Assembly (NCBI GenBank): GCA_028277585.1
Contig: JANQFY010000331.1
Coordinates: forward strand, 1 to 40,449
Reading direction: 5' to 3'
DNA: 40,449 nt
DNA from: Sedimentisphaerales bacterium
GTDB taxonomy: Bacteria; Planctomycetota; Phycisphaerae; Sedimentisphaerales; Anaerobacaceae
Shown: piece after piece, positions 1 to 40,449 of the stretch
Layout: every line of letters begins with the position of its first letter
Position numbering within the stretch: position 1 is the stretch's first letter
Notes under the pieces: generated by a model
Seen by the model: the letters and a program-made list of their open reading frames with translations, nothing else
What the model was told of the DNA's origin: nothing
The model's database searches: none
Program-made: the position numbers and the translations under genes

Positions 1-1559
1 GCAGGTGGGGGCCTTTGTGTTCGCACGTGACAAGATCCGCAGCGCCGTCGCCGTCCAGATCGCCCGTATCGAGGTTGTTCATGGAGTACTGACGAATCAG
101 CAGGTGGCGCTTGAAGGGCGCCTTGGGGCCGGCTGAGGTTGACTCAAACCACCAAAGGTGCGCATCGGGCTCCTTCCCCGGCCAGCGTTCCTCCGAGACG
201 GCGATATCCGTACGCCCATCGCAGTTGAAATCGGCCGCGACGACACGATCCACCGCACCGAGCGTGTGACCGATCTCGTGACGGGTCCAGTCGCCGCGCC
301 ATGTGCCGGGATTCTCCCACCAACCCACGTGCGTCGGATGCTCGTCACCAGGGGGGCCATCGCCGCCGGCCAGGTCGAGGTCCCCGTCCCCGTCCAAATC
401 GATTGCGGCGAATCCTTCATCCGTGCCCCGCGCCACGACGCGTAGGAACGACCATGGCGTTCGGGCCGGGTTCGCAGGGATCGGGGCGGCGTAGATACCG
501 TCGGCGGCCGCCAACAGGATCTCAGGCCGACCGTCCCCGTCGAGGTCGGCTTTGCCATAGCCCTGGCCATTGACATGTCCCGTCCTAGGGAGCGAACCGA
601 TCTTCGTCCGCCGCCAGTGGTCCAGCGTTTTGTCTTCCGCTTCGTACCAGAACACGTCCGGCAGAGCGGTGGCGATCACATCGGCATGGGCGTCACGATC
701 CACGTCGAGCACCAGCATGCCGTCGACGTTGGCTCCCAGATCCACGCGCGACCATGGGCCCGCCAGCGCCGCCTGGATTGCGATAGACGTATCGGCCGGA
801 AACGAGATCGAGATCGCCGTCGCCGTCCATGTCACCGGCATCCAGACCGAAGTAACGCAGCCAGTCGGGTGGGTCGAAGTCGCCCCATTTGGCCCGTTTG
901 TCGTCGGCGTGGATGTAACGCCAGGATTCACGCCGGGCCAGGTGGTGCTTCCAGCCGGAGAAGGACGCTCCCTGGGAGACACCGACGATGCTGACCCGCA
1001 CGGTCAGCGGCAGGAAGTCCTTCGCCTGGTCCCAACTGGATTTGCTGGCCGGTATCCAATCGCTCATGTTGCGCTTGTCGGCGCTCCAGAGGACGAGCCC
1101 GAGCTTCTCGAAATCCCGGACGCGGGCGAAATCGACGCCCTGGCCATTGAGGCACCACCAGTCGGCCGGCGTAGAGGATTGCGTGAAGACTCCCTTGCCG
1201 GCGATGAGCGTCTGGCGGGCGCAGGTCTCGCGCCAGTGCTCCCACTTGCCCTCCTCACGCGCCACGTCGGCCCAGATGCAGACGCTGAGCTGAAACGGCT
1301 TGTTCGAAGGGTAGTCGAGTACCTCATATCGGATATGCCATTGGCCCTGGTAAAGGTCGATGGGTTTCAGCCAGTTCATGCCGGCCGCCGGGGCGGGGCC
1401 GAAATAGGCGAATCCATGGTCGTCCTCCGTCGTGGTGAACGTCCCATCGTACAGCAGCACCTCGGCAGCCTGGGCGGATCGACCCACGACGAAAAGAGAC
1501 AGGACGAAGCACAGCAACCACCTTCGGACCACAGGGGGACAAGAGATCGATTTCATCAT
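1..1559 (-). CDS. Secreted FG-GAP/VCBS-repeat protein, frameshifted and cut by the window edge
   Basis: The protein starts at 1559 with a signal peptide (MMKSIS..., hydrophobic core, cleavage near AQA-AE), followed by about 200 residues that look like a beta-rich domain I do not recognise. FG-GAP repeats follow, with calcium-loop motifs such as DMDGDGDLDLV, DLDGDGRPEIL, DLDGDGDLDLA, DFNCDGRTDIA and DLDGDGAADLV. The first repeat is read in the starting frame. Near 765-775 the coding frame must shift by one base in a GGCGGCGCTGGCGGG stretch, and the remaining repeats stay open in the new frame to base 1. The original frame runs on in nonsense only to 693. Deleting one G restores YRNPGALAGPW. 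This is either a sequencing/assembly indel or a young pseudogene. FG-GAP repeats form beta-propellers typical of exported binding or lyase-associated proteins; the exact role is unknown. It lies 39 bases after the FIST gene and probably shares its transcript. Confidence 0.8.
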
Positions 1560-1598
1560 ACACTCCGCACTTCGCTTCTTCGCTAGCCGCGTTGTTTG

Positions 1599-2636
1599 CT
1601 AGCGGCTGAGGATCGTGAACATGACATGCCAGCCGACGCCGCTGCTCAGCGCGTCGGAAGTCTGTTCCGCCGTGTCGGCCGGGCCGATCTCCCCGGCGCA
1701 GTAGGCCCCGAACAGGGGGACATTGGTCCCGATGACGGCCTGGATGGCGTCCAGTTCGTCGGCGATATTGTCCAGTTTGCCCTTGCGGCCGGCGCAGTTG
1801 AACGCCAGGACGGAGAATGGCTTGGTGGCGACATCTCCCATTGCCTCGCTCGCCCCTTCGGCCGCTGAGGAGATGACCTTCGCATTCTCCTTCGCCTGTC
1901 GACCTGCGAGCGAGACCTCAAAGTCGCCCGAGAGCAGCAGGGCGATGGCGCTGTCGGTGTAGACGCGTCCCTGGAAGTAGACAAACGTCTGCCCCGCGTT
2001 CTTGTTGGCCGAGCCGCCCGTGATGGGGAACTCGGCGCCCACGACCTTCTGCGCGCCGGCGACGAGGAACTGGTTCTTGGGAGAATGCGCGTCGGCCATG
2101 AGAATCAGGAGCTTGCCCTTGTCGTTCTGGGTGACGGTGGTCGCCAGTTCAACGCCGGCGCCGCCTAGTCGCTTGGCCAGTTGGGCCTCGTCGTTCTCCA
2201 TCGTCAGGCCCGTGATTCCGAGCTCGGGTCGCAGCGCTGCGGCTGTCGCGATCCCATCGCCTGCAATGCCCAGGAGACAGACGGAGACATCGTCCAGACA
2301 ACCCTGCTGGTCGAACGAGCCGTAAGTGGAGAAGCCAAAGACGATGTCCTTGTCAAAGACCGAGCAGACGCCCTTGACCAATCTCTCCTTCTCGGCGCGG
2401 CCCTCAAAGCACTCGGTCAGGACGACGGTGTGGGGCGCTGCGTCGCCCATTCTCTGCTGCAGGGCCTTCGCTGCGCTTTGGCCCGCTGCAAAAGGATCAG
2501 TGTCCTGAGCCGAGGCGGTGCGCATCACAATGGGCCCGCCGGTGGCGGCGCCGGAAGAAACATAGGTTTCGCGCACGGCGCAGCCGGAGGCCAGGAGCAG
2601 AGACATCAGAACCAGTAGTACAACTGAGGTCTTCAT
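1599..2636 (-). CDS. FIST-domain lipoprotein
   Basis: The protein is 345 residues. The start at 2636 is chosen because GGGAG lies 9 bases upstream and because it gives a clean lipoprotein signal with lipobox LASGC (Cys19); a longer in-frame start at 2705 has no such support and would run into the preceding gene. The mature part resembles a FIST_N plus FIST_C protein: a segment beginning around PHTVVLTECFEG, a GFSTYGSF turn, the stretch LLILMADAHS, and near the C-terminus LAFNCAGRK followed by VPLFGAYCAGEIG. FIST domains are sensory modules thought to bind small ligands such as amino acids and are usually cytoplasmic parts of signalling proteins, so a lipoprotein version is unusual. It sits between a CBM9-like secreted protein (41 bases upstream) and an FG-GAP protein (39 bases downstream). 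Confidence 0.8.
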   Translation of the reverse strand: MKTSVVLLVLMSLLLASGCAVRETYVSSGAATGGPIVMRTASAQDTDPFAAGQSAAKALQQRMGDAAPHTVVLTECFEGRAEKERLVKGVCSVFDKDIVFGFSTYGSFDQQGCLDDVSVCLLGIAGDGIATAAALRPELGITGLTMENDEAQLAKRLGGAGVELATTVTQNDKGKLLILMADAHSPKNQFLVAGAQKVVGAEFPITGGSANKNAGQTFVYFQGRVYTDSAIALLLSGDFEVSLAGRQAKENAKVISSAAEGASEAMGDVATKPFSVLAFNCAGRKGKLDNIADELDAIQAVIGTNVPLFGAYCAGEIGPADTAEQTSDALSSGVGWHVMFTILSR

Positions 2637-2677
2637 CAGATCAGTCTCCCACAAACACAACGATTCGGTCTTTTTTC

Positions 2678-3739
2678 TCAATGCTTGGACGAGCACAACC
2701 CCCATTCGCTCTTGCTATCGTACGGTGGATCGTCCGTCCACGATGTCTGTCCCCAGGCGCACCAGGCCAGCGGATTCCGCTGGTCGGGCCAGAGCCCGGC
2801 CGCCTTGCCCCAGTCGCGCCGACCCGTTCCATCCGGATCGTGGACCACCAGAGACAGACGGATCTCCCTACCCACGTCGGGCCGAATACCGGACAGTCCG
2901 GCGAAGGGGATGGTGCATTCGTAGTGTGTTATCTTGCCGCGCCGCTTGACCACCACCCGCGCTCCATCGAGTTCAGTTAGATCGGCGACGGTTCTCTGTT
3001 GCGCTGCAATCGACAGTGCGTCCCCCGTACTGATCAGCGTGAAGCATTTGGCCTTGGCGAAGGGGCCGCTCGCGCCGACCAGAAGGAACTCGTGACGCTG
3101 AGCCGGGGCGGTCGCTACGTCCGGCGTCACGGCCGTGCGCGGCGCGATGGCGACCTGAACGGCGTCCACTACCACGGCGCCTTTCTTGTAGGCTCGCAAC
3201 TTGTCTTCCTCAACCTGGACGTACAGGTAGAAGTTCCGCTTGTCCCAGTACGTGCTGACGACCGTGTCCTTTCCGTCTGTCGTGAAGGTCAGGGGAATCG
3301 CGTCGGACCAGTCCTTGAACTTGCCATCGATTTTCGGTTTGGAGTATGGCGCGCTGGCGCAGACGATCGTCTGGCGATGCAAGGTAGTATTCGCGCCGCA
3401 CGTCACGGCGACCTCGACGGGATAGCGATTCGCCGCCAGGTCGGTCGCCTTCTCGATGGTGAACGGCAAGCGCTCGGTCTGCCCTGGCGCGATGGTTAAG
3501 GTACGCTGATTTGGCGTCCATCTCCACCCAGTCGGGAACTTGGGCTGAGCTGTCACCTGCTGGGTCGCATCCCCTGAGTTGCGAATCAGGATGTGCGTCA
3601 AGGGGCCCGTCGAGGGGGGGACGGTGAAGTTCTCGACTCGCACGGCGATTCGACTTGGCGAGGCGGCCGCGTGGTCGGCAGGGCTCAGCATGCCGGTGAC
3701 GCAGACCAGAAGAAGCAGTTGGCGGAAACGATGTGCCAT
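2678..3739 (-). CDS. Secreted protein with Ig-like and CBM9/DOMON-like sugar-binding domain
   Basis: The protein is 353 residues. ATG at 3739 is preferred over 3745 or 3763 because AGGAAGG is then 7 bases away. A signal peptide ends near HAAA-SPS. Residues of about 30-120 look like an Ig-type NEW3-like beta domain (FTVPPSTGPLTHILIRNSGD, TIAPGQTERLPF). From about 135 the pattern KIDGKFKDWSDA, then FYLYVQVEED, then YECTIPFAGL and RLSLVVHDPDG is the usual CBM9/DOMON-like layout found in exported carbohydrate-binding proteins. No catalytic motif is visible, so a binding role is inferred. It is co-directional with the upstream GDSL hydrolase and the downstream FIST lipoprotein. Confidence 0.72.
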   Translation of the reverse strand: MAHRFRQLLLLVCVTGMLSPADHAAASPSRIAVRVENFTVPPSTGPLTHILIRNSGDATQQVTAQPKFPTGWRWTPNQRTLTIAPGQTERLPFTIEKATDLAANRYPVEVAVTCGANTTLHRQTIVCASAPYSKPKIDGKFKDWSDAIPLTFTTDGKDTVVSTYWDKRNFYLYVQVEEDKLRAYKKGAVVVDAVQVAIAPRTAVTPDVATAPAQRHEFLLVGASGPFAKAKCFTLISTGDALSIAAQQRTVADLTELDGARVVVKRRGKITHYECTIPFAGLSGIRPDVGREIRLSLVVHDPDGTGRRDWGKAAGLWPDQRNPLAWCAWGQTSWTDDPPYDSKSEWGLCSSKH

Positions 3740-3862
3740 GCTCATGCCTTCCTTGCTGAACAATCCATCGTCATTCGTCCGCGACGCTCGAACGATCGCG
3801 GTTCATGATAGCACGATCTTGATCGGTCCGCCAACAGGAACCTTTGCTCGCTCTCTCATACC

Positions 3863-4645
3863 CTATGCGTTCGAAACTGCGGCCAGCCAGGCTTGGGCCA
3901 TTAGCTGGGCGCCGGCCATGGTTGGGTGAACGCCGTCGGCGGCCCAGTGGGCCGGGGGCGTGTCCTGGATGGCCTTGTCGAAGACCGTTTGGAACGGGAC
4001 GAAGACAGCGTTGAAAGCCTTGGCTACGTTCTTGGCCGCGGTGCGGTAGCTGTCGAATTCGGGAAACCACGTGTCGTTGACGGCACCGCAGCGCAGCACG
4101 AAGGGTTCACAGACGATCAGCTTCACCTCGGGCAACTCGCGGCGCGTGCGTTCGAGCAGGGCGCGGTAGTCCCTTTCGTAGATCTCGACGGTGCCGTCGT
4201 AGCGGCCGCCCAGCTTGTGCCAGATGTCGTTGACGCCGATCAGGATGCTGACGACATCAGGCTTCAAGGCGAGACAGTCCTTGTCCCACCGGTCAGCCAG
4301 CTGAAAGACCTTGTTTCCGCTGTTGCCCCGATTGTAGATCTTCAGCTCGGTGTCACGCTGCTCGGCGAGCAGTTGCGCCGCGGCCAGTAAGGCGTAGCCG
4401 CGCCCCATGGCCCGGGCGTCGTTGGCGTTGTCCTGGCGTTTCCTGTCGCGACCGGAGTCGGTGATCGAATCGCCCTGGAGCAGAATGACGCTGCCCGGCT
4501 CGATCATCGGACAGGGCGTTCCCTTGGAGGCGTGCTTCATCGCATCGGCGCAGCCGGCAGAGGCCAGCAAGGTGGTCGCAGCGGCGGCTCCCGCAAGGAA
4601 GTGACGCCGTGTCGTGGGATGGGTCGTAGAAGCAGGGTCCATCAT
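3863..4645 (-). CDS. Tat-exported SGNH/GDSL hydrolase
   Basis: The protein is 260 residues, starting at 4645 with AGGAG 7 bases upstream (a second ATG follows directly). The N-terminus carries a twin-arginine motif RRHFLAG and a hydrophobic stretch ending in SAGC, so export by Tat is expected, possibly with lipidation. The SGNH blocks are present: LLQGDSITDSG with the nucleophilic Ser, a Gly/Asn block at NRGNSGNK, GVNDIWH, and the C-terminal DGVHPT holding the Asp-His pair. The family removes acyl groups from polysaccharides or other esters; in this neighbourhood of sugar-binding secreted proteins, carbohydrate deacetylation is the likeliest role but is inference. It follows the ABC-F gene by 42 bases. 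Confidence 0.88.
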   Translation of the reverse strand: MMDPASTTHPTTRRHFLAGAAAATTLLASAGCADAMKHASKGTPCPMIEPGSVILLQGDSITDSGRDRKRQDNANDARAMGRGYALLAAAQLLAEQRDTELKIYNRGNSGNKVFQLADRWDKDCLALKPDVVSILIGVNDIWHKLGGRYDGTVEIYERDYRALLERTRRELPEVKLIVCEPFVLRCGAVNDTWFPEFDSYRTAAKNVAKAFNAVFVPFQTVFDKAIQDTPPAHWAADGVHPTMAGAQLMAQAWLAAVSNA

Positions 4646-4687
4646 GTCCGGTCTCCTCAGAGTTCCTGGGCTGTTCTAGCGCCGTGG

Positions 4688-6646
4688 CTATCCGTCGCGC
4701 CGTTCGTAGGCGCGGTAGAGCAGGTCGAGCTCGGCGGTCTTGGCGTCGTAGTCGCGCTGTAGCGCGGCGATTTTCTGTGGGTCCTTGTAGACCGCCTCCT
4801 CGCCGAAGCGTTCCTTCAACTCAGTGATTTCGTGCTCCAGCTCGGTGATCATCTCTTCGATCTGCTCGACAGAGTACTTATTGAAGCGCCGCAGTTCCTC
4901 GGGGGTCTTCGCGCGGGGCTTGTCCTTGTCGCCATTGCCCGAGCGGCGTTTCTGGGTCGCGCTCTTGCTCGCCTGCTGGGCCCGCTGTCTCTCTTCCATT
5001 CGCTGGCGGATCAGGGCGGCGTACACGGAGTAGGCGGGTGTCCCTCCGACAAACTCATTGCAGCCCAGACACCGCTCGCCCAATTCGTCGGCGCCGATGA
5101 CGAGCAGCTTGTCGGCGATGCGATCGAGGAAGTAGCGGTCGTGACTGACGGCGATGATCGTGCCGGTGTAGTCCTTGAGCGCCGCTTCGAGTCTTTCGCG
5201 GCTGGCGATGTCCAGATGGTTGGTTGGTTCGTCCATGACCAGCACATCGGGCTCGGCCAGGACGAGTTTGCAGAGCATCAGGCGGTTGCGCTGCCCGCCG
5301 CTCAGGTCGCCGCACTGCTTGAAGACATCGTCGCCCGAGAAAAGAAACGCGCCCAGGCGATCGCGAACCTTCTCGGCCGCCAGATCGGGGCGAACCTGTC
5401 GCGCTTCGTCCAGAACGGTTCGCGTTGAATCGAGCACATCGCCATGCTGATCGAGATAGCCCACGCGGAGGCTGTTTCCCGTGTGGATTCGCCCGGCCGA
5501 CGGCTCCATCTGGCCCAACGCCAGCTTCAAGAGCGTGCTCTTTCCCGTCCCGTTGGGTCCGGTGATGCCCAGCCGCTCGCCATGCAGGATGTCAAAGGTC
5601 AGGTTCTCGAACAGCGTCAACTCATCGAAGGATTTGGCGAGCCCCTCGCAGCGCACCACCAGATCGCTCGTACGCTCGGTTTTGCGAAATGAGAAGTTGA
5701 TCGTTTTGTCGTCGGTGGGCTTCTCGAGGAAGTCGGGGTTCTCCTTGAGCAACCGGTTCAGGCGGGTCTTGCGACCTCGGGCAGTGCCGCGCATGCCTTC
5801 CTGGTCTTTGTTCCGCGCGATGAAATCCAGTGTCTTCTCAACCATCTCTGCCCGCTTGGTGTGTTCCCGCTCCTGCTGGAGGCGGACGACCTCGCGGCTC
5901 TGGACGTAGTTCTGGTAGTTGCCGTTCCAGACCTGGGCCCGGCGCCGCTCGACCTCGACAATCTTGCAGGCGACCTTGTCCAGGAGATACCGGTCATGGC
6001 TGATGATTACCGCCGCGCCGTGATAGTTTCCCAGGAAGCGTTCGAGCCATTCGGTGGCCCGCAGGTCGAGATGGTTGGTGGGCTCGTCGAGCAGCAGCAG
6101 GTCAGTCTCCAGCATGAGGACCTGGGCGAGGCCCAGCCGCGAGAGCTGCCCTCCGCTGAGAGCGGACGTCTTGACGTGATGCAGCTCCGGCTCGAATCCC
6201 ATCGCCGCCAGTGTTGCATTGATCCGGATCTCGTATTCGTACCCACCGGCGATTTCGAAATCATGGCACAGGCGGTCGTACTGCTTCATCTTCGCCTGGA
6301 GTTCCGATCCGGTCAGGCTCTCCATCTCGTGGGACGCGTTCTGAATGGCCTCCTGGAGTTTGAACAGGTGATCGACCCCGGCGTGCATCTCCTCCATGAC
6401 GGTGCACTCGCCACTGAAACTCGCCTCCTGAGGCAAGTACGCGATCCGCAATCCCTTCTGCGTGGTCACGCGCCCCATGTCCGGCTCGATCTGGCCCGTG
6501 ATGAGGTTGAGGATCGTGCTCTTGCCCGAGCCGTTGGCCCCGACCATGCCGACCTTCTCGCCGGCGTGGAGTTGCAGGCTCAATTGGTCCAGGACCACTT
6601 CCGGGCCGAAGGCTTTGTGGATGTCGTGCAGCGTTACAATGGCCAT
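4688..6646 (-). CDS. ABC-F family ATPase (Uup/YheS-like)
   Basis: The protein is 652 residues with two complete ABC cassettes in one chain and no membrane segment, which defines the ABC-F group of ribosome-associated translation factors. Cassette 1 has Walker A GANGSGKST near residue 37, signature LSGGQ and Walker B LLLLDEPTNHLD. Cassette 2 has GPNGTGKST, LSGGQ and LVMDEPTNHLD. The linker between them has the charged, Arg/Lys-rich ABC-F interdomain (EREHTKRAEMVEK, RGRKTRLNRLL). The last about 70 residues are a predicted coiled coil (VEQIEEMITELEHEITEL) like the C-terminal tails of Uup and YheS. Such proteins bind the ribosomal E site; which member this is cannot be told from sequence alone. 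A promoter and a hairpin-rich leader precede it. Confidence 0.93.
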   Translation of the reverse strand: MAIVTLHDIHKAFGPEVVLDQLSLQLHAGEKVGMVGANGSGKSTILNLITGQIEPDMGRVTTQKGLRIAYLPQEASFSGECTVMEEMHAGVDHLFKLQEAIQNASHEMESLTGSELQAKMKQYDRLCHDFEIAGGYEYEIRINATLAAMGFEPELHHVKTSALSGGQLSRLGLAQVLMLETDLLLLDEPTNHLDLRATEWLERFLGNYHGAAVIISHDRYLLDKVACKIVEVERRRAQVWNGNYQNYVQSREVVRLQQEREHTKRAEMVEKTLDFIARNKDQEGMRGTARGRKTRLNRLLKENPDFLEKPTDDKTINFSFRKTERTSDLVVRCEGLAKSFDELTLFENLTFDILHGERLGITGPNGTGKSTLLKLALGQMEPSAGRIHTGNSLRVGYLDQHGDVLDSTRTVLDEARQVRPDLAAEKVRDRLGAFLFSGDDVFKQCGDLSGGQRNRLMLCKLVLAEPDVLVMDEPTNHLDIASRERLEAALKDYTGTIIAVSHDRYFLDRIADKLLVIGADELGERCLGCNEFVGGTPAYSVYAALIRQRMEERQRAQQASKSATQKRRSGNGDKDKPRAKTPEELRRFNKYSVEQIEEMITELEHEITELKERFGEEAVYKDPQKIAALQRDYDAKTAELDLLYRAYERRDG

Positions 6647-6711
6647 GAACTACCAGTCTATAGAACCGACGCTCCGGCGATTTCGGGAACGACCCGCCCG
6701 CCGGAAAGATG

Positions 6712-6733
6712 TTCGCCCGTGCTCGTGGGCGAA
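6712..6733 (-). promoter_or_regulatory. Hairpin in the ABC-F leader
   Basis: A 7-bp inverted repeat (TTCGCCC and GGGCGAA with an 8-base loop) falls in the roughly 90-base untranslated leader of the ABC-F gene. A second possible stem (CCGGCG with CGCCGG) lies between it and the start codon. Many ABC-F genes are controlled by leader attenuation, so this could be regulatory, but no T-tract or leader peptide is visible. Confidence 0.3.
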
Positions 6734-6744
6734 ACGAGCCACGC

Positions 6745-6773
6745 ATGATACCCGTTGTGACGGCGAGATTCAA
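6745..6773 (-). promoter_or_regulatory. Sigma-70-type promoter for the ABC-F gene
   Basis: Read on the minus strand there is TTGAAT, a 17-base spacer, then TATCAT. The predicted transcription start is near 6738, giving an untranslated leader of about 90 bases before the ABC-F start at 6646. Confidence 0.55.
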
Positions 6774-6810
6774 GCGCGGCCCGTCCTGGAGGCGAACGGA
6801 GGGAGGGAGC

Positions 6811-7674
6811 CTATGACTGGTCTGTGCTTGCCCGAGCGGCCTCCCAGCCGATCAGGGCCTTCTTGCGGGCTGATCCCCAGCGGTACTGATGGAACTTTCC
6901 TGAGCCGGTGATGACCCGGTGGCACGGAATCAGATACGCGACGGGATTGATCGCGACGGCGTTCGCCACCGCCCGGAAGGCTTTGGGGCGCCCGATGTGG
7001 GAGGCGACGTCCTGGTAGCTTACGAGCCATCCGGCCGGGATGCTCACCAGTGCTTTCCAGACGCTGATCTGGAAGTTCGTGCCGCGGACGTAGAGGTGGA
7101 ATGGTTTGGCGTCCTTCTTCTCTGGGGGTTCGAAGAGACGCTCTACTATGGTCGTCGTGTGCTTGGGTCGCTCGGCAAAGGTTGCTCGGGGCCACGCCTG
7201 AAGAAGCGGGTCGAGCGCTGTAGCGCGATCCTCGCCGGCGATGAACGACAGATGGCAGATGCCTCGCTCAGTGGCGGCCAGCAGGCAGTCCCCGAAGGGC
7301 GTCGGATGGAATCCGTAGGTGATGTGCAGTCCGGCCGCCTGCTTCTTGAACTCGCCCGGCGTGACGGCTTCGAAGGTGACGAACAGATCGTGCAGGCGAC
7401 TGGGCCCGGAAAGACCCGCATCCCAGGCGGTGTCGAGCAGGTTCCGGGATTGGGCCAGCCGCTGTTTGGCGTAGTCGAGGGTCATGAACTGCAGGAATTG
7501 GATCGGGCTGATCCCCGCCCACCGTTTGAACAGGCGGTCGAAGTGAAACTTGCTCAGATGAACACTTCGCGCGATCTGCTCCAGGCTCGGCTGAGATCTG
7601 AAATTGGCCTCGATGAATCGAATCGCGCTCTCGATTCTCTGGTAGTCTTCAGATTGTTGTGCGTCGTTGCCCAT
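6811..7674 (-). CDS. AraC-type HTH / methylated-DNA-protein-cysteine methyltransferase fusion (Ada-like)
   Basis: The protein is 287 residues, starting at ATG 7674; an open frame extends further upstream but is low-complexity and unlike a protein. Residues of about 10-110 form an AraC-family helix-turn-helix pair (IARSVHLSKFHFDRLFKRWAG, SPIQFLQ). Residues of about 115-195 match the MGMT N-terminal ribonuclease-like fold, and 200-285 the DNA-binding catalytic domain (FQISVWKALVSIPAG, SYQDVASHIGRP). The alkyl-acceptor Cys is in IPCHRVI, followed by GKFHQYRWG. It transfers O6-alkyl groups from guanine to itself. Unlike E. coli Ada it lacks the N-terminal zinc domain that senses methylphosphotriesters, so a self-activating adaptive response is not supported. 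The ribosome site is weak (GGAG 13 bases away). Confidence 0.9.
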   Translation of the reverse strand: MGNDAQQSEDYQRIESAIRFIEANFRSQPSLEQIARSVHLSKFHFDRLFKRWAGISPIQFLQFMTLDYAKQRLAQSRNLLDTAWDAGLSGPSRLHDLFVTFEAVTPGEFKKQAAGLHITYGFHPTPFGDCLLAATERGICHLSFIAGEDRATALDPLLQAWPRATFAERPKHTTTIVERLFEPPEKKDAKPFHLYVRGTNFQISVWKALVSIPAGWLVSYQDVASHIGRPKAFRAVANAVAINPVAYLIPCHRVITGSGKFHQYRWGSARKKALIGWEAARASTDQS

Positions 7675-8136
7675 TGGCCTGCTGGTCTCCAAGTCATTTC
7701 GGTCAGTCTCTTTCTTAATGGGATTACGCGATGACGGCCACCCGAATCTTGCGGAAAACCAGCGTGATACTCGGGGCCCCTTCAACATCGGGTGTCGGGC
7801 CTTCATCGACGAGCGAAGGGGGTGCGCCCCGATAGAAGGAAGCGGCTTTGCCCCGATCAACAGAAAGATCAAGACGTCCCGAATCGACGTAGTATTCCAA
7901 ATGCGTGCACCGATGTTACGCCGTGAACAGCAAAGACCAGGGAAGGACGAGACCCGGGGGCGCGGCAACGATAACATGTCAAGCGGGTACATTTCTCTTC
8001 GCCTTTCTCTGGTCGGATTTCGAAGTTCGGGAAACGGATCGAACTAGTGAAGAGGGCAGATTCTGATGTAGAGAAGGCACCGTATGGCTGCACGCTGACG
8101 CCTACGGAATACCTTCAACTGAAAAGGAGTGAAACA
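7675..8136. other. Intergenic stretch between divergent genes
   Basis: These 462 bases separate the divergent methyltransferase and Spondin_N/CHRD genes. Open frames cross it on both strands but read as arginine- and serine-rich shadow peptides. I found no convincing promoter pair, hairpin terminator or RNA gene, although at least two promoters must lie here. Confidence 0.5.
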
Positions 8137-9321
8137 ATGAAAACACTAAATGGAAACAAGACGGGACAGTGTCAGAGTGTTTTGTATGCGATTCTTGTCT
8201 TCGGCCTCGCAAGTACGGTCGTGTTGGCGGACGGCCACTTGCGGACTTACCGCGTGACAGTTCAGAATCTCACCGAAGGGCAGGCGTTGACGCCGCCGAT
8301 TATGGCTACTCATGCGTATGGGACCCACATCTTCAACGTGGGAGAACCCGCCAGCGCGGAGCTACAGGCCGTTGCGGAAAACGGCAACAGCATGCTCCTG
8401 CACGATTGGCTGATGGCTCAGGCCGGCGTGTTGGAGATCGCCGAAGGGGCCACCGGCCCGTTGGTGCCGGCCGCCAATCCGGGCAACACGGAGTTTATCG
8501 ACGTGACGGACGTGATGATCACCGGCGATCCGGCGGCGCGGTATCTCTCGCTGGCCTCCATGCTGATATGCACCAACGACGGCTTCACGGGGCTCAACGG
8601 CGTTTCCTTGCCGCGGTCCGGTGCGCGTGTCATCCTCACCGCCGGATACGACGCCGGGACAGAAGTGAATACGGAGGATTTCGCCGATCTTGTGCCGCCG
8701 TGTCAGGGCCTGATCGGTGTCTCTTCCTCTGATGCCGGCACCGGCGAAAGCAATCCGATGCTTGCGGAAAACGGCGTCATTGCCCACCATCCCGGCATCC
8801 AGGGTGGTGACGATTTGTTACCGGAAATCCATGATTGGAAGAACCCGGTGGCAAAGATCACGATCACCTGCATTGATCAGAACGCGGACCGGTTCGTCGC
8901 GCGACTCAGTGGCGCCGCCCAGGTGCCCGTGGTGCCGACTTTCGCGACAGGGTGGGCCACGTTCAGCTTGAATGATCAGAGGAAAGATCTCGACTACGAG
9001 CTTCACGTTCAGGGAATTAGCGGCGCCACTCAAGCACACATTCACTATGGTCTTCCCGGCAAGAATGGCGGGGTTGCGGCTTTCCTTTTCGGTCTCGTGC
9101 CGGCCACGGGTTTGGTCAATGGAGAGCTCTCGCGAGGAACCATCACTGAGGCTGATTTGATCGGCGATTTTGCCGGGGATTTCGAGGGTTTCGCTCAGGC
9201 GCTTCGCGACGGCCAGTTCTATGTGAACGTGCACACCGCTGACCATGCTCCCGGTGAGATCCGAGGACAGATAGGCGCCCGACATTCCGGCCCTGGTCGG
9301 CGACACCGAGGTGGGCGCTAG
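8137..9321 (+). CDS. Secreted Spondin_N and CHRD domain protein
   Basis: The protein is 394 residues, starting at ATG 8137 with AAAGGAG 7 bases upstream. A signal peptide ends near VVLA-DG. Residues of about 33-190 resemble the Spondin_N domain (YRVTVQNLTEGQALTPP, THAYGTHIFNVGEPAS, LICTNDGFTGLNGVSLP). Residues of about 250-375 are a CHRD domain (FVARLSGAAQVP, HVQGISGATQAHIHYG, GQFYVNVHTADHAPGEIRGQI). Both domains are known mainly from extracellular adhesion or developmental proteins in animals and are common in bacterial secreted proteins of unknown role. The chain ends in an Arg/Gly-rich tail without a sorting signal. It is a single-gene unit, bounded downstream by a 12-bp hairpin. Confidence 0.88.
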   Translation: MKTLNGNKTGQCQSVLYAILVFGLASTVVLADGHLRTYRVTVQNLTEGQALTPPIMATHAYGTHIFNVGEPASAELQAVAENGNSMLLHDWLMAQAGVLEIAEGATGPLVPAANPGNTEFIDVTDVMITGDPAARYLSLASMLICTNDGFTGLNGVSLPRSGARVILTAGYDAGTEVNTEDFADLVPPCQGLIGVSSSDAGTGESNPMLAENGVIAHHPGIQGGDDLLPEIHDWKNPVAKITITCIDQNADRFVARLSGAAQVPVVPTFATGWATFSLNDQRKDLDYELHVQGISGATQAHIHYGLPGKNGGVAAFLFGLVPATGLVNGELSRGTITEADLIGDFAGDFEGFAQALRDGQFYVNVHTADHAPGEIRGQIGARHSGPGRRHRGGR

Positions 9322-9373
9322 TAAGGGTTGCGCGGTTGATCCCTGAGAGACTTGAGACAGTGACGGCGCGTTT

Positions 9374-9406
9374 GCTGCGTGGCCACGCTCGGCCTGGCCA
9401 CGCAGC
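9374..9406. terminator. 12-bp perfect inverted repeat between convergent genes
   Basis: GCTGCGTGGCCA and its exact complement enclose a 9-base loop between the Spondin_N/CHRD gene (plus) and the MpsC-like gene (minus). The position suggests a shared transcription terminator, but neither strand carries a T-tract, so it may act in another way (RNA 3'-end protection or Rho-assisted stop). Confidence 0.5.
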
Positions 9407-9457
9407 AATCACGTTGAGAGTTGCCCCTCGGGGCGGTCGCCTGTGAACCAGGCGTTC

Positions 9458-9829
9458 CTAGCCGGTGCAGGGAGTCTGCTCCAGCGTGAAGATGATCACG
9501 CGCTCGCCGGTGACGGTGCTGATGTCGGTGTGCATGGTTTTGACTTTGGTCCGGAGCACATCCCGGATAATGGTCTCCAGCAGAACCCGAGCTGTTTCCA
9601 GCAATTCGATGCGCACCTGCTTGATCAACACGCGCCCCTTGAGGGGGTCCTCGGTCTTGGCCAGTTGCTTCTCGGCCGGAGTCAGCACGCCGCGGAGACG
9701 AACGAGCACCATGTCGTCGATGATGAACGTCTTGGTCTCATCCGGACCGCGCCCCATGTACTCCTTCTCGAACTTGATGATGGCTTCGCTTATCTCGACT
9801 TCCATCTGGCTTCTTGTTTTGTCACTCAT
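9458..9829 (-). CDS. DUF2294 / MpsC-family protein
   Basis: The protein is 123 residues. The start at 9829 (MSDKTRSQMEVE) has GGGA 6 bases upstream; the open frame continues far upstream without protein-like sequence. The short chain matches my recollection of the DUF2294 family, renamed after MpsC of the staphylococcal Na-translocating, membrane-potential-generating MpsABC system: an opening helix with ISEAIIKFEKEYMGRGP, then FIIDDMVLVRLRGVLTPAEKQLAK, then KQVRIELLETARVLLETII and a strand pair ending GERVIIFTLE. The protein is soluble and has no obvious active site. MpsA/MpsB-like membrane partners are absent from this window, so the function of an isolated copy is open. Confidence 0.78.
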   Translation of the reverse strand: MSDKTRSQMEVEISEAIIKFEKEYMGRGPDETKTFIIDDMVLVRLRGVLTPAEKQLAKTEDPLKGRVLIKQVRIELLETARVLLETIIRDVLRTKVKTMHTDISTVTGERVIIFTLEQTPCTG

Positions 9830-10056
9830 GCTGGTCCCGGTCTGTCTGTCCCTTACCGACGCCATGGAGGAGAACGGTTGGAAGGGGTCTTTCCTTTGTT
9901 TGTGCGTCGGCTCCTTCAGCGAACGCCCCCCTGACTCTAGCGGATCGGTGTGAGAGTTGTCAACCTGCCGGGCGCATATGGAGTCCCAGGTCCAGAGACA
10001 CAGAGCGCCGGTCGGGACAGGCACGCGGAGATTTCCCAATCGAGGGCGATGTTCGG

Positions 10057-10085
10057 TTGACAGATTCATGATCTGATGGTAGGTT
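10057..10085 (+). promoter_or_regulatory. Possible promoter for a small RNA or the flgB leader
   Basis: A perfect TTGACA is followed after 17 bases by TAGGTT, a weak -10. The predicted start near 10092 would give an RNA of about 105 bases ending at the first terminator. Confidence 0.35.
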
Positions 10086-10091
10086 GGCCGA

Positions 10092-10197
10092 CAAATACAG
10101 TAGCAGGCAGATCGACAGGGAGTTGTCCTCGACAACTTGCTTGAAAATGGGCCGGCGAATAGTGTGAGCTTTCATCACTATCGCCGGCTTTTTTATT
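10092..10197 (+). ncRNA. Candidate small RNA or attenuator leader upstream of flgB
   Basis: The segment begins about 7 bases after a possible promoter and ends at a strong intrinsic terminator although it contains no plus-strand coding sequence. It holds a 7-bp stem with a 3-base loop (AGTTGTC-CTC-GACAACT at 10121-10137) followed by the terminator stem. It could be an independent small RNA or the first part of a conditionally terminated flgB leader. I could not match it to a known riboswitch class. Confidence 0.35.
10151..10197 (+). terminator. Intrinsic terminator 1 upstream of flgB
   Basis: GCCGGCGA plus TAGTG (one bulged A between them) pairs with CACTA plus TCGCCGGC across an 11-base loop, giving a 13-bp stem followed directly by TTTTTTATTT. 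This is a textbook Rho-independent terminator on the plus strand, yet no plus-strand gene precedes it for over 800 bases. Confidence 0.85.
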
Positions 10198-10258
10198 TGC
10201 TGTGGAAGGACCGGGTATGTTGCCGGCGGCCCCTCGTTGGGGTGGCCGTGCAGGGTAT

Positions 10259-10300
10259 GGGTCGCCGGATCAACTTCGGGAGTCCGGCGGCCCTTTTTTT
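10259..10300 (+). terminator. Intrinsic terminator 2, directly ahead of flgB
   Basis: GGGTCGCCGGA pairs with TCCGGCGGCCC (one T-G wobble) around a loop containing CTTCGG, followed by seven T. It stops 33 bases before the flgB ATG, so transcription entering flgB from upstream must read through it. That placement is typical of an attenuator. Confidence 0.8.
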
Positions 10301-10333
10301 CTAGCCTCACGGGCGGATTAGGACGAGTTGAAG

Positions 10334-10696
10334 ATGGAGAAGGCAAGCAGTACGTTTGACCTTCTGGCGGCCGGACTGCGCGCGGAAGGACTGCGGCAAA
10401 AGACGATTGCCAGCAACATCGCGAACGTTGAGACGCCGGGATATCGTCGCGTCGAGGTCAAGTTTGAGGAGTTGCTGGCCCAGGCGATGAACGAAGGGCA
10501 AGGCAAGGTGCAGGTTGATCAGGTCGAGCCGGAGGTGCACCAGCCGAAGGAGACGCCGGTCAAGGACAACGGCAACGATGTCCATCTCGAAATCGAGGTG
10601 GGCCATCTGGTCGAGAACAGCCTGCGCCATGAGACGTTGGCGCGGCTTCTGGCCAAGAAGGTCCGTGGCATTGATCGCATCATCAACACGCGGTAG
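10334..10696 (+). CDS. flgB: Flagellar basal-body rod protein FlgB
   Basis: The protein is 120 residues from ATG 10334, with AGGA 10 bases upstream; a TTG at 10328 is a possible alternative. It is slightly short for FlgB (usually about 130). The N-terminal rod-protein motif is clear: KTIASNIANVETPGYRR, followed by FEELLAQAM. The C-terminal part, NGNDVHLEIEVGHLVENSLR and LLAKKVRGIDRIIN, matches the conserved FlgB tail that forms the rod helix pair. FlgB is a proximal rod subunit exported by the flagellar type III system. The expected neighbours flgC and fliE are absent; instead a secretin gene follows after 8 bases, and two terminators precede it. Confidence 0.9.
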   Translation: MEKASSTFDLLAAGLRAEGLRQKTIASNIANVETPGYRRVEVKFEELLAQAMNEGQGKVQVDQVEPEVHQPKETPVKDNGNDVHLEIEVGHLVENSLRHETLARLLAKKVRGIDRIINTR

Positions 10697-10704
10697 GCCC
10701 TCGT

Positions 10705-12048
10705 TTGAACAGGACCGAAATACGACGGCGCGATCAGACTCACGCTCCCCGTGGTCCATGCGCGGACCCTCGTGCCGGCTGGCTGCGCTGGGCGGCGCGA
10801 GCGGTCTTGCTCTTGCCCGTGCTCTGTGGTTGTCACGATTGGCCCGGGGAGGATGTCACGGCCCTCGAGACCCAGACCATTCTTCGGGATATCGGGCGCG
10901 TCAGGACGGTTGCCGACCCCAACATCTCATGGCCCGCCCGGTACCAGGCGCCTCCGCGCAAGCTCCGCCAGATCGTTGGCGGCGTTGAAGAGTGGAAACT
11001 GGTCTATTTCTGTCGACACCATAGCGCCGAGCACTTGACAAAGATCGTCCATGAGCAATTCGCCGAGCGGCTCTTCGCCCAGCCGGGCACGCCGACGTCC
11101 CGCCCCCGCTACACGGTGACGGCGCACCCGGCGACGCATCAACTCGTGGTGAGGTGTCCAGCGGAAGCGGATATCGACGCCGTGCTTGAGGTATTGGAGC
11201 ACATCGACATCGCGCCCATTCAGGTCACGATGCAGTGCACCGTCTCGGAATTGAACGCCAGCATGACCATGGATCGTGAAACCACCCTTGCGATCGAGAA
11301 TCTGTTTGGCGAGAGCGTTAGCTTGGGGGGCAAGACCGACGAATTCGGACGGGTCGTGCCCGCCTTCCCCGGTGCGTCGCTGCGCGATCCCGTCAGGGAG
11401 AAGTTCGGCCTGAAGGTGGGCGTCAACGCGACAGAGCAAGGCCACCGGTTCCGGGCACTGGTGGATATCCTGGTCTCACGGGGATACCTGAAGGTCCTGA
11501 TGAATCCCACGCTGGAAGTTGTCAACGGACAGACCGCGCGCATCCAGTTCAAGCAGCATGTCCCTTTGCAGCAAATAACCACACAGGCTGGCGGTTTCGG
11601 CGGTGAGACCGTCTTGACGACGCAGACGGAGTATTACGATATCATCGATTCGATGGAGATCACTCCCCACGTGTACGCCGACGGGGGCGTCGGCCTGCAG
11701 ACACAGATTCGGATCGGCGCCTACCTTACGCCGGCGGGCGTTACACAGACTCCGATCGTCACGTCGCACATGATCAGCAGCAAGGAGAGCCGGATTCGGT
11801 TGGGACAGAGCCTGGTGATTGGCGGCCTGCGCAAACGGGAGAAGCGCGACGTGATTCGCGGCGTCCCGATCTTGAAGGACATCCCCATTCTGGGCCTCTT
11901 GTTCTCGGGCAGGGACTTCGAGGAGCGGGCCAGGGAGATTGTCTTCATTCTCACACCGACCGTCTCGACGGGAGGCGGGGCCCCTGAAGACGCGAGCGGC
12001 AAGATACGGCAGCGGCACAGGTCACCGACATCCCTGGCTCCAGAATAG
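10705..12048 (+). CDS. Secretin (GspD/PilQ-type outer-membrane pore), lipoprotein
   Basis: The protein is 447 residues. No in-frame ATG precedes the signal sequence, so TTG 10705, with AGG 7 bases upstream, is the likely start. The N-terminus has a hydrophobic segment and lipobox VLCGC, implying lipidation. Residues of about 95-175 look like a single secretin N-domain (HSAEHLTKIVHEQF, HPATHQLVVRC, DAVLEVLEHIDIAPIQV). The rest is the secretin barrel: LMNPTLEVVNGQTARI, then SLVIGGLRKREKRDV, then GVPILKDIPILGLLF and REIVFILTPTV. Secretins form the outer-membrane gate of type II/III secretion, type IV pili or related systems; one N-domain makes this a small member. It probably shares a transcript with flgB (8-base gap). 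Confidence 0.9.
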   Translation: MNRTEIRRRDQTHAPRGPCADPRAGWLRWAARAVLLLPVLCGCHDWPGEDVTALETQTILRDIGRVRTVADPNISWPARYQAPPRKLRQIVGGVEEWKLVYFCRHHSAEHLTKIVHEQFAERLFAQPGTPTSRPRYTVTAHPATHQLVVRCPAEADIDAVLEVLEHIDIAPIQVTMQCTVSELNASMTMDRETTLAIENLFGESVSLGGKTDEFGRVVPAFPGASLRDPVREKFGLKVGVNATEQGHRFRALVDILVSRGYLKVLMNPTLEVVNGQTARIQFKQHVPLQQITTQAGGFGGETVLTTQTEYYDIIDSMEITPHVYADGGVGLQTQIRIGAYLTPAGVTQTPIVTSHMISSKESRIRLGQSLVIGGLRKREKRDVIRGVPILKDIPILGLLFSGRDFEERAREIVFILTPTVSTGGGAPEDASGKIRQRHRSPTSLAPE

Positions 12049-12077
12049 AGATACCCATGTCGTGGCGATTTGTAGGG

Positions 12078-13019
12078 TCAGAGATACTTCTCCAACAGAC
12101 GCTTGGTCTTGCGGATGCCTTCGTCTTCGGGCTGGGTCGGGCCTTCGAACTCGATTCCGACATAGCCGGAGAATCCCGAGGCTTTCACCAAGTTTACGAG
12201 CTTTCGGTAGTCCAGCAAAGGTTGCTCGCCATGCTCGTCGAAGTCGTAGGATTTGGCGCTGACGCCTTTGGCTAAGGGCAGCAATTCGGCCATCCCCTGA
12301 TAGCGGTCATAGGGCTTCTCGCAGCCTTCCAGCGGGCTGCCCCAGGGGTGGGACTGGCAGAAGTTGCCGAAGTCCGGAAGCGTGCCCACGTTGGGTCGGG
12401 CAACTTCTTTGATGACCGCCGCGAGCCAGGCCCCGTTGGAGGATTCACGGCCGTGGTTCTCGACGACGACGTTGATGCCCATCGTTTGAGCAAATTCGCC
12501 CAGACGCCCCAGCGAATCCACGGAGGCGGTCTGCTTGTCACCGGCCGAGCCGTTACCATGCAGGTTCACGCGAACGGTCTGGCAGCCCAGGAATTTGGCG
12601 GCCTCAACCCATTTCTTGTGGTTGGCTATCGCCGCCAGTCGTTGCCGTTCGTTCGCATCGGCCAGCGGCCCCTCCTCGTCGATCATGATCAGATGGTTCA
12701 CCACGCCGGCGTCCCGGCTCCGTTGGCGCAGTTGTCTCAGATAGGCTGTGTTCTTGGCGGCGGCGCGGAAGTCCATGGTCTTGCCGCCGAAGAAGCCGTT
12801 GACGTACTCGACGGCCGAAATGTCGAAATCGTTCCGCGCCTTGGCGGGGAAGTCCAGGTGGTCGAGCTGACCCGAGAAGAGGGTCCGGTGCAACGACCAC
12901 TGGGCCAGCGATATCTCGATCTTGGGCGCCGCCCGTTCCTCGGCGCCCAGCCGGGGTCCTGCCGACAGAACGCCCGCGGCCAGTACAGATTGCCTGAGAA
13001 AACCCCTTCGGTTCAGCAT
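12078..13019 (-). CDS. Tat-exported sugar phosphate isomerase/epimerase-like TIM-barrel protein
   Basis: The protein is 313 residues. The N-terminus MLNRRGFLRQSVLAAG is a twin-arginine signal. The body fits the AP-endonuclease-2/xylose-isomerase-like TIM barrel: ISAVEYVNGFFGG, CQTVRVNLHGNG, INVVVENHGRESSNG, VGTLPDFGNFC, KGVSAKSYDFDEHG and GYVGIEFEG, with Glu, Asp and His positions that usually bind a divalent metal. Many planctomycete genomes carry exported members of this family of unknown substrate, often near glycoside metabolism genes. It is convergent with the secretin gene (29-base gap) and lies downstream of carB, separated by a strong hairpin. Its own promoter was not found. Confidence 0.87.
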   Translation of the reverse strand: MLNRRGFLRQSVLAAGVLSAGPRLGAEERAAPKIEISLAQWSLHRTLFSGQLDHLDFPAKARNDFDISAVEYVNGFFGGKTMDFRAAAKNTAYLRQLRQRSRDAGVVNHLIMIDEEGPLADANERQRLAAIANHKKWVEAAKFLGCQTVRVNLHGNGSAGDKQTASVDSLGRLGEFAQTMGINVVVENHGRESSNGAWLAAVIKEVARPNVGTLPDFGNFCQSHPWGSPLEGCEKPYDRYQGMAELLPLAKGVSAKSYDFDEHGEQPLLDYRKLVNLVKASGFSGYVGIEFEGPTQPEDEGIRKTKRLLEKYL

Positions 13020-13039
13020 ATCAAACCACTGTGTCTTCT

Positions 13040-13078
13040 CCCCAGCCCGGACGGATCGTGACCTCGTCCGGGCTGGGG
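13040..13078 (-). terminator. Hairpin downstream of carB
   Basis: A perfect 14-bp inverted repeat (CCCCAGCCCGGACG and its complement, 11-base loop) lies 29 bases after the carB stop and just before the isomerase-like gene on the same strand. No T-tract follows on the minus strand, so termination would not be of the simple intrinsic kind. Confidence 0.6.
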
Positions 13079-13106
13079 CGGTTTCGCTTGTAACCTTGTG
13101 ACAGGG

Positions 13107-16100
13107 CTACTTGATGCCCTTGTGGTACTCCTGGAGACTCTTAACGCCGGGCTGTCGCTCTTTGATCGCGGCGATGCCCTTGGCGGTCGCCCGGGCCGCG
13201 GCGATGGTGGTGATATAGGGCACCTTGTAGCGGATCGCCGCTTTGCGGATGTAGGAATCGTCTGTCTTGCTGGCCTTGCCCATGGGCGTGTTGATCACGA
13301 GCTGGATGTCGCCGTCGGTGACGAGGTCGGCAATGTGCGGGCGTTTCTCGTGCATCTTGTAGACCTGTTCGGCCTCGATCCCGTTCTTGGCGAGGAACTG
13401 GGCTGTGCCCGTCGTCGCCTTGAGCGTGAAGCCCAACTCGGTCAGTTCCTTGGCGACCTCGACCACCGATTCCTTGTCGCGATCGGCGATGGTCAGCAGG
13501 GCGGTTCCTTCGGCGGGCAGGCAGCCCTGAGCGGCGTCCTGGGCTCGGTAGAACGCCATGCCGAACGAGTCGGCCATTCCCAGGACCTCGCCGGTCGAAC
13601 GCATCTCGGGGCCCAGCACCGGGTCCACCTCAGGGTAGAAGTAGAACGGGAACACCGACTCCTTGACGCCGTAGTGAGGAATCTCGGCCCGCTTGAGGTC
13701 GAGGTCGGTCAGCTTCTTGCCGAGCATGAGTTGAGTGGCGATGCGGGCCATGGAGATGCCGCACACCTTGCTCACCAGCGGCACCGTTCGACTGGCCCGC
13801 GGGTTGGCTTCGAGGATGTAGACCGTGTCGTTGCAGATCGCGTACTGGATGTTCATCAGGCCCACGACCTTGAACTCGATCGCGATCCGACGCGTGTATT
13901 CGTAGATCGTGTCGATGTGCTTCTGCGGGATCGTCGTTGGCGGGATCACACACGCTGAATCGCCCGAATGGACGCCGGCCAGTTCGATGTGCTCCATGAC
14001 CGCCGGTACGAAGGCGTCGGTCCCGTCGGCGATGGCGTCCGCCTCAGCTTCGATGGCGTTTTCGAGGAACTTGTCGATCAGGATGGGCCGTTCGGGCGAG
14101 ACGTCAACCGCCGCCTTCATGTAGCGTTCGAGCATCGCCTTGTCGTGGACGACTTCCATCGCGCGACCACCCAGGACGAACGAGGGGCGCACCATTAGTG
14201 GGTAGCCAATCGTCTCAGCGATCTTGAGGGCTTCTTCCAGCGTGCTGGCCATGCCGCTCTCCGGCTGCGGGATGCCGAGCTTCTGCATCTTCTGGCGGAA
14301 GCGGTCGCGGTCCTCGGCCATCTCGATGGTGTCCGGCGTGGTGCCGATGATGTTGACGCCGGCTTCCTCCAGTTCAGCCGCGATGTTCAGCGGGGTCTGG
14401 CCCCCGAACTGGCAGATAATGCCCTCGGGCTTTTCCTTCTCATAGATGCTGAGCACGTCCTCGACGGTCAGCGGTTCGAAGTAGAGCTTGTTCGAGGTGT
14501 CGTAGTCGGTCGAGACGGTCTCGGGATTGCAGTTGACCATGATCGAGCCGATCCCTTCGTCGCGCAGGGCGAAGGCGGCGTGGACACAGCAGTAGTCGAA
14601 CTCGATGCCCTGTCCGATCCGGTTGGGTCCGCCGCCGAGGACCATGATCTTGCGGCCGGGCGTCGGCTCGGTTGTATCCGGGGCGTTGTAGGTGGAGTAG
14701 TAGTAGGCCGCGTCATCGACCCCGCTGACGGGAACCGGATGCCAGCCCTCGACGACGCCGAGCTTCTTGCGCGCGTCACGAATCTCCGCCTCTTTGACGC
14801 CCAGCAGGCCGGACAGATAGCGGTCGGAAAAGCCGTCCTTCTTGGCTTGGGTCAGGAGTTCATCGGGCAGGGCTTTGCCCTTGTGGGTCAGGATCTTCTC
14901 TTCCAGTTCGACCAGTTCCTTCATCTGCTTGATGAACCAGGCCTTGATATGGGTGGTCTCGTGCAGCGTTTCGACGGTCGCGCCCTTGCGGATCGCCTCG
15001 TACATGATGAACTGTCGCTCGCTGGAGGGCTCGGCCAGCAGACGCATCAGATCTTCTAGCGACCGATCGTTGTAGTCGCGGGCGAAGCCCAGGCCGTAGC
15101 GACCGTCTTCACGCGAGCGGATCGCCTTCTGGCACGCTTCCTTGTAGTTCTTGCCGATGCTCATCACCTCGCCGACCGCCCGCATCTGCGTGCCCAGCTT
15201 GTCTTCGAGGCCCTCAAATTTCTCAAACGCCCAGCGGGAGAACTTCACCACAACGTAGTCGCCCGAGGGCGTGTACTTCTCCAGCGTGCCGTCGCGCCAG
15301 TAGGGGATCTCGTCCATGGTCAGGCCGCCGGCCAGCAGCGAGGAGATCAACGCGATCGGGAAGCCCGTCGCCTTCGAAGCCAGCGCCGAGGAACGTGACG
15401 TTCGCGGGTTGATCTCGATGACCACGACGCGATCGGTCACGGGATCGTGGGCGAACTGGACGTTCGTGCCGCCGATGACCTCGATGGCTTCGACGATATC
15501 GTAGGAGTACTTCTGCAACCGTTGCTGCAGCTCTTCGCTGATCGTCAGCATCGGGGCGGTGCAGTAGCTGTCGCCCGTGTGGACGCCCATCGCGTCGACG
15601 TTCTCAATGAAGCAGACGGTGATCATCTGGTTCTTGCTGTCCCGAACGACCTCCAGCTCCAACTCTTCCCAACCGAGAACGGACTCCTCCACCAGGATCT
15701 GATGGACCATGCTGGCGCTGAGGCCCCGCTTGACCAGGGCGCGGAACTCTTCCATGTTGTAGGCGAACCCGCCGCCGGTGCCGCCCATGGTGTAGGCCGG
15801 ACGAATCACACAGGGCAGGCCGATCTCTTTGATCGCGGCTTCCGCTTCCTCGACGTTGTTGGCGATCAGGCTCCGCGCCATCTCGATGCCGAGCCTGTCC
15901 ATAGTGTCCTTGAACGCCTGACGGTCCTCGCCGCGTTCGATCGCGTCGATCTGGACGCCGATGACCTTGACGCCGTACTTCTTCAGGACGCCGGCTTTGG
16001 CCAGTTCCGAACTGAGGTTGAGCCCCGATTGGCCGCCCAGGTTGGGCAGCAGGGCGTCGGGACGTTCCTTCTCGATGATCTTCGTCATGCTCTCCAGCGT

Positions 16101-16307
16101 CAGCGGTTCGATGTACGTCACATCCGCCGTGCCGGGGTCGGTCATAATCGTGGCCGGGTTCGAGTTGGCCAGCACGATCTCGTAGCCCAACTGACGCAGG
16201 GCCTTGCACGCTTGCGTGCCGGAGTAATCGAATTCGCAGGCTTGGCCGATCACGATGGGACCGGAACCGATGATCATGACCTTCTTGATGTCAGGGCGCT
16301 TTGGCAT
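13107..16307 (-). CDS. carB: Carbamoyl-phosphate synthase large subunit
   Basis: The protein is 1066 residues, the normal CarB length. The start at 16307 (MPKRPDIKKVMIIG) has AGGAGGT about 7 bases upstream; the open frame extends 34 codons further without support. It has two homologous halves, each an ATP-grasp synthetase: GSGPIVIGQACEFDYSG and later GGGPNRIGQGIEFDYC mark the two ADP/bicarbonate regions, with NPATIMTDPG/NPETVSTDYD and INPRTSRSSALASKATG/ANPRASRTVPLVSKV. The C-terminal MGS-like allosteric domain (TGTAQFLAKNGI, VINTPMGK) is intact. With CarA it makes carbamoyl phosphate from glutamine, bicarbonate and two ATP for pyrimidine and arginine synthesis. carA and pyr genes are not in the window, so carB is unlinked here. 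It has its own strong promoter. Confidence 0.98.
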   Translation of the reverse strand: MPKRPDIKKVMIIGSGPIVIGQACEFDYSGTQACKALRQLGYEIVLANSNPATIMTDPGTADVTYIEPLTLESMTKIIEKERPDALLPNLGGQSGLNLSSELAKAGVLKKYGVKVIGVQIDAIERGEDRQAFKDTMDRLGIEMARSLIANNVEEAEAAIKEIGLPCVIRPAYTMGGTGGGFAYNMEEFRALVKRGLSASMVHQILVEESVLGWEELELEVVRDSKNQMITVCFIENVDAMGVHTGDSYCTAPMLTISEELQQRLQKYSYDIVEAIEVIGGTNVQFAHDPVTDRVVVIEINPRTSRSSALASKATGFPIALISSLLAGGLTMDEIPYWRDGTLEKYTPSGDYVVVKFSRWAFEKFEGLEDKLGTQMRAVGEVMSIGKNYKEACQKAIRSREDGRYGLGFARDYNDRSLEDLMRLLAEPSSERQFIMYEAIRKGATVETLHETTHIKAWFIKQMKELVELEEKILTHKGKALPDELLTQAKKDGFSDRYLSGLLGVKEAEIRDARKKLGVVEGWHPVPVSGVDDAAYYYSTYNAPDTTEPTPGRKIMVLGGGPNRIGQGIEFDYCCVHAAFALRDEGIGSIMVNCNPETVSTDYDTSNKLYFEPLTVEDVLSIYEKEKPEGIICQFGGQTPLNIAAELEEAGVNIIGTTPDTIEMAEDRDRFRQKMQKLGIPQPESGMASTLEEALKIAETIGYPLMVRPSFVLGGRAMEVVHDKAMLERYMKAAVDVSPERPILIDKFLENAIEAEADAIADGTDAFVPAVMEHIELAGVHSGDSACVIPPTTIPQKHIDTIYEYTRRIAIEFKVVGLMNIQYAICNDTVYILEANPRASRTVPLVSKVCGISMARIATQLMLGKKLTDLDLKRAEIPHYGVKESVFPFYFYPEVDPVLGPEMRSTGEVLGMADSFGMAFYRAQDAAQGCLPAEGTALLTIADRDKESVVEVAKELTELGFTLKATTGTAQFLAKNGIEAEQVYKMHEKRPHIADLVTDGDIQLVINTPMGKASKTDDSYIRKAAIRYKVPYITTIAAARATAKGIAAIKERQPGVKSLQEYHKGIK

Positions 16308-16373
16308 TGGGTTACCTCCTGTAAGCGACAAGCCTCGACGCGAGGCTGCTGGGTGTCGAACGGATTGGCCGGG

Positions 16374-16402
16374 ATTAGACCACATCCGCCCGGAGGTGTC
16401 AA
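16374..16402 (-). promoter_or_regulatory. Sigma-70-type promoter for carB
   Basis: On the minus strand a perfect TTGACA is followed by a 17-base spacer and TCTAAT. Transcription would begin near 16367, giving a leader of about 60 bases that includes the 16332-16346 hairpin and ends in AGGAGGT. Confidence 0.7.
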
Positions 16403-16542
16403 ATGCCAAAGGTCAGGAGCATTGTTGGAAGGGATTACTCAACGAAGGTGGGATACAAAATGCCAGCCGCGGCGCACAGTTCTCCCGGCAGTCGCACAGC
16501 GCCAGGCAGGTGGGACCGGGGTAGTTGCACGGATGGCCTTGG

Positions 16543-16626
16543 CGCCGGAGACGGCGTCGGCCGTGGTTGAACGGACCTCCGTGACGCTGTCTCCGGCGAC
16601 AATGTTGGCGGACTCCGAGGTCCGCC
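16543..16626 (-). terminator. Paired inverted repeats after the repeat-protein gene
   Basis: Two hairpins lie within 120 bases of the stop at 16661: GGCGGAC-TCCGAG-GTCCGCC (16607-16626), and a 16-bp stem with one G-T wobble (16543-16558 with 16583-16598, 24-base loop). They are placed to end the pilus-locus transcript before carB. Neither carries a T-tract. Confidence 0.45.
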
Positions 16627-16660
16627 TGCGACTCGTCAGGCCTACCGCTGATGACGACGC

Positions 16661-17041
16661 TCAGGCGATTTCCGGCGGCGGATCGTCGACCCCATTGGGA
16701 TCATCCGCGACGGCCCAGGCGATCTCTGGCGGCGGATCGTCGACCCCGTTGGGATCGTCCACGACCGCCCAGGTGATCTCCGGGGGCGGATCATCGACCC
16801 CATTGGGATCATCCGCGACGGCCCAGGCGATCTCGGGCGGCGGATCGTCGACCCCGTTGGGATCGTCCGCGACCGCCCAGGCGATCTCCGGGGGCGGGTC
16901 GTCGGTCCCGTTGGGATCGTCGTCGGCCAGCCACAGGGCGTCGGCCGACGCGGTGGGCGTCAGGTCGACGTACTGATGGGCCAGAACCGAGAAGAGCAGC
17001 AACACCATCAGGGTCAGCGTTCGTACCGATACTCTCTGCAT
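16661..17041 (-). CDS. Small secreted protein made of 18-residue acidic tandem repeats
   Basis: The protein is 126 residues, with AAGGAG 6 bases before the ATG. A signal peptide (TLMVLLLFSVLAH) is followed by a short linker and five copies of an 18-residue unit, consensus ADDPNGVDDPPPEIAWAV, the last ending at PPEIA. Copies differ mainly by synonymous changes, suggesting selection to keep the peptide. The unit is rich in Asp and Pro with one Trp and no Cys, so an extended, calcium- or surface-interacting polymer is plausible but unproven. I recognise no family. It lies 63 bases downstream of the PilX-like gene and is probably co-transcribed with it. Confidence 0.75.
   Translation of the reverse strand: MQRVSVRTLTLMVLLLFSVLAHQYVDLTPTASADALWLADDDPNGTDDPPPEIAWAVADDPNGVDDPPPEIAWAVADDPNGVDDPPPEITWAVVDDPNGVDDPPPEIAWAVADDPNGVDDPPPEIA
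16663..16935. repeat. Five tandem 54-bp coding repeats
   Basis: Four full units and a diverged fifth encode the 18-residue repeats. Units 1 and 3 (counting from the low coordinate) share ccattgggatcatcc, whereas 2 and 4 share ccgttgggatcgtcc. This suggests that a 108-bp pair was duplicated after the first duplication. Confidence 0.85.
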
Positions 17042-17104
17042 GGTTCGCTCCTTTACCGAGGTTCGTGGTTGTCGTTTGCGTGGACTACTTCTTCAGTCAT
17101 GCGG

Positions 17105-18853
17105 TTAGGCGCTTTCGCAATACGTGCTGTTGTCGGTCTTGATGATGATCGGACTGGTGATGCCGCTGGGCAGCATCATGTCTTCCTCCGGGGTGATGTT
17201 GATCGTGCCGACGTCGTCGATGGAGGTCGTCTCGGAGCCGCCGTCGTCGAGGGTGGCGCCGATGTTCGTGACGTAGCCGGACGAGTGGGGCGTCGTGTCG
17301 TACATGGAGATGATCGTGCCGTAGATCTCCGCGTTGCCGCGAACGTCGACAATGCCGCCGACGACCGCGCCGGTCAGGACGTTGCTGTCGCCCTGGTTGG
17401 GGTTGGTGTTACCCAGGTTGACGTTGAAGTGCGGGGCGAGGATGGTTGCCTCTTGAATCGAGGACTGGTTGTTGAAAGTCGCGGCGCCCGTGAAGTAGAG
17501 GCAGTTATCGATCCAGTCCATTCGCTGGGGGACGTCGGTGATGATGACGCCATTGAAGGTGCAGTTCTCGAAACGGACGTTGTTGCACCTGGACTGGGAC
17601 GTGCTGGTCTTATAGCAGTCGATGTAGAGGATCTCATCAAACGTGCAGTTCTTGAACAGGGCGTGCCGGTTGTAGGGCAGCTTAGCGTTGGTGAATGTCT
17701 CGTTCTCGTAGGTGTGCCGGTAGTACGTATGGCTGCTGCTGTATTTCTTGGTGGTGTAGCTTCCGTCGGCATGGGGGAAGTACTCTTTGGTCGTCGTGCT
17801 GCTGGAGGGAATGGTCGCCAGGCTCCCGTCGTTGTAACCGTCGGTGTTGTAGTCGGCAATGCTCATGCCCGGGATATCCGTGCCGGCCGGTTGCTCGTAG
17901 TTGATATTCTCATGATAGGCCTGGATTTCATCGCCCGAGCTGTAGAGGCGGTTCGCGTAATCGACGGGGATACGAGCGCCGGTCTGATCGAAGACAGGCG
18001 TACCGCTCGAATCGGTCAGCATGCCATCGCTGTCGGCGACGCCCTCTGTGATGCCCAGGGCGTTGCCTTCGCAGTCATAGACCGTCTGCCCAAAGGAGAA
18101 CCGCGCCTTGCCGTTGCTGTCCAGGGTCTCCATCTGGTAGCCCTCGGCCTGGATATCGCTCAGCGCCAGCACGGTGTTGACCGTGCCTTCCACCGACGAG
18201 TCGCTGGTCATGTTGAAGGGCGAGATCTCGGGCCGGTTCCAGGAACTGTAGAGGTCGCCGTGGATAGTGGTGTCGCCGGTCAGCCACATGCGGCCGCGAC
18301 TGGCGATGGCGTACGTCAGCACCTCGCGGTCTTTCGTAACGTCCATATCCACGTTGATGCGGCGCGTAATCGTTCCGCTCGTGCCGATCGATTGCATTTT
18401 GATGGTGCGCACGTCGGAATCGTAGCGGTAGAAGCGCAGGGCGAAGTTGACGTTCGAGCCGCTCAGACCCAGGCTGGGGGTGATCAGTTCATCCCCGGCG
18501 CCGCCGGTGTCGGTGAAGCGACTGGCCGAGGGCACGGTCTGCCCATCCAGGGCCTGTGTCTGGACGTACTGACAGAGATCCGTCCAGACCTGATTCGCCT
18601 GGGCGTCCGTGACGTGGTTGATGTTCGTTTGCCCCAGGTTGACGGTGCCAACCATGTACCTGGCGCATTCGAGTCCTGACTGGGCGGCGTAGAGGGCCGT
18701 GTTGGCCAGATGCTGGTTGGACGCCAGTCGAACATTGGTCCCCGACAGGGTCGCCATGGAGACGGCCAATCCCGAGAAGACCAGAATGAAGAGCATGGAC
18801 AAAACAAGGACGGCGCCCCGGCGCCTACGGTTGAAATTGCGTGCCCTGGGCAT
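17105..18853 (-). CDS. PilX-like type IV pilus-associated protein
   Basis: The protein is 582 residues. The start at 18853 has a GGGG run just upstream. A short basic leader (MPRARNFNRRRRGA) precedes a hydrophobic helix VLVLSMLFILVFSGLAVSM, as in PilX_N-type minor pilin/assembly proteins. The next segment, NTALYAAQSGLECARYM, is the usual continuation. From about residue 190 on there are beta-helix-like stretches (LFKNCTFDEILYID, VRFENCTFNGVIITD, VDVRGNAEIYGTIIS), typical of large surface-exposed planctomycete proteins of this kind. It is probably a pilus-tip or secreted-surface component. It has its own promoter and is divergent from the Lgt-like/pilin pair, which makes a small pilus locus. 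Confidence 0.7.
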   Translation of the reverse strand: MPRARNFNRRRRGAVLVLSMLFILVFSGLAVSMATLSGTNVRLASNQHLANTALYAAQSGLECARYMVGTVNLGQTNINHVTDAQANQVWTDLCQYVQTQALDGQTVPSASRFTDTGGAGDELITPSLGLSGSNVNFALRFYRYDSDVRTIKMQSIGTSGTITRRINVDMDVTKDREVLTYAIASRGRMWLTGDTTIHGDLYSSWNRPEISPFNMTSDSSVEGTVNTVLALSDIQAEGYQMETLDSNGKARFSFGQTVYDCEGNALGITEGVADSDGMLTDSSGTPVFDQTGARIPVDYANRLYSSGDEIQAYHENINYEQPAGTDIPGMSIADYNTDGYNDGSLATIPSSSTTTKEYFPHADGSYTTKKYSSSHTYYRHTYENETFTNAKLPYNRHALFKNCTFDEILYIDCYKTSTSQSRCNNVRFENCTFNGVIITDVPQRMDWIDNCLYFTGAATFNNQSSIQEATILAPHFNVNLGNTNPNQGDSNVLTGAVVGGIVDVRGNAEIYGTIISMYDTTPHSSGYVTNIGATLDDGGSETTSIDDVGTINITPEEDMMLPSGITSPIIIKTDNSTYCESA

Positions 18854-18913
18854 GATTTCCCCCCGGAAAACACCCTGCCGATACCACATACTGCACTTCG
18901 ATCATCCATGTTA

Positions 18914-18942
18914 ATTATAGGATAGAAACGGGCGATCGCCAA
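18914..18942 (-). promoter_or_regulatory. Sigma-70-type promoter for the PilX-like gene
   Basis: On the minus strand there is TTGGCG, a 17-base spacer and a perfect TATAAT. The predicted start near 18907 gives a 54-base leader. Confidence 0.65.
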
Positions 18943-19050
18943 CGTGGAGCGAAAAAAACAGCCGGGGGACACCAGTCATGTGTGTCTCGTGACCTCTGAA
19001 GAGGCTCTAGTGGAAATAGCGATTATATCGAAGATTTAGATTATAAGGCA

Positions 19051-19080
19051 TTGAAAGGAGCGCAAAGAATCCGGTAGCAT
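19051..19080 (+). promoter_or_regulatory. Possible promoter for the Lgt-like/pilin pair
   Basis: TTGAAA, an 18-base spacer and TAGCAT lie 60 bases before the Lgt-like ATG in an AT-richer stretch. The spacing is one base longer than ideal. Confidence 0.4.
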
Positions 19081-19139
19081 AGCGGCTTGCAGGACATGAG
19101 TGCGGCGCCCGATGGCACAGAGAAAGGAACGACACGCGT

Positions 19140-20006
19140 ATGCGCCCCGTCTCTCTCGTATGTGGAGCGCGTTACGTCCACAGTTACTGGATTTTCTATG
19201 GGCTGGGACTTCTCGTTGCAGCTTGCGTCGGGATCGGTCTGGCGAGATGTCGGAGGTTGCCCCTATGGAAGGTAGGACTCGTGTGTGTCACGGCTGCCGT
19301 TTGTGCTGTTGTTTTCGGCCGCCTTGGCGGGTTTTGCTTTCGTGGGACACTGGCGGGCTTCTTCAGATGGCAGAGCGGGGGGCAGGTCTCCTTCTCGGCC
19401 ATGGTCGGAGCGCTCCTGGCCGTTGTTGTGACGGCGCGTGGCCTGCGATTGTCACTGGGGACTGTATCGGACGGCGTGGCCTGCGTGTTTCCGATGGCCC
19501 AGGGCATCCAACGCATCGGGTGTTTCCTGCACGGCTGCTGCTATGGTCCCGTCTCCGACTCCCTTCTTGCGGTGAGATTCGTCAAGCGCCTCAATGCAGA
19601 CGGCGAGATCGTGGGGACCCCGTGCTTCGTCCACCACATGCATCTGGGCCTTGTCGATAGTTCGGCATCGCATTCTCTGCCAGTGCTTCCCACGCAACTC
19701 TTGGCGCTGGCGGTGTGTCTTTTCGTCAGCGGCGTCTGCCTTTGGATGTTCCTCCGCCGGAGGTGGGAGGGCCGATTGCTCTGGCTCTACTTCGCCCTGT
19801 ACGGCGCCTTGCGGTTCATACTCCAGTTCTTCCGCCCCAACTACGACCAGGACTATGCCCTGGGTGGATGGAACAGCGGTCATCTCTTCAGTGCGGCCCT
19901 ATGCCTGATGGGCATGGGATTGCTCACTGCATCGCATCGCGACAGATCGATAGGGCGGTCATCTGAGTGCAAGAACCTGAACGACGTGATTGGGAGATCG
20001 TCATGA
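19140..20006 (+). CDS. Lgt-like (prolipoprotein diacylglyceryl transferase family) membrane protein
   Basis: The protein is 288 residues with about seven hydrophobic segments. The family core is visible as GIQRIGCFLHGCCYG, LPTQLLALAVCL and, near the C-terminus, YGALRFILQFFR, which carry the Arg residues conserved in Lgt. It is divergent: the usual His-Gly-Gly after the first GG (HGGL in E. coli Lgt) is SFSAMVGAL here, and the Glu of RFxxEFxR is Gln. The canonical enzyme adds diacylglyceryl to lipobox Cys; this one may be a paralogue with another substrate, and the housekeeping lgt is probably elsewhere. Its stop overlaps the pilin ATG (ATGA), so the two are translated together. Confidence 0.75.
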   Translation: MRPVSLVCGARYVHSYWIFYGLGLLVAACVGIGLARCRRLPLWKVGLVCVTAAVCAVVFGRLGGFCFRGTLAGFFRWQSGGQVSFSAMVGALLAVVVTARGLRLSLGTVSDGVACVFPMAQGIQRIGCFLHGCCYGPVSDSLLAVRFVKRLNADGEIVGTPCFVHHMHLGLVDSSASHSLPVLPTQLLALAVCLFVSGVCLWMFLRRRWEGRLLWLYFALYGALRFILQFFRPNYDQDYALGGWNSGHLFSAALCLMGMGLLTASHRDRSIGRSSECKNLNDVIGRSS

Positions 20007-20338
20007 GGCGGGCATTCACCCTCGTTGAGTTGCTGGTGGTGGTGTTGATTCTTGGTGCGTTGGCGTTCATCGCTGTCCCGCGCATCGCGACGCATTCCCA
20101 GAACTCCAAGAGCACGGCTTGTGATACCACGATCGATGTTATCAATTCTCAGATAGAGGTCTACTTCGTACAGGAGGGCAAGTACCCTTCCACACTGGCG
20201 GATATTACCGACAATCCCGACTACTTCCCTGACGGTTCTCCCTCGTGTCCCCTCGGGGGAACGTACTCGCTGAACGCGAAGAAACGCGTCACGTGCAATC
20301 ACGGCCAAACCGGTGGCGGCGGGGGCTGCGGCCGCTAG
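20003..20338 (+). CDS. Type IV pilin-like / type II pseudopilin protein
   Basis: The protein is 111 residues. MRRAFTLVELLVVVLILGAL is a short class III prepilin leader and methylation helix, with cleavage expected before Phe5 (Ala rather than the usual Gly at -1) and Glu5 of the mature protein present. The helix continues as IDVINSQIEVYFVQEGKYPSTL, and the C-terminal part has the SCPLGGTYSLN and RVTCNHG pattern seen in many bacterial pilin-like proteins, with two Cys that could form a disulfide. The tail is Gly-rich. It overlaps the Lgt-like gene by ATGA. Confidence 0.88.
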   Translation: MRRAFTLVELLVVVLILGALAFIAVPRIATHSQNSKSTACDTTIDVINSQIEVYFVQEGKYPSTLADITDNPDYFPDGSPSCPLGGTYSLNAKKRVTCNHGQTGGGGGCGR

Positions 20339-20354
20339 TCGCTGGAGCTTGGAG

Positions 20355-21221
20355 CTACGCCGACGTGTTCTCTTGCTCGGCGAAGTAAGAACTGCGGGCG
20401 AAGGGGGCCGACTGGACCCAGTTGAAACCGATCTCGAGGGCACGCTCTTTCCACCAGGCGAACTTGTCGGGATGGACGTAATCGACCACGTCGAGCGAAT
20501 CCTTCGATGGTTTGAGGTACTGGCCGATCGTCAGGCGATCGCAGCCGACGCGGCGCAAGTCGCGGAGGACGGCGGTTACGTCCTCGTCGGTTTCGCCCAA
20601 GCCCAGCATGATCGAGGACTTTGTCGGGGTATCGGGAAATCGGTCCTGGGCCATCTGGAGCAGTTGGAGCGATAGTTCGTAGTTGCCCCCCGAGCGCGCC
20701 TGCGGGTAGAGCGCCGGCACGGTCTCGACGTTATGGGCGAAGACGAAGGGCAACGCCTCAGCCAGGATCTCCAACGCCTCGGCCTGGTTGTCGCGAAAGT
20801 CAGGGACCAGAATCTCGAATCGCATCGAGGGCCGCCGACGCCGCACCTCCAGGACGCAATCGCGGAAATGCCACGCACCGCCATCGGGCAGATCGTCACG
20901 GTTGACACTCGTAATGACCAGGTACTTCAGTTCCATGGTCTGGGCCATCTGGGCCAGTCGGGCCGGTTCGCTCGGATCGGGCGGTTCAGGATGTCCCGTG
21001 CCCACCGAGCAGAACCTGCAGTTCCGCGTGCAGACCCCCCCCAGAATCAGGGCAGTCGCGGTGCCGCGGCCCCAGCATTCTCCTTTGTTGGGGCAATTCG
21101 CGTTGGTGCAGATCGTCTCCAGTCTCAGTGTCTCGAGTGTTTGCTCGGTGTGCTGGAAGCGGTGACTGGTCGGCCAGGGACGGCGCAGCCAGGGGGGCAA
21201 TCTTCTGGTATCGGAACTCAT
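20355..21221 (-). CDS. lipA: Lipoyl synthase
   Basis: The protein is 288 residues, a normal length. It is a radical-SAM enzyme that inserts two sulfurs into octanoyl groups on lipoyl domains. Both iron-sulfur sites are present: the auxiliary cluster motif CTNANCPNKGEC (CX4CX5C) and the SAM cluster CTRNCRFC (CX3CX2C). Further LipA hallmarks are SVNRDDLPDGGA, FAHNVETVPALYP, SSIMLGLGETDED and the C-terminal VQSAPFARSSYFAEQ holding the RSSY Ser ligand. Its ATG overlaps the lipB stop (ATGA), the last step of the lpd-lipB-lipA operon. Confidence 0.97.
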   Translation of the reverse strand: MSSDTRRLPPWLRRPWPTSHRFQHTEQTLETLRLETICTNANCPNKGECWGRGTATALILGGVCTRNCRFCSVGTGHPEPPDPSEPARLAQMAQTMELKYLVITSVNRDDLPDGGAWHFRDCVLEVRRRRPSMRFEILVPDFRDNQAEALEILAEALPFVFAHNVETVPALYPQARSGGNYELSLQLLQMAQDRFPDTPTKSSIMLGLGETDEDVTAVLRDLRRVGCDRLTIGQYLKPSKDSLDVVDYVHPDKFAWWKERALEIGFNWVQSAPFARSSYFAEQENTSA

Positions 21222-21904
21222 GGTTGCTGCCCTTCGAAGTACCGCCGCAGCAGGGCGGTCAGGTGCCGCTTGATTGCCTCCATGTCAGTGTCACGACCCG
21301 CCTCCTTCGCGACCGAGGTCATTTGCACGCCGCTCAGTCCACAGGGGACCATCAGATTGAACAGGCTCAGGTCGTTGGCGATGTTGATCGCCATCCCGTG
21401 GCGGGTCACCTGTCGGGAGACGCGCACGCCGATCGAGGCGATCTTTCGCTCTTCGACCCACAGGCCGGGATAGCCTTTGCGCCTCTCGCTGGTCACGCCC
21501 AGCTTGGTTAGCAGATCGATGCCGATGGCTTCCAGCGTGCGGATGTACTCACTGACGCCCAGCCCGAGTTGTTGCAGGTGCAGGATCGGATAGAAGACCA
21601 GTTGACCCGGGTTGTGGAGGGTCGCGCCGCCGCCTCGGCGGATCGGGACCAGGTCGATCCCGCGCTGGGCCAGCAGGTTCGGATCGATCAAGAGCTTGTT
21701 GGCGCTCTGGCGCGCGCCGAGTGTAATGACAGGCGGGTGTTCCACGATCAGTACGGTGTCGCCGATTTCGTCGGCCCGCCGCTGTTCGTTGAGTTCCTGC
21801 TGCAAGTTCAGGACCTCGCGGTACGCGGCGCACCCGAGGTCCCGAATCGTTAGCTCATGTTTCTCGGTCGGCTGGTCCATCGATGGACACTGTGTATTGG
21901 CCAT
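21218..21904 (-). CDS. lipB: Lipoyl(octanoyl) transferase
   Basis: The protein is 228 residues from ATG 21904, 5 bases after the lpd stop; ATG 21880 is an alternative, and neither has a clear ribosome site, so coupling to lpd is likely. The octanoyl-ACP:protein transferase motifs are present: VEHPPVITLGAR, RGGGATLHNPGQLVFYP, the Lys of KIASIGVRV, RHGMAINI and the catalytic Cys in VPCGLSGV. It moves octanoyl groups from ACP to lipoyl domains of 2-oxoacid dehydrogenases and the glycine cleavage system, making the LipA substrate. Confidence 0.95.
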   Translation of the reverse strand: MANTQCPSMDQPTEKHELTIRDLGCAAYREVLNLQQELNEQRRADEIGDTVLIVEHPPVITLGARQSANKLLIDPNLLAQRGIDLVPIRRGGGATLHNPGQLVFYPILHLQQLGLGVSEYIRTLEAIGIDLLTKLGVTSERRKGYPGLWVEERKIASIGVRVSRQVTRHGMAINIANDLSLFNLMVPCGLSGVQMTSVAKEAGRDTDMEAIKRHLTALLRRYFEGQQP

Positions 21905-21909
21905 GCGGG

Positions 21910-23283
21910 CTACTGTTCGAAAAGGATCGGTCCCAACGCTCCGTGCACGGCGTCTTCCATCGTCTCGGAGACCGTCGGGTGGGGGAACGTGATGTTGCGA
22001 ATCGGTTCGCACGTGCCGATCAGCGTCCGGGCGAGCGTCACGAACTCGGTCGCCATCTCGCCGACCAGGGTGATTCCCACGATCTCGTTCATGTCGGTGT
22101 CGCGGACGGCGTGGATCTGGCCGCCCGTTTCGTTGTGGGCGACGCTCCGCCCGTTGGCGCGATAGAAGCCCTTGCCCACGGCGGTCTTGCGGCCCGCCGC
22201 CTTGCATTTCTCTTCCGACAGTCCGACCGAAGCAACTTCGGGGAACGTAAAGATCACGCGTGGGATCATGGAGTAGTCGAGCAGTTCTTCGTCCCCGCCG
22301 GTCGCGTTGGCGGCCGCGACTTCCGCCTCGGCGGTTGCGCCGTGGGCCAGATAGGTTGTGCCCACCGCGTCGCCAAGCGCGTAGACGCCTGGGACGTTTG
22401 TTTCCATACGCGAGTTGATCTTGATCGCGGGTCCGTTCATCTCCAGCTTGAGTGTCTCGACGAGCTTCGGATCGACCGATGCCCGGCGACCGACCGAGAC
22501 CAGGACCTTCTCGGCTTCGATCGCTTCGCCGCTGGCGAGGTTGACCTTGCCGGTCCCGTTGCGATCGACCGACGTGACTTTCTTGCCCGTCATGACGTCG
22601 ATGCCCAGGCCCTTGAACTCACGCTCGACGAGTCGGCTGACCCAGGTGTCCTCCATCGGGATTAGACGCTCCAGCGCCTCGACGATCGTGACCTTGGCGC
22701 CCATCACGGCGTAGACACAAGCCATTTCGCAACCGATGACGCCGCCGCCGACGATGACCATGGACTTCGGGATTTCGGGAAGCGCCAGGGCTTCGCGACT
22801 GCTGATGACCACTTTCCCGTCGAACGGGATGCTCGGGATCTCGATCGATTCCGAGCCGGTCGCCAGGATGATCTTGCCTGCTTCGATGGTTTGGGGCTTC
22901 CCGTCCGCGTCGACGGCGATCTGGGTCGGGCTCTGGACGCGGGCGGTTCCCTCGATATAGGTGAGTTTGCTGGACTTGGCCGAGCCCATCATGCCTTTGC
23001 GCAGGCCGGCGATGATCGCTTCGCGCCGCTGTTGGATCTTGGGCCAGTTGGGCGTCGCGCTGGGGATGTCGACCCCGAGATCGCCCGCCTTGCGGGCTTG
23101 CATCAGCAGATGCGCCGAGGCCAGCAGGGTCTTGGATGGGATGCAGCCCCAGTTCAGGCAGGTGCCTCCGGGGAATTCCTTCTCGATCACGGCCGTGGAG
23201 GCCCCACGCTGGGCGCAACGCTTGGCGGCCCGAAAACCGCCGGGCCCGGCTCCGATCACTACCACGTCAAAACGATCAGCCAT
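21910..23283 (-). CDS. lpdA: Dihydrolipoyl dehydrogenase (E3)
   Basis: The protein is 457 residues, starting at 23283 with GAGGTG 7 bases upstream. The FAD-binding GAGPGG, redox disulfide GGTCLNWGCIPSK, NAD-binding VGGGVIGCEMA, second FAD motif VPGVYALGDAVG and the dimerisation domain (PRVIFTFPEVASVGLSE) are all in place. The catalytic His-Glu pair is expected near the C-terminus, where TFPHPTVSETM fits. It reoxidises dihydrolipoamide in 2-oxoacid dehydrogenase and glycine cleavage complexes. Clustering with lipB and lipA is consistent, though E1/E2 or gcv genes are not in the window. Confidence 0.96.
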   Translation of the reverse strand: MADRFDVVVIGAGPGGFRAAKRCAQRGASTAVIEKEFPGGTCLNWGCIPSKTLLASAHLLMQARKAGDLGVDIPSATPNWPKIQQRREAIIAGLRKGMMGSAKSSKLTYIEGTARVQSPTQIAVDADGKPQTIEAGKIILATGSESIEIPSIPFDGKVVISSREALALPEIPKSMVIVGGGVIGCEMACVYAVMGAKVTIVEALERLIPMEDTWVSRLVEREFKGLGIDVMTGKKVTSVDRNGTGKVNLASGEAIEAEKVLVSVGRRASVDPKLVETLKLEMNGPAIKINSRMETNVPGVYALGDAVGTTYLAHGATAEAEVAAANATGGDEELLDYSMIPRVIFTFPEVASVGLSEEKCKAAGRKTAVGKGFYRANGRSVAHNETGGQIHAVRDTDMNEIVGITLVGEMATEFVTLARTLIGTCEPIRNITFPHPTVSETMEDAVHGALGPILFEQ

Positions 23284-23364
23284 GCTGTTCACCTCGTTCC
23301 ATGTCCTGGCAATTGTCAGTACTCGAGTCTTCTCCGTGTGACCGGCTGGGCCGGTGAGCCCGAC

Positions 23365-23392
23365 AGTATAGCAGAAAACGCCCCCTTGGCAA
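23365..23392 (-). promoter_or_regulatory. Sigma-70-type promoter for lpd-lipB-lipA
   Basis: On the minus strand there is TTGCCA, a 16-base spacer and TATACT. The start would be near 23358, and the first transcribed bases form a 6-bp hairpin (ACCGGC-TGG-GCCGGT, 23341-23355). Confidence 0.6.
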
Positions 23393-23423
23393 TCCTCAAC
23401 TGATTCCAGGCGACGCAAAGCTG

Positions 23424-26417
23424 TCAGTCTGGCTTCTGTGACGACTTCGGACCCATGAGTTGGAACTCCCATAGGGTCGGCCCCTCGGTGGCTTTGAGGA
23501 TATTCAAGCGGACGTGCTGAGCCGTGATCGGATCGATTCGGATTGAGAAGTCGGGTCCGATGGTCGTTCCCTTGTGGAACGTCTTCCATGCGCCGCTGCT
23601 TCTGTACTGCAGTTCGAAGGCTCGAACGCGCGCGTATTCCTGGGGTTCATCGATCTTCACACGGTCGATCGTCATGGGCTGGCCAAGGTCGACCTCGAGC
23701 CAGGCGGCGTGTGTGCCCGCGTCGGTTGCCCAGCGGGTTTCGGCGTTGTCGTCGAACGCCATGCCCGGCGCGTAGTGGCTCGATTTCTGAAAGACGTTCG
23801 AGGCGTTCGCCTTCTTGCCGAAGGCCAGCGAATTGCTCGTGCTGGCGATCGCGATGGGGGTGATCTCGAACGCGTTGCCCTCGACCGTCAATCTGATTAC
23901 AGTCGCGATCGGATCGCGGCTCCTCGTTGGGACGTCAATGGTGTACCCTTCATCGGTCTGCTCGAACTTGACGGGCGGCGTGTTCAGAGACCGAACCTTC
24001 GTGACCTTCCGATTGAGGGTGGGTAGTTCCAGAGGGCCTTCCTCGGGCCAGGTCATGACGAAGAGATAGATCTTGTTGTCCCTACAGGTCGCGGCGCCCC
24101 ATTTGCCCGGCTTGAAGGGGCCGCCCCGCGTGCCGTAGACGCCCGCGCCGTATTGTCTCAGCCAGGAGCCCATCTCGCGCAGCCGGTCCACCTGACGCCG
24201 CTCGATCCGACCGTCGGGCATGGGACCGACGTTGAACAGCAGGTTGCCATCCCCGCCGGCGGTGCGGAGCAGGGTCTGGATGCACTGTTTCTTCGATTTC
24301 ATCGTGTCGTTGGGCCTCCAGGCCCACTGACGGCAGATTGTCATGCACGTTTCCCAGGGACGCTCGCGGTTGAAGCTGCCCACCCGCTGCTCGGGTGTGT
24401 CGTAGTCACCGGGCAAGCCGCCGCGATTGTTCAGCAGGATATCGGGCTGGAGACTGCGCAGCATCTTGAACGATTCTTCCGGGATGTCACCCCAGAGGTT
24501 GCGGGGGCTGTCCAGTCCGTCGAACCAGAGGATGTCCAGCTTGCCATAGTTCGTCGCGATCTCGCGGAGTTGGTTCATGTAGAAGTCGAGATACTTCTGG
24601 TGGTTCTCGGTGGCAAAGTCGGGATGGTACCAGTCGCGGGGCGAGTAGTACCAGCCCAGCGCCAGGTCGTGGCGCCGGCATGCCTCGGCCAGCTGCGCGC
24701 AGATATCCTTGCCATACGGCGAGTCCTTGCTGGTGATCTTGTAGTCGGTCTGTTGCGTGTCGAACATCGAGAAGCCGTCATGGTGTTTGCTGGTGAAGAC
24801 CATGTACTTCATGCCCGCGTCTCTGGCGATCTGGGCCCACTCGTCGGCGTCGAACTTGACGGGGTTGAAGGTCTTGTACAGGTTATCGTACTCAGCCATG
24901 GGGATCGTGCCGGTTCCGCCGCGATCGCGGCCGCGACGAGGGCCCTGGCGCGACCAGCCGATCTCGGTGCCCTTGAGCGAGACGGGACCCCAGTGGACAA
25001 ACATGCCGAACCGCTTATCTTGCCATTTCCGGATCAATTCGTCCCGCGCCTGCAGGTACGCCGGTTGGTCGGGCACGTCGACGGGCTTGATGTCGATGGC
25101 TTGTCCGTCGACAGTCAGTTCGATCACGGTCGCGATCTCATCTTGCCTGGCTTTGGGCAACTCGATCTCGATCCCGTATCCGTGTTGAGCGACCTTGGCC
25201 TTCCCACCGCCGAGCGTTTTGGACCTAACGATTCTCTGCTCGATGGGAGGCAAGACCAGCTTATCCTCGGTGTGCCAGTTCATGATGTAGAGCCAAATCT
25301 TGTTGTTCCTACAGGTCGCGGCGCCCCACTTGCCCGGTTTGAAGGGCCCGCCCCGCGTGCCGTAGACGCCCGCGCCGTATAGCTTCAGCCAGGCGCCCAT
25401 CTCTTCGAGACGTTCCACCTGGCGCGGCTCGATGCGCCCATCCGGCATGGGCCCCACGTTGAACAGCAGATTGCCATCCCCACCGACCGTCTGCAGCAAG
25501 GTCTGGATGCACTGCTTCTTGGACTTCATGATATCGTTCGGTTTCCACGCCCACTGGCGACAGATCGTCATGCACGTTTCCCAGGGACGTTCGCGATTGA
25601 ATCCGCCCACGCGCTGTTCGGGTGTGTCGTAGTCCCCGGCGTTGAGATGCGACTGCTTCGTCGTACCGGCCATGCCGTGTCGCCCTTTGCTGACGCGGTT
25701 GTTGATGATCAGGCCGGGCTGGATCTTCTTGAGGTAGTCGTACAGCTCGTTGCCATACTCCCGCGTCCAGGGCTTCTCCCATTCCCCGTCGAACCACATG
25801 ATCCCCAGCGGGCCGTAGTTGTCGATGATCTCTTTCGTCTGATTCTTGAGGTATTCGACGTAGCGGGGCATGTTGGGATTCGGCTTGGCGCTGCGCCCTC
25901 CCGGGCTGCCCAGCGGGTAGTCGGGATGGTACCAGTCGCAGATCGAATGGTAGGTGCTGAACTGGATGCCGTGCTTCTGACACGCGTCGGACAGTTCCTT
26001 GAGGATGTCGCGCTTGAAGGGCGTGTTGGCGATGTCGTAGTCGGTGTACTTCGAGGGCCAGATGCAGAATCCATCGTGGTGTTTCGAGGTGATGATGAGG
26101 TACTTCATGCCCGCCGTCTTGGCGATCTTCACCCAGGCGTCTGCATCAAACCTGGTCGGGTTGAATTGTCTGTAGAGTTGGTCGTACTCTTCGCTCGGGA
26201 CCTGCCCACCGCGTGACCAGCCGATCTCGGTGCCCTTCAGCGCGACGGGCCCCCAGTGAATGAACATGCCGAACCGCATGTCACGCCATTGTGACAGGTT
26301 CCGGGCGTCGAGATTGGTTTCGTCGCCGATTGCCGAAGACACTCCTGCCCCGATCAGCAGGGTGATCAGAGCCATCGTCAGGCAGTTCGAGACGTGAGGG
26401 TTGTGCTTGTTCCACAT
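23424..26417 (-). CDS. Tandem double GH29 alpha-L-fucosidase with C-terminal F5/8C (CBM32-like) domain
   Basis: The protein is 997 residues, from ATG 26417 with AAGGAG 7 bases upstream and a signal peptide ending near SSA-IG. Two complete GH29 barrels follow. Domain 1 (about 40-450) has RFGMFIHWGP, TSKHHDGFCIW and the nucleophile-type motif IMWFDGEW. Domain 2 (about 475-855) has RFGMFVHWGP, TSKHHDGFSMF and ILWFDGLD. Both keep GDYDTPEQRVG, FNRERPWETCMTICRQWAW, GGDGNLLFNVGPMPDGRIE and GAGVYGTRGGPFKPGKWGAATCR. Residues of about 860-990 are a discoidin-like F5/8C domain (MAFDDNAETRWATDAG, AAWLEVDLGQPMTIDRV). The family releases alpha-L-fucose from glycans such as fucoidan or mucin-type chains. 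The halves are near-identical in places, so the second arose by recent duplication. Most GH29 proteins have only one catalytic domain. Confidence 0.93.
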   Translation of the reverse strand: MWNKHNPHVSNCLTMALITLLIGAGVSSAIGDETNLDARNLSQWRDMRFGMFIHWGPVALKGTEIGWSRGGQVPSEEYDQLYRQFNPTRFDADAWVKIAKTAGMKYLIITSKHHDGFCIWPSKYTDYDIANTPFKRDILKELSDACQKHGIQFSTYHSICDWYHPDYPLGSPGGRSAKPNPNMPRYVEYLKNQTKEIIDNYGPLGIMWFDGEWEKPWTREYGNELYDYLKKIQPGLIINNRVSKGRHGMAGTTKQSHLNAGDYDTPEQRVGGFNRERPWETCMTICRQWAWKPNDIMKSKKQCIQTLLQTVGGDGNLLFNVGPMPDGRIEPRQVERLEEMGAWLKLYGAGVYGTRGGPFKPGKWGAATCRNNKIWLYIMNWHTEDKLVLPPIEQRIVRSKTLGGGKAKVAQHGYGIEIELPKARQDEIATVIELTVDGQAIDIKPVDVPDQPAYLQARDELIRKWQDKRFGMFVHWGPVSLKGTEIGWSRQGPRRGRDRGGTGTIPMAEYDNLYKTFNPVKFDADEWAQIARDAGMKYMVFTSKHHDGFSMFDTQQTDYKITSKDSPYGKDICAQLAEACRRHDLALGWYYSPRDWYHPDFATENHQKYLDFYMNQLREIATNYGKLDILWFDGLDSPRNLWGDIPEESFKMLRSLQPDILLNNRGGLPGDYDTPEQRVGSFNRERPWETCMTICRQWAWRPNDTMKSKKQCIQTLLRTAGGDGNLLFNVGPMPDGRIERRQVDRLREMGSWLRQYGAGVYGTRGGPFKPGKWGAATCRDNKIYLFVMTWPEEGPLELPTLNRKVTKVRSLNTPPVKFEQTDEGYTIDVPTRSRDPIATVIRLTVEGNAFEITPIAIASTSNSLAFGKKANASNVFQKSSHYAPGMAFDDNAETRWATDAGTHAAWLEVDLGQPMTIDRVKIDEPQEYARVRAFELQYRSSGAWKTFHKGTTIGPDFSIRIDPITAQHVRLNILKATEGPTLWEFQLMGPKSSQKPD

Positions 26418-26534
26418 GATCGCTCTCCTTGCTTGCCGCACGTGACATCGAGACAAGAGCTGCCATGGCGCTGGCAGGGCCCTTGATTCCATCGAGACAT
26501 GCATTGTGACAAGCGAGAAGACCACGGGGAAGTG

Positions 26535-26565
26535 CGATTTTGCGGCGTTATGTTTCGATTTTGCG
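26535..26565 (-). promoter_or_regulatory. Two 10-bp direct repeats upstream of the fucosidase gene
   Basis: CGATTTTGCG occurs at 26535-26544 and again at 26556-26565, exactly 21 bases (two helical turns) apart, 118-148 bases upstream of the GH29 start. Same-face direct repeats are typical regulator sites, so this is a candidate operator for the fucosidase gene. No clear promoter was found in the gap. Confidence 0.35.
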
Positions 26566-26584
26566 ACGAATGCCGCGGGCTGTG

Positions 26585-27376
26585 CTATTGCTTGACGATG
26601 CTCGTGTGGGCGGCGTCGAACATGCGGACGCCGCCGCGATCGAGTTGGAGGATCAGGCCCTTCTCGGGATCGACGCCGATGCAGTTGCCGGTGAACTGAC
26701 GACCGTTGTAGGAGAGCGTCACGCGGTGACCCAGTTGGGTGCTCAGCCGGCGCCAGGTCTCGACGATCGGTGTCTTGTCCTGGCTCGCGACCAGCAGCCA
26801 GTGATCCAGAGAGGTGAGCAGGCGTCGAGCCAGCGTGATGCGATCGCACCGCGCGCCGGCCGCGATGTCCAGGCTGGTGGCGCTATCGCGGATCTCGGCC
26901 GGGAACGATTCAGGGCTTTGGTGACAGTTGATCCCGATGCCGATAAGGACGGCCCGGTTGCACTCGTACTGGCGCGATTCGACGAGGATGCCGCCCACCT
27001 TCCGGCCGTCCAGAAGGATGTCGTTGGGCCATTTGATCCGGGCCAGCGCATCTCTGATCTGCCCCAGGGCGTCGGCGACCGCGGCGGCGCAGGCCAACGA
27101 GAGTAGTTCGCTGGTCAGTTCGCAGTCGATCAGGACAACGGAGAACAGCAGGCTGTCACCGTGATCACTGTGCCAGGTTGCGCCCGTGCGTCCCCGGCCG
27201 GCCGTCTGTTGCTCGGCAAAGACCACCAGTCCGTCGTTGCCCGCATTTCGGGCGTACTCGGCGGCCACGTCGCTCGTGCTGGCGGTGCGGTCGTAAACCA
27301 GGACCCTGCGCCCGATTCGTTGGGTCTTGAGACGGGCCGAGATCTCGTCCGGGTCCAGTCGATCGTCGCGAGACAC
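26585..27376 (-). CDS. birA: Biotin--[acetyl-CoA-carboxylase] ligase
   Basis: The protein is 263 residues from GTG 27376, which sits 5 bases after the nadC stop with AGGTAG as ribosome site; the frame extends further upstream inside nadC but is not protein-like. It has only the catalytic domain: ASTSDVAAEYA, the ATP/biotin loop AGRGRTGATWHS, KWPNDILLDGRKVGGILVE and GIGINCHQSPE, plus a short C-terminal SH3-like domain (LGHRVTLSYNGRQFTGNCIGVD). There is no N-terminal helix-turn-helix, so it cannot act as the BirA biotin repressor. It activates biotin as the adenylate and attaches it to biotin carriers. The gene forms an operon with nadC. Confidence 0.93.
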   Translation of the reverse strand: MSRDDRLDPDEISARLKTQRIGRRVLVYDRTASTSDVAAEYARNAGNDGLVVFAEQQTAGRGRTGATWHSDHGDSLLFSVVLIDCELTSELLSLACAAAVADALGQIRDALARIKWPNDILLDGRKVGGILVESRQYECNRAVLIGIGINCHQSPESFPAEIRDSATSLDIAAGARCDRITLARRLLTSLDHWLLVASQDKTPIVETWRRLSTQLGHRVTLSYNGRQFTGNCIGVDPEKGLILQLDRGGVRMFDAAHTSIVKQ

Positions 27377-27381
27377 GGCGG

Positions 27382-28254
27382 CTACCTGTCCAATCCGATG
27401 TCCACGGCGCTGGCCGAGTGTGTGATGGCGCCGATCGCGATGCGGTCCACCCCGCAGTGAGCGGTCGCCGAGACGTTGTCGAGTGTGATGTTGCCCGACG
27501 CTTCCAGGAGCGGCTTGGCGTTCTTGCCGCACATTTCATCTCGCATCTCCACCGCGTGCTTGAGCTGCCATTGGCCCATGTTGTCCAGCAGGACGATGTC
27601 GATGCCCGGGATCTTCAGTACGTGGTTCAGTTGATGATCGACGTGATCGACCTCCACGGCGATGAATTGAAGCCCCTTGATCTTCTTGGCCTGTTCGACG
27701 AGGCGGCGCAGTTTGGGGCCGAAGTTCTTGCCCAGTTCGGCCAGATGGTTGTCCTTGATCAGGACGCCGTCATAGAGGCCGAGCCGGTGGTTATAGCCTC
27801 CGCCGCAGCGCACGGCGTACTTTTCCAGCAGCCGCCAGCCGGGCAGCGTCTTGCGCGTGTCGTAGATCTTGGCTTTCGTGCCGTGCACGGCGCGGACGTA
27901 TTTTCTCGTCGTGGTCGCGATCCCGCTGAGACGCTGGAGGAAGTTCAGCACGACGCGTTCGGCGCTGAGCATGGAGCGCAGCGGTCCTTCGATGTCGGCC
28001 AGTTTGTTGCCCACGTGGGCAACCTGCCCATCCTTGACATGGGGCGTGATGGTCAGCTTCTCGTTGTACAGGCGAAGTATCTCTTGGATGACGGGAATCC
28101 CACAGACGACGATTTCCTCTCGGGAGACGATGGTCGAACGGGCCAACGTGCTGTCCTGGAAGAGCAGTTCCGTGGTCATGTCCCCGCGGCCGAGGTCCTC
28201 GTCGATGGCCATCTGGATCAGGGGGCGGACTTTCGCGATGTTGATCTTCTTCAT
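27382..28254 (-). CDS. nadC: Nicotinate-nucleotide pyrophosphorylase (carboxylating)
   Basis: The protein is 290 residues with AGGA 6 bases upstream. It converts quinolinate and PRPP to nicotinate mononucleotide in de novo NAD synthesis. Signature regions: IDEDLGRGDMTTELL near the start, LNFLQRLSGIAT, the PRPP/quinolinate site DTRKTLPGWRLLEKYAVRCG, GLYDGVLIKDNH, VEVDHVDH, LLDNMGQW, LLEASGNITLDNV and GVDRIAIGAITHS. nadA and nadB are not in this window. It lies 59 bases after uvrB on the same strand; a GC-rich palindrome (28280-28300) in the gap might separate them. Confidence 0.96.
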   Translation of the reverse strand: MKKINIAKVRPLIQMAIDEDLGRGDMTTELLFQDSTLARSTIVSREEIVVCGIPVIQEILRLYNEKLTITPHVKDGQVAHVGNKLADIEGPLRSMLSAERVVLNFLQRLSGIATTTRKYVRAVHGTKAKIYDTRKTLPGWRLLEKYAVRCGGGYNHRLGLYDGVLIKDNHLAELGKNFGPKLRRLVEQAKKIKGLQFIAVEVDHVDHQLNHVLKIPGIDIVLLDNMGQWQLKHAVEMRDEMCGKNAKPLLEASGNITLDNVSATAHCGVDRIAIGAITHSASAVDIGLDR

Positions 28255-28313
28255 AGATTTCCTATCCTTTGCGGTCCCGGGTCGGCCGGGCCGGCCGTTC
28301 CTGGTTTCTGGCT

Positions 28314-30359
28314 CTACCCTTTCTTATGCCGCTGTTGCTTCTTGCTGGCCAGGAACGTGCTCTTCTTGCGGCTCGAGTTGGCGATAACCAACTCGGGAAG
28401 TTCCTTCAATTCGCGCAACTGATCGCGGAGCGTCGCGGCCCGCTCGAAATCGAGCGCCTCGGCCGCTTCCAGCATCTCCCGTTCGATCTGGGAGGCCAGT
28501 TCGACCTTGTCGTACTCAGTGTCGCCCAGGCGAATTGCTTCCTGAGCGACCCGGCGGGCCTTGACCTGTTCGGAGAGGCTCTGGCGGATCTCCTTCTTGA
28601 TCGTCTCCGGCGTGATGTTGTGCTCTTGGTTGTAGGCGAGCTGAATCTTGCGGCGCCGCTCGGTCTCGTCCATGGCGTTCTGCATCGAATCGGTGATGCG
28701 ATCGGCGTAGAGCAGGACCTTGGCGTTGACGTTTCGTGCCGTTCGCCCGATCGTTTGGATCAGTGACGTCTGACTGCGCAGGAACCCTTCCTTGTCCGCG
28801 TCCAGGATGGCGACGCAGGAGACTTCGGGCAGGTCCAACCCCTCGCGGAGCAGATTGACGCCGACCAGGACGTCGAACTCGCCGTGACGCAGGTCGCGCA
28901 GGATGTCGATCCGCTCGAGCGTATCGATTTCGCTGTGGAGATAGCGACAGCGGTAGCCGCGCTTGGTGATGAAACCGGACAGGTCCTCGGCCATTCGCTT
29001 GGTCAGTGTGGTGACGAGAACGCGCTCCTTGGCCTTGACGCGCTCGGCGATTTCGTCGAGCAGGTGCTGCACCTGATTGCTCGCGGGCAAGACGAAGATC
29101 TCCGGGTCGAGCAGGCCGGTCGGCCGAATGATTTGTTCGACGACCTCGTGGTCGCAACGCTCCATCTCGAACGCACTCGGGGTCGCGGAGACGAACACGA
29201 CCTGGCGCCAGCTCTCCTCGAATTCCTCGAACCGCAGAGGGCGGTTGTCCATCGCGCTGGGCAGGCGGAAGCCGTGATCGACCAGCACTTCCTTGCGGCT
29301 GCGGTCGCCCGCCCACATCGCTTTCAGTTGGGGGAGCGTGACGTGCGACTCGTCGATGAAGAGCAGGAAGTCGTCGGGGAAATAGTCGATCAGCGTGTAG
29401 GGGCGCGTCCCGGCGGGCAGACCGGCCAGATGGCGGGCGTAATTCTCAATGCCGCTGCAATAGCCCACCTCCTGGATCATCTCGATGTCGTACATTGTCC
29501 GGGCCTGGAGTCGCTGGGCTTCCAGCAGCTTGGCCTGGGCTCGCAAGTCCGACAGCCGCGCGTCCAGCTCGGCCTTGATGCTCTCGGCCGCGCCGGCGAT
29601 CTTGTCGGCCGGCATGACATAGTGCTGAGCTGGGTAGATGAACACCTGGTGCTCAACGGCCAGTGTGTCGCCTGAGACCGGGTTGATGTAGCTGATCTGC
29701 TCGATCTCGTCGCCGAAGAATTCGATGCGGATGGCAAACGATTCGTATGAAGGGTGAAGCTCCACGACGTCGCCGCGAACGCGAAACGTGCCGCGCTGGA
29801 AGGCAATGTCGTTGCGGGCGTACTGAATATCGGCCAACCGGCCCAGCAGTGTGTTGCGGTCACAAGTGTCCCCGGTTCGGATCGCCACCATGCTGGCCTT
29901 GTAGTCCTCCGGCGAGCCCAGTCCGAAGATGCACGAGACCGATGCGACGACGATGCAGTCGCGCCGGCCTGAGAGGCTGGTGGTCGTCGAGAGACGCAGC
30001 CGGTCCAGGTCGGCGTTGCGGGAGGCGTCCTTTTCGATGTAGATGTCTCGCTGGGGGATGTACGCCTCGGGCTGGTAGTAGGCGTAATAGCTGACGAAGT
30101 ATTCGACGGCGTTATCCGGGAAGAGTTCCTTGAATTCCTCGTAGAGCTGGGCGGCCAGGGTCTTGTTGTGCGAGACGACGAGGACGGGGCGGTCGAGCTG
30201 GGCGACGACGTTGGCCATGGTGAAGGTTTTGCCGCTGCCCGTGACGCCCATCAGGGTCTGGAACTTACGGCCGGCGCGCAGAGCGTCGGTGAGCCGCTCG
30301 ATGGCTTGCGGCTGGTCGCCCGAAGGCTTGAATCGATTGTTCAGCTTGAAAATACCCAT
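28314..30359 (-). CDS. uvrB: UvrABC system protein B
   Basis: The protein is 681 residues, the usual length. It is the damage-verifying helicase of nucleotide excision repair. The chain begins with FKPSGDQPQAIERL, has Walker A GVTGSGKTFT, the damage-probing beta hairpin YYAYYQPEAYIPQRDIYIEKD, the Walker B LFIDESHVTLPQ, motif VFVSATPS, TKRMAEDLSGF, the helicase motif VGVNLLREGLDLPEVS and QTIGRTARN. The C-terminal UVR motif (REMLEAAEALDFERAATLRDQL), which docks UvrC, is intact, followed by a Lys-rich tail. uvrA and uvrC are not nearby. Confidence 0.98.
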   Translation of the reverse strand: MGIFKLNNRFKPSGDQPQAIERLTDALRAGRKFQTLMGVTGSGKTFTMANVVAQLDRPVLVVSHNKTLAAQLYEEFKELFPDNAVEYFVSYYAYYQPEAYIPQRDIYIEKDASRNADLDRLRLSTTTSLSGRRDCIVVASVSCIFGLGSPEDYKASMVAIRTGDTCDRNTLLGRLADIQYARNDIAFQRGTFRVRGDVVELHPSYESFAIRIEFFGDEIEQISYINPVSGDTLAVEHQVFIYPAQHYVMPADKIAGAAESIKAELDARLSDLRAQAKLLEAQRLQARTMYDIEMIQEVGYCSGIENYARHLAGLPAGTRPYTLIDYFPDDFLLFIDESHVTLPQLKAMWAGDRSRKEVLVDHGFRLPSAMDNRPLRFEEFEESWRQVVFVSATPSAFEMERCDHEVVEQIIRPTGLLDPEIFVLPASNQVQHLLDEIAERVKAKERVLVTTLTKRMAEDLSGFITKRGYRCRYLHSEIDTLERIDILRDLRHGEFDVLVGVNLLREGLDLPEVSCVAILDADKEGFLRSQTSLIQTIGRTARNVNAKVLLYADRITDSMQNAMDETERRRKIQLAYNQEHNITPETIKKEIRQSLSEQVKARRVAQEAIRLGDTEYDKVELASQIEREMLEAAEALDFERAATLRDQLRELKELPELVIANSSRKKSTFLASKKQQRHKKG

Positions 30360-30380
30360 AGAGTCACACCTGTGCGGCCG

Positions 30381-30409
30381 ATTGTAACCGGCTAGGCCAA
30401 TCAGTTCAC
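30381..30409 (-). promoter_or_regulatory. Possible promoter for uvrB
   Basis: On the minus strand there is a weak GTGAAC, 17 bases, then a good TACAAT, 22 bases before the uvrB ATG. No recognisable SOS box overlaps it. Confidence 0.4.
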
Positions 30410-30518
30410 GCGTTTTCCCCGGGCGCTTGCTGTTGCGCAGGGAACGGGCCCGTCAGCGGATGCGAAACGAACCGTTAACGCTATGGGGAGGAGCTGTGCC
30501 TGCGTGTCCCTCGTTTGC

Positions 30519-31313
30519 TTATTTTGAGGCCTGCATAGGGAACGTGATGCCGGCCAGCATCGCGTCGCCGTAACGGTCCCAGAGCGCTGCTTCGCTGAGG
30601 TTCGAAGCGTTGCGGGGGAATTCGACCGTGATCGTTGGAATGCCCAATTCCTCGCCCGTGTAGGAGCCCAGTGAACCGGGCCGGGCGCCGAGCTTCTTGA
30701 CGGGCAACTCGCAATGGGAGGCTATCCGGGCCGCCAGCGCCTTGCCGGGCCCATCGTAATCGATGCACTCCAGAGGTTGGTGCAGGCTGATGATGCGATC
30801 CGGGTTGAACTGCTGAATCGCGGCTCGAATGGCGCGCGCCTCGGGTTCGGAGAGGGGGCGCTGGCCGTTCGTGCCGTTATTGACCCGATTGGTGGCTTCG
30901 AAGTTCCGGTTCAGATCGATTCCGCGCACATTGTGGCGCGTGTTGGCCGCCATCCCGTCCGGGTTGGCGACCGGGATGACCACGATGCGTCGACCTTCCA
31001 GCAGTTCGGGGTGGTCGTTCAGATGCTTCGTCATCCGGTGCATGAGCGGCGTTCCCGCCGGTTCGTTGCCATGGATGGTGGCGAGGAAGAGGGTCGTTTC
31101 ACGGCCTTCGCCAAGGATCTGGGCAGTAATCGGCCGGCCCTGGACGGATCGCCCGAGCAGGCGAAAATGCGGCACGGCCTTAGCGGCGGGCATGACGACG
31201 CGTCGGTCCTCACCGACCACGCGCGGCCTGGGCTCCGGCTCGTAGCAACCGGAAAGACCGACCAAAGCCAGAACAGCTGTGAAGACGAACCTGATTGACC
31301 TTCCTTTGTCCAT
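30519..31313 (-). CDS. MpaA-like M14 peptidase, lipoprotein
   Basis: The protein is 264 residues from ATG 31313 (AGGAA 8 bases upstream). A lipobox GLSGC ends the signal peptide. The M14 zinc carboxypeptidase core is present: FLATIHGNEPAGTPL with the His and Glu zinc ligands, VIPVANPDGMAANTRHNVRGIDLNRNF, the later zinc His in IISLHQPLECIDYDG, and the general-base Glu probably in TITVEFPRNASNL. This arrangement is that of murein tripeptide amidase MpaA and related succinylglutamate-desuccinylase-like proteins. A role in peptidoglycan peptide trimming or recycling is likely, here on the outside of the inner membrane, unlike the cytoplasmic E. coli MpaA. Confidence 0.85.
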   Translation of the reverse strand: MDKGRSIRFVFTAVLALVGLSGCYEPEPRPRVVGEDRRVVMPAAKAVPHFRLLGRSVQGRPITAQILGEGRETTLFLATIHGNEPAGTPLMHRMTKHLNDHPELLEGRRIVVIPVANPDGMAANTRHNVRGIDLNRNFEATNRVNNGTNGQRPLSEPEARAIRAAIQQFNPDRIISLHQPLECIDYDGPGKALAARIASHCELPVKKLGARPGSLGSYTGEELGIPTITVEFPRNASNLSEAALWDRYGDAMLAGITFPMQASK

Positions 31314-31688
31314 ATCGCCCATTCCTATAAGTTGCCCCAGTTTGTTGATCGCTAGAAATATATCGGCAAGATGTGCTCTCTGCAACGAGCAAAACGTCAT
31401 ACCGCGGGCAAGGAGGGAGAAAAACCGGCCCATTCCTGCTATATCCCGCCTGCTCGGACGACCTTCCTATCAGGAACAGCGGTGAGAAACTGTCGGCGCC
31501 GCTGGAGTGGCCCTGACGTGCGGATCGGACAGGAAGTCCTTGCCCGGCTGGGACTTGTCACGTATCCTGGGGGCGCCGAGGTCTCTTATCGGGCCCGAAA
31601 AATGGAGAGATTGACGGGTCTGGACCGATGGAACATTAGGAGATGCAGTTCGTATGGCTTGCTGGAGGCAGGCGGAAAGAGGTGTTGC
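31314..31688. other. Divergent intergenic region with promoters
   Basis: The 375 bases between the MpaA-like gene and the membrane-anchored hypothetical gene contain a likely minus-strand promoter (31357-31385). On the plus side a weaker TTGACG with a poor -10 lies near 31610-31640. A plus-strand frame is open through much of the region, but its residues look random and no start with a ribosome site precedes GTG 31689. Confidence 0.5.
31357..31385 (-). promoter_or_regulatory. Possible promoter for the MpaA-like gene
   Basis: On the minus strand there is TTGCAG, 17 bases, then TATATT (five of six -10 matches), giving a leader of about 40 bases. Confidence 0.45.
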
Positions 31689-32366
31689 GTGTATAGACCC
31701 AAGCTCGTCCGGTTATTCTTCGGAGGCATCGTGGCCCTGGTTGCGGTGGCCGGCGCCTATTTCGGGCGGGGATTCTACAAAGGCGCAATGACCATCCACG
31801 AGCTGCTCGGTGAGAACAAGGAACTCAAGCAGGCCATCAGTACGCTGACCAACGAGGATCAGATCGGCTACGCCAAGGTGATCTCGCAGCGCACCGAGGA
31901 GGGACGTCTGCTCACCACGCTGCGGTTCGTCGAAACGTCGCGGGACGACAAGACGCAGAGAATCCTCCAGAAGGAATACACGATCGAGGGCGATGTCATC
32001 CATTTCGACGCGCTGATTGTCAAGTTCGACGACCAGATGGTGATGGATGGCAAGGCGCGGGCCCTGTATCTCTGGCGGCGCGTCTACGGTGAGAAGATGA
32101 CGCCGGAGCAAGGGTTTCCGATCGAGGTTCCCGGGGCTGAGCCCAAGCGCTACAGCGATCTGCTGAAGGTCCTGCCCGTCGAGCATCAGGAACTGTTCTG
32201 GTCCAACATCTGGGACCTGGCGAACAACCCGGCGCAGCTCGCCCAGCACGGGATCAAGGCCATCTATGGCAACGTCATCTACTCTCAGTTGCGCGAAGGG
32301 CTGATCTACGTCTTCAAGATCGGCCCGACCGGCCACCTCTACGTCGAAGACGTCTTCGATATGTAG
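31689..32366 (+). CDS. Conserved-type hypothetical protein with one N-terminal membrane anchor
   Basis: The protein is 225 residues from GTG 31689, chosen because AGAGGTG lies 6 bases upstream and a membrane segment (LVRLFFGGIVALVAVAGAYF) begins right after. The remainder is soluble: a short coiled-coil-like helix (HELLGENKELKQAISTLT), then beta-rich sequence (GYAKVISQRTEEGRLLTTLRFVE, KEYTIEGDVIHFDALIVKFDD) and a helical end. It lacks Cys apart from the extreme N-terminus and has no catalytic motif I recognise. The topology suggests a membrane-tethered domain outside the cytoplasm. Function unknown. A small hairpin (AGCCCC-TC-GGGGCT, 32397-32410) follows the stop. Confidence 0.7.
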   Translation: MYRPKLVRLFFGGIVALVAVAGAYFGRGFYKGAMTIHELLGENKELKQAISTLTNEDQIGYAKVISQRTEEGRLLTTLRFVETSRDDKTQRILQKEYTIEGDVIHFDALIVKFDDQMVMDGKARALYLWRRVYGEKMTPEQGFPIEVPGAEPKRYSDLLKVLPVEHQELFWSNIWDLANNPAQLAQHGIKAIYGNVIYSQLREGLIYVFKIGPTGHLYVEDVFDM

Positions 32367-32409
32367 TCCGTTGGCTCACCGCCTATCGATTCCTGGAGCC
32401 CCTCGGGGC

Positions 32410-32438
32410 TTGTCTACGAGGTCCTCGAACTGTATAAT
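32410..32438 (+). promoter_or_regulatory. Toxin-antitoxin promoter with embedded palindromic operator
   Basis: TTGTCT, a 17-base spacer and a perfect TATAAT. The spacer contains the 11-bp palindrome CGAGG-T-CCTCG (32417-32427), where an autoregulating toxin-antitoxin complex could bind. The expected start point (7 bases after the -10) is the A of the antitoxin ATG at 32445. Confidence 0.65.
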
Positions 32439-32444
32439 GTGATT

Positions 32445-32645
32445 ATGGGTACGGTACAGGAAATAGAAGAAGCGATTCGCAATCTGGAGCCGTCGGAGTT
32501 GGAGGCTTTCCGGGCCTGGTTTTCAGAATTCGATGCGCAGGCCTGGGATCGCCAGTTGGAGGGCGATGTAGCAGCCGGTCGGCTGGATGGTTTGGCGGAG
32601 GAGGCCCTCGGCGATCTTCGCCAGGGTCGGTGCGTTGACCTGTGA
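32445..32645 (+). CDS. Putative antitoxin of a RelE/ParE-type module
   Basis: The protein is 66 residues (GTG 32439 would add two). It is acidic and helical (EIEEAIRNLEPSELEAFRAWFSEFDAQAWDRQLEGDVAAGRL), ending with LRQGRCVDL. The length, charge, and the 1-codon overlap with a RelE-like gene mark it as a short antitoxin of the kind often annotated as addiction-module components. There is no ribosome site: the -10 box ends 6 bases before ATG, so the mRNA is probably leaderless. No DNA-binding fold can be assigned by eye. Confidence 0.75.
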   Translation: MGTVQEIEEAIRNLEPSELEAFRAWFSEFDAQAWDRQLEGDVAAGRLDGLAEEALGDLRQGRCVDL

Positions 32646-32899
32646 GGCATCGGACCACCCCAAGGTTTCGTCAGTGTCTTGACAAACTGTCGGACAAGGC
32701 GCAGCAGACGGCACTTGCCGTTTTCACATTGATGACACAGGACCCGAGACATCCCTCCGTGCATCTGAAGAAGATCGGTCGCTTCTGGTCGGCGCGCGTG
32801 GGGCTTCACCATCGCGCCCTTGCTGTCGAGCAGGACGACAGTCTTGTCTGGTTCTGGATCGGCACCCATGCCGAATACGATGCTCTGATCAAGAGATGA
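32642..32899 (+). CDS. RelE/ParE-superfamily toxin
   Basis: The protein is 85 residues from GTG 32642, overlapping the antitoxin stop (GTGA). The sequence has the small RelE/ParE fold pattern: an N-terminal helix pair (FRQCLDKLSDKAQQTALAVF), then PSVHLKKIGRFWSARVGLHHRALAVEQDD and VWFWIGTHAEYDALI, i.e. three strands with a conserved Arg and the final His/Tyr region. Such toxins either cleave mRNA on the ribosome or inhibit gyrase; which applies is not clear. It is the second gene of the cassette. Confidence 0.82.
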   Translation: MRHRTTPRFRQCLDKLSDKAQQTALAVFTLMTQDPRHPSVHLKKIGRFWSARVGLHHRALAVEQDDSLVWFWIGTHAEYDALIKR

Positions 32900-33091
32900 G
32901 GCTGTTTCACCAACCCTCCCGCTGTCTTTTGTCTCGTCGCAAGACTGAATCGCTCCCTTGATTGTGTCCGTCATCTCTCAGAGCGTGCCGGGTGTTAAGG
33001 TTTGGCCGCGGTTCTCTCTTTCCTCGGCTCTTCCCATCGTCAATCGCGGTCAAACGACCGTCGCTGCTAACGAGGCAGTTCGTTTAGCGCA

Positions 33092-33120
33092 TTGACGGTC
33101 CCGGTGCGTCTCTGTATGGT
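33092..33120 (+). promoter_or_regulatory. Sigma-70-type promoter for the lhgO-priA operon
   Basis: TTGACG, 17 bases, TATGGT. Transcription would begin near 33127, after the upstream GTG at 33126, which supports the ATG at 33156 as the real lhgO start. Confidence 0.6.
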
Positions 33121-33155
33121 ATCGCGTGAACGTCACATGGAGGATTCGCAAACGG

Positions 33156-34388
33156 ATGGTCATGCAGGCACGAACGGATTTCGATATTGTCATCGTCGGC
33201 GGGGGGATTGTTGGGTTGGCCTCGGCTTACAAGATCGCCCAGCGCTGTCCGTCTGTCCGTTTGGCGGTTCTGGAGAAGGAGGAGCGCCTGGCGACCCACC
33301 AGACGGGCCGCAATTCCGGCGTTATCCACTCGGGGCTCTACTACAAACCCGGTTCGGCCAAGGCGCGAACCTGTGCGGCCGGACGCGAGGAGTTGATTGC
33401 GTTCGCTCAGCGTAACGGAATCGCTCACGATCTGTGCGGTAAGATCATCGTGGCGACCGACGAGCGCGAATTGCCCGCCATGGAGAGGATCTTCCAGAAC
33501 GGGCAGGCCAACGGCATTGCGGGGCTCGCAAAGATCGGCCCCGAGCGCATCCGAGAGATCGAGCCATCCGTTACGGGCATTGCGGGGCTTCATGTCCCGT
33601 CGGCCGGGATCATCGATTTCACCGGCGTGGCGACCGCACTGGCGGAATTGGTGGCGACCCGAAGCGCGGGCAACAAGGTCATGACCGACCATCAGGTGAG
33701 AGGCTTCGACAAGCACGATTTCTACACGAACGTGCAGACCAATCATGGTTCGATCAGCACGCGGTATCTGGTCAATTGCGCCGGTCTGCAATCCGACAGG
33801 GTGGCGCGCATGGACGGGGTGGGCAGCGGCGTTCGGATCGTGCCGTTCCGGGGAGACTACGTCGAACTGACGCCCGCCGCGGCCCAGAAGATTCGCAACC
33901 TGGTCTACCCGGTGCCCGATCCAGCGTTCCCGTTTCTGGGGGTCCACTTCACTCGCATGATCACCGGCGGCGTCGAATGCGGCCCCAACGCGGTGTTCGC
34001 CTTCAAACGCGAGGGGTACGCCAAGACGGATTTCAGCATCCGTGACACCTACGAAGCCCTGTCCCACTGGGGGACATGGCGCCTGTTCCTTCGTTACTGG
34101 CGGTACGGCCTGGGGGAATATGCCCGCACCTTCTCGCGCAAACTTCTGCTCAGGCAACTTCTGCGGCTTGTCCCCTCGCTGGCGATGGAGGATCTTCGGC
34201 CGGGCAGCGCCGGCGTCCGCGCCCAGGCGCTGGGCCCACGGGGCGAGTTGCTCGACGATTTTAAGATCGAGACCACGAAGAATTCCATTCACGTACTCAA
34301 TGCCCCATCCCCGGCCGCTACGGCGTCCCTGGCGATAGGCGATCACGTTGCCTCTCTGGCGGCTGAACGCTTTGGATTGGGCGGCTAG
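33156..34388 (+). CDS. lhgO: L-2-hydroxyglutarate oxidase/dehydrogenase
   Basis: The protein is 410 residues from ATG 33156 (GGAGGA about 11 bases upstream). It is a DAO-family FAD flavoprotein: FAD-binding VIVGGGIVGLASAYKIA at the N-terminus, then the LhgO hallmark THQTGRNSGVIHSGLYY, SAGIIDFTGVATALAE, YLVNCAGLQSDRVARM, FRGDYVELTP, VHFTRMITGGVECGPNAV and a C-terminal GSAGVRAQALGP. It oxidises L-2-hydroxyglutarate, a by-product of 2-oxoglutarate reduction, to 2-oxoglutarate and passes electrons to the quinone pool or oxygen. It is the first gene of an operon with the CGGC protein, EEP phosphatase and priA, with no obvious functional link. Confidence 0.92.
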   Translation: MVMQARTDFDIVIVGGGIVGLASAYKIAQRCPSVRLAVLEKEERLATHQTGRNSGVIHSGLYYKPGSAKARTCAAGREELIAFAQRNGIAHDLCGKIIVATDERELPAMERIFQNGQANGIAGLAKIGPERIREIEPSVTGIAGLHVPSAGIIDFTGVATALAELVATRSAGNKVMTDHQVRGFDKHDFYTNVQTNHGSISTRYLVNCAGLQSDRVARMDGVGSGVRIVPFRGDYVELTPAAAQKIRNLVYPVPDPAFPFLGVHFTRMITGGVECGPNAVFAFKREGYAKTDFSIRDTYEALSHWGTWRLFLRYWRYGLGEYARTFSRKLLLRQLLRLVPSLAMEDLRPGSAGVRAQALGPRGELLDDFKIETTKNSIHVLNAPSPAATASLAIGDHVASLAAERFGLGG

Positions 34389-34426
34389 GCGGATGCCGTG
34401 GCGAAGCTTGGGAGGATCACGACGCT

Positions 34427-34849
34427 ATGGTCGACCTGACGAAGAAGGAATACGTTGTCGTTGTGCAGTGCCACATCGTCAAGGAACGCTGCCCGGGCTA
34501 TCTTTGCGAGAAGGCGTTTCATGAGCGGGCGGGAGGATTCGCCCCGTATCCCAAAGACAGGGAGTACCGCTTCCTGAATATGACGTGCGGCGGATGCTGT
34601 GGACGCGCTTTGCATCGCAAACTCACGCTCCTGCTCCGAACCCTGCGCAAGAAGGAGGGCATTGAGAAGGACAAGGTCATTGTGCAGTTGTCGTCGTGCA
34701 TGACGAAAGACAACTACCACGCACCGCCTTGCCCGCATCTGGGCTATATCAGGACGCTGATCGAACGCATCGGGCTCGATGTGCAGGACGACACGGTGAT
34801 CAGCGACACATCGCAGCGCCGCCGCGATGAGGGCGTTTACCAGTCGTGA
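34427..34849 (+). CDS. CGGC-domain putative metal-binding protein
   Basis: The protein is 140 residues with GGGAGG about 11 bases upstream. It has many Cys: CHIVKERCPGYLC near the start, the hallmark TCGGCCGRA in the middle, then VQLSSCMTKDNYHAPPCPHLGYI. This is the pattern of the CGGC family, small predicted metal-binding proteins of unknown role found mostly in anaerobes. It is soluble and lacks a signal peptide. Its stop overlaps the next start (GTGA), so it is translated with the EEP protein. Confidence 0.85.
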   Translation: MVDLTKKEYVVVVQCHIVKERCPGYLCEKAFHERAGGFAPYPKDREYRFLNMTCGGCCGRALHRKLTLLLRTLRKKEGIEKDKVIVQLSSCMTKDNYHAPPCPHLGYIRTLIERIGLDVQDDTVISDTSQRRRDEGVYQS

Positions 34850-35838
34850 AGAAGCCATTCTCACACAAGCGATGGACGCCGGGACTCCTGAACCTGCTGG
34901 CGTGGACTTGTCTGATAACGGGTCTCCTGGGGTTGTTGATGCGCTATGGGATTCGAGATCGCGTGCCCATGTTGGCGGCCGTCTTCTACGCACTGCCGCC
35001 TCTGATCATCGTGATGCTGTTCGCGATGTCGTCAGGACTGAGTCTGCTTCCACCTTGCAGACGACGCCGAGGGCAGATCTCGGGGCTTCTCACCGTGGTT
35101 GCGATTGGGGTCTGGATTCAGACGGATTTCGTGTGGGCCAAGGCGGACGACCAGGCCGCCCCTTCGTTTCGGGTCGTTCTCTGGAACTTGGCCCGTCCGT
35201 CAGGGACTGACACATCTTTCATTCCGGCTTTGCAGGAAACCGACGCTCAGATTCTGTTCCTCGTGGAATCAGGCGGTCAGACGATGGATCGGCAGCGATT
35301 CTGGGAGTCCCACTTTCCCGATCACCACGTTCGGTTGTTCGCCAGCCAGATGACGTTGCTGTCGAAGTACCCGATAGCCAGTGTTCGCTGTACAGCAGTC
35401 GGTGAAGGGACTTGGATTGCCGAGTGCGATCTGGTTCTTCCTGAGGAGACTCTCTCGGTTGTCGCTGTGGACGTAGTGAGCGTTCCCTGTAGCGGTCGCA
35501 GGCGTCCACTCGATCGCATTCGCGCCATCGCGGGCTCCAAACGTCGTCCTGTCCTGGTGTTGGGCGACTTCAACACGCCGCATACATCAGTTCTGTTCGA
35601 GGAGTTTCGTCGGTCCTTCTCGCATGCGTTCGAGGAGTCCGGCGGGGGGCTGATTACGACATGGCCCTACTTCCTCCCGGTGCTGGCGCTGGACCATATC
35701 TGGTTGTCTGAGAAGCTCGTTCCCGTGCGAACGACGCTGCGCCGAACCCACTACTCGGATCACGCGATCGTGATCAGTGACATCGCTGTTGAAGGTTCCG
35801 GCAAGCCTGTCGAGCCGGGCACGGTAAGCGACGCATGA
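34846..35838 (+). CDS. Membrane-anchored endonuclease/exonuclease/phosphatase family protein
   Basis: The protein is 330 residues from GTG 34846, overlapping the previous stop. Three hydrophobic helices occupy about residues 12-95, then an EEP fold faces outward. Motifs: VVLWNLARP (Asn), LFLVESGGQ (Glu), VLGDFNTPHTS (Asp, Asn) and, at the C-terminus, LDHIWLS and HYSDHAIVISD (Asp-His pair). The full metal-catalytic set is present, so it is probably an active phosphodiesterase acting on nucleic acid or lipid phosphate outside the cytoplasm. It resembles the three-helix plus EEP arrangement of bacterial YafD-like proteins. The stop overlaps the priA ATG (ATGA). Confidence 0.85.
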   Translation: MKKPFSHKRWTPGLLNLLAWTCLITGLLGLLMRYGIRDRVPMLAAVFYALPPLIIVMLFAMSSGLSLLPPCRRRRGQISGLLTVVAIGVWIQTDFVWAKADDQAAPSFRVVLWNLARPSGTDTSFIPALQETDAQILFLVESGGQTMDRQRFWESHFPDHHVRLFASQMTLLSKYPIASVRCTAVGEGTWIAECDLVLPEETLSVVAVDVVSVPCSGRRRPLDRIRAIAGSKRRPVLVLGDFNTPHTSVLFEEFRRSFSHAFEESGGGLITTWPYFLPVLALDHIWLSEKLVPVRTTLRRTHYSDHAIVISDIAVEGSGKPVEPGTVSDA

Positions 35839-38198
35839 GTAAGAAGGATGCCACACTGAGTCTGTTTGGGGGCGATGAACCGCCGCCCGAGGCACCTTGC
35901 CGGCACGCGATTCGCGTGGCGCTGGGTTCGGCGGCCGACACGGAGTTCGACTATCTGGTTCCCGAGGAGCTCTGGCCCGTCCCAGTTGGCCAGCGGGTCG
36001 AGGTGCCGTTTGGTAGGGGGAATAAGCCCGAGACCGGTTTCTGCGTTGCTTCGGACGTGCCTTGCGATCAACCCCTGGCGCGCGACGGGCGTCCCATTCG
36101 TCTAAAACGCGTCTCCAAGGTGATCGATGAGCAGCCCTTGCTGGGGGGCGAGCTAATGGGGCTGGCGCGCTGGATCAGCGAGTACTATGTCAGTCCGCTC
36201 GGCCAGGTCCTGGCCGCGATGGTTCCGGCCGCGGTCAAGCGGGCCGCGGGGGTCAAGCGGCAGAAATGCGTGTATCTCGCCACGACCGACGAGAAGGCTT
36301 CCGAGGGACTCCGGGGTGTCAAGCAGAAGCAGATCGTCGATTTGCTCCGCCGGCGTGAAGCGTTCGGGCCTGACGCCGCGTTGGAGATGGACGAACTCGT
36401 CGAGACGATCGACTGTCGTCCACCCACTGTCAAGCGGCTCGCCCAGAAGCAGATCGTCCGGATCGCGGAGAAGAAGATCCTCAGTGCGCTGCCAGTGGTG
36501 CCTGAGTCGATGGCGAACGAGCCGCATGCGGTCGTTCTCAACGAAGACCAGAAGAAGGCGCTGGAACGCATCGGTCAGAAGATCGAGTCGGGCCGTTTCG
36601 CGGTCACCGTGTTGTACGGGGTCACCGACAGCGGTAAGACGGAACTGTACATCCGAGCGATCGAGCAGGTTCTTAAGAAAGGGCGGGCCGCCATCGTGCT
36701 CTTGCCCGAAATCGCCCTGACCACGCAGACGGTGCAGCGTTTCAACGCGCGATTCGAACGCATCGCGGTGATGCACTCGGGTCTGACGGCGGGCCAGCGT
36801 AACGTGCAATGGCAGAAGATCAGATCGGGACAGACGGACGTCGTGATCGGCGCGCGTTCGGCGGTCTTCGCTCCTTTGCCCAATCTGGGCATCGTCGTGG
36901 TCGACGAGGAACATGAACCGAGCTATAAGCAGGACACGGTGCCGCGCTATCATGGTCGGGATGTCGCCATCAAGCGGGCGCAACTGGCCGGCGCCCATTG
37001 CATCTTGGGCAGCGCGACGCCTTCGCTCGAGAGCCTGCACAACAGCCAGACGCGGCCCAGTTTCACGCTGGTGGGCCTGCCCAAACGGGTGATGGACCTG
37101 CCCATGCCCACGATGCGATTGGTGGACATGCGGCAGCGGGGGATCACCGCCGGCGCTTCGGATCTGATGAGTCGCCCGCTGGTGGACCATCTCAGGCAGA
37201 CTCTCGAACGCAAAGAGCAGGCGATCCTGCTGCTGAACCGTCGCGGCTACAGCAGTTTCGTCTTCTGCCCATCATGCAAGCACACCGTTCAGTGCCGCAA
37301 CTGCGACGCGGCGCTGACGTTCCACAAGACCAAGCGGCCCACCGCGGCGATCAAGACAGTCACCGGGTGCCACATGAATTTCGGATACGCGATTTGCCAC
37401 CATTGTCAGGCGCAGACACTCGTGCCCCGCAAGTGCCCCTTGTGCGGCAAGGCGATGACGATGATCGGCCTGGGCTCGCAACGGCTCGAAGAGGAGGTCA
37501 CGGCCAAGTTCCCCGAGGCCCGCGTCCGGCGGGTCGACAGCGATTCGATGGTCAGCCAGGACTACTACCGTCTGCTCAAGGAGTTCGGGCAGGGCCGGAT
37601 CGACATTCTCGCCGGCACGCAGATCCTTGCGAAGGGGTTGCACTTTCCCAATGTGACGCTCGTCGGAGTCATTAGCGCCGATACGTGTCTCTATTTACCG
37701 GACTTTCGGTCCAACGAGCGGACCTTCCAATTGATCTCCCAGGTCGCGGGCCGGGCGGGGCGCTCTCAGAAGAAGGGGACCGTCTTCGTGCAGACTTACT
37801 TCCCCGACCAGCCGACGATTCGCTTCGCCCTGGACCAGAACTTTCAGGGGTTCGTGAAGGAAGAGATGAAGCACCGCGAGGCCTGTACGCTGCCTCCTCT
37901 GTGGCGTTTGGCGACGATCGTGATGCGCGACGAGATCTACGAGAAGCTCGAAATGGCCGCCCAACGGATGCGTCAGCGGATTGATGACATGGTCCAGCGA
38001 CACGACCTGGAGGTCAAGATTCGCGGCCCGATGCCGGCAGTGATCAGCCGTATCCAACGATTCCATCGCCTCCAGATCGTCGTCCAAGCCCCTGACGCGG
38101 CGGTCATGGGCCGGCTCTTCGGCGCCCTGCGGACGGCGCCGCCAATTCGCCCCGCGGTAAAAATTGCTATTGACATCGATCCCGTCAATCTGTTATAG
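35835..38198 (+). CDS. priA: Primosomal protein N' (replication restart helicase)
   Basis: The protein is 787 residues. An N-terminal DNA-binding domain (FDYLVPEELWPVPVGQRVEVPFG) is followed by a winged-helix segment. The helicase has Walker A GVTDSGKTELYIRA (one substitution relative to the usual GVTGSGKTE), LLPEIALTTQ, VVIGARSAVFAP, the DEEH box VVDEEHEPSYKQ and GSATPSLESL. The zinc-binding insert has CPSCKHTVQCRNC and CHHCQAQTLVPRKCPLC; the C-terminal motifs LAGTQILAKGLHFPNVTLVGV and QVAGRAGRSQKKGTVFVQT are intact. It reloads the replicative helicase at stalled forks. It is the last gene of the lhgO operon, and its end overlaps sequences upstream of the tRNA. Confidence 0.97.
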   Translation: MSKKDATLSLFGGDEPPPEAPCRHAIRVALGSAADTEFDYLVPEELWPVPVGQRVEVPFGRGNKPETGFCVASDVPCDQPLARDGRPIRLKRVSKVIDEQPLLGGELMGLARWISEYYVSPLGQVLAAMVPAAVKRAAGVKRQKCVYLATTDEKASEGLRGVKQKQIVDLLRRREAFGPDAALEMDELVETIDCRPPTVKRLAQKQIVRIAEKKILSALPVVPESMANEPHAVVLNEDQKKALERIGQKIESGRFAVTVLYGVTDSGKTELYIRAIEQVLKKGRAAIVLLPEIALTTQTVQRFNARFERIAVMHSGLTAGQRNVQWQKIRSGQTDVVIGARSAVFAPLPNLGIVVVDEEHEPSYKQDTVPRYHGRDVAIKRAQLAGAHCILGSATPSLESLHNSQTRPSFTLVGLPKRVMDLPMPTMRLVDMRQRGITAGASDLMSRPLVDHLRQTLERKEQAILLLNRRGYSSFVFCPSCKHTVQCRNCDAALTFHKTKRPTAAIKTVTGCHMNFGYAICHHCQAQTLVPRKCPLCGKAMTMIGLGSQRLEEEVTAKFPEARVRRVDSDSMVSQDYYRLLKEFGQGRIDILAGTQILAKGLHFPNVTLVGVISADTCLYLPDFRSNERTFQLISQVAGRAGRSQKKGTVFVQTYFPDQPTIRFALDQNFQGFVKEEMKHREACTLPPLWRLATIVMRDEIYEKLEMAAQRMRQRIDDMVQRHDLEVKIRGPMPAVISRIQRFHRLQIVVQAPDAAVMGRLFGALRTAPPIRPAVKIAIDIDPVNLL

Positions 38199-38199
38199 C

Positions 38200-38228
38200 T
38201 TGCAATCTTTCCGAGCCTGTGCTACATT
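38200..38228 (+). promoter_or_regulatory. Promoter for tRNA-Pro
   Basis: TTGCAA, 17 bases, TACATT, with transcription predicted a few bases before the tRNA. It starts 2 bases after the priA stop. Confidence 0.5.
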
Positions 38229-38243
38229 GCGGGCTCGTTCGAC

Positions 38244-38318
38244 CGGGGAGTAGCTCAGCTTGGCTAGAGCGCTGCGTTCGGGACGCAGAGGTCGCAGGTT
38301 CAAATCCTGTCTCCCCGA
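38244..38318 (+). tRNA. tRNA-Pro (anticodon CGG)
   Basis: The acceptor stem CGGGGAG pairs with CTCCCCG, with discriminator A. The D-arm is GCTCAGCTTGGCTAGAGC. The anticodon stem CTGCG/CGCAG encloses loop TTCGGGA, so the anticodon is CGG (Pro, CCG codons). The T-arm is GCAGGTTCAAATCCTGT. The length is 75 bases. CCA is not encoded. CCG is a common Pro codon in this GC-rich genome. Confidence 0.97.
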
Positions 38319-38404
38319 TTCACCTCCTTTGCAGCCCGATCGCATTCGCATCGAAATCGCGGCGGCGCACTCTTGGCGCCAGCTTCCTGATGACGGCCGA
38401 TGGC

Positions 38405-39946
38405 TCATCGCATGTGCGCGTTTGCTGGTTGGATCCCCGTTGCAACGTGCTGGGTCTGCTCGGTGTAATTGCTCTTGAATTTCGACATGGTCTGGGCGAG
38501 TTCGCCAGCTTCGGCTGCATTCTGCTGGGCAGCCTTGTCGAGTTGCGAGAGTGTCTTGCTGACCATGGCAATATCGGCGGACTGCTCATCAGAGGCTTGG
38601 GCGATCTGATGGATGAGCTCAGAGGCCTTGCCGTTCCTCGCTACGATCTGACTGAACGCCTCGCTGGTGGAGTCGGCCAGCTTGGCCCCCTCATTGATCC
38701 TGTCAACGGTTTCGGAGATCATTTCGGTGATCTTGCGGGCTGAATCGCCGGACTGCAGCGCCAGCGTGCGGACCGCCTCCGAGACAATCGCAAATCCCTT
38801 GCCTGCTTCGCCGGCCCGGGCCGCTTCGACGGCCGCGTTCAGCGCCAGCAGATTCGTCTGCTGGGCGATACCGTCGATCGCCTGCACGATTTCACGCGTC
38901 TCGCTGGTGAAACGCGATATCTCACCCATGGACGCGGTCAGTGATGTCATCGTCTCATCGGCCTGGCTGATCACGCTGGTCATCGCCGTTATCTGCTCGT
39001 TCGCCTCCTGGGCGCGGGAGGCGTTCTGACTTGTCTTCTGATCGATCTCTTCCACCGAGGTCGACGTCTGCTTCACCATCTCCGCCTGCTTGCCGGCCTC
39101 CGATCCGACCTGTCGCCCCGCCTTTTGGGCCTGGCCTATCACCTGATTGAGGTTGCCGATGAACCCATTGAAGAGCTTCGCCATCAGACCGATCTCGTCG
39201 CGTCTCTGGATCGGGATACGGGTGGTTAGGTCTCCCTCATCTTTCTCGAAACGTTCGAGCAGTTCCACGAACAGCCCCAACGGGGTGCGTACGAATTTCT
39301 TGACGATCACGTACATGGTCACCGCCAGGACGGTGACAATGCCCAGGACGGTAACGAGTCCGCTGCGAAAGGCGTAGCTGCGGGCGCTGCGAATGTTGTG
39401 TTGGGCCTGAATCTTTGCTTGGGCCAGGTCGGCGGTCGAGAACTTGAAATAGGTCACACCGCTGATATCGCCCTCACGCCACGAGGTGTGGCATCGTATG
39501 CAATCACCTGTGTTGACTTGCGGCGTGTAGATTTCCAGCGTTTCGTCGCTGACCAGCATGCGCCCGTTGGGGTCCGTCAGCAGGTCCTGCTTGATGGTCT
39601 CCGGCAACTCCCGTGCGATGTTGTCCGAATCGGACGAGTGGGACACCTTGCCGTTCTGGTCGAACAGCGAGAATTCGAGCAGGCCCTTCACTTGCTTCTG
39701 CTGTTCCAGGAGTTTGGTGAACTTGGTCATTTCTCCACGCTGCAGCGAGCCTGCGATTGATTGCTCGATGGATCGGTGGACGTTCTCGGCGTTTTCCCGC
39801 TCGCGGTGTTCGAGCATTTCGATACTGGCCTGCGCCTGATTCCTCAGACGTTTGGTGGTATCCAGGTACTGTACGAACTGGGCGCCACAGACCACGACAG
39901 TCAAGGCCGAAAGCAGCCACAGGATCAACTTGGTGTGGAGTTTCAT
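38405..39946 (-). CDS. Methyl-accepting chemotaxis protein with periplasmic c-type heme site
   Basis: The protein is 513 residues from ATG 39946. TM1 is at about 6-26 and TM2 at about 195-216, with a 165-residue periplasmic sensor between them. That sensor has a CIRCH motif (Cys149, Cys152, His153), the covalent heme-c attachment signature, just before [13 protein letters not shown] follows (about 217-270), then a coiled-coil signalling domain with the hairpin tip [34 protein letters not shown]. Heme-c MCP sensors are known in Geobacter (GSU0582, GSU0935). It lies 13 bases after a [NiFe] hydrogenase small subunit gene in the same direction, so co-transcription is likely. No C-terminal CheR-tether pentapeptide is seen. 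Confidence 0.93.
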
Positions 39947-39959
39947 GTGATTCTCTCTC

Positions 39960-40449
39960 TCAAGAATGAGTGGGAGCCCCTTGGTTCTCAGCCATACGGT
40001 AGAAGGCGAACTCCGGGTCTTCGGCGAAGCCCTCCCAGGCGCAACCAATGCACGGGCCACCGGATTTGATGCAACTGTTGGTTCCGGAATTCCAGAGGCG
40101 GGTCGTGCAGTCGGCGTGGGTATTGATCCCGAGACAGCCGAGTTTGAAAAGACATCCGGGCTCGGAGAAGCTCTTGGCGAAGTTCTCGCGTTCGTAATCG
40201 GCGAATCTCGGACATTGGTCGTGTATCAGCGTCGAATAGAACATCTTGGGTCTCTTCTGTTCATCCAGTTCCGGCAGGCCGAACTTGAGAACGTGAATGA
40301 TCGTCCCAATCAGCCAGTCGGGATGAACGGGGCAACCGGGCAGTGCGATGATCGGCTTGGAGACCTTCCGATCCGCGAGGAACGCCGGGGCGGCGATGGC
40401 TCCGGTGGGGTTGTTTCGAGAGGCGGGTATGCCTCCGAATGCTGCGCAC
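39960..40449 (-). CDS. [NiFe] hydrogenase small subunit (5' end beyond window)
   Basis: About 162 C-terminal residues are in the window. The Fe-S cluster ligands are visible: [10 protein letters not shown] (proximal cluster), [10 protein letters not shown] with [13 protein letters not shown] (distal cluster, His plus three Cys), and HADCTTRLW...[13 protein letters not shown] (medial cluster). The order is that of group 1/2 type small subunits. The protein ends about 20 residues after the last cluster motif with APTHS and has no C-terminal membrane helix, unlike membrane-bound uptake enzymes. The open frame continues to 40449. The large subunit and maturation genes should lie upstream, outside the window. 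Its stop is 13 bases before the heme chemoreceptor start. Confidence 0.93.

Follow-up and report, generated by a model that had tools for sequence, protein, structure and literature searches.

Known hydrogen-sensing hydrogenases and heme-c receptors

The HoxBC/HupUV hydrogenases (RH, group 2b) are H2-sensing [NiFe] enzymes that work with a signalling partner, and the H2 sensor RH of Ralstonia lacks the C-terminal large-subunit extension that is present in most [NiFe] hydrogenases (PMC7294309, PMC8229454). The locus described here resembles them in the missing extension and in the pairing of a [NiFe] enzyme with a signalling protein and, judged by its genes, would belong among the H2-sensing hydrogenases, but RH is cytoplasmic, has no Tat signal and has a histidine kinase as its partner, whereas this hydrogenase is Tat-exported and of group 1 type and is encoded beside a transmembrane MCP (chemoreceptor). 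Signalling of a hydrogenase through MCPs has also been proposed for the [FeFe] group C2 enzymes, classified as "chemotactic (putative)" (HydDB, PMC5037454); those enzymes are unrelated, whereas both subunits here match [NiFe] families, the enzyme is periplasmic, and in the main lineage the receptor is a predicted heme-c protein. The best-matching subunit families and solved structures are those of the group 1a [NiFe]/[NiFeSe] hydrogenases (HysAB; NF033181), with which the module shares a Tat signal and an extra Cys at the position where enzymes with a medial [3Fe-4S] cluster have Pro; it differs from them in its large-small gene order, the missing C-terminal extension, Cys (TGC) in place of Sec, and an MCP in the operon.

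The receptor itself is most like the heme-c Cache receptors (sCache_heme; GSU0582/GSU0935; the Mcp40H-20 sensor, PF21563), in which a periplasmic Cache domain is likewise fused to HAMP-MCP and an inserted short helix ahead of the final strand carries CxxCH. Unlike them it is linked to a hydrogenase, and it has no match to PF11845 (Tll0287-like/DUF3365) at E 0.01 and scores 23 bits against PF21563, under the cut-off of 27. CxxCH is about 99% conserved in DUF3365 (PMC12889525), whereas the module has a sister lineage without it (below). Methanococcus maripaludis shows taxis towards H2 (as cited in PMC4266047), and an MCP cluster is listed, apparently without discussion, among the neighbours of [NiFe] hydrogenases in PMC12727194. 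In a literature search that fell short of most subscription journals, so that prior art is possible, we found no named bacterial H2-taxis receptor and no description of a module or class in which a periplasmic [NiFe] hydrogenase is paired with an MCP.

The receptor gene and its operon

The window, that is the whole 40,449 bp stretch of DNA that was analysed, is the complete contig C53 (JANQFY010000331.1) of a 7.17-Mb, 532-contig genome (GCA_028277585.1). Its relevant features, and those of a second contig to which it can be joined, are as follows:

39960..40448, minus strand: [NiFe]-hydrogenase small subunit, C-terminal 162 aa (PF14720, E 4.6e-26; PF01058, E 1.3e-9)
39947..39959, minus strand: intergenic gap of 13 nt, GAGAGAGAATCAC, which holds GAGAGAG (sequence read directly)
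38405..39946, minus strand: MCP, 513 aa (PF00015, E 1.6e-36; PF00672, E 4.4e-9)
39362..39865, minus strand: periplasmic Cache sensor domain, aa 28-195 (AlphaFold2 pLDDT 90.6; Cache fold matches including 3b42, 3b47 and 5b82)
39728..39730, minus strand: Met73, candidate distal heme ligand (co-occurs with CxxCH)
39488..39502, minus strand: CIRCH heme-c motif, aa 149-153 (C149, R151, C152 and H153 invariant in 23 sensors)
39143..39289, minus strand: HAMP domain, aa 220-268 (PF00672)
38534..38965, minus strand: MCP signalling domain, aa 328-471 (PF00015)
38244..38318, plus strand: tRNA-Pro(CGG), convergent boundary beyond the operon (ARAGORN)
35835-38198, running towards the MCP gene: priA, beyond tRNA-Pro (Pfam)
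Contig C189, L030 2882-3331: remaining part of the small subunit (13-bp overlap and in-frame join)
Contig C189, L030 1341-2849: large subunit, 502 aa, upstream of the small subunit

The first-pass annotation had placed the small-subunit stop and the MCP start 13 bases apart on the same strand, which is exact, and had taken the two genes for an apparent operon. The gap GAGAGAGAATCAC between the stop and the MCP ATG is purine-rich and ribosome-binding-like; 13 nt give space for a ribosome-binding site and are too short for a terminator plus a promoter. The operon reading agrees with a scan of 38150-40449, in which no sigma-70-like promoter (the one promoter type scanned) and no minus-strand terminator-like site was found. 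Because tRNA-Pro and priA run towards the MCP gene, it is the last gene of its unit. Its product has the signalling domain, the HAMP domain and the two transmembrane segments (about aa 7-25 and 196-215) of an MCP.

The small-subunit gene in the window is cut off by the end of contig C53. Among the six PF01058 matches in the genome one is an N-terminus without an end (on the 3331-base contig C189) and one an end without a start (in the window). The end of C189 and the start of the reverse-complemented C53 share 13 bases, GTGCGCAGCATTC, and joining them in frame gives a 308-aa Tat-exported small subunit whose gene is split over two contigs in the assembly. Extension upstream, as the first reading had proposed, thus reaches the large subunit on C189. 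From the overlap and the reading frame, backed by the same order in relatives, we infer an operon in the order large subunit, small subunit, MCP.

Recurrence of the hydrogenase-sensor pair

The arrangement was first met again, with the same three genes, in three genomes that belong to a different family of this order. When species genomes were scanned with a large-subunit alignment, 80 loci emerged, and those with the large-small order, plus the rotated locus L060, lie together in the large-subunit tree and are called the clade here; tree support is 97/99 for a group that also takes in L087 (Spirochaetes, small-large order), whose basal placement is unsettled. Of the 39 clade loci that could be assessed, 37 have a homologous sensor gene next to the hydrogenase (MCPs, and once a histidine kinase), and none of 33 relatives outside the clade has an MCP near its hydrogenase, so the adjacency does recur across genomes, as the earlier annotation had asked. 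The sensor gene directly follows the small subunit at 34 of these loci and, as a fragment at a contig end, at L074; at L060 it lies between the subunits and at L075 just before the large subunit. The two exceptions are L095, a hydrogenase without a receptor, and L113, which has another gene in place of the small subunit; L089, which ends inside the small subunit, was left out of the count. The adjacency is thus no peculiarity of this genome, since other families and phyla have it as well. Taxon labels of the module loci include Desulfobacterales, Desulfobulbaceae, Riflebacteria, Omnitrophota, Hydrogenedentes, Krumholzibacteriota, Lentisphaerae and several planctomycete groups, and the named strains Desulfocarbo indianensis (L062) and Desulfurivibrio sp. 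AMeS2 (L090) carry it.

The pairing was also approached from the receptor side, by searching 392 Planctomycetota genomes with a profile of the sensor domain only (E 1e-8 or better). This gave eight matches in seven genomes, all eight directly after a hydrogenase small subunit. Large-subunit and sensor distances co-vary (Mantel r 0.81 over 33 loci and 0.83 within the heme clade; none of 5000 permutations was as high). By its recurrence in dozens of genomes and this co-divergence the adjacency is far above chance.

One sensor copy (L153) stands without an adjacent hydrogenase. In an Omnitrophota genome (L157 6627-10806) an extra heme-sensor copy is fused to a hybrid histidine kinase and followed by a receiver-type gene, and because it has no adjacent hydrogenase the exclusivity of sensor and hydrogenase is not absolute. 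Downstream of the clade large subunit at L113 (5224-7105) come an ATPase-like gene and one further gene, which looks as though the remainder of the operon had been replaced by an insertion. The Desulfocarbo module has a phage-type integrase gene upstream of it (L062 5162-6355), which may point to transfer.

The hydrogenase

The large subunit scores 674 bits against NF033181 (NiFeSe/1a-like, group 1; cut-off 600) and stays under the cut-off of the HysA exception model. Its catalytic motifs are intact, with both NiFe-site CxxC motifs (RICGVC and DPCIAC) present, and the small subunit has a Tat signal (TRREF at the N-terminus). Both Cys codons of the second CxxC are TGC and not the TGA that would encode the Sec of [NiFeSe] HysAB. 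No gene for a cytochrome, a quinone-linked subunit or maturation lies in the module's own operon; in some genomes (L056, L063, L067, L069, L078 and L089) maturation genes adjoin the module.

Wherever the end of a clade large subunit could be read, the protein terminates at DPCxxCxxH (here DPCIACAVH), and the large subunit here thus departs from group 1 in having no cleavable C-terminal extension. Large subunits outside the clade run 14-21 residues past the motif, save a few rows that are unreadable by pattern or short-tailed, and the ordinary small-large hydrogenase on contig C397 of this genome carries 14 additional residues, with a maturation-protease-like gene after it. Some non-sensory hydrogenases are also without the extension. 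The clade hydrogenase looks specialised for sensing. A sensory enzyme may be scored as H2-oxidation capacity in surveys, since a respiratory hydrogenase family model accepts its large subunit.

The C397 hydrogenase (L040 355-3290, G000:C397), the second Tat-type enzyme of this genome, has CQGD at the proximal motif of its small subunit. In part of the heme-less lineage described below (small subunits of L077, L080 and L083, also L013, L022 and L029) Asp or Glu stands in for a Cys of CxGC (CSGD, CSGE, CTGD), which may make for an unusual proximal cluster there.

The sensor domain and its heme

An AlphaFold2 model built with 23 sequences has a long helix followed by the Cache sheet, and the CIRCH helix (147-152) lies between the last two strands (136-144 and 161-170), which is the insertion characteristic of sCache_heme. 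Structure searches with the model retrieved Cache domains that include those of the heme-c sensors GSU0935 (3b42), GSU0582 (3b47) and Tll0287 (5b82); when the sensor alignment was used as a profile against the PDB, only chance matches came up. Heme c binding is predicted from the motif and from a cytochrome c assembly gene in the genome.

The CxxCH that the first-pass annotation had seen in the periplasmic domain is thus the CIRCH at aa 149-153, and its conservation in relatives holds for part of the clade: the motif is kept in 24 sensors, with C149, R151, C152, H153 and M73 invariant in the aligned heme group (n = 23), and it is absent from a sister lineage, mostly planctomycete, in which DM-x-R replaces DC-x-R-CH and the operon and homologous sensor are kept. 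The notion of a universal CxxCH in these receptors was accordingly dropped. The large-subunit tree has heme sensors on more than one of its branches, and a loss of heme in the heme-less branch therefore seems more probable than several gains. Met is found at position 73 in 23 of 23 heme sensors and in none of 10 without CxxCH; it travels with the heme and therefore may be the distal ligand. Its equivalence to Met60 of GSU0935 is unsupported, the two being five residues off in alignments, and Met73 remains a candidate.

A proposed hydrogen-sensing module and its alternatives

Our preferred reading, which we hold to be probable, is that the three genes form an H2-chemosensory module, in which a dedicated periplasmic [NiFe] hydrogenase signals via the MCP; in the heme lineage it would do so by reducing the heme, in the heme-less lineage presumably through contact. 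The hydrogenase would be docked on the MCP and act as a dedicated H2 detector; electrons from H2 would pass via the Fe-S clusters of the small subunit to the c-type heme of the receptor's periplasmic Cache domain, the enzyme in effect turning the gas into a redox change on the receptor. Heme reduction, probably with a ligand change, would shift the Cache-HAMP conformation and through it CheA activity and swimming. In Geobacter heme sensors, with potentials of -156 and -251 mV, a redox-linked coordination change that moves the HAMP domain has been proposed (PMC8396549). Because the sister lineage keeps the operon without CxxCH, heme redox cannot be the sole channel between hydrogenase and receptor, and in that lineage the state of the hydrogenase would presumably be read through direct contact. 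The pairing is probably how these bacteria steer by hydrogen gas, and the module is a concrete candidate for a bacterial H2-taxis receptor in many anaerobic lineages, isolates included. We give about even chances to the broader statement that these are an unclassified and widespread class of periplasmic sensory [NiFe] hydrogenases complexed with a transmembrane receptor, in which electrons passed directly to the heme c of the receptor drive H2 taxis, and contact carries the signal in a sister lineage that has lost its heme.

An ordinary periplasmic uptake hydrogenase could instead feed a cytochrome pool whose redox state, and not that of the hydrogenase, is read by the MCP. Such energy taxis would suit the respiratory NiFeSe model (NF033181) whose cut-off the large subunit passes, and sensing of redox potential has been ascribed to the heme-Cache MCPs of Geobacter (PMC8396549); but the operon lacks a cytochrome or quinone-linked subunit, the extension is absent throughout the clade, the sensor subfamily is paired exclusively with this hydrogenase in Planctomycetota, and the heme-less lineage retains the pair, and we consider this explanation unlikely. 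Still less probable is that the heme-MCP senses NO or another gas and is co-expressed with the hydrogenase so that cells leave an inhibitor of the enzyme. The one HAMP-linked sCache_heme protein tested, from Pseudomonas azotoformans, does bind NO tightly (PMC12889525), but it is predicted to have an open distal site, whereas here an invariant Met accompanies the heme; moreover, the operon persists in the heme-less lineage, and the clade hydrogenase is itself modified. That two unrelated genes are merely adjacent by chance or local neighbourhood, which the window alone could not exclude and which the same-genus genomes (no full-length homolog and no such adjacency found) might seem to favour, is refuted in practice by recurrence over many phylum labels, by co-divergence and by the reverse search.

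Chemotaxis genes at the module loci

The chemotaxis branch suggested in the first reading is strengthened by the clade-wide missing extension, by the exclusive pairing in Planctomycetota, by the gene neighbourhoods and by the change of output at L117, with H2 as the presumed signal. At L061 the genes CheA-CheW-large subunit-receiver protein-small subunit-MCP-MCP-CheB lie on one strand, and L064 has a core in common with it; at L066 (Riflebacteria) CheA, MCP and CheW are upstream and CheA plus a receiver protein downstream. CheA and CheW also lie beside L068 and L081, and CheW beside L069; no CheA, CheW or CheB neighbours were seen at the loci outside the clade. At the distant locus L117 (34% identity) the third gene encodes heme sensor-PAS-HisKA-HATPase, which by its domain order is a putative swap of output from MCP to histidine kinase. 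The genome of the window has about ten CheW-domain loci, flagellins and a cytochrome c assembly gene. Extra MCP genes lie beside the large subunit at L058 (3914-5071), L112 (1050-4045) and L092 (5278-6699), and some loci have two or more receptors.
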